Shown one piece after another: positions 1-54,077 of a stretch of 54,077 bases of DNA. A model generated the notes under the pieces. It was given only the letters and a program-made list of their open reading frames with translations. It did not search any database and was not told the origin of the DNA. The DNA lies in contig PGYV01000016.1 of assembly GCA_002839855.1 (NCBI GenBank), positions 1 through 54,077 of the forward strand, given 5' to 3'. A program made the position numbers and the translations under genes. Source of the DNA: Candidatus Goldiibacteriota bacterium HGW-Goldbacteria-1. Lineage in GTDB: Bacteria > Oederibacteriota > PGYV01. How positions within the stretch are numbered: the stretch's first letter is position 1; every line of letters starts with the position of its first letter.

Positions 1-1
1 A

Positions 2-3000
2 GGCACAGATGAAAACAGCGGACTTGTAAAGACATCAGCGGCAGCGGTAAGCAATAGCGTTGTAATTCAGACACCTGCTTTGCTAAGCGCTTCCATGACA
101 GCTTTACCCGCATCAATAGGAGTCGGCTCTGAAATAACAGTAATCATGACAGTTACGAATAACGGACAGGCAACAGCAAATGCAGTAACTCCGACAGGTT
201 TTGCAATAATTGGATCGGCATCTTATGTAGCTGTAAACGGGCCGCTGCCAACAAATGCAACTATAACATCCGGTACTTCGGCTTCATTCACGTGGCGCTA
301 CGCTGCTGTAAGCACAGGCAGTCTGTATTTTACGGCAAATGCATCGGGGCTTGATGGTAATAATGCGGCCTATACAGTAAGCACATCGGTTACAGCACAG
401 AGCAATCCGGTAAACATTTATCCTACAGACCCGATTCTTACAAGCTGGGTTACTGTGTCGCCGCAGGTAATAAACTATAACCAGCGGTTCACGGTGATAA
501 TGTCAGTAAGCAATGTTGGAATTGTGGCTGCTAATGGGACAATCCCAAATGTCATCCCAACTGTCCTTTCAAGTTCGTTGATGAGCGGGCCTGTGCCGGC
601 TTTTGTGGATATTCCGGTCGGCGGATTCGCGCAGTTTACATGGGTATTTGAAAGCGCCATGACCGCGGGAACTGCAAACCCGACAGTTATAGCTTCAAGC
701 GCAGGTTTCAATAGTACTGATATTACAACCCTTTCAGCGTCGCAGATTCAGGTAATAGCAGATCCAATGCTTGCGCATGATATTATAGTAAGCCCGGCAG
801 TGGTAAGCGTGGGACAGAATATTACCATAAGAATGCACATAACAAATTCGGGCGCAAGTGAAGCGCAGGGTGTTGTACCTGCAGCCCTTTCCAAACTTGG
901 AAACGGAAATTATACATATGTAAGCGGGCCTGCGCCTGCAAGCCAGACAGTGGCAGCCGGGGCAAATGTGTACTTTACCTGGATATACCAGTCATCCGGC
1001 GCGGGTTCATTGGCTGTAAACGGATATGCCACAGGCTACAGCCAGTACAGCAAAGCAACAAAAACTGCAGCTGCAGAAGACAGTAATTATATTACAATAC
1101 AGTCACCGGCATCACTTACAAGTTCAATTTCAATACCTGCCACAAAGAATATAGGGCAGTGGTTCACGGTAACAATGACAGTGACAAATAATGGTACTGC
1201 CACAGCTAACGCTGTCGCGCCTCCTTCCAACTTAACAGTTGTAGGAACCGGCGGAGCGGTAAGGATGAGCGGGCCGGAACCGCCAAGCGCGGCAATTATC
1301 GGCGGAACATCACAGGTATATCAGTGGACATACAGCGCAGCGGGCGCCGGAACAGTAACGTTTGCGGGAATTGCAGCCGGCACAGACGCGAACAGCGGGG
1401 CAGCAGTTGCAAGCAATAACGCCGTAAGCACAAACTTTGTGATACAGACAGGCGCTAATTTAAGTGTGGCAATAAGCGCGGCGCCTGCGGTAGCGGGAAC
1501 CGGATATCCAATAACGGTCACAGGAATAATTACAAACAACGGACAGGCAACAGCAAATAATGTAAGGATGAACGAATTAAATGACGCGGCAGTATCAGGC
1601 GGAAACGCGACACTGACGACAGGCGTTGTGCCGTCAGCAGGTGTAATACTTACAGGCGGAGCAAGCGCATATTTCACATGGACATATACGGCTAACACGA
1701 TAGGAACAATAAACTTTACAGGTATTGCAACCGGGGTAGATGGCAACACGAACCTTGGCGTGACATCAACAGCTGCTACAAGCAATAATGTGGAAATAAG
1801 AAATACGGCATTCTTAACCGCGGATTTAAGCGCGCTGCCGTTATCCGTAAGCGCAGGACAGAGAATAACAGTTTTAATGCATGTGACAAATACAGGCGCG
1901 GGCGACGCGAACGGCCTTACGGGTGTTAACATGACTCCTTCAGGCACGGGTTCTGTGTCTTATGTTTCGGGTCCTGTTCCGGTAACGCAGTCTATTGCGG
2001 CGGGCGCTGACACTTATCTGACATGGGTATATACGGCTATGACGGCGGGGAATATTTCATTCAACGCGGGCGCAAGGGCGGTTGATGTAAATATTGGCAA
2101 TACTATAAACTCGGCAGCAGCCGTTTCAAATGCAGTCATTATAGAAACTCCGGCTTCACTTGCAGCTTCAATGAATGCATATCCTTCATTGATAAGCGCC
2201 GGTCAGCAGATAACGGTATTAATGACAGTTACCAATAATGGAACCGCGGATGCAGTGTCAGTACTGCCGGTAACGCCTTCGGCTTCTGTTCCTTCATCTG
2301 TAAGTATTATCACGCTGCCGGCTTCAGTTACAATTCCGGGCGGAGCATCATCTGTCTTTACATGGGTATTTGATTCCACTGCTCCGGGCAATGTAGTATT
2401 CACAAGCAAGGCTTCGGGTCTTGATGAAAATACATTAAATACAATATCTTCAGCGCAGGTTTCATCAAACGAGATTGTTATTCAGGCACCTGCGGCAATT
2501 GCGGCGTCAATATCCGCATCACCATCAGCAGTGGCGCTTGGAAGCAATGTTACGGTTATTATGACAGTTACAAATTCAGGAACGGCATCTGCTAACGCGG
2601 TAATACCGGCCGGATTTGGTTTCTCCGGTTCAGCTTCTCTTGTATATGTAAGCGGGCCTGTTCCTACTAATGCCACAATTACAGCCGGGGCTTCTTCGCA
2701 GTTTACATGGGTGTATGCGACAGTCGGCCTTGGGTCTTTAACATTCTCATCCAATGCCTCCGGAACAGATTTTAATTCAGGAATGCCTGTTTCTACAACT
2801 TACACGGCATACAGCAATATAGTAAATGTTTATCCCAATAATCCGGTAATGACATCATTTGTTACAGTGTCGCCTTCAATTGTAAACTATAATCAGAATT
2901 ATACAGTAAGACTTACTGTAAGTAATGTGGGTGTTCAGGCAGCTAACGGTACATTTGCCAGCCCGCTTAACCCTGCGCCTGTGCTGGGCGGAACTTTGCA

Positions 3001-6000
3001 AAGCAGTGTGAATCCGACATCCGCAGATATACCGGCGGGCGGAACAGCAGTATTCACATGGGTTTACAGGTCCGCAACTACTGCAGGAACTGCTTCGTAT
3101 TCAATAATAGCTTCAAGCGGCGGCTACCCAAGCACAAATGTAACGTCAGGTACTGCAAACCAGATACAGGTTGTTGCTGATCCTGTTCTTGCAAATGAAA
3201 TGATTGTCACTCCGTCTGTCGCAAGTGTGGGGCAGAATATAACGGTAATGTTAAGCGTAACTAATTCAGGCGGCAGCATATCAGAAGGAACTGTGCCAGC
3301 GCCTATGGTAAAACTTGGCAGCGGTTCATATTCATATATAAGCGGGCCTTCGCCTGTATCAGCTTCAATAGCCGCCGGAGCAAGCGCTGTTTACACATGG
3401 GTTTACCAGGCAACAGGGGCTGGAACACTTGCGGTAAACAATTATGCAACGGGTTACAGCCAGTACAGCAAACTTACAATAACGGCAGCTGCCGATGACA
3501 GCAACTACGTCACAATACTTACACCGGCTTCACTTGCAAGTTCTATTTCAGCACCTGCCACTAAAAACATAGGGCAGTGGTTCACGGTAATAATGACTGT
3601 AACCAATAACGGCCAGTCAGCAGCAAACAGTGTAGCGCCTCCTATGGCTCTTAACCTTATTGGCGACGGCGGAGCTGTAAGAATCAACGGACCGGCGCCG
3701 GCTGCGGCAGTAATAGCAGGAAATAGTTCAGCCGCATTCACATGGACATACAGTGCGGCAGGTTCAGGCAGCGTCATATTCAGCGGAAATGCTTCGGGAA
3801 TAGATTCCAGCACAGGTGCCGCGGTTTCAAGTATTGTCACAAACAGTAATCTCTTAAAAGTACAGACACCGGCTTCGCTTGGCGTATCAGTTTCCGCCAT
3901 GCCCGCGGTGCTTGGTACAGGGTATATGATAACGGTAGTGGTTGATGTTACCAATAACGGACAGGCAACCGCAAATAATGTTTCAGTCACCGCTGTTGAT
4001 GATATTCAGATATCGGGAGGAAATGCTGAACTTTCATCCGGAGTTCTTCCTTCGGCCGGAGTCACGCTGACAGCTGCGGCCACTGCAAGATTTACATGGG
4101 TTTACAGCGCGCAGGCAGTAGGCACAATAGCATTCACTGCAGCAGCCCGCGGAACAGACGTAAATAATCCGGCAGAACCTGTAATATCTAACATAGGTAC
4201 AAGTGCGAATGTGGTTATTAAAGACGCGGCGTATCTTGTATCTGATATTCAAATAATTCCTTCTACGGTAAGTGTCGGCCAGCAGGTAACCATAATAATG
4301 AACGTAACCAATACGGGTGCCGGCGGCACTTCAGATGTAATAGGGCAGAATATTGTGACAACAGGGTCAGCATCGCTTGTTTATGTAAGCGGGCCGGTTC
4401 CGTCTGCAACACCTATTCCCGGAAACGCGGCGCCAATTCATAACCAGTTCTACACATGGATTTATACCGCGAATACTCCCGGATTTGTATCGGTAAGCGG
4501 AAATGCAAAGGGTATTGATGAAACACTTGGCAATACAATTACAAGCTCGGTTACGGGCAGCAATGTGCTTGCTGTTGAAAGTGCGGTTTCGTTAGCGGCT
4601 CAGCTTAGTGTATCACCTGTTCAGGTAAGCGCAGGGCAGATAATATCAGTCATTATGACGGTCACAAATAACGGCCAGGCAGATGCTGTATCGGTATTGC
4701 CTATAACACCCACATCAAGCATAGTCGGAACTGCTGCCATATTTGAATCGCCCGCGGCTGTTACAATTCCGGGCGGTGCCAGCGCGGTATTTATGTGGAG
4801 CTATACAACACAGGGATCAGGTACTGTTATCTTTACAAGTGCCGCGTTTGGCACGGATGAAAACAGCGGGCTTGTGAAAACTTCCGCACAGGCAGCTTCT
4901 AATGCGCTTATAATTCAGTCGCCTGCTGCGCTTACAGCTTCAATAAATGCAAACCCTGCAAGCCTTGGCACCGGCAATAATATTACCGTTGTAATGACAG
5001 TTTCAAATAATGGTCAGGCTGCGGCAAATGCAGTAACACATGCAGGGTTTATGGCTGTTGGAAGCGCGGGCATTGTAGCCGTATCAACACCTGAACCTGC
5101 AACCGCTAATATTTCAGGCGGAAGTTCAGGTTATTTCACATGGGTATATGCCGCCACATCTGTCGGTTCTATATACTTTACAGCCGATGGGCAGGGAACA
5201 GATTTCAACAGCGGCGCAATCATAGCAACTACAATTACGGCACAGAGCAATACCGTACTTGTTCAGCCTAACTTCCCGGTACTCTCAAGCTGGATATCGG
5301 TTGCTCCGCAGACAATAAACTATAATCAGAGATACACGGTAATAATGTCAGTAAGTAATTCCGGCATTATAACGGCAAACACCGTCACGCCGGATACATA
5401 TACTGTACCTCTTTCAGGCACCACAATATCAGGCCCTATACCGGCAAATGCAAACCTGGCGCCGGGTGAAAGGCAGGACTTCACGTACGTGTTATCAAGC
5501 GCGGGTGTTGCGGGTATATCCAATGTTACAATGACTGCATCATCGGGTATTTATACAAGCACTGATATTTCAAATCCTGCCGGCATGGTGATAAATGTAA
5601 TTGCTAACCCGGCGCTTGCTCAGGACATAACATTACAGCCTGCTGTAGCCAGCGTGGGACAGCGCGTAACGATAATTATGAATGTGACAAATTCAGGCGC
5701 AAGCACAGCCGAAGGCGTTGTGCCTTCCGCATTAATCAAACTTGGAACGGCAAGCTATACGCTTGCCCAAAGCCCGGTACCTGCAAGTGTAAACATAGCG
5801 GCAGGTGCTTCAGCTTCCTTCACGTGGGCATATACGGCCACCGGCGCGGGCAGCCTTGCGGTTAACGCTTATTCCAAAGGCTACGCCCAGTACAGCAAAA
5901 CTACTGTTACAGCAACAGCAGTAAGCAGCAATTTCATAACAATAGAATCGCCTGCATCGCTTTCAAGCGCGCTGTCCATAGACGGAACGATGTTTAACAT

Positions 6001-9000
6001 AGGGCAGGATGTCAGGGTATATATGACTGTTACAAACAGCGGTACGGCAATTGCCAATGTGGTTATGCCTAACCCCCTTAATTATTCCGCGGCAAGCACA
6101 GGCGGCTTGATACCTGTGTCAGGTCCCGACCCCGTAAGCGCTACTGTAGGCACGGGCACAAGCGCGGTATTTACCTGGCTGTATACGGCAGCGGGTTTAG
6201 GTTCGGTTGCGCTTTCAGGAAATGCTTCAGGCATGGATGAAAACAGCCTTGCAACAGTTAATTCAGCTGTCACGGTAAGCCCTGTGATACAGATACAAAG
6301 CCCGGCATCATTAACGGCATCCATTAACGCGTCACCTGCATATCTTGGAACAGGCGAAAATATAACTGTAATTATGAATGTGACAAACAACGGCCAGTCT
6401 GCTGTTAACGGCCTTACAGCAGATCCTGCAGGATTGATCCTGACGAATGGCGGAAACGTGCTGCCTGTTTCAGGGCCAATACCGGCTACAATGACTCTGC
6501 CTGGAATGTCATCTGCCGCATTCACGTGGATATATCAGGCAAACAGCGCGGGAACGGTACAGTTTACTTCAACCGCAAGGGGTACAGATTCAAACGATAT
6601 TTCATCGCTGGTTAACACAGGTTCACAGACAAGCAATGCTGTAGAAATTTATGCCTCTGCCGGCGTTGCAATTTCATCCTTTACGGCATTACCTGCAACG
6701 GTATCCACCGGCCAGCAGATTACGGTATTAATGACGGTTGAAAATGCCGGAATTGGAAACGCAGAAGGCGTAATGCCAAGCGCGCTTGCTCTTATGGTCA
6801 GCGGCACTGCATCAGCATCTTACGTAAGCGGGCCTCTGCCTTCAACACCGCAGAATTTAGCATCCGGTTCAAGCACGCAGTTTGAATGGATATATCAGGC
6901 AACAACACCCGGAACAGTCTGGGCAAGTGCAAATGCAGTAGGATATAACGAGGCAAATAAAGCCACTATCACCGCACAGGCGGCATGGACTAATAATGTA
7001 ATTATACAGCCGGCTGCATCGCTTACGGCAGGGCTTGTTTCAATTCCAAATCAGGTAAGCGTGGGACAGATAATAACAGTTGTAATGGCAGTCACCAATA
7101 ACGGCACTGCAATGGCGGAAGGAGCTTACGGAGTAACGCCCGCGGCATCAATACCGGCCAATGCGCTTATATTAACATCGCCTGCGGCTCAGGATATTGC
7201 CGGCGGTACTTCCACGCACTTTACCTGGACATACAGTGCAAACGCTTCGGGCGCAATTAACTTTGCGTCATTGGCTATAGGGTATGACTTTAACAGCAAG
7301 ATAACCAAAACAGCATCCGCAATAGGCGGAAATGTAAATATACAAAGCGTGCCTGTTCTGGCAAGCCGCGTTTCCGCGATGCCCATACTTATAAAAGAAT
7401 CGGTTGATGCCATAACGGTTATACTGTCAGTAACCAACAGCGGCCAGGCGGCAATAACAAATGTTGTGCCGGCACTTGACATTACAGGCAGTTCAACGCC
7501 TTTATATCTTACAGGCCCGGCGCCGGTATCGGCAAACATTTCCGGAAACGGCGGAACTGCAAGATTTACATGGACATTAAGCGCCGCAGGAGTTGGAAAT
7601 CTTATTTTCAGCGCCTATGCGCAGGGAACAGATGCCAATTCAGGCGTAACATACGGTTCAACGGGCAATACAGTTACTGTTAATGCCGTATCCAATCAGC
7701 CTGTACTTGCGGTAACACTCTCCGCCCCGGCTGAAGTAACCAACGGTCAGAACTTCACTATAATAATGAGGGTGGATAACGCGGGGCTTGTTGACGCTAA
7801 TAATGTTACGGTATCCGCGCTTGCGGTAACCGCGGGTACGGCAACATATGTTGTAGGCCCTGTGCCGTCAGCAAGAAATATAACAGTGGGAAATTATGGC
7901 ACGTTCACGTATGTGTACACAGCGGGCTCTGCGGGAACAATATCGCTTGAAGGCTATGCCTGGAACAGCCCTGTGGCTTCTGTTTCAACCACAGCTTTTG
8001 AACCTCCGGCACTCTCTTATAATTATATGGAAATACTGCCTATAGGCGGCACGTTCTCTGTCGGGCAGAATATTACTCTTACAATGACTATCAGCAATAC
8101 AGGCGCGACAAATGCCATTAACGTAGCGCCCATACTTCCGCTTAACAGAGTAGGCACAGGCAATGCGACAATTGTATCAGGGCCGCTGCCTTCATCATTA
8201 TCAATAACTGCGGGTTCATCAGCCACTTATACATGGGTATACAAAACTACAATTGCCGGCTCTCTTGGATATAACGGCAGGGCGCAGGGCCAGGATATAA
8301 GGACAGGCGCGGGTTACCAGAGCGTTACAGGCACTTCCAATATGGTTAATATAGAAGCGCCGCCTGTATTGGCATCAAGCATAAGCATAATAAATGACAC
8401 ATTGAACCTTGGACAGACCACAAATGTCTATATGACTGTTACAAACAGCGGAACAGCTGACGCGGTAAATGTGGCACCGGGTGATATATATGTGGTTAAT
8501 CCTCCGTCCACCGGCGGAATGTGGGCAATTGACGGGCCTTCGCCGCTTACTCAGAATATTCCTGCCGGAGCGGCAAGGGTATTTACGTGGACATACAGCG
8601 CTACGGCTGTGGGCTCGGTTGCACTGTCCGGAAACGCTTCGGGCTTTGACGAAAACAGCGGCATAAAAATATCCTCTGCAATGAACGCAAGCAAATACAT
8701 ACAGGTTCAGCTGCCAATGCAGCTGTCTGCTTCAATAATAGCCGCGCCGTCTGATGTTAAGACAGGCCAGGCAATAACGGTATACGTAACTGCCAATAAT
8801 ACTGGAGGGGCTGCGGCAGCAAATGTTGTGCCTTCAGCATTAACACTTGGCGGAACAGGCAGTGTTGCCTATGTATCAGGGCCGGTGCCTGCGTCAGCTG
8901 CTATTATTAACGGCGGAAGTGCATTCACATTCGCATATGTGTACAACAGCACTGCTTTCGGAACAGTTAACTTTACGGCTTCAATTGACGCCAATGATTA

Positions 9001-12000
9001 TAATACCGGCGACCCGCAGGCTACTGCTCCGGTGATTTCCAATGATGTAACAATAACCGACTCGGCTTACCTTGCAAGCGACACTTCAGTATCAAGAAGT
9101 GTGGTTTCAACAGGCCAGCAGATAACTGTAATTATGACAGTGACCAACGTGGGGACAGCTTCAACCGCAAGTTTTGTAACACCGTCTATACAGGCTATAC
9201 TTACCGGCGGCGCCGCTTTAACAGCTGTGTCGCAGGCGGTTACATCCACGCCTATGGCTGCAAATGATGTTGTATCATTTACATGGATTTATAACCCAAC
9301 CGCACAGGGAACGGTAACGTTCAGCACATACGCTTCATATGCAGATGCGGACGGCGCCAAGACAACAGATCCTGACCGCACGGCGCCGGTACAGATACAA
9401 AGAGCGGCGGCATTAACGGCATCGCTTATAACACCGCTTACGGTAAATAACGGGCAGATATTTGATGTTACGATGATAATAACAAATACGGGCGGCGCAA
9501 ACGCCACCAATGTAATACCGGTGTTCACATCCAGCGCCACAGGCACGGGTGTGACGGTAAATCTTGCAGCATCCGGCGTTACTGCCACTGCAATAGCGGG
9601 CGGAAGTTCAACAGCCATAGTTTGGCAGTATCAGGCAACAGGAAGCGGGACAATATTCTTCAGCGGCTACGCAAGCGGCATTGATGAAAATGATACAACA
9701 AATACTATTATATCGCCCATGACGCCGCAGAATTATATTACAGTTCAGCAGCCGGCAGCGCTTTCCATCACCGCGTTTACGGTATACCCGCCGGTAGTGG
9801 CACAGGGACAGAACGTCACGGTCTTAATGACAGTAAGCAATGGCGGCGAAGGCCAGGTAACAAATATTAATCCTACAATGACGGCAACAGGCACAGGTTA
9901 TTTCACAAGAATAACAGGCCCTGCTCCCGCAACTGTATCATTATCGGGTAATCAATCAGCGGTCTTTACATGGACTTATTCGGGTTCTGCCATTGGAATA
10001 GTTACATTCAGCGGCGGCGCGGAAGGGCTTGAAGTCAATACAGCTTCCAATATACAGTCAGGCCCAAGCGGAAATGTGGATGCGGAAGTAATAGCTCAGC
10101 AGGCAATATTAACGGCGCAGATGTCATTGTCGCCGTTGGTTGCCGGCCCAAGCCAGAGAATAACAATTAATATGACAGTTTCAAATACAGGGCTTCATGC
10201 GGCAACGGGCGTATCGCCTGTGGCCGGGTTATTAATGTATGACAACACAGGCAGTTTAATCAAGAGCGTAACGCACACAGCTCAGGTTGCGCCTGTGAAT
10301 CTGGCAATAGGGCAGGCACAGACATTCAGGTGGATACTTGAAACGGACGTAAACTTTGGAACGGTAATCTTCAGCGCGGCAGCACAGGGCGCGGACGCCA
10401 TACTGCCAATTACAGTTTCGTCCAATACAGCGGTCTCTGAAATGCTTACAATAGAACAGCCGCCCGCGCTTGTTTCAAGGATAGACGCGTATCCAAATAC
10501 GGTAAATACATCACAGATGATTACAATATTAATGACTGTCACCAATAATGGCCAGGCGGATGCGGTTAATGTAATGCCGTCACAGTTATTTAAGAGCGGT
10601 TCGGCGCTTGCCAATCCGAATAACCCCAACGTTCATTCGCCGTCATCGGCTGTAATACCGGGCGGCGGCGGTGTGGCTGTCTTTACATGGGTGACACAGG
10701 CTACAGGCGCGGGTACAATTAACTGGCTTGGCTGGGCGTCAGGACAGGACGAAAATTCGCTCAACACATTCCTGTCAGCTTCAACAAGCACAAACGTAAT
10801 AACTGTACAAAGCCCGGCTAATTTAAGCATTGATTCAATTGCAGCGCCTTCTTACGTCACGGTGGGCCAGCAGTTTACTGTTATAATGACGGTAACAAAC
10901 CTTGGCGGCGCGTCAGCTCTTGGCGCTTCTGCAAATATGAACATAAGTTCCGGCAGCGGCGGCGTTATACCGATGGCAACTCCGGCAGCGGTGGATATTG
11001 CAGGCCGGACAACAGCCGCCCTTACATGGATATATCAGGCATCAGGCCAGGGTGATGTGGTACTGTCCGCCATGATAACGGCAACAGATTCAAACACCGG
11101 CGCTGTTATAACTGACGCGGGCTTCACCGGCACAATTAATGTACAGTCGCCGGCGTCCATTACTTCAGATATTTCAATAGCGCCCGCAATGAATTACAAC
11201 GGTCAGATATTCACCGTATCAATGCTTGTAAATAATTCCGGTCAGGCTGCTGCTTCTTCTGTAGGCATAACACCTTTTGTGCTTACAGAAACGGGAGCGT
11301 CAGCATTCATGGTTACAGAGCCTTCGCCGCTTACAATGACGGTTGCGGGCGGAACGTCGCAGATATTCCAGTGGACATATTCCGCATCTGGTGACGGAAC
11401 GATAACATTCAGCGCTTATGCAACGGGCACAGACGCTAATACATTAGATCCTATTGGTTCAACAGGCACAGAAGCGTCGGTAGAAATCAGGGCATCGGCT
11501 TCGCTTGTGGCGGATGTATCAGTATCAGCGGCAATGGTTTCCACAGGCCAGTCAGTAGTAGTAATTATGACAATAACAAATACCGGTTTTGGCAGTTCAA
11601 ATGCCTATAATGTCACACCGCTTTATCCTGTATGGGCGGGCGGCGCCACGTTCAGCATGGTTTCAGGGCCGTCAGGCGCGGCAGTTACATTAACGGTAGG
11701 AGCCGCGGAATCGTTCACATGGGAATATCAGGCAACAAGCGCGGGCACATCATCATTTAGCGCTATCGCATATGGAAAAGACAGCGGCATCGGCGACATT
11801 TATTCATCGCCTGTCTTAAGCGCGCCGGTAACTGTCCAGACCTCAGCAGCGTTAATGTCAACGCTGTACAGTTTCCCTAACAGCATTAATACAGGGTCTG
11901 ATTTTACAGTAATAATGTCGGTCACCAATACCGGCGGCGCCACAATTAACAATCTTACGCCGCAGTATAGCTTCACACCTGCTGCAGGAGTGGCAGCGCT

Positions 12001-13600
12001 TTCTTCATCGCCTGCTCCTGTTGCAACGTTTGCCGGCGGCGCTTATCAGGCATTCACGTGGATATTTAACACAACAGCACCCGGCACAATTGCCTTTGTG
12101 GGACGCGCCGAGGGTATTGATGTTAATTCAGGCTCAAATGTGACATCTGCACAGACATCAGCGCCGGCTGTAGTAATACAGGCGCCGGCAGTACTTGTAT
12201 CCACAATAGAAACATATCCGCCTGCCACGCTGTCAAGGTCGCAGGTAATCACAGTTATACTTAACGTTACAAACACAGGCGGCGCAGCGGCAACAGGAGT
12301 TACGCCCACGGCGATGCTGATATCAGACGGCGGTTCAGGAGCAACATATGAACTGCTTACAGGAAATACTTCAAGTGTTACGTTAAATGGCGGGCAGTCA
12401 ACGTCATTTACCTGGACATATTCTGCCACGTTAGAAGGACAGCTTACGTTCGGCAGCTCTGCTTCCGGTACGGACGCCAACAGCGGCGCGGCAATAGTGT
12501 CAGCACCAGATGATGTAACTGTTACTATAACAGAACCTTCCGCAAACCTTGTTGCAACACTTGACGTTTTCTCTCCGTCAGCTACAGACAGGGCGGAACT
12601 TAACGAAACAATAACAGCAATAATGGCTATAACTAATACAGGCCTTGTATCGGCTCGCGCGGTAACTCCTTCGGTAATGGCAATAACGCCGGTCGGATTT
12701 GTTACGCTAGTCTCAGGTCCTGTACCCGCGGTTATTGATACAATAGCTGTCGGTGCTACGCAGTACATAACATGGGTATACGAAGCCGGTTCTAATCCTG
12801 AATACCTTACGTTTACGGCATCGGTTTCAGGAACAAATGACGGTACGTCCACACCTGCAAGCAATTCAGGCGTGGCGGTATCAGACAGTATAAGAATAAC
12901 GCCTTCGTTTGCTAACCTGGCGCTCTCAATTAACGCGTTGCCTGCCACGGTGGGCGTAGGTGATGCCATAACAGTAATAATGACGGTAACCAACAACGGC
13001 CAGCTTGATGCGGGTAATGTAAATCCTGTGCCTGCGGACCTGCTGCTCTCCGGAGCCGGATACGCTTCTGTATCAGTAACCAACAGTACGCTTAATGCTT
13101 CAATACCTGCAGGCGGGTCACAGAACTTTACCTGGATATTTACAGCGGTTTCAGGCGGAAATATCACATTTGCCGGAAACCTGGCGTATGAATCATATAA
13201 CACATTTACCGGTGAGACTAATACAATCAATAACACTGACCCGGCAAATTATGTGGTTTCCAACGTTATAACAATAGCATTCGGAAGCTCCACCACATCG
13301 CATAACGATATGTACTTTACAGCGAACAGTTTCAACCCGCAGGCGGGCGAGTCGGTGGGCATAATCTTCAGCGTTAACGCGGATTCAAACAACGCTGATT
13401 TAATGGTCTTTAACGTGGCGGGTGAAAGGGTAAGGACAATGTCACTTGGCCCTGTAGCAGCCGGAATCCTTTACACGCAGCTTGCGGTATGGGACGGCAG
13501 GGCGGATGACGGCAAGCTTGTCACCACTGGCATGTACTACATAAAACTGCGCGACGGTTCATATGAAGTAATTAAACCGGTGGCTGTTATAAAAAAATAG
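2..13600 (+). CDS. Giant surface protein of Ig-like repeats, 3' part (5' end outside window)
   Basis: The frame is open from base 2 with no stop, and its first residues (GTDENSGLVK) match a unit interior near 4853. The gene therefore starts upstream of the window, and the TTG at 80 is not a real start. The visible 4,532 residues consist of about 38 units of roughly 105-120 residues. Each carries a motif of the type ITVxMxVTNxGxAxAN, then a xVSGPxP turn and a FTWxY strand, as in CARDB/DUF11-like beta-sandwich repeats. Composition is rich in Ala, Ser, Thr, Val and Gly with almost no Cys. The last ~95 residues (from about 13300) form a FlgD-like Ig / type IX-like C-terminal domain with MVFNVAGERVR and GMYYIKLRDG. 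The likely role is a secreted cell-surface adhesin or stalk protein; function is inferred only from architecture. A PorV-like gene starts 33 bp downstream. Confidence 0.9.
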   Translation, partial: GTDENSGLVKTSAAAVSNSVVIQTPALLSASMTALPASIGVGSEITVIMTVTNNGQATANAVTPTGFAIIGSASYVAVNGPLPTNATITSGTSASFTWRYAAVSTGSLYFTANASGLDGNNAAYTVSTSVTAQSNPVNIYPTDPILTSWVTVSPQVINYNQRFTVIMSVSNVGIVAANGTIPNVIPTVLSSSLMSGPVPAFVDIPVGGFAQFTWVFESAMTAGTANPTVIASSAGFNSTDITTLSASQIQVIADPMLAHDIIVSPAVVSVGQNITIRMHITNSGASEAQGVVPAALSKLGNGNYTYVSGPAPASQTVAAGANVYFTWIYQSSGAGSLAVNGYATGYSQYSKATKTAAAEDSNYITIQSPASLTSSISIPATKNIGQWFTVTMTVTNNGTATANAVAPPSNLTVVGTGGAVRMSGPEPPSAAIIGGTSQVYQWTYSAAGAGTVTFAGIAAGTDANSGAAVASNNAVSTNFVIQTGANLSVAISAAPAVAGTGYPITVTGIITNNGQATANNVRMNELNDAAVSGGNATLTTGVVPSAGVILTGGASAYFTWTYTANTIGTINFTGIATGVDGNTNLGVTSTAATSNNVEIRNTAFLTADLSALPLSVSAGQRITVLMHVTNTGAGDANGLTGVNMTPSGTGSVSYVSGPVPVTQSIAAGADTYLTWVYTAMTAGNISFNAGARAVDVNIGNTINSAAAVSNAVIIETPASLAASMNAYPSLISAGQQITVLMTVTNNGTADAVSVLPVTPSASVPSSVSIITLPASVTIPGGASSVFTWVFDSTAPGNVVFTSKASGLDENTLNTISSAQVSSNEIVIQAPAAIAASISASPSAVALGSNVTVIMTVTNSGTASANAVIPAGFGFSGSASLVYVSGPVPTNATITAGASSQFTWVYATVGLGSLTFSSNASGTDFNSGMPVSTTYTAYSNIVNVYPNNPVMTSFVTVSPSIVNYNQNYTVRLTVSNVGVQAANGTFASPLNPAPVLGGTLQSSVNPTSADIPAGGTAVFTWVYRSATTAGTASYSIIASSGGYPSTNVTSGTANQIQVVADPVLANEMIVTPSVASVGQNITVMLSVTNSGGSISEGTVPAPMVKLGSGSYSYISGPSPVSASIAAGASAVYTWVYQATGAGTLAVNNYATGYSQYSKLTITAAADDSNYVTILTPASLASSISAPATKNIGQWFTVIMTVTNNGQSAANSVAPPMALNLIGDGGAVRINGPAPAAAVIAGNSSAAFTWTYSAAGSGSVIFSGNASGIDSSTGAAVSSIVTNSNLLKVQTPASLGVSVSAMPAVLGTGYMITVVVDVTNNGQATANNVSVTAVDDIQISGGNAELSSGVLPSAGVTLTAAATARFTWVYSAQAVGTIAFTAAARGTDVNNPAEPVISNIGTSANVVIKDAAYLVSDIQIIPSTVSVGQQVTIIMNVTNTGAGGTSDVIGQNIVTTGSASLVYVSGPVPSATPIPGNAAPIHNQFYTWIYTANTPGFVSVSGNAKGIDETLGNTITSSVTGSNVLAVESAVSLAAQLSVSPVQVSAGQIISVIMTVTNNGQADAVSVLPITPTSSIVGTAAIFESPAAVTIPGGASAVFMWSYTTQGSGTVIFTSAAFGTDENSGLVKTSAQAASNALIIQSPAALTASINANPASLGTGNNITVVMTVSNNGQAAANAVTHAGFMAVGSAGIVAVSTPEPATANISGGSSGYFTWVYAATSVGSIYFTADGQGTDFNSGAIIATTITAQSNTVLVQPNFPVLSSWISVAPQTINYNQRYTVIMSVSNSGIITANTVTPDTYTVPLSGTTISGPIPANANLAPGERQDFTYVLSSAGVAGISNVTMTASSGIYTSTDISNPAGMVINVIANPALAQDITLQPAVASVGQRVTIIMNVTNSGASTAEGVVPSALIKLGTASYTLAQSPVPASVNIAAGASASFTWAYTATGAGSLAVNAYSKGYAQYSKTTVTATAVSSNFITIESPASLSSALSIDGTMFNIGQDVRVYMTVTNSGTAIANVVMPNPLNYSAASTGGLIPVSGPDPVSATVGTGTSAVFTWLYTAAGLGSVALSGNASGMDENSLATVNSAVTVSPVIQIQSPASLTASINASPAYLGTGENITVIMNVTNNGQSAVNGLTADPAGLILTNGGNVLPVSGPIPATMTLPGMSSAAFTWIYQANSAGTVQFTSTARGTDSNDISSLVNTGSQTSNAVEIYASAGVAISSFTALPATVSTGQQITVLMTVENAGIGNAEGVMPSALALMVSGTASASYVSGPLPSTPQNLASGSSTQFEWIYQATTPGTVWASANAVGYNEANKATITAQAAWTNNVIIQPAASLTAGLVSIPNQVSVGQIITVVMAVTNNGTAMAEGAYGVTPAASIPANALILTSPAAQDIAGGTSTHFTWTYSANASGAINFASLAIGYDFNSKITKTASAIGGNVNIQSVPVLASRVSAMPILIKESVDAITVILSVTNSGQAAITNVVPALDITGSSTPLYLTGPAPVSANISGNGGTARFTWTLSAAGVGNLIFSAYAQGTDANSGVTYGSTGNTVTVNAVSNQPVLAVTLSAPAEVTNGQNFTIIMRVDNAGLVDANNVTVSALAVTAGTATYVVGPVPSARNITVGNYGTFTYVYTAGSAGTISLEGYAWNSPVASVSTTAFEPPALSYNYMEILPIGGTFSVGQNITLTMTISNTGATNAINVAPILPLNRVGTGNATIVSGPLPSSLSITAGSSATYTWVYKTTIAGSLGYNGRAQGQDIRTGAGYQSVTGTSNMVNIEAPPVLASSISIINDTLNLGQTTNVYMTVTNSGTADAVNVAPGDIYVVNPPSTGGMWAIDGPSPLTQNIPAGAARVFTWTYSATAVGSVALSGNASGFDENSGIKISSAMNASKYIQVQLPMQLSASIIAAPSDVKTGQAITVYVTANNTGGAAAANVVPSALTLGGTGSVAYVSGPVPASAAIINGGSAFTFAYVYNSTAFGTVNFTASIDANDYNTGDPQATAPVISNDVTITDSAYLASDTSVSRSVVSTGQQITVIMTVTNVGTASTASFVTPSIQAILTGGAALTAVSQAVTSTPMAANDVVSFTWIYNPTAQGTVTFSTYASYADADGAKTTDPDRTAPVQIQRAAALTASLITPLTVNNGQIFDVTMIITNTGGANATNVIPVFTSSATGTGVTVNLAASGVTATAIAGGSSTAIVWQYQATGSGTIFFSGYASGIDENDTTNTIISPMTPQNYITVQQPAALSITAFTVYPPVVAQGQNVTVLMTVSNGGEGQVTNINPTMTATGTGYFTRITGPAPATVSLSGNQSAVFTWTYSGSAIGIVTFSGGAEGLEVNTASNIQSGPSGNVDAEVIAQQAILTAQMSLSPLVAGPSQRITINMTVSNTGLHAATGVSPVAGLLMYDNTGSLIKSVTHTAQVAPVNLAIGQAQTFRWILETDVNFGTVIFSAAAQGADAILPITVSSNTAVSEMLTIEQPPALVSRIDAYPNTVNTSQMITILMTVTNNGQADAVNVMPSQLFKSGSALANPNNPNVHSPSSAVIPGGGGVAVFTWVTQATGAGTINWLGWASGQDENSLNTFLSASTSTNVITVQSPANLSIDSIAAPSYVTVGQQFTVIMTVTNLGGASALGASANMNISSGSGGVIPMATPAAVDIAGRTTAALTWIYQASGQGDVVLSAMITATDSNTGAVITDAGFTGTINVQSPASITSDISIAPAMNYNGQIFTVSMLVNNSGQAAASSVGITPFVLTETGASAFMVTEPSPLTMTVAGGTSQIFQWTYSASGDGTITFSAYATGTDANTLDPIGSTGTEASVEIRASASLVADVSVSAAMVSTGQSVVVIMTITNTGFGSSNAYNVTPLYPVWAGGATFSMVSGPSGAAVTLTVGAAESFTWEYQATSAGTSSFSAIAYGKDSGIGDIYSSPVLSAPVTVQTSAALMSTLYSFPNSINTGSDFTVIMSVTNTGGATINNLTPQYSFTPAAGVAALSSSPAPVATFAGGAYQAFTWIFNTTAPGTIAFVGRAEGIDVNSGSNVTSAQTSAPAVVIQAPAVLVSTIETYPPATLSRSQVITVILNVTNTGGAAATGVTPTAMLISDGGSGATYELLTGNTSSVTLNGGQSTSFTWTYSATLEGQLTFGSSASGTDANSGAAIVSAPDDVTVTITEPSANLVATLDVFSPSATDRAELNETITAIMAITNTGLVSARAVTPSVMAITPVGFVTLVSGPVPAVIDTIAVGATQYITWVYEAGSNPEYLTFTASVSGTNDGTSTPASNSGVAVSDSIRITPSFANLALSINALPATVGVGDAITVIMTVTNNGQLDAGNVNPVPADLLLSGAGYASVSVTNSTLNASIPAGGSQNFTWIFTAVSGGNITFAGNLAYESYNTFTGETNTINNTDPANYVVSNVITIAFGSSTTSHNDMYFTANSFNPQAGESVGIIFSVNADSNNADLMVFNVAGERVRTMSLGPVAAGILYTQLAVWDGRADDGKLVTTGMYYIKLRDGSYEVIKPVAVIKK
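74..9751 (+). repeat. Seven-unit coding super-repeat, four recognisable copies of about 2.4 kb
   Basis: Equivalent codons (the Pro of the xPAxLxxS unit junction) recur at 74, 2489, 4922, 7352 and 9752, spacings of 2415, 2433, 2430 and 2400 bp, all multiples of three. Class-specific markers repeat with the same period. INYNQ occurs near 471, 2883 and 5316. A G-Y-S/A-Q-Y-S-K motif occurs near 1030, 3450 and 5880. A NIGQ/NLGQ marker occurs near 1154, 3572, 6002 and 8411. Units 1-7, 8-14 and 15-21 correspond one to one. Units 22-28 are a diverged fourth copy, and beyond 9752 only the spacing persists. This implies segmental duplication of a seven-unit block. Confidence 0.85.
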
Positions 13601-13633
13601 ACAGGCAATAAAAATAACAAGGAGAACGGCAGT

Positions 13634-15190
13634 ATGAGAAGAAAGCTACTTACAGCTTTCACAGCAGCGTTAATCATAATACCGGCAGCGGTCTTCGCGC
13701 TTGGCGGCGGCACGTCCAATGCTGATTTTCTTAAAATAGGCGTGGGCGCAAGAAGTTCCGGAATGGGAGAAGCGTACGCGGCAGTGGCAGATGATGCCAA
13801 CGCGGCTTTCTGGAACCCTGCAGGCATCGCGCAGGCGGATAAGTGGTCGTTTACACTTATGCATCTTATATGGTTTGCAGGCAGCAATTATGAATTCTTT
13901 GGCGGAATAGCGCCCATAGACAGCACAACCGCGGCGGGCTTAAGCGTGAATTACTTCTGGATACCGCCTTTTAACAGCACAAAAGACTCGTTCGGTGCCA
14001 TTTTGGCACAGGACGCAGAAATGTCATATGACCTTGCAATAACCGGAACTTTCGCTAAAATACTGGGTAATTTTTATACAAAAGATTTTACCATCGGAAA
14101 CGTGACTGTGGGCGCAAATATCACTTACATTCAAAGGCAGCTTCTGGGTGAAGCGCTTCCGGGAATAGTGGCTGCGGACCTTGGCATACTTGCAAATATT
14201 ACAGAGCCTTTAAAAATGGCTTTTGTTATCTCTGATATAGGCACCAGTACAGGCAAAGACCAGACCCCGTTAAACCTTCGCCTTGGCGCGGCGTATGACA
14301 TTCCTTTTTCAAAAGAGTTCGGGCTTTTGCTTTCGTCTGATGCAACCAAACCAATAGATATTACCAACCCTGAATACGCCAAATTTTTTGTTAATCTTGG
14401 ATTGGAAATGAGAATAGCGGATATGGTTTATTTAAGGGGCGGCTATAAATTTGGAAGAGGAGATGAAAGTTTCACGGCAGGCGCGGGATTTGGCATAAAA
14501 GACCTTGGCAATATAGATTACGCTTTCATACCGCATACAGAACTTGGCGCCACACACAGGATATCACTTTCTTTCATGCTTGGTAATCCGGTTGAAAGGC
14601 CGGTAATTGGCGGGCCAAGGCCTCCGCAGAAGGTAAATGCCATGTCGGGCGATAAAATGGTATCAATAGGATGGGATCCCAATCAGGAATCCAACATTAC
14701 CGGGTATAATATATACTACAGAAGAAAAGGCACTTATAAATATGAAATGCTTAACAAAAAGCCGGTAATGGAAGAGGCCAAGTTCAGGGCTGTCCTTGAA
14801 AATGACACGGATTATGAATTTGGTGTTACCGCCATGAACAACAGGGGCCTTGAAAGCGTAATGTCAGAAATTGTCGTTGCGACTCCAAAAAAATACACGG
14901 CCGTTAAACCCGAGAAGATGGAATCTGTATTTACAAAACAGTCAGACGCGGGAATTGTGGTGATGTGGAACGCGCCGGATGACGAGAGAATATCGGGCTT
15001 TAACCTTTATTATAAAAAGAAAGGCGACGAAAAATATAAGAAATTAAACAGGCAGATAATAAAAGAGACTAAAGCCACTCTGGCCGGCCTTCAGGCAAAT
15101 ATGGAATATACATTTGTTGTAACCGCCATAAGCAAAGACGGAATAGAAGGCGAATTTTCTGATCCGATAAGTGCAAGAATAGAAGAATAG
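13634..15190 (+). CDS. PorV/PorQ-like (UPF0164) outer-membrane protein with two C-terminal fibronectin III domains
   Basis: 518 residues. An N-terminal signal peptide (about 1-23, ending VFALG) precedes the family hallmark: SNADFLKIGVGARSSGMGEAY and then AFWNPAGIAQ (about 27-65). This is typical of PorV/UPF0164 barrels. The barrel runs to about residue 320. Two fibronectin type III-like domains follow (about 330-420 and 430-518), each with PxKMxxxSG / YEFxVTAxN style strands. An AAGGAG ribosome-binding site lies about 10 bp upstream. In Bacteroidota, PorV is an outer-membrane shuttle component of type IX secretion, but UPF0164 relatives occur widely with unknown roles. The position directly after the giant CTD-bearing protein suggests a dedicated export or anchoring partner (inference). 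The FN3 fusion distinguishes it from the single-domain paralogue at 52450. Confidence 0.85.
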   Translation: MRRKLLTAFTAALIIIPAAVFALGGGTSNADFLKIGVGARSSGMGEAYAAVADDANAAFWNPAGIAQADKWSFTLMHLIWFAGSNYEFFGGIAPIDSTTAAGLSVNYFWIPPFNSTKDSFGAILAQDAEMSYDLAITGTFAKILGNFYTKDFTIGNVTVGANITYIQRQLLGEALPGIVAADLGILANITEPLKMAFVISDIGTSTGKDQTPLNLRLGAAYDIPFSKEFGLLLSSDATKPIDITNPEYAKFFVNLGLEMRIADMVYLRGGYKFGRGDESFTAGAGFGIKDLGNIDYAFIPHTELGATHRISLSFMLGNPVERPVIGGPRPPQKVNAMSGDKMVSIGWDPNQESNITGYNIYYRRKGTYKYEMLNKKPVMEEAKFRAVLENDTDYEFGVTAMNNRGLESVMSEIVVATPKKYTAVKPEKMESVFTKQSDAGIVVMWNAPDDERISGFNLYYKKKGDEKYKKLNRQIIKETKATLAGLQANMEYTFVVTAISKDGIEGEFSDPISARIEE

Positions 15191-15213
15191 AAAACCTATC
15201 TGACAGGTGGTAA

Positions 15214-17592
15214 ATGACCGGGACTCCGACTGATTTCAAAGCCATTTCAGAAAAAGAACCGCGCGCGGCGGTTCTAAGCGATATTAAATTAAGGTGGATA
15301 GTGCTGGCCTGCACTGTTCCGCTGCTGTTTGTTATAGAAAGATTCGGAGTAAAGATTTCCTTAATTCCCATCCTTGTTATTTCTTCGATATTTGCGCTTA
15401 TAAACCTTGCATATCTGTTCGCGATAAATCGCAACCTGCTAAGTGATACCGCGATTTTTGCCGTTTCTTCAATTGTTGACAATGTGGTTATTGCGGCTGC
15501 TTTGTTTTTTAGCGGCGGTATCGCAAGCCCGCTGTTTGCCCTTTATTTTATAACGCTTATTGATGCAAGTTTTGATTATTGGACGGGTAAAAAATTCCTA
15601 TATTTTGTATCTGTGATAATGGTTTCTTTTTTGGGTGTATTTTTACTGCAGTATGGGTTCGCAGCCTCCGGGGCTGTTTTCTTTGATTTTCTTGCAAAAG
15701 AAGCGGTTCTTGTTATAGGAGCCTTTTTTGCCGTTAAAATATCCACTGAAATGAAAGCGCAGGAAACAAATGCAAAAAAAGCCGCAAAGGAAAAAGAAAT
15801 CCTGTATAAAAACATAAACACGCTTAACACCAATCTTGAAAAGAAAGTGGCTGAATCCACCAGGTCGCTTGAAAATACCAACTTCATGCTTGTTAAGAAA
15901 AACATAAGCCTGCTGGCGGCGCACGAAATATACCTTACAGCGGGGCAGTCCCGCACAAGGGAAGAACTGCTTCAGCACATCCTTTCAATTATCATACCCC
16001 TTATGAAAGGCACGCGCGGAGCTTTTATTAAACTCACCGAAAATGGTTCAAAAGGCCACGTGGAATTTGCCAGGGAGGCTTTTGGAAAATCAAAGTTCAG
16101 CGATGGCCGCCTGGCGGTTGAAAAAGACGGAATTATTTCCAGGATGATAAATGACAGAAAAGGGCTGCTTATAAATAATGTGGATGATATAGAAGAACGT
16201 GTGATAAAATCAGCGGTGCCAAACGGGACCTGCGTAATATCGCCTTTAAGTTCGGGCAAAAACGTGGACGGGCTGCTTGTGGTTTCAAATAACAGCCCCG
16301 GCATTTATAATAAGTCGGACGTGGAACTTATTGAACTTTTAAGCGACCAGATAGGAACGCTTCTTCAGAACAGGCTTCTGTTTGATGAAGCCAATAGAAA
16401 GGCTGACGGCCTTGAAAAACTTATGAAAGTTACCAATTCGGTTGCGGCTTCCCTTAAGGTGGACGACATAATAAGCACTGCTTTAAGTGAGGGGATAAAT
16501 AAGCTTTTCGCCGGTTCAAGCGGAGCGGTAATACTGCCCGAAGGCCCGGATAATTCACTGCGCGTGAAAGCGCAATATGGCTACGGCGAAAAAAATATTT
16601 TAAACAGGCAGATACCCAAGACAAGCATAGCGGGTTTTGTTTATACAAACGGAAGAAAGTTGATTATAAGAAATCCGGAACGCCTCTCTTTTTTTAATAA
16701 AGGAGTGGACTCCCTATACATAGAAAAGTTCGCGCTTGTGGTGCCGTTTACGTCAAAAGGCAAGAACATGGGAGTCATATGCATAACAAGGCCGGAAAAG
16801 TTGTATTCACACGATGACCATTACTTTCTTACCATACTTGCCGGCAGCATTGCCAGGGATATAGAAATAACAAACCTTTATGGAAGCATTAAAAAGGATT
16901 ATATAAACTCCATATACGCGCTTGCGGCCGCGGTTGACGCTAAAGACCATTATACGCACGGCCATTCCACCACTGTTATGAATTATGCCACCAAAATAGC
17001 GCAGGCGCTGAATCTGCCTGAAGAAATGGTTGAAGACATAAAATACGCGGGCCTTTTACATGACGTCGGCAAGATAGGAATAAGCGAAAGCATAATCAAT
17101 AAGCCGGGCAAGCTTACAAAAGAGGAATTTTCAATAATTAAGATGCACCCGCAATTGGGAGCGAACATAGTTGCAAAGATAGATTCTCTTAAAAAACTTG
17201 TGCCGCTTGTCATGTCCCACCACGAATGGGTAAACGGCACCGGCTACCCGCTTGGGTTAAGGGCGGAAGAAATACCTCTTGGCGGAAGAATTTTAAGCAT
17301 CGCGGATGCTTTTTCAACAATTACATCCAAACGCCCTTACAGGGAAGAACGTACCATTGAAGATGGTATAACGGAATTAAGAAGGTGCGCCGGCACGCAG
17401 TTTGACGCCGAATTGGTGGAAATATTTGTGTCTGTGTTAAGGGCAGAACAGGAAGCCGAACGCGAATTAAAAGAAAATGCCCACAAAGATGAAGAAAAAG
17501 AGAAAAAAGACAAAAAACGGATCCGGGTAATAATGGAAAACCCTTCTGATACTGATGAACCGGAGATAAAAGACGATAAGTTCTACTCGTAA
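15214..17592 (+). CDS. Membrane GAF-GAF-HD-GYP protein (cyclic di-GMP phosphodiesterase type)
   Basis: 792 residues. About five or six membrane segments (roughly 25-190) are followed by a coiled coil (190-230), two GAF-like sensor domains (about 240-390 and 395-550), an HD-GYP domain (about 562-745) and a charged Lys/Glu tail. The HD-GYP signature is intact: HGHSTTV, LLHDVGKIGI (metal-binding HD near residue 615), HHEWVNGTGYP (GYP near 675) and ADAFSTITS. Family members hydrolyse cyclic di-GMP to pGpG or GMP, and metal-ligand integrity suggests activity. The GAF domains probably sense a small ligand. The start is ATG after AGGTGG, 23 bp behind the PorV-FN3 gene, so the two may be co-transcribed. 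The TAA stop lies inside the first heptamer of the following repeat array. Confidence 0.92.
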   Translation: MTGTPTDFKAISEKEPRAAVLSDIKLRWIVLACTVPLLFVIERFGVKISLIPILVISSIFALINLAYLFAINRNLLSDTAIFAVSSIVDNVVIAAALFFSGGIASPLFALYFITLIDASFDYWTGKKFLYFVSVIMVSFLGVFLLQYGFAASGAVFFDFLAKEAVLVIGAFFAVKISTEMKAQETNAKKAAKEKEILYKNINTLNTNLEKKVAESTRSLENTNFMLVKKNISLLAAHEIYLTAGQSRTREELLQHILSIIIPLMKGTRGAFIKLTENGSKGHVEFAREAFGKSKFSDGRLAVEKDGIISRMINDRKGLLINNVDDIEERVIKSAVPNGTCVISPLSSGKNVDGLLVVSNNSPGIYNKSDVELIELLSDQIGTLLQNRLLFDEANRKADGLEKLMKVTNSVAASLKVDDIISTALSEGINKLFAGSSGAVILPEGPDNSLRVKAQYGYGEKNILNRQIPKTSIAGFVYTNGRKLIIRNPERLSFFNKGVDSLYIEKFALVVPFTSKGKNMGVICITRPEKLYSHDDHYFLTILAGSIARDIEITNLYGSIKKDYINSIYALAAAVDAKDHYTHGHSTTVMNYATKIAQALNLPEEMVEDIKYAGLLHDVGKIGISESIINKPGKLTKEEFSIIKMHPQLGANIVAKIDSLKKLVPLVMSHHEWVNGTGYPLGLRAEEIPLGGRILSIADAFSTITSKRPYREERTIEDGITELRRCAGTQFDAELVEIFVSVLRAEQEAERELKENAHKDEEKEKKDKKRIRVIMENPSDTDEPEIKDDKFYS

Positions 17593-17846
17593 CAGGTAAC
17601 ATCGTACAAGTTGCAGCTGACAGGTTACAGCTAACAGCTAACAATTTTCCACCTGTCACCTGTCACCTGACACTTGCCACTTGCTACCTGCCACTTGTAA
17701 CCTGTAACCTGCCACCTGTAACCTGCCACCTGTCACTTGCCACCTGTCACTTGCCACCTGCCACTTGTCACTTGCTACTTGCTACCTGCCACTTGTAACC
17801 TGTAACCTGCCACTTGTCACTTGCTACCTGCCACTTGTAACCTGCC
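17589..17846. repeat. Heptamer tandem array 1 (fills the 321-bp gap before hisG)
   Basis: A degenerate 7-bp repeat. The left arm (17589-17644) is eight units of the form GTNACAG/CTAACAG. An 8-bp linker follows. The right arm (17653-17841) is 27 units in perfect 7-bp phase of the form YTGYNAC (for example CTGTCAC, TTGCTAC, CTGCCAC, TTGTAAC), plus a partial unit. The right-arm consensus is the reverse complement of the left-arm one, so the array is an inverted structure. The first unit GTAACAG contains the TAA stop codon (17590-17592) of the HD-GYP gene. No gene is seen within it. Confidence 0.95.
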
Positions 17847-17851
17847 TTTAT

Positions 17852-17880
17852 TTGACACCCTTCTTATTTTATGTTATCAT
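17852..17880 (+). promoter_or_regulatory. Sigma-70-type promoter for hisG
   Basis: TTGACA (17852-17857), a 17-bp spacer and TATCAT (17875-17880). It lies just downstream of the heptamer array and predicts a leader of about 27 nt ending in AGGAGG before the hisG ATG. Confidence 0.75.
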
Positions 17881-17913
17881 CAAAGTCCGCTTTAAAATTA
17901 ACAGGAGGTTGTT

Positions 17914-18795
17914 ATGATTTTAAAATTAGGTCTGCCAAAAGGAAGCCTGCAGGAATCAACATTTAATATCTTTAAAAAAGCCGGTTTTAACATAAAATCG
18001 GATTCAAGAAGTTATTACCCCGCGGTTGACGATGAAGAACTGTCAATAACCCTTGTAAGGGCGCAGGAAATGGCAAAATACGTGGCTGAAGGCATATTTG
18101 ACGCAGGAATGACAGGCGAAGACTGGGTGGCTGACAGCGGGGAATCGGTTAAAAAAGTTGATAACCTTGTCTACGGAAAAGTCGGCATGAGGCCTGTGCG
18201 CTGGGTGCTTGCGGTACCGGAAAATTCAAAAATAAAATCAGTTAAAGATCTTGCAGGGAAACATATTTCCACGGAGCTTGTAAACACCACAAAAGCATAC
18301 CTTAAAAAACATAAAGTAAAAGCGGATGTAAGTTTTTCCTGGGGGGCAACAGAAGCAAAGCCGCCTCATCTGGCTGATGCCATTGTGGAACTTACGGAAA
18401 CAGGTTCATCTTTAAGAGCTAATAAATTAAGGATAGTGGATACCATAATGGAATCCACAACGGTAATGATAGCCAATAAAGAATCGTGGAAAAATGAGTG
18501 GAAACAAAAAAAGATAAATGATGTTCTGTTGCTGTTAAAAGGCGCGTTAAACGCGGGCGAAAAAGTAGGGCTTAAAATGAACATTCCGGAGAAAAAACTT
18601 GGATGTGTCCTGGAACTGCTGCCTGCGTCAAAAAGGCCCACTGTTTCTTACCTTATCGGCAGAAAAGATGAAGAGCAATGGGTCGCCATAGAAATAATTA
18701 TGGATGAAAAGAAAGTAAGGCCGCTTATTCCAAAGTTAAAGGAACGCGGAGCGGAAGATATAATAGAATACCCGCTTAACAAAGTAATTTACTAA
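17914..18795 (+). CDS. hisG: ATP phosphoribosyltransferase, long form
   Basis: 293 residues. It catalyses the first step of histidine synthesis, condensing ATP and PRPP into phosphoribosyl-ATP. Family motifs include LGLPKGSLQ at the N-terminus, [11 protein letters not shown] near 65-75, and the PRPP-binding-type stretch [12 protein letters not shown] near 160. The length and the C-terminal ~75 residues fit the long-form enzyme with an ACT-like regulatory domain. That form is hexameric and histidine-inhibited, and needs no HisZ. The start follows AGGAGG with 5 bp spacing and a clear promoter. No other his genes are in the window, so hisG is separated from the rest of the pathway here. Confidence 0.93.
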
Positions 18796-18805
18796 AGGAT
18801 CAGGC

Positions 18806-19255
18806 ATGTTTTTAAAAAAAATGTTGCTGGCAGCAGTGTTTTTTATCTGCGTAATTCCGGTTTCACACAGTGCCATTATGGATGATTCAGATTTTTATTA
18901 TTCGGTTACAAGTTCCGCTGAATTTGCTGAAAGCAGCGTAATGCCTGTTTTTGAACCCGTGAAATACGGTCAAAATAAACTTGTAGAGGACTTAAAGGTA
19001 AGCCTTGTACAGGCTGTGCCTTTTGGGTTTCTGCTGTCCACACTGTACATCACCGCCGCAGAGGCAATTAGCCAGAAAACTTTAAGCGTAAAAATGAAAC
19101 CCGTCCAGGAATATATGCCTGTATATTACTCCGTAATAGGGGGGCTGGCGGCGGTTACCACTGTTGTAAATTTTGTATGGTATTTTGACTATCAAGACTC
19201 CGAAAAGGAGGTGGTTGATAATGGAAAAACGCCGCAAACAGATGAAAAAAAATAA
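18806..19255 (+). CDS. Hypothetical membrane protein with signal peptide
   Basis: 149 residues; I do not recognise a family. A signal peptide (about 1-22, ending SHSA) is followed by a polar stretch, two hydrophobic segments (about 72-92 and 108-130) and a charged tail. It starts 10 bp after hisG behind AAAGGA and overlaps the pgi start by 35 bp, so it is probably translated in the same transcript as hisG and pgi. Nothing in the sequence suggests a catalytic role. It is coding rather than spurious, given the RBS, signal peptide and tight packing. Confidence 0.6.
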   Translation: MFLKKMLLAAVFFICVIPVSHSAIMDDSDFYYSVTSSAEFAESSVMPVFEPVKYGQNKLVEDLKVSLVQAVPFGFLLSTLYITAAEAISQKTLSVKMKPVQEYMPVYYSVIGGLAAVTTVVNFVWYFDYQDSEKEVVDNGKTPQTDEKK

Positions 19256-20645
19256 AATAACAGTTAATTTTAATAATATGATGTCAGAAAAACTTGGCAG
19301 TGAAGGTATCAATACCGGGGAAATAAACAAACTTAAGCCGAAAATCAGGCAGGCAGCCAGGAATCTTCAGGAAAAAAGGGATGACGGCAAACTGGGTTTT
19401 GTTTATCTTCCGTACGACATAAAAATAAAAGAAGACATAAAAAAAACCGCAGCGGCAGTAAGGGATAAATTTGAAAACTTTGTGGTTTTAGGAATAGGCG
19501 GTTCTGCACTTGGGACCATTGCCCTGCACAGGGCGTTGACGCATCCGTATTATAATCTGCTGCCGGAAAATAAAAGAAAAGCGCCGCGGCTGTTTGTCCT
19601 GGACAATCCTGATCCTTCGTCTGCGGCCGGAATTTTTGATATTATAGACATTAAGAAAACCTGTATTAATGTCATCAGCAAGTCAGGCGAAACTGCCGAA
19701 ACGGCGGCTTTTATGAAAATCTTCTGGAAAAAACTTCTGATGCAGATGAAAGAAGATAAATTAAAAGAGCATGTAATTATAACCACTGACAGAATAAACG
19801 GCGCCTTACGGCCTATTGCGGCCAAATACGGCCTTATGTCTTTTGCGGTGCCGGACAATGTGGGGGGCAGGTTTTCGGTTTTATCCGCATCAGCGCTGCT
19901 TCCGCTTGCGGTGTGCGGCGTTAATATTGATGAACTTTTAAAAGGCGCGGCGTATATGGACACAATGGTATCAGACGGTACAGTCTGGAAAAACCCGGCT
20001 TATATGGCGGCGGTCCTGCATTATATATCCGCGGTTAAGCATAAAAGAAATATAAGCGTAATGATGCCTTATTCTGACGCTTTAAAAGATGTAGCGGCCT
20101 GGCACGCGCAGCTTTGGGCGGAATCTTTGGGTAAAAAATTTTCCCGTGACGGCAGAATAATAAATTCCGGAATAACGCCTGTAAAAGCACTTGGCGCCTC
20201 TGACCAGCATTCACAGGTTCAGCTATATATGGAAGGGCCGTATGACAAGGTTATTACTTTTATTAAGGCGGATAAATTTAAGGAAGATATTGAAATTCCT
20301 TCCAATTTTAATGATTCAGAGGCAATGTCCTATTTAAGCGGAAAAAAATTAAGTTTCCTGTTAAACGCGGAACAATCAGCCACAGAAATTGCGCTTACGA
20401 ACAGCCAGCGCGCCAGTATGACAATTACGCTTCCGGAAATTTCAGAATTTACGATGGGTCAGCTTATTTATCTGCTGGAAGTTGAAACGGCTTTTTTAGG
20501 AGAACTGTATAACATAAACGCGTATGACCAGCCGGGTGTGGAAGCGGGAAAAGCAGCCGCATTCGCGCTTATGGGCAGAAAAAGCCATAAAGATATTTTA
20601 AAACAGCTGATGGTAAAAAAGGATAAAAAGGCGTATATTATTTAA
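19221..20645 (+). CDS. pgi: Glucose-6-phosphate isomerase
   Basis: 474 residues from the ATG at 19221. It interconverts glucose 6-phosphate and fructose 6-phosphate. SIS-domain motifs are clear: VVLGIGGSALGT (about residue 88), NVISKSGETAET (about 150), NVGGRFSVLS (about 215) and SDQHSQVQLYMEG (about 330). The size matches the shorter bacterial enzymes (about 450 residues) rather than the 550-residue E. coli type. The start is set by AAGGAGG at 19205-19211. An upstream in-frame ATG at 19173 has no RBS and lies deep in the previous gene, so it was not used. The preceding gene overlaps by 35 bp, which suggests translational coupling. Confidence 0.93.
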   Translation: MEKRRKQMKKNKITVNFNNMMSEKLGSEGINTGEINKLKPKIRQAARNLQEKRDDGKLGFVYLPYDIKIKEDIKKTAAAVRDKFENFVVLGIGGSALGTIALHRALTHPYYNLLPENKRKAPRLFVLDNPDPSSAAGIFDIIDIKKTCINVISKSGETAETAAFMKIFWKKLLMQMKEDKLKEHVIITTDRINGALRPIAAKYGLMSFAVPDNVGGRFSVLSASALLPLAVCGVNIDELLKGAAYMDTMVSDGTVWKNPAYMAAVLHYISAVKHKRNISVMMPYSDALKDVAAWHAQLWAESLGKKFSRDGRIINSGITPVKALGASDQHSQVQLYMEGPYDKVITFIKADKFKEDIEIPSNFNDSEAMSYLSGKKLSFLLNAEQSATEIALTNSQRASMTITLPEISEFTMGQLIYLLEVETAFLGELYNINAYDQPGVEAGKAAAFALMGRKSHKDILKQLMVKKDKKAYII

Positions 20646-20687
20646 AGGTACTTATATAAAAAATCATCCGTTGAAAGGATAAAAAAC

Positions 20688-21968
20688 ATGGCAGAGGTAA
20701 AACCGTTTTCATCAGTGCACTATAACAGCGAAAAAGTGGAGATGGCAAAAGTTATTATGCCGCCATATGACATTATAAGGGATACTTCCGTTTATTATTC
20801 AATGTCGCCGTATAACGTGGTGCGTATTGATAAGGGCAATGAAGAATCCGGCGATAATGATTCCGAAAACAAGTATACAAGGGCCGCGGCAAATCTTAAA
20901 AAATGGATATCAGAAGGCGTTCTTCTGCGCGATGAAGAGGAGTGTTATTACCTCTACACGCAGGAATATTTGACGCCTGACGGGACAAAGCACGAAATGG
21001 CTGCATTTTTTGGGCAGGTAAAACTGGAAGAATTTGAAAAAAAAGTGGTGCTTCCGCACGAAAAAACCCACAGCGGCCCCAAGGTGGACAGGCTGCTGCT
21101 GATGAGGCAGACCAAAGCCAATACAAGCCCTATCTTGTCGCTGTATTTTGACGCTGAAAAAAAAGTGGACGCGATAATAAGAAAACACATAGCGGATGAT
21201 AAGCCTTATTATGACGTAAAAGCAGGTGACGGAATAAGGTACAGGATATACAGGGTGACTGATAAACAGGAAAAAGAAAAAATATCATCTTTCTTTGCGG
21301 GAAAAAAACTGTTTATCGCGGACGGCCACCACAGGTATGAAACCGGCATTAATTTTAGAAACGAGATGAGGGAAAAAGGCGCAAAGCCCGGCGCCGCGTA
21401 TGACTACATTATGATGTGCCTGATAAGCATGGAACATTCGGGAATAAGCATACTTCCGACGCACAGGCTTAAAGCCAAGTTTAACCCTGATATTCTTGGC
21501 GCCGCGGAGCTTGAAAAGTTTTTTGAGGTAAAGAAATGCGCTGATGAAAAAGAACTGCGTGAGATTATGGTAAATTCCGCGGGTAAAAAGATAATAGGCA
21601 TTTTTGGGAAAGGCATGTGCCACGCGCTTACCCTTAAAAAGAAAGAATACGCTAAGATAGTAAATTTAAGCGAGCACATAATGGACTATTACCTGCTTGA
21701 CGCGTCTGTGCTTCATAAACTGCTTTTTGAACGCATTCTTAAAATGGATGAAGCCGCCATAAACGAAGGCATTGACTACACGCCGGACATTGACGAAGCG
21801 ATAAAAATGGTATCTTCAGGAGGGTCAGAAATAACATTTCTTCTTGGGCCGGCAACTGTGGAAGAAGTAAGGATAATTTCCGAAAACGGCGAGGTTATGC
21901 CTCAAAAAAGCACTTATTTTCTGCCCAAACTTGCCACCGGTTTTTTAATCAACAGCATGGAGGAATAA
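20688..21968 (+). CDS. DUF1015 family protein
   Basis: 426 residues, the typical length of the family. The N-terminus (VKPFSSVHYN ... IMPPYDII ... SPYNVVRID) and the central FIADGHHRYETGINFR (about residue 208) are DUF1015 hallmarks. The family is widespread in bacteria and archaea but has no established biochemical role; some members are annotated as HTH or phosphatase-like without proof. It sits between pgi and rarA in a tight run (42 bp after pgi, 7 bp before rarA), and an AAAGGAT RBS is present. The HGHHRY-like segment is reminiscent of a metal or phosphate site, but this is only an impression. Confidence 0.9.
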   Translation: MAEVKPFSSVHYNSEKVEMAKVIMPPYDIIRDTSVYYSMSPYNVVRIDKGNEESGDNDSENKYTRAAANLKKWISEGVLLRDEEECYYLYTQEYLTPDGTKHEMAAFFGQVKLEEFEKKVVLPHEKTHSGPKVDRLLLMRQTKANTSPILSLYFDAEKKVDAIIRKHIADDKPYYDVKAGDGIRYRIYRVTDKQEKEKISSFFAGKKLFIADGHHRYETGINFRNEMREKGAKPGAAYDYIMMCLISMEHSGISILPTHRLKAKFNPDILGAAELEKFFEVKKCADEKELREIMVNSAGKKIIGIFGKGMCHALTLKKKEYAKIVNLSEHIMDYYLLDASVLHKLLFERILKMDEAAINEGIDYTPDIDEAIKMVSSGGSEITFLLGPATVEEVRIISENGEVMPQKSTYFLPKLATGFLINSMEE

Positions 21969-21975
21969 AAAACTG

Positions 21976-23289
21976 ATGCAGGACGATCTGTTCTCTGCGG
22001 GTACGCCGGAAAAAGATAAATACAGGCCGCTGGCTTACAGGATGCGGCCCGCAAACCTTGATGAATTTTCAGGGCAGGAACAGGCTGTAGGAAAAAAAGG
22101 GTATCTTAGGGGATTTCTTGAAAAAGGAAGTATTCCTTCAATTATATTCTGGGGGCCGCCGGGCACCGGCAAGACCACTCTGGCGATGATTATTGCCAAA
22201 CACATAAACGCGGAATTCATTCCTTTATCCGCGGTTAACAGCGGCACAAAAGAAGTGAAAGAAGTCCTTGAAAAAGCCCGCCTTAACCATGCAAGAGGCA
22301 AAAAAACCATTATGTTTATTGATGAAATACACCGTTTTAATAAGTCCCAGCAGGATGGTTTTTTGCCGCACGTTGAAAACGGCACAATTATCCTGATAGG
22401 CGCCACCACCGAAAACCCGTCTTTTGAGGTAAATTCCGCTTTGTTGTCAAGGGCAAGGGTGATAACGCTAAAACCCCTTGAAGAAGAGGATATCAGGCAG
22501 ATAGTTTTAAGGGCGGTCAATGACAAAGAACGCGGCCTGGGAAAAAGAAAGATTGGAATACACGATGATGCGTTTAAGGTGTTTGACCTGTTGTCAAACG
22601 GCGATGCAAGGACGGCTTTGAATATCCTTGAAATGATAGACAATATGAAGACACAAGAAAGTTATGAGATAACCGTTGATGACATAAAAGAGGTTACGGA
22701 AAAAAACACCCACTTCTATGACAAGGGCGGGGAAGAGCACTACAATATAATATCAGCGCTTCATAAAAGTATGAGGGATTCAGACCCGGATGCTGCCGCG
22801 TACTGGGCTGCAAGGATGATGGAATCGGGAGATGCTCCTTTATACGTCTCGCGCCGAATAATAAGGTTTGCCAGCGAAGACATAGGCAATGCGGATACAA
22901 ATGCTCTTGTTGTGGCGCTTGCCGCAAAGGAAAGTTATGATTTTCTTGGAAGCCCGGAAGGCGAACTTGCAATAATACAGTCGGCTGTATACATGGCAAC
23001 CGCGCCAAAAAGCAACGCGGTTTATATGGCGCATAACCTTGTCAAAGAAGACCTTAAAAATTTCAGGGATGACCCTGTGCCTATGCATATAAGAAACGCG
23101 CCCACAAAACTTATGAAAGAGCTTGGTTACGGCAAAGGGTATAAATACGCGCACGATTACGAAGGCCATTATGTAAAGCAGGACCACCTGCCGGACAGGT
23201 TAAAGGGCAAAAAATATTATGAACCCACCGACAACGGAGCGGAAGCGCAAATTAAGGAAAGGATGAAAAAATGGCAAAGCGGCTCCTGA
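21976..23289 (+). CDS. rarA: Replication-associated recombination protein A (MgsA/RarA AAA+ ATPase)
   Basis: 437 residues. It is an AAA+ clamp-loader-like ATPase acting at stalled replication forks. It shows YRPLAYRMRPANLDEFSGQ at the N-terminus, Walker A GPPGTGKTT (about residue 59), Walker B IMFIDEIHRF (about 112), sensor 1 GATTENPSFEVN (about 140) and the conserved C-terminal tetramerisation region ending in YEGHYVKQDHLPDRLKG. Length and motif order fit the family. It starts 7 bp after the DUF1015 gene, and its end overlaps the next gene by 19 bp. Confidence 0.95.
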   Translation: MQDDLFSAGTPEKDKYRPLAYRMRPANLDEFSGQEQAVGKKGYLRGFLEKGSIPSIIFWGPPGTGKTTLAMIIAKHINAEFIPLSAVNSGTKEVKEVLEKARLNHARGKKTIMFIDEIHRFNKSQQDGFLPHVENGTIILIGATTENPSFEVNSALLSRARVITLKPLEEEDIRQIVLRAVNDKERGLGKRKIGIHDDAFKVFDLLSNGDARTALNILEMIDNMKTQESYEITVDDIKEVTEKNTHFYDKGGEEHYNIISALHKSMRDSDPDAAAYWAARMMESGDAPLYVSRRIIRFASEDIGNADTNALVVALAAKESYDFLGSPEGELAIIQSAVYMATAPKSNAVYMAHNLVKEDLKNFRDDPVPMHIRNAPTKLMKELGYGKGYKYAHDYEGHYVKQDHLPDRLKGKKYYEPTDNGAEAQIKERMKKWQSGS

Positions 23290-24344
23290 TGCTTTCGTTT
23301 TTTCTGGCCGCGGGATTAAATCTGTCCCTGGCTGAAGAACCGAAAAAATCAGAAAATGAAATTATGCAGGTAAGGGTTAAAGAGATACATTTTTTTGTAA
23401 CGCCCACCTTTAAATTTGTCCTTCCGGATACAAGCATAAAAATGGGAATAGTGCAGGATTTTGATAAATCAAAACTTGAAGGCTCCACGGAATACAATTA
23501 TGTTTACAGTAAAATGAATTATCTGGTCAAATACAGTTTAAATTTTAATTTTCCTGTGTCCGTAAGCCTTTATGATAACATCTGGTTTGAACGCATTTTT
23601 GAAAAAAGGAAATACCTTCAGCGCAACAGGGGGGTAAGGGTAGGGCTTGAAACTCCGGAATTTCTTCAGTTTTTCAGGGTAAAGGAGTCAATAAAAAGGG
23701 AAACCTATTATTTTGCCGCGCTTGATGAAAGTGTAAGTACTGACGGCGGAACGATTAATATCTGGGACAGCGTTTTGGAAGTTAATATTAAGGATCAGCT
23801 GCAAGGCAATGACTTTTTAGCTTCCGCGCATTTTGAAAAGGGCCTTCCGGGAAATGAATCAAGATACAACTATTTGTACCTTAACATTGATGCGGCAAAA
23901 AGTTTTACGATAAACGGAAGTGACAGGTTTTCCATTTCGGCTGACGCGGGTTATGTGCTGGAACGCTATGACCTTCCTGCGTGGAAACGGTACTCACTTG
24001 GCGGCTATGATTCCCTGTGGGGCTACAGGGTGGATGAGTTCTATGGGGATTACAGGTTCAAATGCAGGTTCAGGTATGACCATAAGATTTTTGATAATAT
24101 AGGGTTTAAAGTGATGCTGATGGAGCTTACATCTGTAAATGGGTTTATTTTAATTGATATGGGCAACACCGGTGATATATGGCAGATGCAGAAACTTGAC
24201 CGGTACAAGACAGGCGCGGGCGGGGGATTGGAAATAAACCTTGTCTATAATAAAATGAATAAATTCAAATTATCTGTGGCTTTGGCGCAGGCAATCAACG
24301 GAAACAGCGTGCCCACGTTCTATTTTGTATATGACATATTGTAG
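23271..24344 (+). CDS. BamA/Omp85-like outer-membrane barrel without POTRA domains
   Basis: 357 residues with a signal peptide (about 1-21). The rest is alternating beta-strand sequence. Near residue 240 it has YSLGGYDSLWGYR, which resembles the LGG-x-S-x-RGY/F loop-6 motif of Omp85/BamA barrels. The following strands end in an aromatic residue pattern (TFYFVYDIL), a typical outer-membrane C-terminus. There is no room for POTRA repeats, so it would be a stand-alone barrel of perhaps 12-16 strands. It overlaps rarA by 19 bp and is read from an internal RBS-like GGAAAGGATG. The substrate and role are unknown. Omp85 assignment rests on one motif and general strand pattern. Confidence 0.65.
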   Translation: MAKRLLMLSFFLAAGLNLSLAEEPKKSENEIMQVRVKEIHFFVTPTFKFVLPDTSIKMGIVQDFDKSKLEGSTEYNYVYSKMNYLVKYSLNFNFPVSVSLYDNIWFERIFEKRKYLQRNRGVRVGLETPEFLQFFRVKESIKRETYYFAALDESVSTDGGTINIWDSVLEVNIKDQLQGNDFLASAHFEKGLPGNESRYNYLYLNIDAAKSFTINGSDRFSISADAGYVLERYDLPAWKRYSLGGYDSLWGYRVDEFYGDYRFKCRFRYDHKIFDNIGFKVMLMELTSVNGFILIDMGNTGDIWQMQKLDRYKTGAGGGLEINLVYNKMNKFKLSVALAQAINGNSVPTFYFVYDIL

Positions 24345-24418
24345 AAAGTGCAGTGTTTATGTCGTGTCAGATTCAGGTACTTTTTCTGAGAGGTGTTTAG
24401 GTTGTTTTGTTTGAATTT

Positions 24419-24493
24419 GTAGGGACGGCGCTCCTGCGCTGTTCGGTAGTTTATTTGTCTTGGCAGTGGTAGACGCGGGTCTTCAGCCCGCGG
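24419..24493. repeat. Two GTAG-headed palindromes (REP-like), locus A
   Basis: GTAG (24419-24422) heads a 9-bp stem GGACGGCGC / GCGCTGTTC with a TCCT loop (24423-24444; all nine pairs form if G-U is allowed). A second GTAG (24469-24472) heads CGCGGG / CCCGCG (24474-24492). Both lie in the 241-bp gap after the BamA-like gene. Confidence 0.75.
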
Positions 24494-24526
24494 AGGTTTT
24501 ATTTTTATTGTATTATTCCAAAAATG

Positions 24527-24555
24527 TTTATTACCGGTATTTAAACAGATATAAT
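24527..24555 (+). promoter_or_regulatory. Weak candidate promoter for the propeller lipoprotein
   Basis: A good -10 TATAAT (24550-24555) is preceded at 17 bp by TTTATT, a poor -35. It sits 30 bp upstream of the ATG at 24586, behind a strong CGGAGGGGAGG ribosome-binding region. Confidence 0.35.
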
Positions 24556-24585
24556 AATCAGAACAACTTTCGGAGGGGAGGGAAT

Positions 24586-25794
24586 ATGAAAAACAACATG
24601 AAACTAATAATTATCTGTATATTTTTGTTTACTTTTATATTCAGCTGCAAAAAACTAAAGAATCCGACAGTGCCGGAAATAGATGTTAACAATATTTATA
24701 CAAATACCTGTACCGCAACTGCCACGAACGGGGGTGTTAATACTGCCTCGCAAACTCCCACTATAACGATAACATTATCTGAAACCGATACAGCAACAAA
24801 AACACCAGTAACTCAGCAAACATTTACGAACACACCGGAGCTGACTCCAACATCGACGTTTACTATAACGCCTACGCAAACAATGACAATACAGGCCATG
24901 ACGTTTATTGCCACACAGACTGCAAGCAGTACGGTGTCACTGACCGCAACCGCAACAGTAACTGCAACAGTTACTATGACAGCAACAATACAGCTGATTG
25001 GGAAGATGGTATTTGTAAGCCAAAGAGACGGGAATGAAGAAATATATACCATGAACTCAGATGGCAGCAATCAGACAAGGCTTACCAATAACACGGCAAA
25101 GGACATGTTTCCTGAATTATCATACGACGGCAGTAGAATACTTTACACAAGCAATCTGGATGGTGATTATGAGATATATTCAATGAATTATGACGGAAGT
25201 GATGTTCAGAAACTGACAGACAATACTTTTGTTGATGGGTATGCATCATTTTCACCGGACGGTACCAGAATAGTGTTTTTAAGTAATAGAGAGGGTGATG
25301 ACGATTTGTACATTATGAACGCTGATGGAAGTTCTCAGACAAGAATTACTGAAATACATACCTATGTTATTCATCCTGATTGGTCTCCTGACGGTAGTAA
25401 AATAGTTTTTGAATCAATGATTCTTTCATATACAACGTATTCACAGATTTATGTAATTAATGTTGATGGTACGGGCCTTACTAAACTTTCCAATGTAGAA
25501 TATGCTGAAGGACATCCTTCCTGGTCTCCTGATGGCAGCAAAATAGCCTATTTCAGCAACTTCGGCGGAAGTCTTGAAATATGGATTATGAACTCTGACG
25601 GAAGTGGACATATTAAGCTTACATCAAATGGCGGAAAAAACATATATCCTGTATGGTCTCCTGATGGCTCGAAGATCGCTTTTTATAGTGACAAGGACGG
25701 AAATCAGGGTATTTATTTAATGAACACAGATGGAAGCGGGCAGATAAGAATAACGAGTGGTTTAGTTTCGGACATAAGTGTTTCATGGAGATAA
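24586..25794 (+). CDS. Lipoprotein with Thr-rich linker and six-bladed TolB-like propeller
   Basis: 402 residues. The ATG at 24586 is chosen over upstream in-frame codons because a GGAGGGGAGG RBS precedes it and a lipoprotein signal follows (lipobox FIFSC, Cys21). Residues ~40-135 are a Thr/Ala/Val-rich linker. Residues ~140-402 hold six PD40/TolB-type repeats with the pattern KIxFxSxxDGxxEIYxMNxDGSxxxxLT and WSPDGSK. The predicted location is anchored to a membrane, with the propeller in the periplasm or outside the cell. TolB-like propellers bind proteins or small ligands; no Tol/Pal genes are adjacent, so this is not TolB itself. It is followed by a terminator-like hairpin at 25911. Confidence 0.85.
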
Positions 25795-25910
25795 GAATGT
25801 TAAAGCGTGACAGCAGAATTCTATCGGATTGTTGAAAGTCAGCAAGGTTGGTGTTTTATCATTTATGTAGTGGTTGGAATGAGCCTGCGAGCGGAAGCAT
25901 ACGGGATAGT

Positions 25911-25934
25911 CGCGCCTTTTAAGGCGCGATTTTT
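25911..25934 (+). terminator. Perfect hairpin CGCGCCTT/AAGGCGCG plus T-run
   Basis: An 8-bp perfect stem with a TT loop (25911-25928) is followed by ATTTTT. It is probably the intrinsic terminator of the propeller lipoprotein, about 115 bp downstream of its stop. It belongs to the dispersed palindrome family (head ATAG here). Confidence 0.6.
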
Positions 25935-25956
25935 AGATTTGTTTTATATGCTATCC

Positions 25957-25988
25957 AAAAAAACGGGCTGTGTATGGCCCGTTTTTTT
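25957..25988. terminator. Dispersed bidirectional terminator, copy 1
   Basis: An A-run, ACGGGC, an 8-nt loop TGTGTATG, GCCCGT and a T-run. It is nearly identical to copies at 39830 and 41322. An open frame running through it is an artefact of the low-complexity context. Confidence 0.75.
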
Positions 25989-26026
25989 ATTTGTTTTAAT
26001 GTTTTTTATTATTTGCCTCTGACCTT

Positions 26027-26082
26027 CCGTCCCTCAGTGCATCTGTCCCTCCCTCCCTCGGCTTTCATCTATGGGATATGGG
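26027..26082. repeat. Octamer repeats and TATGGGATATGGG module, locus B
   Basis: Four 8-bp units (CCGTCCCT, CAGTGCAT, CTGTCCCT, CCCTCCCT; 26027-26058), then TATGGGATATGGG at 26070-26082. The same modules recur in the same order at 37292-37347. Together with the hairpins above they fill the 394-bp gap between 25794 and 26189. Confidence 0.7.
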
Positions 26083-26118
26083 ATAAAAGTTTATGGGTTA
26101 AAGAGCTGTTAAGGTACT

Positions 26119-26146
26119 TGATTTTATCGCCTGTTTGCTATATTAT
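26119..26146 (+). promoter_or_regulatory. Candidate promoter for the small protein at 26189
   Basis: TTGATT (26119-26124), a 16-bp spacer and TATTAT (26141-26146). A start site near 26153 would exclude the upstream in-frame starts and support translation from 26189. Confidence 0.4.
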
Positions 26147-26188
26147 ATGAAGGATTTTAAATCGCTTACATATTATGGAGACGTATAT

Positions 26189-26530
26189 ATGAGTTTATTG
26201 CTTGCAGGATATCAGTTTAAAGGCCCGGAGCCGCTTGTGGATTTTAAAGAGACTGACATAGATAACGGCATATTTGGTATTTTTTTCCTTAAAAATCCCG
26301 AAAAACAGAAAGCTAATTATGGAGTCTTATACCTTTCAAATGTGGAAGAAATAAAAGCCGCAAAGGGATTTCCTGAAAATCATAAAAAATACGCTGAATG
26401 GGCACAGGAAGCTAAAAGTCCGGCCAACCTTTATATTGGATTCTGTCCCACACCCGGGCTTGTCCCGCAGAAAAGGGATTTGATAATTAAGCACCTTATT
26501 TACAGATATAACCCAGCCTGCAATAAATAA
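26189..26530 (+). CDS. Small hypothetical protein, possibly a diverged GIY-YIG-like nuclease fold
   Basis: 113 residues from the ATG at 26189, which has GGAG about 10 bp upstream. In-frame starts at 26135 (TTG) and 26147 (ATG) have no RBS and overlap the predicted promoter. The order AGYQFKGP ... GIFGIFFL ... LYIGFCPTPG ... LIIKHLIYRYNPACN resembles short proteins of the type GY-F-GP ... GVYAI ... IE-x-LI-x-YxPxCN. These look like degenerate GIY-YIG domains, in which the GIY pair and the C-terminal E/N close the active site. Here the first motif is GIF and the second is absent or diverged, so catalysis is doubtful. Family assignment is tentative. Confidence 0.5.
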   Translation: MSLLLAGYQFKGPEPLVDFKETDIDNGIFGIFFLKNPEKQKANYGVLYLSNVEEIKAAKGFPENHKKYAEWAQEAKSPANLYIGFCPTPGLVPQKRDLIIKHLIYRYNPACNK

Positions 26531-26652
26531 AGTCAACCAAATCGGGTTTGAATACGTCTAAATGTAAGTCAGTTTATGTTGATAAAACGTTATTGGTGTG
26601 ATAAATTAGTATAATTAAAGCCTATACAGGCTAAATTTGAAGGGAGAATAAG

Positions 26653-27318
26653 ATGAAAAAAACAATTTTTTTAGTATTAATTGTGTTCGCGGCAGCATTG
26701 TTTGTTGGTTGTAATCAGGGTAAAGTGGTGGCAAAGGTGGACGGAAAGGTAATAACTGAAAGCGATCTTAAAGCGGAAATTGACAACCTTCCGGCTAATT
26801 TAAAACCGTTTGCGTCCGACCCGGGGATAAGAAAAAACATTCTGGATAATATGATACTTGATAAGGTTATAATGGGCTATGCTGAAAAAGAAGGAATTAC
26901 AAAGAAAAAAGAAGTGCTTGAAGCGGCAAAGGAAACAGAAAAGTCAATAAGGGCAGAGATAGAATCACAGCTGGCTATGCTGAAAAAACAGCAGGAACGT
27001 ATTTCGGAAATGTCACAGAAAGAAGCGGTTATGAAAGAAGTTTTTGAAAAAGGCGTAAATTTTGCTGAAATTCCGGTAACAGAAGCGGAGATTAAAGACG
27101 CGTATGACCGTTATTCAGCAAGAAGAAAATCACAGGATCCTAACGCAAAAGTGGAACTGCTTGCTCAGATAAAGGATAATTTAAAGCTTGGCGTTGCAAG
27201 GCAGAAATGGGTGGAACAGTTAAAAGCGGCGGCAAAGATAGAAATAGAAGAAAAGGCGTTTGAACTGCCGGCGGCCCCTCTTAATTCGGGCATAAAGCTT
27301 GAAGCTCCAAAGAAATAA
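26653..27318 (+). CDS. SurA-N-like periplasmic chaperone lipoprotein
   Basis: 221 residues. A lipoprotein signal (lipobox FVGC, Cys20) is followed by VVAKVDGKVITESDLKAEI, the typical N-terminal motif of SurA/PrsA-type proteins, and then long charged helices. There is no parvulin domain. It probably acts as a membrane-tethered chaperone for secreted or outer-membrane proteins (inference). GAAGGGAG RBS. It is the first of three related genes that overlap one another (20 bp and 14 bp), forming a tight operon. A TATAAT at 26610-26615 lacks a convincing -35. Confidence 0.8.
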   Translation: MKKTIFLVLIVFAAALFVGCNQGKVVAKVDGKVITESDLKAEIDNLPANLKPFASDPGIRKNILDNMILDKVIMGYAEKEGITKKKEVLEAAKETEKSIRAEIESQLAMLKKQQERISEMSQKEAVMKEVFEKGVNFAEIPVTEAEIKDAYDRYSARRKSQDPNAKVELLAQIKDNLKLGVARQKWVEQLKAAAKIEIEEKAFELPAAPLNSGIKLEAPKK

Positions 27319-28252
27319 CAAAGTTTTTTCAGCAGGGCTGATAATAACAGCCCTGCTGTCTTTTATACTTTCGGGGTCGGTTTTTAAAGAAGCCCCGGAT
27401 GTTCTGGCAAAGGTGGACGGTAAAAAGATTGTAAAGGAAGATTTCTTAAGAAAGACAGCCCTTTACGGAATAACGGTATCTTCGCATGAACAGGCCGAAA
27501 GTTTTTTAAACGGGATGGTTAACGATATGCTTATCCTGAATATGGCTAAAAAGGATAAAGTTAAAGCCGGCAAAGAAGAGCTGTATAAAGAAATAGAAAA
27601 TTTTGTCCCGGGCTTTTCTGCCAAAGACATTAAAAAGGTTCTTAAAAAGGGCGGCATAAGCTACAGTTACTGGCTTAAGGACATAAAAGAGAAACTTATA
27701 ATAAAAAAAGAGATAGAACATGTTTTAAAAGGCCGGCTGGTTATAACCGACAGGGAACTTAAAGATTACTACTGGACTAATATCCTGGAATTCAGGCAGG
27801 CCAGACGGGTCAAGGCAAGGCAGATAGTGACCGGTTCCCTTGAAAAGGCACAGGAAGTCCTTTTGAAAATTAATAATAAACAGCCCTTTGAAGAACTTGC
27901 AAAGGATTATTCCATAACTTCGGAAGCGCATGATGGCGGCGACCTTGGTTATGTAAAGCACGGGGATGTGCCTTCTTTCATGAACCAGCTCTTTACAATG
28001 AAAAAGGGCGCGGTAAGTTACATAATAAAATCACCGTACGGATATCATATTTTCAAGTGCGAAGATATAAAAGAGGCGGCCACGCCCGCGTATGATGAAG
28101 TAAAAGAAGATGTGGAAAAGAAGTTCCGCGAAATAAAGAAAGACGCGGCTTTTTCAGTATGGATGAAAGAATTAAGGCAGAAGTCGGATATAAAGCTTTT
28201 TTTGGAACATCTAAATCTGGTTGTAGAGGAGGTTTTACATGCAGAAAATTAA
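27299..28252 (+). CDS. PpiC/SurA-like peptidyl-prolyl isomerase with parvulin domain
   Basis: 317 residues from a TTG at 27299. No Shine-Dalgarno is visible, so the start is uncertain and may rely on coupling with the overlapping upstream gene. Signal or anchor segment at about 9-27. The N-terminal chaperone motif is VLAKVDGKKIVKEDF. The parvulin-type domain spans about 165-270 (KARQIVTGSLEKA, DYSITSEAHDGGDLGYV, SPYGYHIFK). The predicted role is periplasmic folding of secreted proteins by proline isomerisation. It overlaps both neighbours. Confidence 0.85.
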   Translation: MKLQRNNKVFSAGLIITALLSFILSGSVFKEAPDVLAKVDGKKIVKEDFLRKTALYGITVSSHEQAESFLNGMVNDMLILNMAKKDKVKAGKEELYKEIENFVPGFSAKDIKKVLKKGGISYSYWLKDIKEKLIIKKEIEHVLKGRLVITDRELKDYYWTNILEFRQARRVKARQIVTGSLEKAQEVLLKINNKQPFEELAKDYSITSEAHDGGDLGYVKHGDVPSFMNQLFTMKKGAVSYIIKSPYGYHIFKCEDIKEAATPAYDEVKEDVEKKFREIKKDAAFSVWMKELRQKSDIKLFLEHLNLVVEEVLHAEN

Positions 28253-29195
28253 AATAGTTGTAATTCTAACAGCGTTATTTATACCCGCGTTTATAATCGC
28301 GGCGCCGTCTTCGGATAAAATAGTGGCAAAGGTAAATGACGGGCTGGTGCTTGAAAGCGAAGTAAGGGAAGCCTATGACGCCATGACCGCGCAGCTTGAA
28401 GCTGCCGGGCAGAAAGTGTCGCCTGATCAGCTAAAAAAAGAGATATTAGAGAACCTTGTGCAGCAAAAACTTTTAATAACCATAGCACAGGAAGAAATGG
28501 TAATAGTGTCAGAAGAAGCTGTGGCTGATAAAGTGAATGAATTTCTTTCCGGTTTAAGGGCGCGGTTCGCGAATGAGGAAGCGTTTGAAGAAGCGCTTAA
28601 TAAAGAAGGGCTTTCGTATACTGATTTCAGGCTTAAAATTGAATCGCAGGTAAGGGATGGGCTTGTTTTTACAAAACTAAAGCAGAAAAAACAGCAGGAC
28701 TTTATAAGTAAAGCGCCTGTGGCGGAAGCCGAAATGGCAAAGTATTATGATGAACACAAAGGCGAATTTAAGGTCGGCGATGAAGTAAATATTTCCCAGG
28801 TGATGATAATGCCGGGATATTCCGGAAACAGTTCTCAGAAAGCCGCGGAAGTTACTTCCCGCTTAAAGTCGGGAGAGGATTTTGAAAAGGTTGCGTCATC
28901 GCTTGACGGTGTTTCAGGGATAAGCGCTGCGGAACTTGGATGGATAGATACCACACAGCTTGCAAAACCCATTATGGATGCACTGGCAAAACCTTCAAAG
29001 AATAAGGTTGTAAATGTAAAGTCAGACGGCTCTTATCACATCATAAAGATACTGGACTATAAAAGCGGAAGCGAACAGACGCTTGATGATGTAAAAGATA
29101 AAGTAAGGATGAAATTGATAGAAGGTAAAGTTGATAAGATGTGGCAGGATTGGATAGACGAAGTAAAGGCGAAGGCATACATAAAGTACATGTAA
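28239..29195 (+). CDS. SurA-like periplasmic chaperone/isomerase
   Basis: 318 residues. Signal peptide about 1-21 (ending IIAAP). A SurA N-terminal chaperone module (IVAKVNDGLVLESEV, LENLVQQKLL) covers about 25-160. A diverged parvulin-like domain follows at about 180-275 (VNISQVMIMPGY, AAELGWIDTTQL, DGSYHIIKI), and a C-terminal helix closes the chaperone domain, as in SurA. GAGGAGG RBS, with a 14-bp overlap with the preceding gene. It likely escorts outer-membrane barrels such as the PorV- and BamA-like proteins encoded in the window. The TAA stop (29193-29195) is embedded in the first heptamer of repeat array 2. Confidence 0.88.
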   Translation: MQKIKIVVILTALFIPAFIIAAPSSDKIVAKVNDGLVLESEVREAYDAMTAQLEAAGQKVSPDQLKKEILENLVQQKLLITIAQEEMVIVSEEAVADKVNEFLSGLRARFANEEAFEEALNKEGLSYTDFRLKIESQVRDGLVFTKLKQKKQQDFISKAPVAEAEMAKYYDEHKGEFKVGDEVNISQVMIMPGYSGNSSQKAAEVTSRLKSGEDFEKVASSLDGVSGISAAELGWIDTTQLAKPIMDALAKPSKNKVVNVKSDGSYHIIKILDYKSGSEQTLDDVKDKVRMKLIEGKVDKMWQDWIDEVKAKAYIKYM

Positions 29196-29610
29196 CAGGT
29201 AACAGGTGACAAGTAACAAGTAACAGGTAACAGATGACAAGTAACAAGTAGCAGGTAACAGATGACAAGTAACAAGTAGCAGGTAACAGATGACAAGTAA
29301 CAAGTAGCAGGTAGCAGGTAACAGATGACAAGTAGCAGGTTGCAAGTAACAGTTGTAAGTTGTAACTTGTCAGTTGTAAGTTGTAACTTGTCAGTTGTAA
29401 GTTGTAACTTGTCAGTTGTAAGTTGTAATTGTAACTTGTCAGTTGTAAGTTGTAACTTGTCAGTTGTAAGTTGTAACTTGTCAGCTGTAAGTTGTAACCT
29501 GTCAGCTGTAAGTTGTAACCTGTCAGCTGTAAGTTGTAACCTGTCAGCTGTAAGTTGTAACCTGTCAGCTGCAAGTTGTAACCTGTCAGCTGTCAACTGT
29601 AAGTTGTAAA
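29192..29610. repeat. Heptamer tandem array 2 (fills the 429-bp gap before argC)
   Basis: The left arm (29192-29352) is 23 heptamers in exact phase (GTAACAG, GTGACAA, GTAACAA, ATGACAA, GTAGCAG). It includes a 28-bp higher-order unit of four heptamers repeated about three times. The right arm (29353-29610) changes to a 21-bp unit TTGTAAG/TTGTAAC/TTGTCAG repeated about eleven times, drifting to CTGTAAG/CTGTCAG, with one 6-bp phase break near 29429. The first heptamer contains the upstream TAA stop. The array ends a few bases before the argC ribosome-binding site. No gene is seen within it. Confidence 0.95.
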
Positions 29611-29624
29611 TAGCGGAGGCGTTT

Positions 29625-30635
29625 ATGATTAAAGCGGCGATAATAGGCGGAACCGGGATGACCGGCCGCGAACTTATAAAAATACTTGTGAAACACCCTT
29701 TTGTAAAAATAAATTGTGTTACATCCCGCGGAAGCGCAGGTGTGAAAGTTGCCGACGCTTTTCCTGAAGTTAACGGGCTTATTAACCTGTCTTTTGTTGA
29801 CCCTTCAGACAAATCTGTGTTTGAAAAAACAGACGTTGTTTTTGTCTGCCTTCCGCACACGGAAGCCATGGAATTTGTAAAACAGGCGCATGACAAAAAT
29901 AAAAAAGTTGTGGATTTAAGCGCTGACTACAGGATTCAGGACATAAAGATGTATGAAAAATGGTATAAGCACGCGCACAAATACCCCGCGCTTTTAAAGA
30001 AAGCGGTTTACGGCCTGCCGGAATTTTACAGGGATAAAATAAAGAAGGCGGATGTGGTTGCCAATCCTGGCTGCTACGCTTCATCGCTTATATTCGGGAT
30101 AGCGCCGGTTTTAAATAAATATGAAGTATCGGATATTATAGCCGATTCCAAATCCGGCGTTTCCGGTTCCGGGATAAAGCCCACCGCAAAAAACATATTT
30201 CTTAATGTTAACGAGAATATTTACCCTTATAACACGGGGCGCGCCCACAGGCACGTGCCGGAAGTGGAAGAAGCGCTGTACCTGAAGCTAAAAAAGAAGG
30301 TAAAGATATTTTTCACCCCGCAGGTAATAGCGGCGGAAAGGGGAATATTGTCCAATATTTACATAAAAACAAAAAAGAAAGTTGACCCCGCGGATGTTAA
30401 AAAAATGTTTCAGGCGTTTTATAAGAATGAACCCTTTATCCGCATTGTTGATTCGGTATCGCTGCATCAGGTGCAAAACACCAATTTCTGTGACATAGCA
30501 GTATCCGGTGTAAAAGAGATGAACATGCTTTTAATATCCACAGTGCTTGACAATATGGTTAAGGGCGCGTCAGGCCAGGCAGTGCAGAATATGAACCTTA
30601 TGTTCGGTTTAAACGAGCAGGAAGGTTTAAAATAA
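29625..30635 (+). CDS. argC: N-acetyl-gamma-glutamyl-phosphate reductase
   Basis: 336 residues. It catalyses the NADPH-dependent reduction of N-acetylglutamyl phosphate to the semialdehyde (third step of arginine/ornithine synthesis). It has a Rossmann start AAIIGGTGMTGRELI, the catalytic cysteine in ANPGCYAS (Cys150), SKSGVSGSGIKPT near 180, and AHRHVPEVEE with the catalytic His region near 205. Length is normal for the family. The RBS GCGGAGG lies directly after heptamer array 2. Its stop overlaps the argJ start (TAATG), so the two are translationally coupled. Confidence 0.95.
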   Translation: MIKAAIIGGTGMTGRELIKILVKHPFVKINCVTSRGSAGVKVADAFPEVNGLINLSFVDPSDKSVFEKTDVVFVCLPHTEAMEFVKQAHDKNKKVVDLSADYRIQDIKMYEKWYKHAHKYPALLKKAVYGLPEFYRDKIKKADVVANPGCYASSLIFGIAPVLNKYEVSDIIADSKSGVSGSGIKPTAKNIFLNVNENIYPYNTGRAHRHVPEVEEALYLKLKKKVKIFFTPQVIAAERGILSNIYIKTKKKVDPADVKKMFQAFYKNEPFIRIVDSVSLHQVQNTNFCDIAVSGVKEMNMLLISTVLDNMVKGASGQAVQNMNLMFGLNEQEGLK

Positions 30636-31810
30636 TGGAAAAGAAGTATGTGCTTCCAAAAGGTTTTAAAAGCGCGGGTATACAAGGGCAGATAAAACCG
30701 GGCAAGATTGATACCGGGCTTATCTTCTCTGAAACGCCGTGCGACTGCACGGCTTTTTTTACAAAAAATAAACTTAAAAGCGCGCATATACTTCTTGATC
30801 AGAAGAGGGTAAATAATAAAATACGCGCGGTTTATGCCAACAGCGGCAACGCTAACGCGTTTACGGGTCAGCAGGGCGTTGATAATATTATAGAGATAGG
30901 CAAAGTTGTGGCCAAAACGCTTAATGTTCCGGAAAATTCTGTTCTGTTTGCCGCCACCGGCATAATAGGCAAACAGCTGCCGCTGGACATAATGGTGAAA
31001 AACGCTCCTGTTGTATGTAATGCTTTATCCGCCAAAGATGACAATTATCCCAAAGCTATAATGACAACCGACAAGTTCAGGAAAGTGCGCTCGTCAGTGT
31101 TAAAGATGGGAAACAAGACCGTAACAGTAAGCGCTGTGGGTAAAGGCGCGGGGATGATATCGCCGGACATGGCAACGCTTCTGGTGTTTTTAATGACGGA
31201 CGCGGTTATAGATAAAAAGCTTTTAAGGGAAGCCGCCAAAGAGGCGCTTGAATATTCTTTCAACAGGATAACGGTAGATGGGGACATGAGCCCTAACGAT
31301 ACCGTAATGTGCCTTGCTAACGGGCAGGCGGGGAACAAGAAAATAAGTTTAAAGGGCAAGGATTACACTGCGTTTAAAAAAGCCGTGTCAGACGCTTTTT
31401 ATGGAATTGCTGAAGATATGGTGTCTGACGGCGAAGGCGCCACAAAAGTTGTAAAAGTGGAAATTATTAATTCAAAGACCAAAGCTGCGGCCAAAAAAGC
31501 GGCTCTGCGCATTGCGAATTCCCAGCTTGTAAAGTGCGCGTTCTTCGGCGAATCGCTTAATATGGGGCGCATACTTTCAGCCATTGGCCAGACCGGCGTG
31601 AATGTGGATTTAAACTCCATATCAATAGATATCGGCGGGTACAGGGCTGTTGAAAAAGGGAAACTGATAACAGGCGATGCGCTTAAAAAAGTTTTAAAGC
31701 AGGACAAAATACATCTGTTAATAGATTTTAAGCAGGGGAAAGAAAAGCATTATATTCTTGCGTCTGATTTAACTTATGACTATGTAAGGGAAAACGCGGA
31801 TTATTCTTAG
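30635..31810 (+). CDS. argJ: Bifunctional glutamate N-acetyltransferase / ornithine acetyltransferase
   Basis: 391 residues. It transfers acetyl groups from N-acetylornithine to glutamate, recycling the acetyl group in the cyclic arginine pathway. The self-cleavage site is conserved: KGAGMISPDMATLL, with the nucleophile Thr181. The N-terminal LPKGFKSAGIQG and the C-terminal LTYDYVRENADYS are also typical. Whether it also uses acetyl-CoA (bifunctional) cannot be told from the sequence. The gene overlaps argC by one base. argB, argD and argF are not in the window. Confidence 0.95.
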   Translation: MEKKYVLPKGFKSAGIQGQIKPGKIDTGLIFSETPCDCTAFFTKNKLKSAHILLDQKRVNNKIRAVYANSGNANAFTGQQGVDNIIEIGKVVAKTLNVPENSVLFAATGIIGKQLPLDIMVKNAPVVCNALSAKDDNYPKAIMTTDKFRKVRSSVLKMGNKTVTVSAVGKGAGMISPDMATLLVFLMTDAVIDKKLLREAAKEALEYSFNRITVDGDMSPNDTVMCLANGQAGNKKISLKGKDYTAFKKAVSDAFYGIAEDMVSDGEGATKVVKVEIINSKTKAAAKKAALRIANSQLVKCAFFGESLNMGRILSAIGQTGVNVDLNSISIDIGGYRAVEKGKLITGDALKKVLKQDKIHLLIDFKQGKEKHYILASDLTYDYVRENADYS

Positions 31811-31820
31811 AATAAGATTT

Positions 31821-31846
31821 GTAGGGACAGCGCTCCCGCGCTGTCC
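31821..31846. repeat. GTAG-headed perfect palindrome (REP-like), locus C
   Basis: GTAG (31821-31824) heads GGACAGCGC, loop TCCC, GCGCTGTCC: a perfect 9-bp stem 14 bp after the argJ stop. Compared with locus A, stem changes occur on both arms so that pairing is kept. There is no T-run, so it is not a classical terminator. Confidence 0.75.
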
Positions 31847-31927
31847 GGCTCTTTGTTATTAATTTGGTATTTTGGTTTTACGGCGGTTTCAATAAGAATA
31901 CAAAGTAATGCTTTTAACGGGGGTAAC

Positions 31928-33520
31928 TTGAATAAAATTATTATTCTAATATTGGCTGCAATTTTTTTGTGCTCCCCTGCCTATGCCATTTCCAATGCGT
32001 ATATTGACGCGCGTGTTGCTACAGTGACGCTTTATGACGATACCCTTGAAAGCCATAATCATCTGCGTAATCTTAAAGGGCGCTTTACAGTAGGTAATGG
32101 AGAGGGCAGGCCGCTTTTGTATGGTTTTCCAACAGCGCCATGGAGTTCCATTACCACAATAAAAATTGATTACCCTAATGGCGGAACAGCTGCTTTTGGT
32201 TATGGCGGCGAGTATGTATCGGGACCTTCTGACAGCCCCGGCAATACCGTAAATACAACTGTATGGAAAATAAGCAATATTCAGGTTACGCAGGTTTTAT
32301 CGCTTGTTGATAATCCAAGAGGCAGCGGGCTGCCGGACACTGTGGAAATAAAATATGTAATAGAAAATCTTAACGCGGTAAACGCAAGTGTGGGCTTAAG
32401 GGTAATGCTTGATGTCAGGCTTGGCACGGAAGCCGCCGGCGATAATTCGCCTATCTTTGTTCAGGGCGCGGGTCGGATACAAAAAGAAAGGGAATGGGTT
32501 GGCGCGGCGGTTCCGGAAGCGTGGCAGACCGTTGACCGTTATGATAATCCGCTCATTAAGGCGGAAGGGGGGCTGTCAACCGGAAGCGCCACAAAACCTG
32601 ACAGGTTTCTGGTTGGGCAGTGGACTTCAATGTCTTCAAATCCGTGGCTGTACACTTTAAATACTACAGATAATATTGCCGACATTGCCACGGCAATTTA
32701 CTGGGAATCTTCAGTTTATGCTCCGGGGGAGAAAAAAACTTTTATCACTTATTACGGGTTGCCTTATGTATCCGGGGCTAATATTGATATGTATAAGAGT
32801 GTTGACCCCGTTGAAGCGTTTCATGGCGATACGCTAAGCTATAATATTTCATATTCAAATATAGGCGGCGCTGCCTCATCATCTGTTTATATTTGGGACA
32901 CGCTGCCGTGGAACACGTCTTTTGTTGACGCATCCCCCGGCTATTCGCTTACAGGCAGGGTTATTTCCTGGAGCATAGGCGCGCTGTCCGCTTTAAGCTC
33001 GCAGTTTTCCGTGTGGTTCAGGGCGGGAATAAATCACGATCAGGGGATAACGGTAGAAAATGAAGCTGCAGCGGGTTACACAGATGCGTACTGGCTGGAT
33101 TATGAAACTGCGCGTTCCAATAAGGCTGTGGCCGCAATTTTCACATCCACAATAACGCCTACTTCCACCATAACACCCACGTCAACTATTACTCCTACAT
33201 TTACAATTACGCCAACGCCTGCGCCGTATCTTTGGCTTAATACCGTTAATGTTTTTCCCAACCCTTCAAAGTCATCCGCAAAAATTGTTTTTTATGTAAG
33301 CGTGGATTCCGAAGTTACGCTTAATATATACACTGTTTCAGGTGAGCCTGTAAGAAAAATACAGCAGGAATTCTTCGCCGGCACAAATGCGTTTGACTGG
33401 GATGTAAGAAACAATGCCGGCGCAAAAAGCGCGTCCGGGCTATATGTTTACCGCCTTGAAGCCCGAAGTAAAAAAGGGGAATATCAGGAAACCTCCGGCA
33501 AACTGACGGTGGTAAGGTAA
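31928..33520 (+). CDS. Secreted protein: DUF11-like repeat, Thr-Pro linker and FlgD-like C-terminal domain
   Basis: 530 residues from the TTG at 31928. An ACGGGGGT stretch just upstream could be the RBS, and a good signal peptide (about 1-20, ending SPAYA) follows. Residues ~22-280 form an all-beta domain of unknown family. Residues ~286-395 form a DUF11-like domain (VDPVEAFHGDTLSYNISYSN ... WSIGALSALSS). Residues ~405-430 form a linker of TITPT repeats. Residues ~435-530 form a FlgD-like Ig / type IX-like C-terminal domain (VFPNPSKSS ... LNIYTVSGEPVRK ... SGLYVYRLEAR). This is the same C-terminal type as in the giant protein, so both may use one export or anchoring route. The start codon is the least certain part. 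Confidence 0.8.
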   Translation: MNKIIILILAAIFLCSPAYAISNAYIDARVATVTLYDDTLESHNHLRNLKGRFTVGNGEGRPLLYGFPTAPWSSITTIKIDYPNGGTAAFGYGGEYVSGPSDSPGNTVNTTVWKISNIQVTQVLSLVDNPRGSGLPDTVEIKYVIENLNAVNASVGLRVMLDVRLGTEAAGDNSPIFVQGAGRIQKEREWVGAAVPEAWQTVDRYDNPLIKAEGGLSTGSATKPDRFLVGQWTSMSSNPWLYTLNTTDNIADIATAIYWESSVYAPGEKKTFITYYGLPYVSGANIDMYKSVDPVEAFHGDTLSYNISYSNIGGAASSSVYIWDTLPWNTSFVDASPGYSLTGRVISWSIGALSALSSQFSVWFRAGINHDQGITVENEAAAGYTDAYWLDYETARSNKAVAAIFTSTITPTSTITPTSTITPTFTITPTPAPYLWLNTVNVFPNPSKSSAKIVFYVSVDSEVTLNIYTVSGEPVRKIQQEFFAGTNAFDWDVRNNAGAKSASGLYVYRLEARSKKGEYQETSGKLTVVR

Positions 33521-33838
33521 TTACAGGTGACAGGTTACAAGTTACAGGTTACAAGTTACAGCTGACAAGTTACAACCTGTCACTTACAACCTGTCACTTA
33601 CAACCTGTAACCTGTAACCTGTAACCTGTAACCTGTAACCTGTAACCTGCAACTTGTAACTTGCAACTTGCAACTTGTAACTTGTAACTTGCAACTTGTA
33701 ACTTGTAACTTGTAACTTGTAACTTGTAACTTGTAACTTGCAACTTGCAACTTGCAACTTGTAACTTGTAACTTGTAACCTGCAACTTGCAACTTGTAAC
33801 CTGTAACCTGTAACTTGTAACTTGTAACTTGTAACCTG
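33520..33838. repeat. Heptamer tandem array 3 (fills most of the 382-bp gap)
   Basis: It begins with the last base of the upstream TAA stop. The left arm (33520-33575) is eight heptamers ATTACAG, GTGACAG, GTTACAA, GTTACAG, GTTACAA, GTTACAG, CTGACAA, GTTACAA. The right arm (33576-33838) is about 37 heptamers, mostly CTGTAAC, TTGTAAC and TTGCAAC. Left-arm GTTACAG and GTTACAA are exact reverse complements of right-arm CTGTAAC and TTGTAAC, so a long hairpin can form. No gene is seen within it. Confidence 0.95.
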
Positions 33839-33857
33839 AATCGAATCCCTGTATAAT
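33829..33857 (+). promoter_or_regulatory. Promoter whose -35 comes from the heptamer array
   Basis: TTGTAA (33829-33834, part of a TTGTAAC heptamer), a 17-bp spacer and a consensus TATAAT (33852-33857). This predicts transcription of the lipoprotein gene at 33903 with a leader of about 40 nt. Confidence 0.55.
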
Positions 33858-33902
33858 TTATATATATTAACTGCAAATGTGACTTGGAGGTAATGAAAAC
33901 GC

Positions 33903-36545
33903 ATGAAAAATAAGGCTTTTATCGGCATTGTAATCCTGCTGACAGCCGCCATTTTTATTTTTTCCTGCGGAAAGAAAAACAGCTTTACCGCACCTTCACC
34001 TGCGCCTGTTATAGCCACAGATACGCCTGCGGATATTACAACTGTACCCACGGCTATTAATACAGGTACAATCACAATAACTTCCACGCATACTGAAATA
34101 CCTGTTAATTCAATAACATCAACAACCACGATAACAATTACAAACACACTTTTGATAAATTCACCTACCATTACTTTATCAGCTACCGCGACAGCAACGC
34201 CGTCAAATTCATCCACGGCGGAAAATTCATCAACCGTTACTTTAACGCAGACACCAACACCTCCATTTACAGAAACTGCAACGCCCACTGCATCTGTTAC
34301 AAACACGCATAGTTCGCCCACGCTTACAGTAACCATTACAAATACAAACGTTATAACATACAACAGCGGTACCGCGTCAGCGTCATCCAATCCGTTATTT
34401 TCCGGCGTTTATGGAAATACGGTAACAATCACATTCAACTGCGGTTCTATAAACTGGCAGGGCCCAAGCCCGATTTACGGCACGTTAAGAATTACTGTTC
34501 CCGCGGGATGGAGCCTTCCAAGCCTTGCGGGAAATAATCCCGGCTATTATGAAGTATCGCTTCCGTCAGGCGGACAGCTTGTGGGAATTGACGCGGTTGA
34601 CAGGACAATGATAATAAAAGTGGCATCGCTTTCAGCTTTAACGGGCCAGGTGGCTGTAACTTATGGATCTATGTCATCGGGCGGGCCGGGCGCGTACATT
34701 CCAAACGCCGGGAATTTTACATTTGAAGTGTCAGCTGCAGAGATGGGGGATTCAACGCTTCCTATTGCGGTAAATCCGCAGGTAACAGTTTTAATACCAA
34801 CGCCATCAGTTACGCCAACCAACACGCCGATAATAGGCGAAGGCACAATGGCTGTCATACCGCAGTATTTGACGCAGAATACAACAGGGAACACAATAAT
34901 GCTTGTTTACACCGCGGGCGCCGCAGCCTGGACAAGCGATGTTGAAGGCGGAACAATAAGAATAACACTGCCGGCAGGATGGACTCCGCCGGAAGTTGAA
35001 GAAGGTTATGCCGGGCAGTTTTCAGCTGTTGCATCATCGGGCGCTTCAATTGTGGGGCTTCAGGAAGATATTATGGATATGATAATAAGGGTGAAAGATC
35101 TTCCGGCCGGCGGAACTGTAACTATAATTTACGGGTATAAAAAAACAGGAATTGAACCGGGTTTTGCGACAGCCGGTGCGGGTACTTACACGCTTACAAC
35201 TTATGTTGATCCGTTCGGCGCGGATATTCATCCTATTGCATCCTCACCGCTTATTCACGTTATACCGCCCACTTCCACAGTCACGGCAACCTTTACCATA
35301 ACGCCCACGCATTCGGCTACGCCCACAATAACACAGACTTCAACAATAACGCTGACGCATTCAATAACGCCCACGCATTCAATTACTCCCACTTTTTCAA
35401 TCACACAGACGCACACTTTTTCACCCACAATTACCATAACCGCCACTGCCACAATAACAGCCACTGCGACGGGAACGCCCACGGTGACTAATACTGCCAC
35501 GCCGTTCTGGGAAGTAATGGGAGCCAAAGGAATATCAAAAGGGCAGGCGGATTTTGATTCAATAGACATTTATAACGGAATCATTTATGTTGTGTATAGG
35601 GACCTGGGATACTCGGAAAAAGCCGTGGTGAAAAAATTTGAATCCGGTGTGTGGTCATTTGTAGGCCCCGAAGGGGGAATCTCAGACGGGATTGCCTATG
35701 ATACAGTAATAAAAGTTCACAACGGTGTGCCTTATGTAGCTTACAGGGATGACACAAAAGGGTTTAAAGCAACTGTAAAAAAGTACACCGGCGGCAGCTG
35801 GCAGGACGTGGGCACAGGAGATGTCTCTGCAACTGCCGCGTACGATATCTCTTTTGGGATAGATAAAAGCGATAATACAATTTATCTTGCTTATAGGGAC
35901 AATGCAGACTATCTGAATGTTAAGAAATTCACGCTGTTTGGGGTGTGGGAAGAAGCGGGTACCACATCACCCTCCGTAAAAACTGCGGAAATATCCCTTT
36001 TTGCATACGGCGGCTATGTTTATGTTGCTTTTTCCGACCCGGATAAAGGGTATAAATTAAGGGTGATGGCGTATGATATCTATGACGTTAAAGGCTGGGT
36101 TAATTTTGGTTCTGCTGACGGTATTTCAATTGGCAATTCGTATTCGCCGTCGTTGTTTGTATACTCTGACGGGACGCCTCATGTGGCTTTCCGCGATACC
36201 GGTAATTCAGGAAGGGTATCGGTAATGAAATATGAAACATCGGCGTGGTCTTATGTGGGGTCATCAACATTCTCCAATACCAACTGCGATTCAATATCCC
36301 TGTTTGTACATTCAGGCACGCCGTTTGTGGCATACAAAGACGGGGGCAGGGGAAACACGGTAACTGTGGCAAGAAATAAAACAGGGGTCTGGGAAATTGT
36401 GGGCTATGATATTTCAGATGGAGCCGCGGAATTTGTTGATTTGTCATATGACACATCCGCACAGATGCCTTATGTCATTTTCCGTGATGCAACGACAGTG
36501 ACACCGTTAAAAGCAACAGTGATGAGATATACGGGAAGTTATTAA
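33903..36545 (+). CDS. Large lipoprotein: two beta domains, two Thr-rich linkers, seven-bladed propeller
   Basis: 880 residues. Lipobox FIFSC (Cys22). Thr/Ser-rich linker at ~30-150. Two homologous beta-sandwich domains at ~155-300 and ~315-450, each with the pattern TLRITxPAGW ... YEV/FSA ... TVTxxYG. Second linker at ~452-530, dominated by TITPTHS-type repeats. Residues ~534-880 are seven blades of about 48 residues with the pattern ISxGxAYxxSIxxxNGxxYVAYRD ... KATVKKYxxGxWxxVG. The first strand (FWEVMGAKG) fits a closing strand for the last blade. It is a surface-exposed protein of unknown ligand. GGAGG lies 12 bp before the ATG. A nearer ATG at 33893 opens only a six-codon frame. Confidence 0.8.
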
Positions 36546-36564
36546 AAAACGTGGAGGCAATAAT

Positions 36565-36993
36565 ATGAAAAAAATAATTATAATATCACTTGTGGTATTT
36601 ACGGCATTGGTATTTTTGTCATGTAAAAAGAAGGGGGCGCCTGTGCCGTTTCCCGCGCCTGACCCGATAGCTAAAAGCGTGTCTGTGTCAGCGGTGGAAG
36701 ACGCAAGGGTTCCGGGAATTGAAAAGCGTATTGAATACCTTGAACTTTTCCAGGAAATATACATGTTTGAAATTAACTATTTAAGGAACAACGTAAGGGA
36801 GCTGACGCTGGCGTCCGTTGATGCGGAAGACGCGGAAGCACAGGAACTTGCCGCACAGCGGTTTGAGGATGATAAAAGAAGGGCAGAGATGGGAAAGATA
36901 GTGGATGAAATAGGCAAAAAGGGAATGGAAAAGATAACGGTTGCCGACCTTAGAAAATACAGGGAACGGATAAGGGAACAGATAGCGGAGTAG
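36565..36993 (+). CDS. Small lipoprotein with coiled coil
   Basis: 142 residues; no family recognised. A lipoprotein signal (lipobox FLSC, Cys20) is followed by a Pro-rich segment (about 25-35) and a highly charged helical region (about 50-140) predicted as coiled coil. It starts 19 bp after the propeller lipoprotein behind GTGGAGG and is probably co-transcribed with it. The form resembles periplasmic spacer or Lpp/Slp-like helical lipoproteins, but no specific function can be assigned. Confidence 0.7.
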   Translation: MKKIIIISLVVFTALVFLSCKKKGAPVPFPAPDPIAKSVSVSAVEDARVPGIEKRIEYLELFQEIYMFEINYLRNNVRELTLASVDAEDAEAQELAAQRFEDDKRRAEMGKIVDEIGKKGMEKITVADLRKYRERIREQIAE

Positions 36994-36998
36994 TGATT

Positions 36999-37038
36999 GG
37001 ATGCTTAGATGCTTGGAAGGTTGGATGGTTAGAAGGTC
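36999..37038. repeat. Octamer tandem repeat (five units), locus D left end
   Basis: GGATGCTT, AGATGCTT, GGAAGGTT, GGATGGTT, AGAAGGTC in exact 8-bp phase, starting 6 bp after the stop codon of the lipoprotein gene. Confidence 0.7.
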
Positions 37039-37065
37039 TGGTTGGAGCGAGCATGCGCAGCGGAA

Positions 37066-37179
37066 ATCCCTGCGATGAAGCGAATATATGAGCGTAAGAA
37101 GCAGGGATAGACGCGGGTCTTTAGCCCGCGGATTTTATAAGTAGATTTTAGTAGTGGTAGGCGCACCCTTTAGGGTGCG
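37066..37179. repeat. Three hairpins of the mosaic intergenic element, locus D
   Basis: ATCCCTGC (37066-37073) pairs with GCAGGGAT (37101-37108) across 27 nt. CGCGGG/CCCGCG with a 7-nt loop lies at 37112-37130 (head ATAG). GTAG (37157-37160) heads CGCACCC/TTTA/GGGTGCG at 37162-37179. They occupy part of the 490-bp gene-free stretch 36994-37483. Confidence 0.7.
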
Positions 37180-37257
37180 GCAGTTGGTTTAGTTTTAATG
37201 GGTTTTTGTTCTTAATTTCTATTCCTAGAATTTCTTTTCTTACGAGGTTATGCTTTT

Positions 37258-37347
37258 GCTTAACTGCCTATAGCTTAAACCGCTGTTTCTTCCGTCCCTC
37301 CGTGCATCCGTCCTTCTGTTACAAAGCTTTTATATATGGGATATGGG
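37258..37347. repeat. 29-bp module, octamers and TATGGGATATGGG, locus D
   Basis: A 29-bp block starting GCTTAACTGCC and ending AACCGCTGT (37258-37286) is identical to 39931-39959. CCGTCCCT, CCGTGCAT and CCGTCCTT follow (37292-37315), then TATGGGATATGGG (37335-37347). This is the same module order as at 26027-26082. Confidence 0.7.
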
Positions 37348-37433
37348 TTAACAGTTTATTGGATAATCCTTCTTATGCAACCTTTTCCCGTTCCATACGT
37401 TATAATGTTATGGAGTGAGTTTTTGATTTAACC

Positions 37434-37465
37434 GAGCCGCTGAGCTGCTGAGCCGCCGAGCTGCC
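37434..37465. repeat. GAGCYGCY octamer repeat, copy 1
   Basis: Four units in phase: GAGCCGCT, GAGCTGCT, GAGCCGCC, GAGCTGCC. A second copy is at 43342-43373. It lies directly before the RBS of the sigma factor gene; a TATAAT at 37401-37406 upstream has no clear -35. Confidence 0.75.
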
Positions 37466-37483
37466 AGGTTCAGGAGGGTTTTT

Positions 37484-38080
37484 TTGAGTCTTGAAAATGA
37501 AAAGGACATAATAAACAGGGCAAAACAGGACCCGCAGGCGTTCGCGGAGCTGTTTGATTTTTATTTTGATAAAATATTCCATTACATCTTGTACCGCACG
37601 GGAAACGCGGAAATAGCCAGGGATATAGCGTCCGAGGTTTTCTTTAAAGCCCACAAAAATATAAAAAACTTCCGCTTTATGGGATATCCTTTTTCCGCGT
37701 GGCTTTACCGCATGGCGGGAAACGAGGTTATTTCGTACTTCAGGCATAAAAAGTTTGAACCTTCATCCCTTGAAGCGTATCTGGAAGATAATAAAATAGA
37801 CGGCCCCGCTTCAAGGCAGGACATGCAGCAGGAAATAATAAAAGCGCAGGAACTGGCAGATTCCAACGGCGCGTACTGCGCGGTTAAGCAGGCAATGCTT
37901 AAGCTGGATCCGCTTTATCAGGAAGTAATTGTGCTTAAATTCCTGCAGGAAAAATCCATAAAGGAAATATGTGAAATACTGGGTAAAAAAGAAGGCACTG
38001 TAAAATCGCTTATTTCAAGAGCGCTGGATATGATAAGGAAAGAGTCGGATATTAAGTATTTTTCGTCCATAAACGGATAA
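37484..38080 (+). CDS. Sigma-70 family (ECF-like) RNA polymerase sigma factor
   Basis: 198 residues from a TTG start 6 bp after AGGAGGG. Sigma region 2 at about 18-90 (FAELFDFYFDKIFHYILYR ... DIASEVFFKAHKNI ... FSAWLYRMAGNEVISYFR). Region 4 with its HTH at about 135-187 (LDPLYQEVIVLKFL ... SIKEICEILGKKEGTVKSL). There is no region 1.1 or 3, as in ECF sigma factors. ECF factors direct RNA polymerase to a small regulon and are held by an anti-sigma factor. The next gene, 58 bp downstream, is a short-tailed membrane protein in the right position and topology for that role. The target promoter cannot be named from this window. Confidence 0.92.
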   Translation: MSLENEKDIINRAKQDPQAFAELFDFYFDKIFHYILYRTGNAEIARDIASEVFFKAHKNIKNFRFMGYPFSAWLYRMAGNEVISYFRHKKFEPSSLEAYLEDNKIDGPASRQDMQQEIIKAQELADSNGAYCAVKQAMLKLDPLYQEVIVLKFLQEKSIKEICEILGKKEGTVKSLISRALDMIRKESDIKYFSSING

Positions 38081-38138
38081 AACGCAACCTAATTTTTTTT
38101 GGAACGTTATCAGATATAAGAGCAAAAGGAGAATTAAA

Positions 38139-38930
38139 ATGGAAGAAAAAAACTTTAAAAAAGCGCGGCTGGAAAATGTGACCATACCGCAAAACAGGGA
38201 GTTCTTAAGAAATGCCCTTATAAATTCCGCGGCAACAAAAAAGAAATCGTTTTTTAATTTTGCGCCGGTAAAAATAGGCGCAGCCGCTTTTGCGGTAGTG
38301 CTTGCGGCTGTTTTTATGGTGGTGGAAGATAATAATAATCCCGGGCAGACTAACAATCTGGGCGGCGTATGGAGCACCTATGATGATTCCGCAGAGGGCA
38401 ATAACTCTGTTGTATGGCCGCAGGCGCCAAAAGCTTGTGAAAACCTGTTTGAAAAAAGCGCGCCCGGTTTTGGCGGTAAAGGGTATGCGGTGCGCGTTAC
38501 AGGGAATGCAGGGGATAAAGCAAAAACCACTTTGGGAGTTAATACCTATTTAAGCGAACACGCTTCGTGCCCGCGCTGTTCAGGGATAAATATAACCATG
38601 TTCAAAGGTATTAAATTTAAGATGAAGGGCAATATTGCCGGCGGCGCGCTTTACTTTATCCTGCCGCACGAATCCGGCGAGCCGGACGAAAATAAAACTT
38701 TATGCCAAAGCCTTACGGATAATAATGATTATACGGCGGATATCAGCGGGCTTGTAAAAAGTGAATGGACAGACGTTAAACTTGATTTTTATAAGTCGTT
38801 TAAACAGCCCAAGGGAACCACGGTAAAAATAGATAAAGTGCTTGAAAATGCCAACAGGATTAAATGGGAATGGAAAGGCAATAAAGGTGAAAAGATGGAT
38901 ATTTGGATAGATGAAATTCAATTTTATTAA
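38139..38930 (+). CDS. Membrane anti-sigma-like protein with carbohydrate-binding-like ectodomain
   Basis: 263 residues, type II-like topology. It has a basic cytoplasmic segment of ~42 residues (IPQNREFLRNALINSAATKK), one membrane helix (about 43-62) and an ectodomain (about 75-263). The ectodomain resembles CBM11/CIA30-type jelly rolls: GGVWSTYDDSAEGNNS at its start and MDIWIDEIQF at its end. The same fold-length sequence is encoded as a free secreted protein by the next gene. Four ectodomain cysteines (100, 144, 147, 189) could form disulfides. The anti-sigma role is inferred from gene order and topology; the cytoplasmic segment is too short to recognise a known anti-sigma domain. AAAGGAG RBS. 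Confidence 0.75.
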   Translation: MEEKNFKKARLENVTIPQNREFLRNALINSAATKKKSFFNFAPVKIGAAAFAVVLAAVFMVVEDNNNPGQTNNLGGVWSTYDDSAEGNNSVVWPQAPKACENLFEKSAPGFGGKGYAVRVTGNAGDKAKTTLGVNTYLSEHASCPRCSGINITMFKGIKFKMKGNIAGGALYFILPHESGEPDENKTLCQSLTDNNDYTADISGLVKSEWTDVKLDFYKSFKQPKGTTVKIDKVLENANRIKWEWKGNKGEKMDIWIDEIQFY

Positions 38931-38934
38931 AATT

Positions 38935-38947
38935 CCCGGTATCCGGG
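38935..38947 (+). other. Intercistronic hairpin CCCGG-TAT-CCGGG
   Basis: A perfect 5-bp GC stem with a 3-nt loop, between the stop of the membrane gene (38930) and the AAGGAGG of the secreted gene. There is no T-run. It may protect or process the mRNA and so set different levels for the two paralogues. Confidence 0.45.
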
Positions 38948-38964
38948 ACAATAAGGAGGAAGGT

Positions 38965-39651
38965 ATGAAAAAGATTACAGCAATGGCGGCAGCGGTAATG
39001 TTTGTGTTTTCAGGGCTGGTATTTGCGGCAGAACCGTTTATAGTGGATGACTTTGAAGACGGCAATGTTCAGACAGTAAAGGGCGGATGGTGGTACACGT
39101 ATAATGATGCAAATGCAGGCGGTAATTCTGAAGTATGGCCCGCGCAGGGCAAGTTTGAATTAAGCAAGCCGGGAGCGGATGGAAAGGGCTATGCAGCAAG
39201 GATGAAAGGTACTGCCGGTAATAAACTTGGATGGGATTTTGTAGGAATGGGAGCAACGCTATCGCTTAATTCCGGATGTCCCACGGCAGAACCTGTTGAT
39301 TTAAAAATGTACACAACGCTTCAGTTTAAGATTAAGGGGAACGTGTCCGGCGGCAGGCTTACGGTGGTGATTCCGTATACTGCCGGCACTTGCGAGCAGG
39401 GATCTGATGGTCCTAAAAGTCTTACGGATTGGGCGGATTATGAATGCGGTATTACATCCAAGGTATCCGAGGGTTGGACGACAGTAAAACTTGATTTAAG
39501 AAAAGATTTTAAGCAGCCAAAGTGGGTAAAAAAAGAAAATGTAGCGGCGATTGATAAAGTGTTGGAAAACGCGCACAACATCTCATTTCATTTTTCCAGC
39601 CCGGACGGCGATAATATGGATATCTGGGTAGACGACATACAGTTTAATTAA
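38965..39651 (+). CDS. Secreted CBM11/CIA30-like protein, paralogue of the upstream ectodomain
   Basis: 228 residues from the ATG at 38965 (AAGGAGG 7 bp upstream; an in-frame ATG at 38911 lies inside the previous gene and lacks an RBS). Signal peptide about 1-23 (ending LVFAAEP). The mature part starts FIVDDFEDGNVQTVKGGWW, typical of CBM11/CIA30 jelly rolls, and ends MDIWVDDIQFN. It aligns over its whole length with the ectodomain of the membrane gene: GKGYAxRxxGxAG, TxxFKxKGNxxGG, KSLTDxxDY, FKQPK and IDKVLENAxxI are shared. It could be a carbohydrate-binding protein, a ligand presenter, or a soluble competitor for the membrane sensor. A strong terminator follows at 39671. Confidence 0.8.
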   Translation: MKKITAMAAAVMFVFSGLVFAAEPFIVDDFEDGNVQTVKGGWWYTYNDANAGGNSEVWPAQGKFELSKPGADGKGYAARMKGTAGNKLGWDFVGMGATLSLNSGCPTAEPVDLKMYTTLQFKIKGNVSGGRLTVVIPYTAGTCEQGSDGPKSLTDWADYECGITSKVSEGWTTVKLDLRKDFKQPKWVKKENVAAIDKVLENAHNISFHFSSPDGDNMDIWVDDIQFN

Positions 39652-39670
39652 TAATATTTTTGTAATCCAC

Positions 39671-39703
39671 AAAAAACCCGGGCTATTTTGGCCCGGGTTT
39701 TTT
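39671..39703. terminator. Intrinsic terminator of the sigma/ectodomain operon
   Basis: An A-run, CCCGGGC, a 7-nt loop TATTTTG, GCCCGGG and a T-run, 20 bp after the stop at 39651. Strong stem; works in either direction. Confidence 0.85.
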
Positions 39704-39728
39704 ATTTATTGTTTTTGATTTGGATTTG

Positions 39729-39800
39729 GTAGACGCGGGTCTTTAGCCCGCGGCAGTTGGTTTTGATTTGGGGTTTGGTAGCCGCGCCTTTTAAGGCGCG
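39729..39800. repeat. Two GTAG-headed palindromes (REP-like), locus E
   Basis: GTAG (39729-39732) heads CGCGGG/CCCGCG (39734-39752). GTAG (39778-39781) heads CGCGCCTT/TT/AAGGCGCG (39783-39800). They are part of the 394-bp gene-free stretch 39652-40045. Confidence 0.75.
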
Positions 39801-39829
39801 TTGTTTTGCCTTGTTTTGAAAATGGCATC

Positions 39830-39863
39830 AAAAAAAACGGGCTGTGTATGGCCCGTTTTTTTT
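39830..39863. terminator. Dispersed bidirectional terminator, copy 2
   Basis: An A-run, ACGGGC, TGTGTATG, GCCCGT and a T-run; same core as 25957-25988. Confidence 0.75.
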
Positions 39864-39930
39864 ATTAATTTAATGGTTATTTTTTTTGCTTTCATTCATG
39901 GTGTTTGTTTCTTTTTGGTTTTACGCTTCT

Positions 39931-39972
39931 GCTTAACTGCCTATAGCTTAAACCGCTGTCTCTTCCGTCCCT
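39931..39972. repeat. 29-bp module plus one CCGTCCCT octamer, locus E
   Basis: 39931-39959 is identical to 37258-37286, followed by a single CCGTCCCT (39965-39972). The octamer run is truncated here compared with the other loci. Confidence 0.7.
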
Positions 39973-39990
39973 CAGGTTCTAAAATATCAT

Positions 39991-40018
39991 TTGATGTTTT
40001 TACACAATTGGGTATAAT
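39991..40018 (+). promoter_or_regulatory. Promoter for the lipoprotein at 40046
   Basis: TTGATG (39991-39996), a 16-bp spacer and TATAAT (40013-40018), 28 bp before the GTG start. Confidence 0.6.
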
Positions 40019-40045
40019 CATTAAAAATTAGCGGAGGGAATACAC

Positions 40046-41098
40046 GTGAAAAAATTATTATTATCAGTATCAATTGTAATTGTTTTGGCTTTATTAATTC
40101 CGGCATGCAGCAAGACAGCGCCGGCAGAACCGCAGGCAGAACCTACAAGCGTAAATACTCCCACGATAGGGGAGGCTGTAGACAATATGGGGATTACTTT
40201 TGTTATGGGCGGATGTCAGCCCTGGACCGCGGTTACAAATCAGTCATATTCAGGCGGGGATTCTTTAAAAAGCGGTGTTGTTGTTGACGGCTGCGCTTCA
40301 AGTATAACCGCCAGTTTTGAAGGCCCGGGAAAACTGGAATATTATGTAAAGACTTCAACTGACAGCGGGGACTTACTGCGTTTTTATATGGACGGTTCCG
40401 AATACTTTTCTTATTCGGGGGAAACCGACTGGTATAAAGAAACCCTATATTTCTCTTCGGGCAGCAGCGATGTATCCTGGGAATATGTAAAAAACACGGA
40501 TGGAATTACCGCCGGAAGCGATGCGGTTTGGCTTGATAATATCACTTATGTTAAAACGACGCCTGTGACGGTTGATTATTTTAGTGATGGTGATATGGTA
40601 TCGCTGTTTGGTACTGCCTGGGAATCTCTCACCAGCACAGGGTCTACAATATCAGATTTTGGCCTTTCTTCCAGGGAATTCAGCGGATTTGTTTTGGCAA
40701 TTACAGGCACTGTTCAGGCTGTTGGAACAGGCAGTGTATATAAGGGGCAGCTTGGGGTTAAGGTTAATCTTAGTGAAAGCGGTTCCGTTGATTTAAGGTT
40801 TCAGACATTATCTTACGCCGCGAATTCTGTTAAAACCTTAACCGGCAGTGACGCGCTAAAAATTTGTTTTAAAGTAGTTAACACAACAGGCGAATATCTT
40901 TTTGCTTCTTTTACGGCGCCATCAGCATGGATTAATGCGGGTTTTGGATTTAACGCTATGCAGGAAGGCGGGGCGTACACTAAAGATGAAGTTCTGGATG
41001 ACGCAAAAACGCTTGAAATATACCTGCAGCTTGAATCTTCCGTGGAGAATAACACAGCCCCCGTGGAATTGTATCTGGATTCAATCAGCACGTATTAA
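40046..41098 (+). CDS. Lipoprotein with two carbohydrate-binding-like beta domains
   Basis: 350 residues from a GTG start with GCGGAGG 8-9 bp upstream. Lipobox IPAC (Cys21). Domain 1 (about 50-172) resembles the MAM/concanavalin-like type found in many secreted bacterial proteins: YYVKTSTDSGDLLRFYMDG ... WYKETLYFSSG ... WEYVKN ... DAVWLDNITY. Domain 2 (about 175-350) resembles CBM11-type jelly rolls, with DYFSDGDMVSLFG at its start and VELYLDSIS at its end. It is probably a surface-anchored glycan-binding or adhesive protein. It stands alone between two mosaic repeat regions. Confidence 0.75.
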   Translation: MKKLLLSVSIVIVLALLIPACSKTAPAEPQAEPTSVNTPTIGEAVDNMGITFVMGGCQPWTAVTNQSYSGGDSLKSGVVVDGCASSITASFEGPGKLEYYVKTSTDSGDLLRFYMDGSEYFSYSGETDWYKETLYFSSGSSDVSWEYVKNTDGITAGSDAVWLDNITYVKTTPVTVDYFSDGDMVSLFGTAWESLTSTGSTISDFGLSSREFSGFVLAITGTVQAVGTGSVYKGQLGVKVNLSESGSVDLRFQTLSYAANSVKTLTGSDALKICFKVVNTTGEYLFASFTAPSAWINAGFGFNAMQEGGAYTKDEVLDDAKTLEIYLQLESSVENNTAPVELYLDSISTY

Positions 41099-41122
41099 TT
41101 TATTTTTTGTTTGGATAATTTA

Positions 41123-41152
41123 GAGGCGCGGTATCCCGCGCCTCTTTTTTTT
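41123..41152 (+). terminator. Intrinsic terminator after the 40046 lipoprotein
   Basis: GAGGCGCGG, loop TATC, CCGCGCCTC and a T-run. A perfect 9-bp stem 24 bp after the stop codon. Confidence 0.8.
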
Positions 41153-41199
41153 GTTTATTTTGATGACTTATTGCTTTGATTATTTTGGTTTTTGTATTG

Positions 41200-41264
41200 G
41201 TAGACGCGGGTCTTCAGCCCGCGGATTTTATCCTTTATCGTAGAGGCGCAATATATTGCGCCTC
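41200..41264. repeat. Two GTAG-headed palindromes (REP-like), locus F
   Basis: GTAG (41200-41203) heads CGCGGG/CCCGCG (41205-41223). GTAG (41240-41243) heads a perfect 10-bp stem GAGGCGCAAT/AT/ATTGCGCCTC (41243-41264) followed by GTTTTT. They lie in the 394-bp stretch 41099-41492. Confidence 0.75.
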
Positions 41265-41321
41265 GTTTTTGGTTTGAATTTTATCCATATTATGTGTGGA
41301 GAATTCTTTTTATCCCATCTC

Positions 41322-41351
41322 AAAAAACGGGCTATGTATGGCCCGTTTTTT
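41322..41351. terminator. Dispersed bidirectional terminator, copy 3
   Basis: An A-run, ACGGGC, TATGTATG, GCCCGT and a T-run; one loop base differs from copies 1 and 2. Confidence 0.75.
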
Positions 41352-41376
41352 GGGATTTGTTTTAATGGTTTTCCTT

Positions 41377-41408
41377 CCGTCCCTCCGTGCATCTGTCCCT
41401 CCGTCCCT
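41377..41408. repeat. CCGTCCCT octamer repeat, locus F
   Basis: CCGTCCCT, CCGTGCAT, CTGTCCCT, CCGTCCCT in exact 8-bp phase; same family as 26027 and 37292. Confidence 0.75.
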
Positions 41409-41433
41409 CGGGTTTAATCCGTTAAGCTCTATC

Positions 41434-41462
41434 TTGACATTTGTAAGCCCATAGATTACAAT
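41434..41462 (+). promoter_or_regulatory. Promoter of the HTH-nucleotidyltransferase/HEPN operon
   Basis: TTGACA (41434-41439), a 17-bp spacer and TACAAT (41457-41462). Transcription should start near 41469. Confidence 0.75.
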
Positions 41463-41482
41463 TGTAAGTAATTACCTTACAA
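41441..41482. promoter_or_regulatory. Candidate operator: three TTGTAAG half-sites
   Basis: TTGTAAG at 41441-41447 and 41462-41468 (direct, 21 bp apart) and its inverse CTTACAA at 41476-41482. The last two form a perfect 7-bp inverted repeat with a 7-bp spacer, centred on an 8-bp palindrome GTAATTAC. The set spans the promoter spacer, the -10 and the predicted start site, as expected of a repressor site for the HTH protein encoded just downstream. Confidence 0.6.
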
Positions 41483-41492
41483 AGGAGCAAAG

Positions 41493-42077
41493 ATGAGATT
41501 CAATACAAACATTATTATGCAGATGTCATCAGATGCCAAAGTGAAAATTCTTCATTATGTGCTTAAGGACGGGTTCAGGATGACAGGAAGGGAACTGGCC
41601 AGAATATGCGGGGTATCGCATTCAATGGCCATAGATACGCTTAAGGAATTTGAGGAAATGAACCTTGTTTATAATTTCAGGGCCGGCAAATCAGTGGTGT
41701 GGATGACAAAGACAGACAGCTATGCTTATTTGATAGCTAAAAAACTATATGACAAAAAAGAGGAGTATCTGCCGGTAGAACACCTTAAAACTATGCTGAT
41801 TGGCAGCCTGCCGAAAGGGATTGTAAAAAGGGCTGTTCTTTTTGGCTCTGTTTCCAGAGGCGAAGAAAACTATAACAGTGACATTGACCTTTTTGTTCTG
41901 GTAGAGTCCGAAAAAAATAAGAAAAAAATGGAAGAATTTCTTCAGAATATGTCTTTTAAATGCGGGAAGTTATACGGAAATGTGCTGGGTTTCTATTTGT
42001 TGACGGAAAAAGAATTTGCAGCAAAGAAAAATCTTGCTATAATCAGGAATGTGGAAAAGGGGATAAAATTAATATGA
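41493..42077 (+). CDS. HTH-nucleotidyltransferase (MNT) fusion protein
   Basis: 194 residues. An N-terminal winged-helix DNA-binding region (about 15-70; MTGRELARICGVSHSMAIDTL) is followed by a minimal nucleotidyltransferase domain (about 95-190). The active-site pattern is intact: FGSVSRGEENYNSDIDLFV (Gly118-Ser119, Asp130, Asp132). Stand-alone MNT proteins are antitoxins that adenylylate partner HEPN proteins. The fused HTH suggests that this one also binds its own promoter, where a strong inverted repeat lies. AAAGGAG RBS. The stop overlaps the start of the HEPN gene (ATGA). Confidence 0.88.
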   Translation: MRFNTNIIMQMSSDAKVKILHYVLKDGFRMTGRELARICGVSHSMAIDTLKEFEEMNLVYNFRAGKSVVWMTKTDSYAYLIAKKLYDKKEEYLPVEHLKTMLIGSLPKGIVKRAVLFGSVSRGEENYNSDIDLFVLVESEKNKKKMEEFLQNMSFKCGKLYGNVLGFYLLTEKEFAAKKNLAIIRNVEKGIKLI

Positions 42078-42481
42078 CAAAAAAAATAGATACAAAAGCA
42101 GTGGAAAAATCAATGTGTTCTAATTACCTGCAAAAAGCTGAAGAAAATCTGCGAAGCGCCAGAAAAGCGGTTGAGGCACGGGATTATAATTCGGCGGCCG
42201 TAAGTGCAGTCCATTCGGTTATTTCCGCTGCTGATGCATACTGTGTATTTGCTTTGGGCAAACGGTGTTCTTCACCCAAACACGAGGATGCTTCGGAGCT
42301 GGTTAAAACAGCCCCATATCCTGACAGTGAAAAAAATGCGGTTTCAAAGGCGTTTATGTCGGTGATACGTATAAAAAACATGGCCGAGTATGAGGAACGT
42401 CTTGTAAAACAGAAGGAAGCTGAAAAGGCTGTAATGGAAGCCGGGGAACTTTTAAATATGGTAAAGGTTAAACTGAAATGA
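42074..42481 (+). CDS. HEPN domain protein paired with the nucleotidyltransferase
   Basis: 135 residues from the ATG at 42074, overlapping the stop of the upstream gene. The four-helix HEPN pattern is visible: YLQKAEENLRSARKAVEARDY, AAVSAVHSVISAADAY, and ALGKRCSSPKHEDA. HEPN RNases of the MNT-paired type carry R-x4-H-x-Y. Here the best aligned stretch is RIKNMAEY (Arg99 to Tyr106), with Ala at the His position. RNase activity is therefore doubtful, although the Tyr that can be adenylylated is present. It could be a toxin of a different subfamily or an inactive regulatory partner. Confidence 0.82.
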   Translation: MTKKIDTKAVEKSMCSNYLQKAEENLRSARKAVEARDYNSAAVSAVHSVISAADAYCVFALGKRCSSPKHEDASELVKTAPYPDSEKNAVSKAFMSVIRIKNMAEYEERLVKQKEAEKAVMEAGELLNMVKVKLK

Positions 42482-42587
42482 AAATATACAAATGCAGTTT
42501 ATCAAGTCGTGAATCAGGTGATGACGCTGTTTTTATTTTAACTAGATATATAGGGATAGATATATCAATGTACTCCGGGATATTGAA

Positions 42588-43064
42588 GTGAAAAAGACGA
42601 CTTTAATATTCTTTTTACTAAGTTTAATTTGCTGTTTTATTTATACGTATAATATGAATTCTCTTGATTATCAGAGCAAACTATTGAAAAGAAAACGGAC
42701 ACAGTATATAGATTTGATTAATCGACTTAAATTATTTGAAGACGACTCGTTTAACATCGTAAGAGGTACAAATAAAAAAATGTCATATATTTTAAAGGGT
42801 AAAGAATATATTATTGAAGATAGAAATTTGAATAATTTATTAATCAAAGCAAATGTTTATAGTTTAAGCAGGGAAGAATATAACAAGAATTATATTTATT
42901 TTTTTAGGACGTCTTGGGCTGCGAATTGTGGGCTGATATTTGTGGAAAGTCCTGGAAATATATTAACAAAAGAGGTAAATCACGTATTGAAAGAAGCATA
43001 TCATACAGAAAAAATTAATGATTTGGGATGGTATTATTGGAGATACAAAAGTAGGGAGTGGTAA
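42588..43064 (+). CDS. AT-rich orphan with N-terminal membrane anchor
   Basis: 158 residues from a GTG start; no family recognised. One hydrophobic N-terminal segment (about 4-22) is followed by a basic, Tyr/Asn/Lys-rich domain with only two later aromatic clusters (YIYFFRTSWAANCG and GWYYWRYKSREW). Base composition is visibly more AT-rich than the surrounding genes. No strong RBS is visible. Its location behind an MNT/HEPN pair and before a 404-bp gene-free AT-rich stretch fits recently acquired DNA. Whether it is expressed is uncertain. Confidence 0.5.
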   Translation: MKKTTLIFFLLSLICCFIYTYNMNSLDYQSKLLKRKRTQYIDLINRLKLFEDDSFNIVRGTNKKMSYILKGKEYIIEDRNLNNLLIKANVYSLSREEYNKNYIYFFRTSWAANCGLIFVESPGNILTKEVNHVLKEAYHTEKINDLGWYYWRYKSREW

Positions 43065-43129
43065 TAACATTATTATTAGTAGTTTGGAGAAAAAGGTTTT
43101 AGAGCCTGATTTGAAACTGCGTGCCAACC

Positions 43130-43180
43130 ATAAGAATAAATTAACACCAAGTCTTGACTCAAGACACTATAAGAATAAAT
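43130..43180. other. 12-bp direct repeats flanking a perfect palindrome
   Basis: ATAAGAATAAAT occurs at 43130-43141 and 43169-43180. Between them lies the 15-bp palindrome GTCTTGACTCAAGAC (43151-43165). The surrounding 43065-43340 is AT-rich with no gene; an additional imperfect stem AATACCG/CGGTATT is at 43275-43307. Confidence 0.6.
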
Positions 43181-43341
43181 GGCAATAAATATAGCGTTTT
43201 TGTTTAATTTTAATAAATAGGGTGTTTTTTGTTAGTTAAAATAAAGTGTGTTGTTAAAATCAACTGCCGCGCATAATACCGGGCAATACTATTATAGGCT
43301 CGGTATTAAAAAGGCGCGCCTGCCACGGCAAAACTAAATCC

Positions 43342-43373
43342 AAGCTGCCGAGCTGCTGAACCGCCGAGCTGCA
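43342..43373. repeat. GAGCYGCY octamer repeat, copy 2
   Basis: AAGCTGCC, GAGCTGCT, GAACCGCC, GAGCTGCA in 8-bp phase, matching the copy at 37434-37465. Confidence 0.75.
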
Positions 43374-43400
43374 TTTCTTTCGCAAGCACCCAAAAAACTA

Positions 43401-43429
43401 TTGCCAAAATCAAAACCTTGTTGTATTAT
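43401..43429 (+). promoter_or_regulatory. Promoter for the bifunctional nuclease gene and possibly the atp operon
   Basis: TTGCCA (43401-43406), a 17-bp spacer and TATTAT (43424-43429), 40 bp before the start at 43469. No other promoter of this quality is seen before the ATP synthase genes. Confidence 0.6.
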
Positions 43430-43468
43430 CATTTTAAATTTGCTTATTGAAATTTAACGAGGTAATGG

Positions 43469-43942
43469 ATGATAGAAATGAAAGTTAGCGGGCTTGCCAC
43501 GGATTCCACATCGCGCATGCCCATTGTGATACTGTCTGATAAGGAAGAAAAGCGATACCTGCCCATCTGGGTGGGGGTTTATGAATCAGATGCAATCTTA
43601 ATGGCGCTTGAACACATAGAAGTACCGCGGCCAATGACACACGATCTTTTAAAGGTTATTCTGGAAACAACAGGGATAGAAGTTGAAGAGGTTATGATAT
43701 CTGCCATTAAAGAAAACACCTTTTTCGCGAAGATTATCCTGAACGACGGAAAGACTGAATACGAAATTGATTCCAGGCCGTCAGATGCCATAGCGCTTGC
43801 GCTAAGGACGGACGCCCCTATATTTGTGGCGGAAAACGTAATTATGGAAGCCACTATAATGGATAAAGAGAAATACGAAAAAGAAATGCAGGACTTCAAG
43901 GAATTCTTAAAAGACATTAAGCCTTCGGATTTTCATAAGTAA
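43469..43942 (+). CDS. Bifunctional nuclease family protein (BFN, DUF151)
   Basis: 157 residues, the usual length. Family features are MKVSGLATDSTSRMPIVIL, LPIWVGVYESDAI near 35, and the strongly conserved SRPSDAIALALRTDAPIFV near 100-118. Plant and some bacterial homologues have been reported to act as DNase/RNase; the bacterial role is poorly known. GAGGT RBS close to the ATG. It lies 61 bp upstream of the ATP synthase genes and may be in the same transcript. Confidence 0.92.
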   Translation: MIEMKVSGLATDSTSRMPIVILSDKEEKRYLPIWVGVYESDAILMALEHIEVPRPMTHDLLKVILETTGIEVEEVMISAIKENTFFAKIILNDGKTEYEIDSRPSDAIALALRTDAPIFVAENVIMEATIMDKEKYEKEMQDFKEFLKDIKPSDFHK

Positions 43943-44003
43943 AAAATTTTTCAAAATTAAAGATGGAACGATGTTTTAAGATACGGTAGGCGGTTCTTAA
44001 ACA

Positions 44004-44237
44004 ATGAAAATGGACAGTGATTTAAGGGAAGGGCTTAAAAGTTTAGGCACGCTTGGCACACTTGGTTTCACCCTTGTAATATGCACGTTTGCGGGGCTTG
44101 GAATCGGGCTTTTGCTGGATAAACTTACCGGATTAAAGCCGGTATTTACTATAATATTTCTGCTCTTTGGAATAGTATCCGGATTCGTCAATATCTTTGT
44201 GAAGACGGGAAGGTTTAAAGATGACGCCAAACGTTAA
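44004..44237 (+). CDS. AtpZ/AtpI-family small membrane protein of the ATP synthase operon
   Basis: 77 residues with two membrane helices (about 18-40 and 47-66) separated by LLDKLTGLKP, the arrangement of the F0F1-ATPase-associated AtpZ/gene-1 family. Members are assembly or ion-transport accessories of ATP synthase and often precede subunit I. No clear Shine-Dalgarno precedes the ATG; ATG at 44010 is an alternative. It overlaps the next gene by 17 bp. Confidence 0.75.
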   Translation: MKMDSDLREGLKSLGTLGTLGFTLVICTFAGLGIGLLLDKLTGLKPVFTIIFLLFGIVSGFVNIFVKTGRFKDDAKR

Positions 44238-44592
44238 GGTTTTTATTATGCTTGTTATATTGGCAGCAGTTTCAATGGCGGCGGCTTTTTTTGATTTAAG
44301 GCTGGCGCTGGGGGCTGTTTCCGGCATTATGCTTTTTGCCTTAAATTACCTGGCGATAACGTTTACGGTAAAGGGTATTGTTTCCGGCGACGGGCAGCCC
44401 GTGCAGAAAGCGGTATCTGTGGTCATGATATACATGGGCAAGATACTTGTAATAGGCGCGGCGGTGTTTGCGGTAATAAAGTTCAGGGAAGTGATTTCAA
44501 TAAAGGGCTTTTTAGCAGGCATTTTTGCGGCAACAGCCGCGGTTCTTATAGGGCACACGCTTTTATTTAAAGAAAATAAAAAAACTATATAA
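44221..44592 (+). CDS. atpI: ATP synthase subunit I-like membrane protein
   Basis: 123 residues with four predicted membrane helices (about 4-22, 27-48, 65-85, 93-115), the size and topology of AtpI. AtpI is thought to assist c-ring assembly or Mg2+ supply. It starts inside the end of the preceding gene behind GGAAGG and is followed by atpB after 10 bp. Assignment rests on topology and position, as AtpI sequences are poorly conserved. Confidence 0.75.
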   Translation: MTPNVKVFIMLVILAAVSMAAAFFDLRLALGAVSGIMLFALNYLAITFTVKGIVSGDGQPVQKAVSVVMIYMGKILVIGAAVFAVIKFREVISIKGFLAGIFAATAAVLIGHTLLFKENKKTI

Positions 44593-44602
44593 AGGAGACG
44601 CA

Positions 44603-45358
44603 ATGGGAGAATCACTGCACTATCATTCATTTATCCCTTTTCTTGACAATCACGCTTTTACCATTGTCCTTATGATGATGCTGGATTTCGCCATAGTAAT
44701 TTTTATACTGTGGCTTGGCAACCTGAAACGCGATTTAAGGCCAAAGGGCGCGCAGAATCTTGTGGAATGGTTCATTAAATACATAACGGATTACGCGGAT
44801 TCCGTAATAGGCAAGCAGGCGCCGCGTTACTATCCCATACTTTTAATGCTTTTTATGTATATTCTTGTCGGCAATTTAATGGGGTTAATACCGGGGCTTA
44901 TTTCGCCCACCAGCATGCTTACCGTTACTGTCACCCTTGCTATTTGTGTTTTCATAATGGAATGGTTTGAAGGCATACGGGTAAAGGGCATTATCAAATA
45001 CCTTGCGCATTATACGGGCGGGGACGCGGTTCCGGGCTGGCTTAAACCGTTTATGTTTTTTGTGGAATTAATGAGTGACATTTCAAGGCCTGTATCACTC
45101 TCTTTCAGGCTTTTCGGAAATATTATGGCAAAAGAAATATTACTTGGCGTCCTTATCGTGCTTGTTCTTTTGTTCTGGCCCACAGTTAATTCAAACGCGA
45201 TAAGCGCGATGATGGCGGGTTTTTCTTTTGTATTAAGGCCGCTTATAATTGTGCTTGGCGTCCTTGTAAGTGTTATTCAGGCGGGGGTTTTCACCCTGCT
45301 TACAGCCATATATATCAGCGGAGCGGTAGCTTCGCATGAACACAGCGAAGAACATTAA
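44603..45358 (+). CDS. atpB: ATP synthase subunit a
   Basis: 251 residues with about six membrane helices. It forms the ion half-channels of Fo next to the c-ring. The essential arginine is in SLSFRLFGNIMAKE (Arg169), and the C-terminal helices are rich in conserved small and polar residues (IQAGVFTLLTAIYI). GGAGACGC RBS. Second membrane helix region ILVGNLMGLIPG is also typical. Length is normal for the family. Confidence 0.95.
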   Translation: MGESLHYHSFIPFLDNHAFTIVLMMMLDFAIVIFILWLGNLKRDLRPKGAQNLVEWFIKYITDYADSVIGKQAPRYYPILLMLFMYILVGNLMGLIPGLISPTSMLTVTVTLAICVFIMEWFEGIRVKGIIKYLAHYTGGDAVPGWLKPFMFFVELMSDISRPVSLSFRLFGNIMAKEILLGVLIVLVLLFWPTVNSNAISAMMAGFSFVLRPLIIVLGVLVSVIQAGVFTLLTAIYISGAVASHEHSEEH

Positions 45359-45754
<396 letters not shown>

Positions 45755-45761
45755 TATTCAC

Positions 45762-45779
45762 GCGGGCCGCAAGGCCCGC
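45762..45779 (+). other. GCGGGCC-GCAA-GGCCCGC hairpin between atpE and atpF
   Basis: A perfect 7-bp GC stem with a GCAA (GNRA) tetraloop, 8 bp after the atpE stop. No T-run follows. This suggests an mRNA-stabilising or processing element that could raise c-subunit yield relative to downstream subunits. A TATAAT at 45816 lacks a -35. Confidence 0.6.
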
Positions 45780-45866
45780 TTAGCACTCATAGAAATAACG
45801 GATTATTAAAAGGCATATAATAGAAATAATTAAATCCCAAAAGGGATAAAATACAGGAGGATAAAA

Positions 45867-46352
45867 ATGGTTTCAGTAGATAAAGCGGTGTTGCTGGTAC
45901 AGCTTATAACTTTTCTTTTGGCGGTTCCTATGATATGGATATTCTTCTTAAAGCCGCTTATCAGGACGCTTACTAACAGGGAAAAATACATCACGGACAC
46001 GCTTGATAAAGTGGAAAAAGACCGCGATGAAATGCAGAAGATGAAAGAAGAATACGAAACAAAGATGAGGGAGATGCACTTAAACGCCTCCGCGGCGCTT
46101 GAAAAAGCGGTTGCAGAAGGCGAAAGGTCAAGGCATGAAATAATTGAAACCGCAAAAGAAGAAGGGCATAAGCTTATAGTTGAAGCAAAAAAAGAAATTG
46201 AAGCGGAAAAAGTTAAAGCGATAGAAGATGTAAAAAGCAGCATTGTTGATATAGCTGTTATTGCTGCGGAAAAGATTGTAAAGGCAAGCATGTCAAAGAA
46301 AGCGCAGGCGGATATTGTTCAGGACGCAATTGAAAATATAGGAAAAAACTAA
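45867..46352 (+). CDS. atpF: ATP synthase subunit b
   Basis: 161 residues. One N-terminal membrane helix (about 7-26, LLVQLITFLLAVPMIWIFFL) is followed by a long charged coiled coil forming the peripheral stalk (about 30-155). It contains the conserved ending IAVIAAEKIVKASM. ACAGGAGG RBS. It is separated from atpE by a 112-bp gap holding a hairpin. Confidence 0.93.
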   Translation: MVSVDKAVLLVQLITFLLAVPMIWIFFLKPLIRTLTNREKYITDTLDKVEKDRDEMQKMKEEYETKMREMHLNASAALEKAVAEGERSRHEIIETAKEEGHKLIVEAKKEIEAEKVKAIEDVKSSIVDIAVIAAEKIVKASMSKKAQADIVQDAIENIGKN

Positions 46353-46365
46353 AAAGGGTGATTAG

Positions 46366-46965
46366 ATGATAAACACTACGTTACCTACAAAATACACCGA
46401 AGCGCTTTTTCAGGCGGCGGCGAATTTAAACCAGATAGAAAAAGTAAGGGAAGACCTGCAGCTGTTGCAGTCCGCGGTTTCAGCCAACCGTGATTTTGCG
46501 GCGATTCTTGGCCACCCCGGCGTAAGCAAAGCGGATAAAAGGGCGGTTGTCACAAATGAATTTAAGGAAAAGATTTCAAGGCTGGCGCTTAATTTTATGT
46601 GCCTGCTGATAGACAAAAAAAGGGAAGCGCTGTTATTTTCCGTTTACGAGATTTACTCGCAGAAAGCGGACGAGCTTGCCGGCATAAAACAGATTCAGGT
46701 AAAGACCGCGTACACATTAACGCCGGTTGAAGAAGCAAAGGTTTTGGCACAGCTTGAAACTTCATTTAAAAAGAAAGTGCGCATGGACGCAAGGGTAGAC
46801 ACCGGAATCCTTGGCGGAATTATAGTAAGGGACAGGATGACATTAATTGACGCAAGCGTAAGGCAGTACCTTGACACAATGAAAAAGGAACTTAAAGAGG
46901 TAAAGAAAAAGGCAAAAAAGAGCCCGAAAAAACCAGCAAAAAAGAACACAAAAAAGAAAAAATAA
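46366..46965 (+). CDS. atpH: ATP synthase subunit delta
   Basis: 199 residues. The N-terminal helical bundle (YTEALFQAAANLNQIEKV) and the C-terminal conserved stretch VRMDARVDTGILGGIIVRDR (about 140-160) identify the F1 delta subunit (OSCP), which joins F1 to the b stalk. The last ~25 residues are a Lys/Pro-rich tail (KKAKKSPKKPAKK) beyond the usual family end; its role is unknown. It starts 13 bp after atpF. Confidence 0.93.
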   Translation: MINTTLPTKYTEALFQAAANLNQIEKVREDLQLLQSAVSANRDFAAILGHPGVSKADKRAVVTNEFKEKISRLALNFMCLLIDKKREALLFSVYEIYSQKADELAGIKQIQVKTAYTLTPVEEAKVLAQLETSFKKKVRMDARVDTGILGGIIVRDRMTLIDASVRQYLDTMKKELKEVKKKAKKSPKKPAKKNTKKKK

Positions 46966-48498
<1,533 letters not shown>

Positions 48499-48512
48499 AA
48501 AAGGAGCTTTAA

Positions 48513-49367
48513 ATGGCTACTTTAAGGGACATCAGAAAAAGGATAAAAAGCGCCCAGAATATTCAGCAGATAACAAAGGCCATGAAAATGGTCTCTGCGG
48601 CCAAGCTGCGCAAAGCCCAGGACAGGACTTTGGCATCAAGGCCTTACGCTGAAAAAATCTCGCAGGTAATAGGCGAGCTTATGTCAAGCGACGCGGGCTC
48701 GCGGTTTCCGCTTTTAAAAGAGCACCCGGAAGTAAAAAAAGAAGCTGTAATACTTGTCACGGCTGATAAAGGGCTGTGCGGAAGCTTCAACGGCAACCTG
48801 GCAAAAGAAGTCATGATGATGATGAGGGAAAATCCGGACATGTCGCTTTTTTACATCGGCAAAAAAGGGTTTGACCTTTTAAAAAGATTTGGCAAGGAAA
48901 ATGAAAAATTCAAATTCAATGACCGTTACATAGGCTGGCCGGACGTGGAAGAGGTTGGCAAAATGGTAATAGATAATTTCAGCTCCGGCAAATACGGAAA
49001 GGTTACGCTTATCTACAGCAAATTCCAGACAAATTTAACACAGAATATAATCAAGAAACAGCTTCTGCCGGTGGTGTTTGAAGGCAGCACGGAACAGCAC
49101 GCTAAAAGGGATTTCATATATGAACCTTCGGAAAAAGCCGTGCTTGAAAATCTGTTTGTAAGGTACGTTAAGACAACCATCTACAGCGCGGTGCTTGAAT
49201 CGCAGGCTTCCGAACACGGGGTCAGGATGGCTTCAATGGAAAAGGCCACAAATAACGCGAACGATATGATACGCAGCCTTACCCTTCTGGCCAACAAGAC
49301 AAGGCAGGCGGCAATTACAAACGAAATTCTGGAAATAGTGGGCGGAGCAAACGCCATAAAAGGTTAG
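48513..49367 (+). CDS. atpG: ATP synthase subunit gamma
   Basis: 284 residues. It is the central rotor shaft of F1. The conserved N-terminal helix (LRDIRKRIKSAQNIQQITKA, MKMVSAAKLRKAQ), the middle TADKGLCGSFN and the C-terminal helix (ASMEKATNNANDMI, TRQAAITNEILEIVGGA) are all present. AAAGGAG RBS, 14 bp after atpA. Confidence 0.96.
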   Translation: MATLRDIRKRIKSAQNIQQITKAMKMVSAAKLRKAQDRTLASRPYAEKISQVIGELMSSDAGSRFPLLKEHPEVKKEAVILVTADKGLCGSFNGNLAKEVMMMMRENPDMSLFYIGKKGFDLLKRFGKENEKFKFNDRYIGWPDVEEVGKMVIDNFSSGKYGKVTLIYSKFQTNLTQNIIKKQLLPVVFEGSTEQHAKRDFIYEPSEKAVLENLFVRYVKTTIYSAVLESQASEHGVRMASMEKATNNANDMIRSLTLLANKTRQAAITNEILEIVGGANAIKG

Positions 49368-49395
49368 TAAATTTAAAAACAATAAAAACGGCTAA

Positions 49396-50832
<1,437 letters not shown>

Positions 50833-50844
50833 CGGAGAAAAAAA

Positions 50845-51270
50845 ATGGCCAATTTGATAAAACTTGACATAGTCACGCCGGATAAAAAAATATTTGAAGG
50901 CGAAATAAAAAGCCTTGTGGCTCCCGGAATTGACGGTGAATTTGGAATACTTCCGGGGCACGCGCCGTTTGCCACTGCGCTGGCGCCGGGTGTGGTTGAA
51001 TTAAAAAGGCCCGACAACACGCAGGAATTAATGGCAGTCAGCGGCGGCTACATTGAAGTGGCGCATGACAGCGCTGTGCTTCTTGTTGAAACGGTTGACA
51101 AAGCCGGTGAATTTGACATAGAGCGTATTAAACGCAACAAGGAAGAGCAGGAAAAACTTCTTAAGTCTAAAACGCAGCATGACGTGGATTACGACAGGAT
51201 ACAGATGGAACTGATGCGTGAAATGTCCAGGCTTAAGGCTGTGGAACTGCTTGCCCGGCGCGGAAGATAA
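50845..51270 (+). CDS. atpC: ATP synthase subunit epsilon
   Basis: 141 residues. The N-terminal beta sandwich has the conserved FGILPGHAPFATAL (about 32-45) and VSGGYIEVAHD. The C-terminal two-helix region (about 88-141) can inhibit hydrolysis in related enzymes. It starts 12 bp after atpD behind CGGAG. It completes the canonical order I-a-c-b-delta-alpha-gamma-beta-epsilon. Confidence 0.95.
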   Translation: MANLIKLDIVTPDKKIFEGEIKSLVAPGIDGEFGILPGHAPFATALAPGVVELKRPDNTQELMAVSGGYIEVAHDSAVLLVETVDKAGEFDIERIKRNKEEQEKLLKSKTQHDVDYDRIQMELMREMSRLKAVELLARRGR

Positions 51271-51272
51271 AA

Positions 51273-52256
51273 ATGCGTTACAGGCTGCTGCCGTTATTTT
51301 TTATGGCGGTAATGTTTTTTGTTTCGTGCGGCAAAAATGTTGAACTTTCAAAAGAAAAATTTACAGCCGTTCAGCAGGGTGAGCCTTCAACAATGTCTCT
51401 TACAACAATGCTGCAGTACCGGCCGTTTTTTATAAGATGGGAAAAAGGGAATTTAGTTGAAAAAAACGCGTTGTCTCCCAAACCTTCCTGGAACCGCTTT
51501 ATGGCGATGAATCCGGAAGGCTTTGTTATCAGAAAAAAATCACCTGAAGGTATCACCCAAATCCCGGCGGTTTATATTGAAAATATAGAAATAAGCCCCA
51601 ACCGCAGCCTGGCCGCGTTTACCATCAAATTGGGTTCTTCGCTTAACGGATCTGTGGGAATAGCGGATATAAGGCAGAAGAAAGTAATATTCAACGAAGA
51701 AGTGGAAGACCGCCCCGCGCAGCCGCCCGCAAGGATGAGCATTGCAATAAGGGACGCATTTTTTAAACCGGTGTTCTCGGATGACAGCAGGTATCTTGCC
51801 TATACGCGTTATAATTATCTTAACACCCGCCATATCCGCATAAGAAATATTACGGACGGCACATTCAATGAAATTGACAATGCCATGCTTCCGCAGATGG
51901 CAGGCGGCAATATTTATTATATGGCTTACAAAAAAGGGAATCCCGCCCTTATGCTTATGAAACGCGGTATTACCGGCGGGGATGCGGTAAAAATTGGTGA
52001 TGTTACAGAGAATATGGTAAATTTTATGCGTTTGAACAATTCTGTATATCTGGCAACGTGGGAAGGTTTTTATGAAGTGGCAAACGGCAGTCTTGTAAAA
52101 AAATTTGATTTTGAAGATATAAAAAAATACGGTGAACAGGCGGAAATAACCGCAGCTTATCTGTCATCGCAGGAAGGCCTTAATTACCTGTTTTTAACGG
52201 TTAAACATAAAAAAGACGGTGATTACAAATGGCGCGTTTATGGAAGGCTTTTCTGA
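51273..52256 (+). CDS. Lipoprotein, possible beta-propeller, attached to the atp operon
   Basis: 327 residues; no family recognised. Lipobox FVSC (Cys19). The body is beta-rich with WD/TolB-like phrases (SPNRSLAAFTIKLG, FSDDSRYLAYTRYN, IRIRNITDGTFNEID), which suggests a diverged propeller. It begins 2 bp after the atpC stop, so it is almost surely co-transcribed with the ATP synthase. No functional link to ATP synthesis can be shown; the position may be read-through convenience. Confidence 0.7.
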   Translation: MRYRLLPLFFMAVMFFVSCGKNVELSKEKFTAVQQGEPSTMSLTTMLQYRPFFIRWEKGNLVEKNALSPKPSWNRFMAMNPEGFVIRKKSPEGITQIPAVYIENIEISPNRSLAAFTIKLGSSLNGSVGIADIRQKKVIFNEEVEDRPAQPPARMSIAIRDAFFKPVFSDDSRYLAYTRYNYLNTRHIRIRNITDGTFNEIDNAMLPQMAGGNIYYMAYKKGNPALMLMKRGITGGDAVKIGDVTENMVNFMRLNNSVYLATWEGFYEVANGSLVKKFDFEDIKKYGEQAEITAAYLSSQEGLNYLFLTVKHKKDGDYKWRVYGRLF

Positions 52257-52391
52257 AATTTTAAAATAAAATTTTATAATACGAAAACCACAAAAAACAC
52301 AATAAAATAAGGGCTTTTTTGGCGCAACAATTGCGCGCGAGGGTTGTCTAAAACTGTTGTACGATGCCGTTTTATATGGGGTAAAATATCC

Positions 52392-52420
52392 TTGACACCC
52401 TATGGGCAAAATGATATATT
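52392..52420 (+). promoter_or_regulatory. Promoter for the second PorV-like gene
   Basis: TTGACA (52392-52397), a 17-bp spacer and TATATT (52415-52420). The leader to the ATG at 52450 is about 23 nt and carries GAGGTG. Confidence 0.75.
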
Positions 52421-52449
52421 TTATTTAATTATAATCGAGGTGATTGTTA

Positions 52450-53391
52450 ATGATAAAAAGGTATTTAATTACGGCTGTTACGGCTGTATTTATGTTTGTT
52501 TTAACGTTAACTTCATATGCTGACCAGGGCACAACTTCCGCTGTATTTTTAAAGCTGGAGCAGGGTGCAAGGCCTATTGCAATGGGCGGGGCTTACACGG
52601 CAGTTGCGGACGACGTACATTCAATTCTTTGGAATCCTGCGGGCTTATCACAGCTTCAGGGATTTCAGGTATCATTTATGCATACTATGTGGTTCGCGGA
52701 TATTTTTTATGACTATCTTGCGCTTGCATATCCTGCCGGTGAAATTGGTACTTTTGGGCTTTCGGTGGTTTATGTAAATTCAGGGGATATTAAAAAGTGG
52801 GATATTTTAGGAAATCCGCAGGGTTCGTTTAATTCTTCTGACCTTGGTTTTGGTATTGCCTACGGTACCACAATCAATAAGGACCTTTCCCTTGGCGTGA
52901 CTATAAAACTTTTTAATTCCGCAATTGACGACAAATCAGCTTTTGGTTTTGCCGGTGACATCGGCGCAATATATACCACCCCCGTTGAAGGGTTAAAAGC
53001 CGGAATAGCATTTCAGAATCTGGGCCCAAAATTTGGTTTCGGTGAAGCGTTTTTGCTTCCTATAAATTTCAGGGTGGGTTTAAGCTATTCGGCGGTGAGA
53101 AATCTTATCTTAAGCCTTGATTACATCCAGCCCATAGAGACAAACGGAATCGTAGCGGCGGGCATGGAATACTGGTACAGGGATCTGCTTGTTTTAAGGC
53201 TTGGCTATCAGTATCAGGGAATGCTTGATAAAAACTATTACTATGAAAACTACGCCGGCCCGTCAATACTTGCGGGATTTGTAATCGGCGCGGGAATAAA
53301 GATAGATATATATTCGGTGGATTACGCGTACAGACAGTACGGTGTTCTTGAAAGCACACACAGGATAGGGCTTACGGTTAAGTTTAAGTAA
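52450..53391 (+). CDS. PorV/PorQ-like (UPF0164) outer-membrane protein
   Basis: 313 residues from the ATG at 52450 (GAGGTG 8 bp upstream; a TTG two codons earlier is less likely). Signal peptide about 1-24. The family hallmark follows: LEQGARPIAMGGAYTAVADDVHSILWNPAGLSQL. The rest is amphipathic strand sequence to the C-terminus (ESTHRIGLTVKFK), as expected of a 14-stranded barrel. It is a paralogue of the barrel part of the 13634 gene but lacks FN3 domains. It has its own strong promoter. The role may be in outer-membrane export or as a transporter of the FadL type, to which PorV is related. Confidence 0.88.
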   Translation: MIKRYLITAVTAVFMFVLTLTSYADQGTTSAVFLKLEQGARPIAMGGAYTAVADDVHSILWNPAGLSQLQGFQVSFMHTMWFADIFYDYLALAYPAGEIGTFGLSVVYVNSGDIKKWDILGNPQGSFNSSDLGFGIAYGTTINKDLSLGVTIKLFNSAIDDKSAFGFAGDIGAIYTTPVEGLKAGIAFQNLGPKFGFGEAFLLPINFRVGLSYSAVRNLILSLDYIQPIETNGIVAAGMEYWYRDLLVLRLGYQYQGMLDKNYYYENYAGPSILAGFVIGAGIKIDIYSVDYAYRQYGVLESTHRIGLTVKFK

Positions 53392-53392
53392 A

Positions 53393-53785
53393 ATGCACAC
53401 GCTTGAAATCAACACCACAAAAAGGTGTGAGCTGGTTGAAATAACAGCTGATGTGCAGGCGGTGGTTGACTTAAATAAAGCGCGGGACGGAATGGTATTT
53501 TTAATGGTACCTCACACTACTGCGGGCCTTACCGTTAATGAAAATGCAGACCCTGCGGTAACAAAAGATATACTAAGAAAAATGCAGGATATGATTCCGG
53601 TTAATGACGGCTATATTCACGCCGAAGGCAATTCGGATTCCCATATTAAACAGTCTTTGTTTGGCTGTGAAATGTTTTTTATTGTTGAAAACGGAAAGCT
53701 TGTCCTTGGTACCTGGCAGGGGATTTATTTCTGCGAATTTGACGGGCCAAGAAAAAGAAAAATACACATAAAAATAACAGGATGA
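53393..53785 (+). CDS. yjbQ: YjbQ-family protein (UPF0047, secondary thiamine-phosphate synthase type)
   Basis: 130 residues, typical for the family. Conserved blocks are VPHTTAGLTVNENADPAV, the YIHAEGNSDSHIKQSLFG histidine motif, and LGTWQGIYFCEFDGPR. YjbQ proteins form metal-binding trimers; the E. coli member has weak thiamine-phosphate synthase activity, and the physiological role is unclear. It starts one base after the PorV-like gene stop, with no separate RBS visible, so it is probably coupled. Confidence 0.93.
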   Translation: MHTLEINTTKRCELVEITADVQAVVDLNKARDGMVFLMVPHTTAGLTVNENADPAVTKDILRKMQDMIPVNDGYIHAEGNSDSHIKQSLFGCEMFFIVENGKLVLGTWQGIYFCEFDGPRKRKIHIKITG

Positions 53786-53803
53786 CTTCATAGGAGGAAC
53801 TAA

Positions 53804-54077
53804 ATGGCGCGTGTTGTATTAAAAAACATCTGGAAAAAGTACGGAAACGTGACAGCTGTTAAGGACGCAAACATCACATGTGAAGACAAGGAATTTTTAA
53901 TCCTTGTAGGGCCGTCAGGCTGCGGAAAGACAACCACATTAAGGATGATAGCGGGCCTTGAAGAAATCACATCCGGTGAAATGTACATTGATGACAAGCT
54001 TGTAAATGACATTCCGCCAAAAGACCGCGACATAGCCATGGTTTTCCAGAACTACGCTTTGTACCCTCACATGACGG
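53804..54077 (+). CDS. ABC transporter ATP-binding protein, MalK/UgpC/MsmK type (3' end outside window)
   Basis: 91 residues are visible; the gene runs off the right edge. Walker [19 protein letters not shown] is near residue 38-55, and the Q-loop context [16 protein letters not shown] is near 76-91. These are near-universal in the CUT1 sugar-type ATPases (MalK, UgpC, MsmK). A strong AGGAGG lies 8 bp before the ATG. Such ATPases often serve several sugar transporters; the permeases would lie downstream, if present. Confidence 0.93.

Follow-up and report, generated by a model that had tools for sequence, protein, structure and literature searches.

A putative ECF sigma/anti-sigma cassette with a CBM11-like ectodomain and a soluble copy of that domain in Goldbacteria

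Introduction

Most of what is known about anti-sigma factors that sense polysaccharides with carbohydrate-binding ectodomains comes from the SigI/RsgI systems of cellulolytic Firmicutes. In Clostridium thermocellum, the sigma gene is followed by that of a single-pass anti-sigma-like protein which carries a carbohydrate-binding module on the outside (PMC12203970, PMC4711584); the RsgI domain layout used for comparison here is taken from PMC12203970. ECF sigma factors have been tied to carbohydrates as well: in Bacteroidota, ECF sigma factors and membrane anti-sigma factors regulate glycan use, and in the groups ECF52 and ECF53 ECF regulation is linked to predicted carbohydrate-binding parts (review PMC10766802).

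The locus described here has the gene order of SigI/RsgI and shares with it a predicted autoregulation and a predicted cellulase-type regulon. It lies in the window, by which we mean the whole analysed stretch of 54,077 nucleotides, and belongs to a genome of 2.86 Mb; most of the named relatives nearest to it in public records are MAGs of Candidatus Goldbacteria/Goldiibacteriota and FCPU426. Active cellulases are encoded in a Goldbacteria genome that was sorted on cellulose, in which CBM11, with 24 copies, is the most frequent carbohydrate-binding module (PMC7031533).

Organisation and conservation of the cassette

Three open reading frames on the plus strand (37484-39651) encode an ECF sigma factor, a one-helix membrane protein (the anchor) and a copy of the anchor's ectodomain with a signal peptide, which confirms the three-gene cassette proposed in a sequence-only reading of this DNA. 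The three genes form an apparent transcription unit, closed 3' of the soluble gene by a terminator composed of a hairpin and a T-run. The features are as follows:

37377-37406, plus strand: P1, ECF-type promoter motif GCAACCTTTTCCCGTTCCATACGTTATAAT, 5' of the sigma gene, predicted to serve autoregulation
37484-38080, plus strand: ECF sigma factor gene, 198 aa, TTG start (Pfam Sigma70_r2 and r4_2)
38084-38113, plus strand: P2, second copy of the promoter motif, GCAACCTAATTTTTTTTGGAACGTTATCAG, between the sigma and anchor genes
38139-38930, plus strand: anchor protein gene, 263 aa (hydropathy, alignments, AlphaFold/Foldseek)
38139-38267, plus strand: cytoplasmic tail of the anchor, aa 1-43, presumed to bind sigma (position relative to the transmembrane stretch; alignment of 17 tails)
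38268-38324, plus strand: transmembrane helix of the anchor, aa 44-62 (hydropathy in 19 of 19 anchors; alignments)
38325-38930, plus strand: CBM11-like ectodomain of the anchor with CPxC, plus stop codon (AlphaFold/Foldseek; alignment)
38965-39651, plus strand: soluble protein gene, 228 aa (ATG at 38965)
38965-39027, plus strand: signal peptide of the soluble protein (sequence; N-termini of nine orthologues)
39028-39651, plus strand: soluble CBM11-like domain, ending at the jelly roll (model, Foldseek, tree, dN/dS)
about 39676-39704, plus strand: intrinsic terminator-like hairpin, acccgggc-tatttt-ggcccgggt-ttttt, read from the sequence

The soluble gene likely starts at ATG 38965 and not at 38911, because a good ribosome site (AAGGAGGAAGGT) precedes this ATG and the signal peptide opens there; the peptide ends at VFA, followed by AEP.

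When an anchor profile was run against 45 genomes of the phylum, full anchors were found only in the window's order (Goldbacteria), where 19 occur in 10 of the 14 genomes. Cassette 1, with the order sigma-anchor-soluble, is present in nine of the 14, with the order of the trio kept across these relatives; conservation is mainly of the trio itself and the flanks vary. The paralogous cassette 2 (10 genomes) has a secreted enzyme-like protein in the third position, and its neighbourhood is mostly fixed, with two GGDEF-like genes as well as HD-GYP-like and HDOD-like genes upstream (names by sequence inspection). This third protein, of about 764-795 aa, combines a CBM-like N-terminus with a carboxypeptidase-regulatory-like domain and shows weak similarity to glycoside hydrolases (GH53, arabinofuranosidase), which makes it a putative enzyme. 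In one genome, G033 (82% complete), cassette 2 occurs alone and no soluble twin was found, so the twin may be dispensable for the second anchor type.

The sigma factor and its presumed inhibitor

Sigma-70 regions 2 and 4 are the only ones present in the 198-aa sigma factor, as is typical of the ECF type: Pfam Sigma70_r2 matches at aa 27-90 (2.5e-12), Sigma70_r4_2 at aa 134-181 (5.5e-15) and the ECF superfamily model TIGR02937 with 2.9e-25, all over cut-off. The nearest NCBIfam model is that of the BldN family (TIGR02952, 2.5e-35), to which the protein does not belong as its 121.9 bits lie below the equivalog cut-off of 206. Among PDB entries, the sigma profile has its best match in 6dxo, which we take to be the BldN-RsbN complex. 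A profile search found 19 orthologous sigmas (one of them split over two contigs), all in the window's order and cleanly separated from the remaining matches, with 1e-56 for the worst orthologue and 6e-29 for the next match.

The anchor consists of a tail, one transmembrane stretch and an ectodomain of about 200 residues. Its best hydrophobic stretch, aa 44-62, has a mean hydropathy of 2.5 and is preceded by 43 residues, close to the cytoplasmic tail of about 42 residues read earlier. The helix is followed almost immediately by the first β strand (MVVEDNNN, compared with FIVDDFED in the soluble protein), leaving no room for an autocleaving domain of the RsgI type, and a separate periplasmic domain of this kind between the helix and the CBM-like fold is absent from all anchors examined. 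The tail is poorly conserved, with a mean column identity of 38% in an alignment of 17 tails, and no anti-sigma domain was matched by Pfam in the anchor tails; an Nmad5 match at 0.003 in a single tail was taken as chance. A zinc-type HxxxCxxC motif is present in none of the 19 tails, the FecR periplasmic domain gave no Pfam match, and RsgI_N was matched neither in the tails nor anywhere in the genome. By these features the anchor belongs neither to the zinc-binding class I nor to the FecR-type anti-sigma factors. Every anchor has four or more cysteines, and the CPxC motif is invariant.

Anti-sigma partners are usually recognised by a membrane-protein gene that constantly lies beside the sigma gene. 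Here, the anchor adjoins sigma in 19 of the 19 sigmas of the clade, and this in two unlinked cassettes; a sigma gene without the membrane gene, the arrangement that the sequence-only reading had named as speaking against it, was looked for in the relatives and none was found. By this conserved pairing the anchor is presumed to be the anti-sigma factor, with a tail that would bind sigma, and its single-pass topology with the N-terminus inside is compatible with such a role. The lack of a recognisable anti-sigma domain in the tail would also agree with a membrane protein that does not inhibit sigma and is merely co-transcribed with it, but the constant pairing in two cassettes and the fitting topology make this very unlikely. 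A candidate site-2 protease of the M50 family is encoded in the genome and may perhaps be responsible for a proteolysis of the anchor.

Fold and family of the ectodomain

The ectodomains of the anchor and the soluble protein align with 40% identity over 230 columns (E 2e-50), as expected of the near-copy described earlier, and the shared motif blocks listed at that time are found in both. A model of the soluble domain, calculated from a 66-row alignment, reached a pLDDT of 96.4. Among solved structures, Foldseek places it closest to CBM11 of C. thermocellum Lic26A-Cel5E (1v0a, 6r3m), with a TM of 0.70 on the target, and to NDUFAF1, a complex I assembly factor of the CIA30 type. The anchor ectodomain has a weaker model and the same top matches. 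Both ectodomains can thus be placed among the jelly rolls of the CBM11/CIA30 superfamily, as the sequence-only reading had proposed; it would have been weakened by the lack of a shared fold, and the fold is shared. In addition, the profile of the ectodomain family matches C. thermocellum CBM11 with 8e-7 to 9e-7 over the C-terminal half; this match came from the deeper alignment A4, and PDB sequence searches with the smaller alignments A1 or A2 alone gave no match. At E<=0.01, Pfam recognises CIA30 in 33 and CBM_11 in 25 of the 66 relatives, and neither family in the window's own anchor and soluble protein. CBM11 proper binds β-1,3-1,4- or β-1,4-glucans.

Promoter motif and predicted regulon

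A shared ECF-type motif, GCAACYTTT-N12-CRTTATA, is new in the present analysis. It is found as P1 upstream of sigma in all eight cassette-1 loci with upstream sequence, and as P2 upstream of the anchor gene in 8/8 cassette-1 and 10/10 cassette-2 loci; in cassette 2, it stands before the anchor only. The conservation of GCAAC/CRTTATA before the sigma gene of cassette 1, with AAC in the -35 element, would be compatible with an ECF-type promoter and a predicted autoregulation, and P1 is one of two exact matches in its own genome. The cassette-1 P2 sites, which were outside the training set of the weight matrix, each rank within the best 0.6% of random 150-bp stretches, a background from which real sites had not been removed. 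P2 overlaps the last sigma codons (Met-Gln-Pro) in several genomes and is non-coding in others; therefore, coding constraint alone cannot account for it.

Across the order's 14 genomes, GCAACNTT-N11..15-CRTTATA matches 25 times and the reversed pattern three times. All except one of the 25 lie in the 10 cassette-bearing genomes, with the remaining one in the four genomes without a cassette, which make up about a fifth of the scanned DNA. The cassettes themselves account for 12 matches, and nine of the other 13 precede genes of secreted proteins: a GH9 with a cellulase N-terminal domain, two GH44 proteins, two large proteins with CBM4/9 and CBM11-like modules (one in the home genome, C1:8198), a discoidin-domain protein with a CBM11-like module, and three further secreted proteins. 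The last four comprise one broken frame, one site off the contig end and two that look like chance. Allowing one or two mismatches adds further large module-bearing proteins, such as a protein of 1374 aa which begins 39 bp after a site in the home genome (C4:465925). Within this genome, the loose motif of any spacing is not in excess (14 versus 20 for the reversed control), nor is the fixed pattern with two mismatches (15 versus 14), and only sites with fixed (15-bp) spacing are claimed for this reason. CBM11-like modules in general were rejected as members of the regulon, as just three of the 34 module-bearing genes whose upstream sequence is readable have a strong site; the regulon would rather be a subset of them. 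Several other module-bearing genes carry a different motif, CGRAACTTTTT...TTGTC.

The presence of one motif before the cassettes and before secreted cellulase-type genes, at 25 matches to three, makes a glycan-responsive cellulase switch the most likely role of the trio and backs the earlier interpretation of the ectodomain as a polysaccharide sensor. The same ectodomain could be thought to sense an envelope signal other than a glycan, namely redox state via CPxC, given the at least four cysteines of each anchor, or secretion stress. The latter would be read as secretion load, because some of the predicted target enzymes carry related modules. A non-glycan signal of either kind is quite improbable, as the CBM11 fold and the cellulase-type character of the genes that follow the motif speak for a glycan.

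History and compartment of the soluble protein

In a tree of 66 domains, the soluble proteins (9) and the two anchor types (8 and 9) form one clade each, and these 26 domains are split from the modules borne by enzymes with 100/100 support. The tree was rooted at the midpoint, with the enzyme modules falling outside the sensor clade. The soluble clade is the strongly supported sister of both anchor clades, which implies that the soluble copy predates the split of the two anchor types and, by this rooting, is of the same age as the sensor clade. A recent duplication of the ectodomain was rejected since the three clades are each single and old. The dN/dS values of the soluble gene, 0.04-0.14 where synonymous sites are unsaturated and an estimate can be made, indicate strong purifying selection similar to that on sigma and anchor. 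Several residues (C105, G130, V174, Q184-P185, G215) are common to soluble proteins and anchors and missing from most enzyme modules, and the second cysteine of CPxC is found in anchors only.

The soluble twin and the sensor domain probably share the periplasm. This is suggested by an outer-membrane marker of the Omp85 type in the genome (1.1e-50), by the T9SS-type sorting tails that are carried by many other proteins, including one predicted target enzyme, and by the model of the twin, which ends at the jelly roll. The soluble gene appears to be co-transcribed with the anchor gene.

These findings bear on what the twin does. Within the same switch, it may possibly be a plain effector with no part in signalling, such as a periplasmic protein that binds oligosaccharides, or a single CBM that is released, in support of uptake or enzyme targeting. 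The third position of cassette 2, which is the twin's position in cassette 1, is occupied by a secreted enzyme-like protein, and lone lipoproteins in two genomes (G037, G038) are closest to the sensor clade and occur without the sigma; both observations speak for this role. On the other hand, the twin groups with the sensors and not with the enzyme modules, it shares the sensor-only residues, and its gene is downstream of P2 along with the anti-sigma gene. A second option is a co-receptor: after taking up the ligand, the twin would dock onto the ectodomain of the anchor, and release would be triggered by a protein complex and not by the sugar alone. Periplasmic binding proteins do present ligands to some sensors, the soluble gene is paired with the anchor in 9/9 trio genomes, and a common compartment is probable. 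The fixed differences between the two, like the anchor-only cysteine, further suggest that they are specialised and not interchangeable. However, G033 keeps its second-type anchor with no soluble gene found, and a co-receptor is unlikely.

A model of the switch

Computed gene order, fold and conservation, the shared motif with the genes behind it, and the outer-membrane marker form the basis of the model that we consider probable on balance: an ECF sigma/anti-sigma switch which responds to glycans and controls secreted cellulases, with the twin buffering or competing for ligand. At rest, the membrane anchor would hold sigma through its short cytoplasmic tail. Oligosaccharides of the β-glucan type would cross the outer membrane and bind to the periplasmic CBM11-like domain of the anchor, thereby altering access to the transmembrane helix, which is conceivable because the helix runs straight into the first β strand, and leading to the release of sigma, perhaps by M50 proteolysis. 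Free sigma would then transcribe its own operon from P1, a positive feedback, and drive additional anchor and soluble protein from P2, a negative feedback as more anti-sigma and soluble protein would be made without more sigma. It would also transcribe the unlinked genes for GH9, GH44 and CBM11-bearing enzymes. The twin probably binds ligand in the periplasm, is probably induced together with the anti-sigma factor and would share the ligand of the sensor; by buffering or competing for this ligand, its most likely mode of action, it would add to the negative feedback, a damping role that we infer. Against the switch stand the shortness and the low conservation of the tail and its lack of a Pfam anti-sigma domain, and against a part of the twin in signalling that its gene could encode a plain effector.

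More tentatively, the arrangement can be read as a free copy of a receptor ectodomain, located in the same compartment and made from a sigma-fired promoter along with the anti-sigma gene, with the consequence that signalling would raise, besides its inhibitor, the level of a soluble decoy or co-receptor. Such a decoy circuit, if true, would be the bacterial equivalent of soluble receptor decoys, conserved across an order, and the conserved twin offers a simple test case for whether bacteria set the gain of transmembrane signals by free receptor domains. The switch itself would represent an independent, ECF-based solution to polysaccharide sensing in an uncultured, cellulose-degrading phylum, and the predicted promoter code would name part of its cellulase regulon.

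Relation to described systems

BldN/RsbN of Streptomyces is close by the sigma factor, as BldN is the nearest NCBIfam family, yet the score is far below cut-off; RsbN is not known to have a CBM ectodomain. In ECF52 and ECF53, the carbohydrate-related domains are fused to the sigma factor (PMC10766802), whereas the trio divides these functions between two genes and adds a soluble twin. It differs from the Bacteroidota regulators in that Pfam finds no FecR domain and the sensor itself bears the CBM-like domain; no SusC/D genes were recognised in the cassettes. The CBM11 of Lic26A-Cel5E has the same fold at about 15% identity, and the domain is here used as a putative sensor and as a free domain. 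The titles and abstracts of the open-access literature yielded neither a CBM11-type ectodomain on the partner of an ECF sigma factor nor a free sensor copy, in agreement with the sequence-only reading, which knew of no arrangement with the latter.

The trio would work like SigI/RsgI and, judged by its domains, is not a member of this group, since its sigma factor is of the ECF type and not sigma-I, and both RsgI_N and the autocleaving periplasmic domain are absent, which bears out the earlier remark that the families differ. RsgI sensors are CBM3, CBM42, PA14 or GH10 domains, while the putative sensor of the trio is CBM11-like. Unlike SigI/RsgI, the trio belongs to a host with an outer-membrane marker, with a sensor that is probably periplasmic, and it possesses a free soluble copy of the sensor domain, as well as a promoter motif inside the unit that precedes the gene of the presumed anti-sigma factor.

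History of the soluble gene and the end of the sigma gene

In G039, a genome of the window's order, the soluble gene (locus L058, 7501-8187) is nearer to the copy of G040, another genome of this order, than to the window's own copy at 38965-39651, while the sigma factor and the anchor of G039 have the window's versions as their closest relatives. The soluble gene may have recombined. Where the ECF-type promoter motif P2 (GCAACYTTT-N12-CRTTATA) extends into the 3' end of the sigma gene, it encodes the sigma C-terminal peptide, either QPFPGTGI or QPSMS (loci L052, L053, L054 and L055).

Related loci outside cassette 1

In most genomes a conserved gene block lies immediately ahead of the sigma gene of the paralogous cassette 2 (for example locus L009, 8533-13920); two of its members are GGDEF-like, and the others are HD-GYP-like, HDOD-like and CoaE-like. 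A third, distant ECF sigma factor (locus L011, 1783-2367; contig C8, 191776-192348, of the window's own genome) has relatives in G034, G037, G038, G039, G040, G041 and G042. Beside it lies a putative anti-sigma gene (L011, 2457-3431) which differs from the cassette anchors, and the pair adjoins genes for very large proteins with several CBM11-like modules. Several genes of these loci carry a promoter-like motif, CGRAACTTTTT-N12-TTGTCWWAT, unlike that of the cassettes.

G037 and G038 are without sigma-anchor cassettes, yet have tandem lipoproteins with a CBM11-like domain (L070, 6937-9105, and L069, 563-2155, respectively), one of which is the closest relative of the clade of soluble and anchor domains.

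Other features of the window

80-13600: ORF of 4506 codons
37020-37480 and 39710-40000: intergenic DNA on both sides of cassette 1, with the dispersed repeats GCGGGTCTTTAGCCCGCGG, CTTAACTGCCTATAGCTTAAACCGCTGT and TTCCGTCCCTC
40046-41098: secreted lipoprotein-like protein, 350 aa
41493-42481: nucleotidyltransferase (NTP_transf_2) with winged helix, and overlapping HEPN gene

A Pfam search of the 350-aa protein gave zero matches. The end of the 4506-codon ORF (13334-13576) has a weak, below cut-off match to a T9SS-type tail. The NTP_transf_2 and HEPN genes resemble a HEPN/MNT toxin-antitoxin pair.
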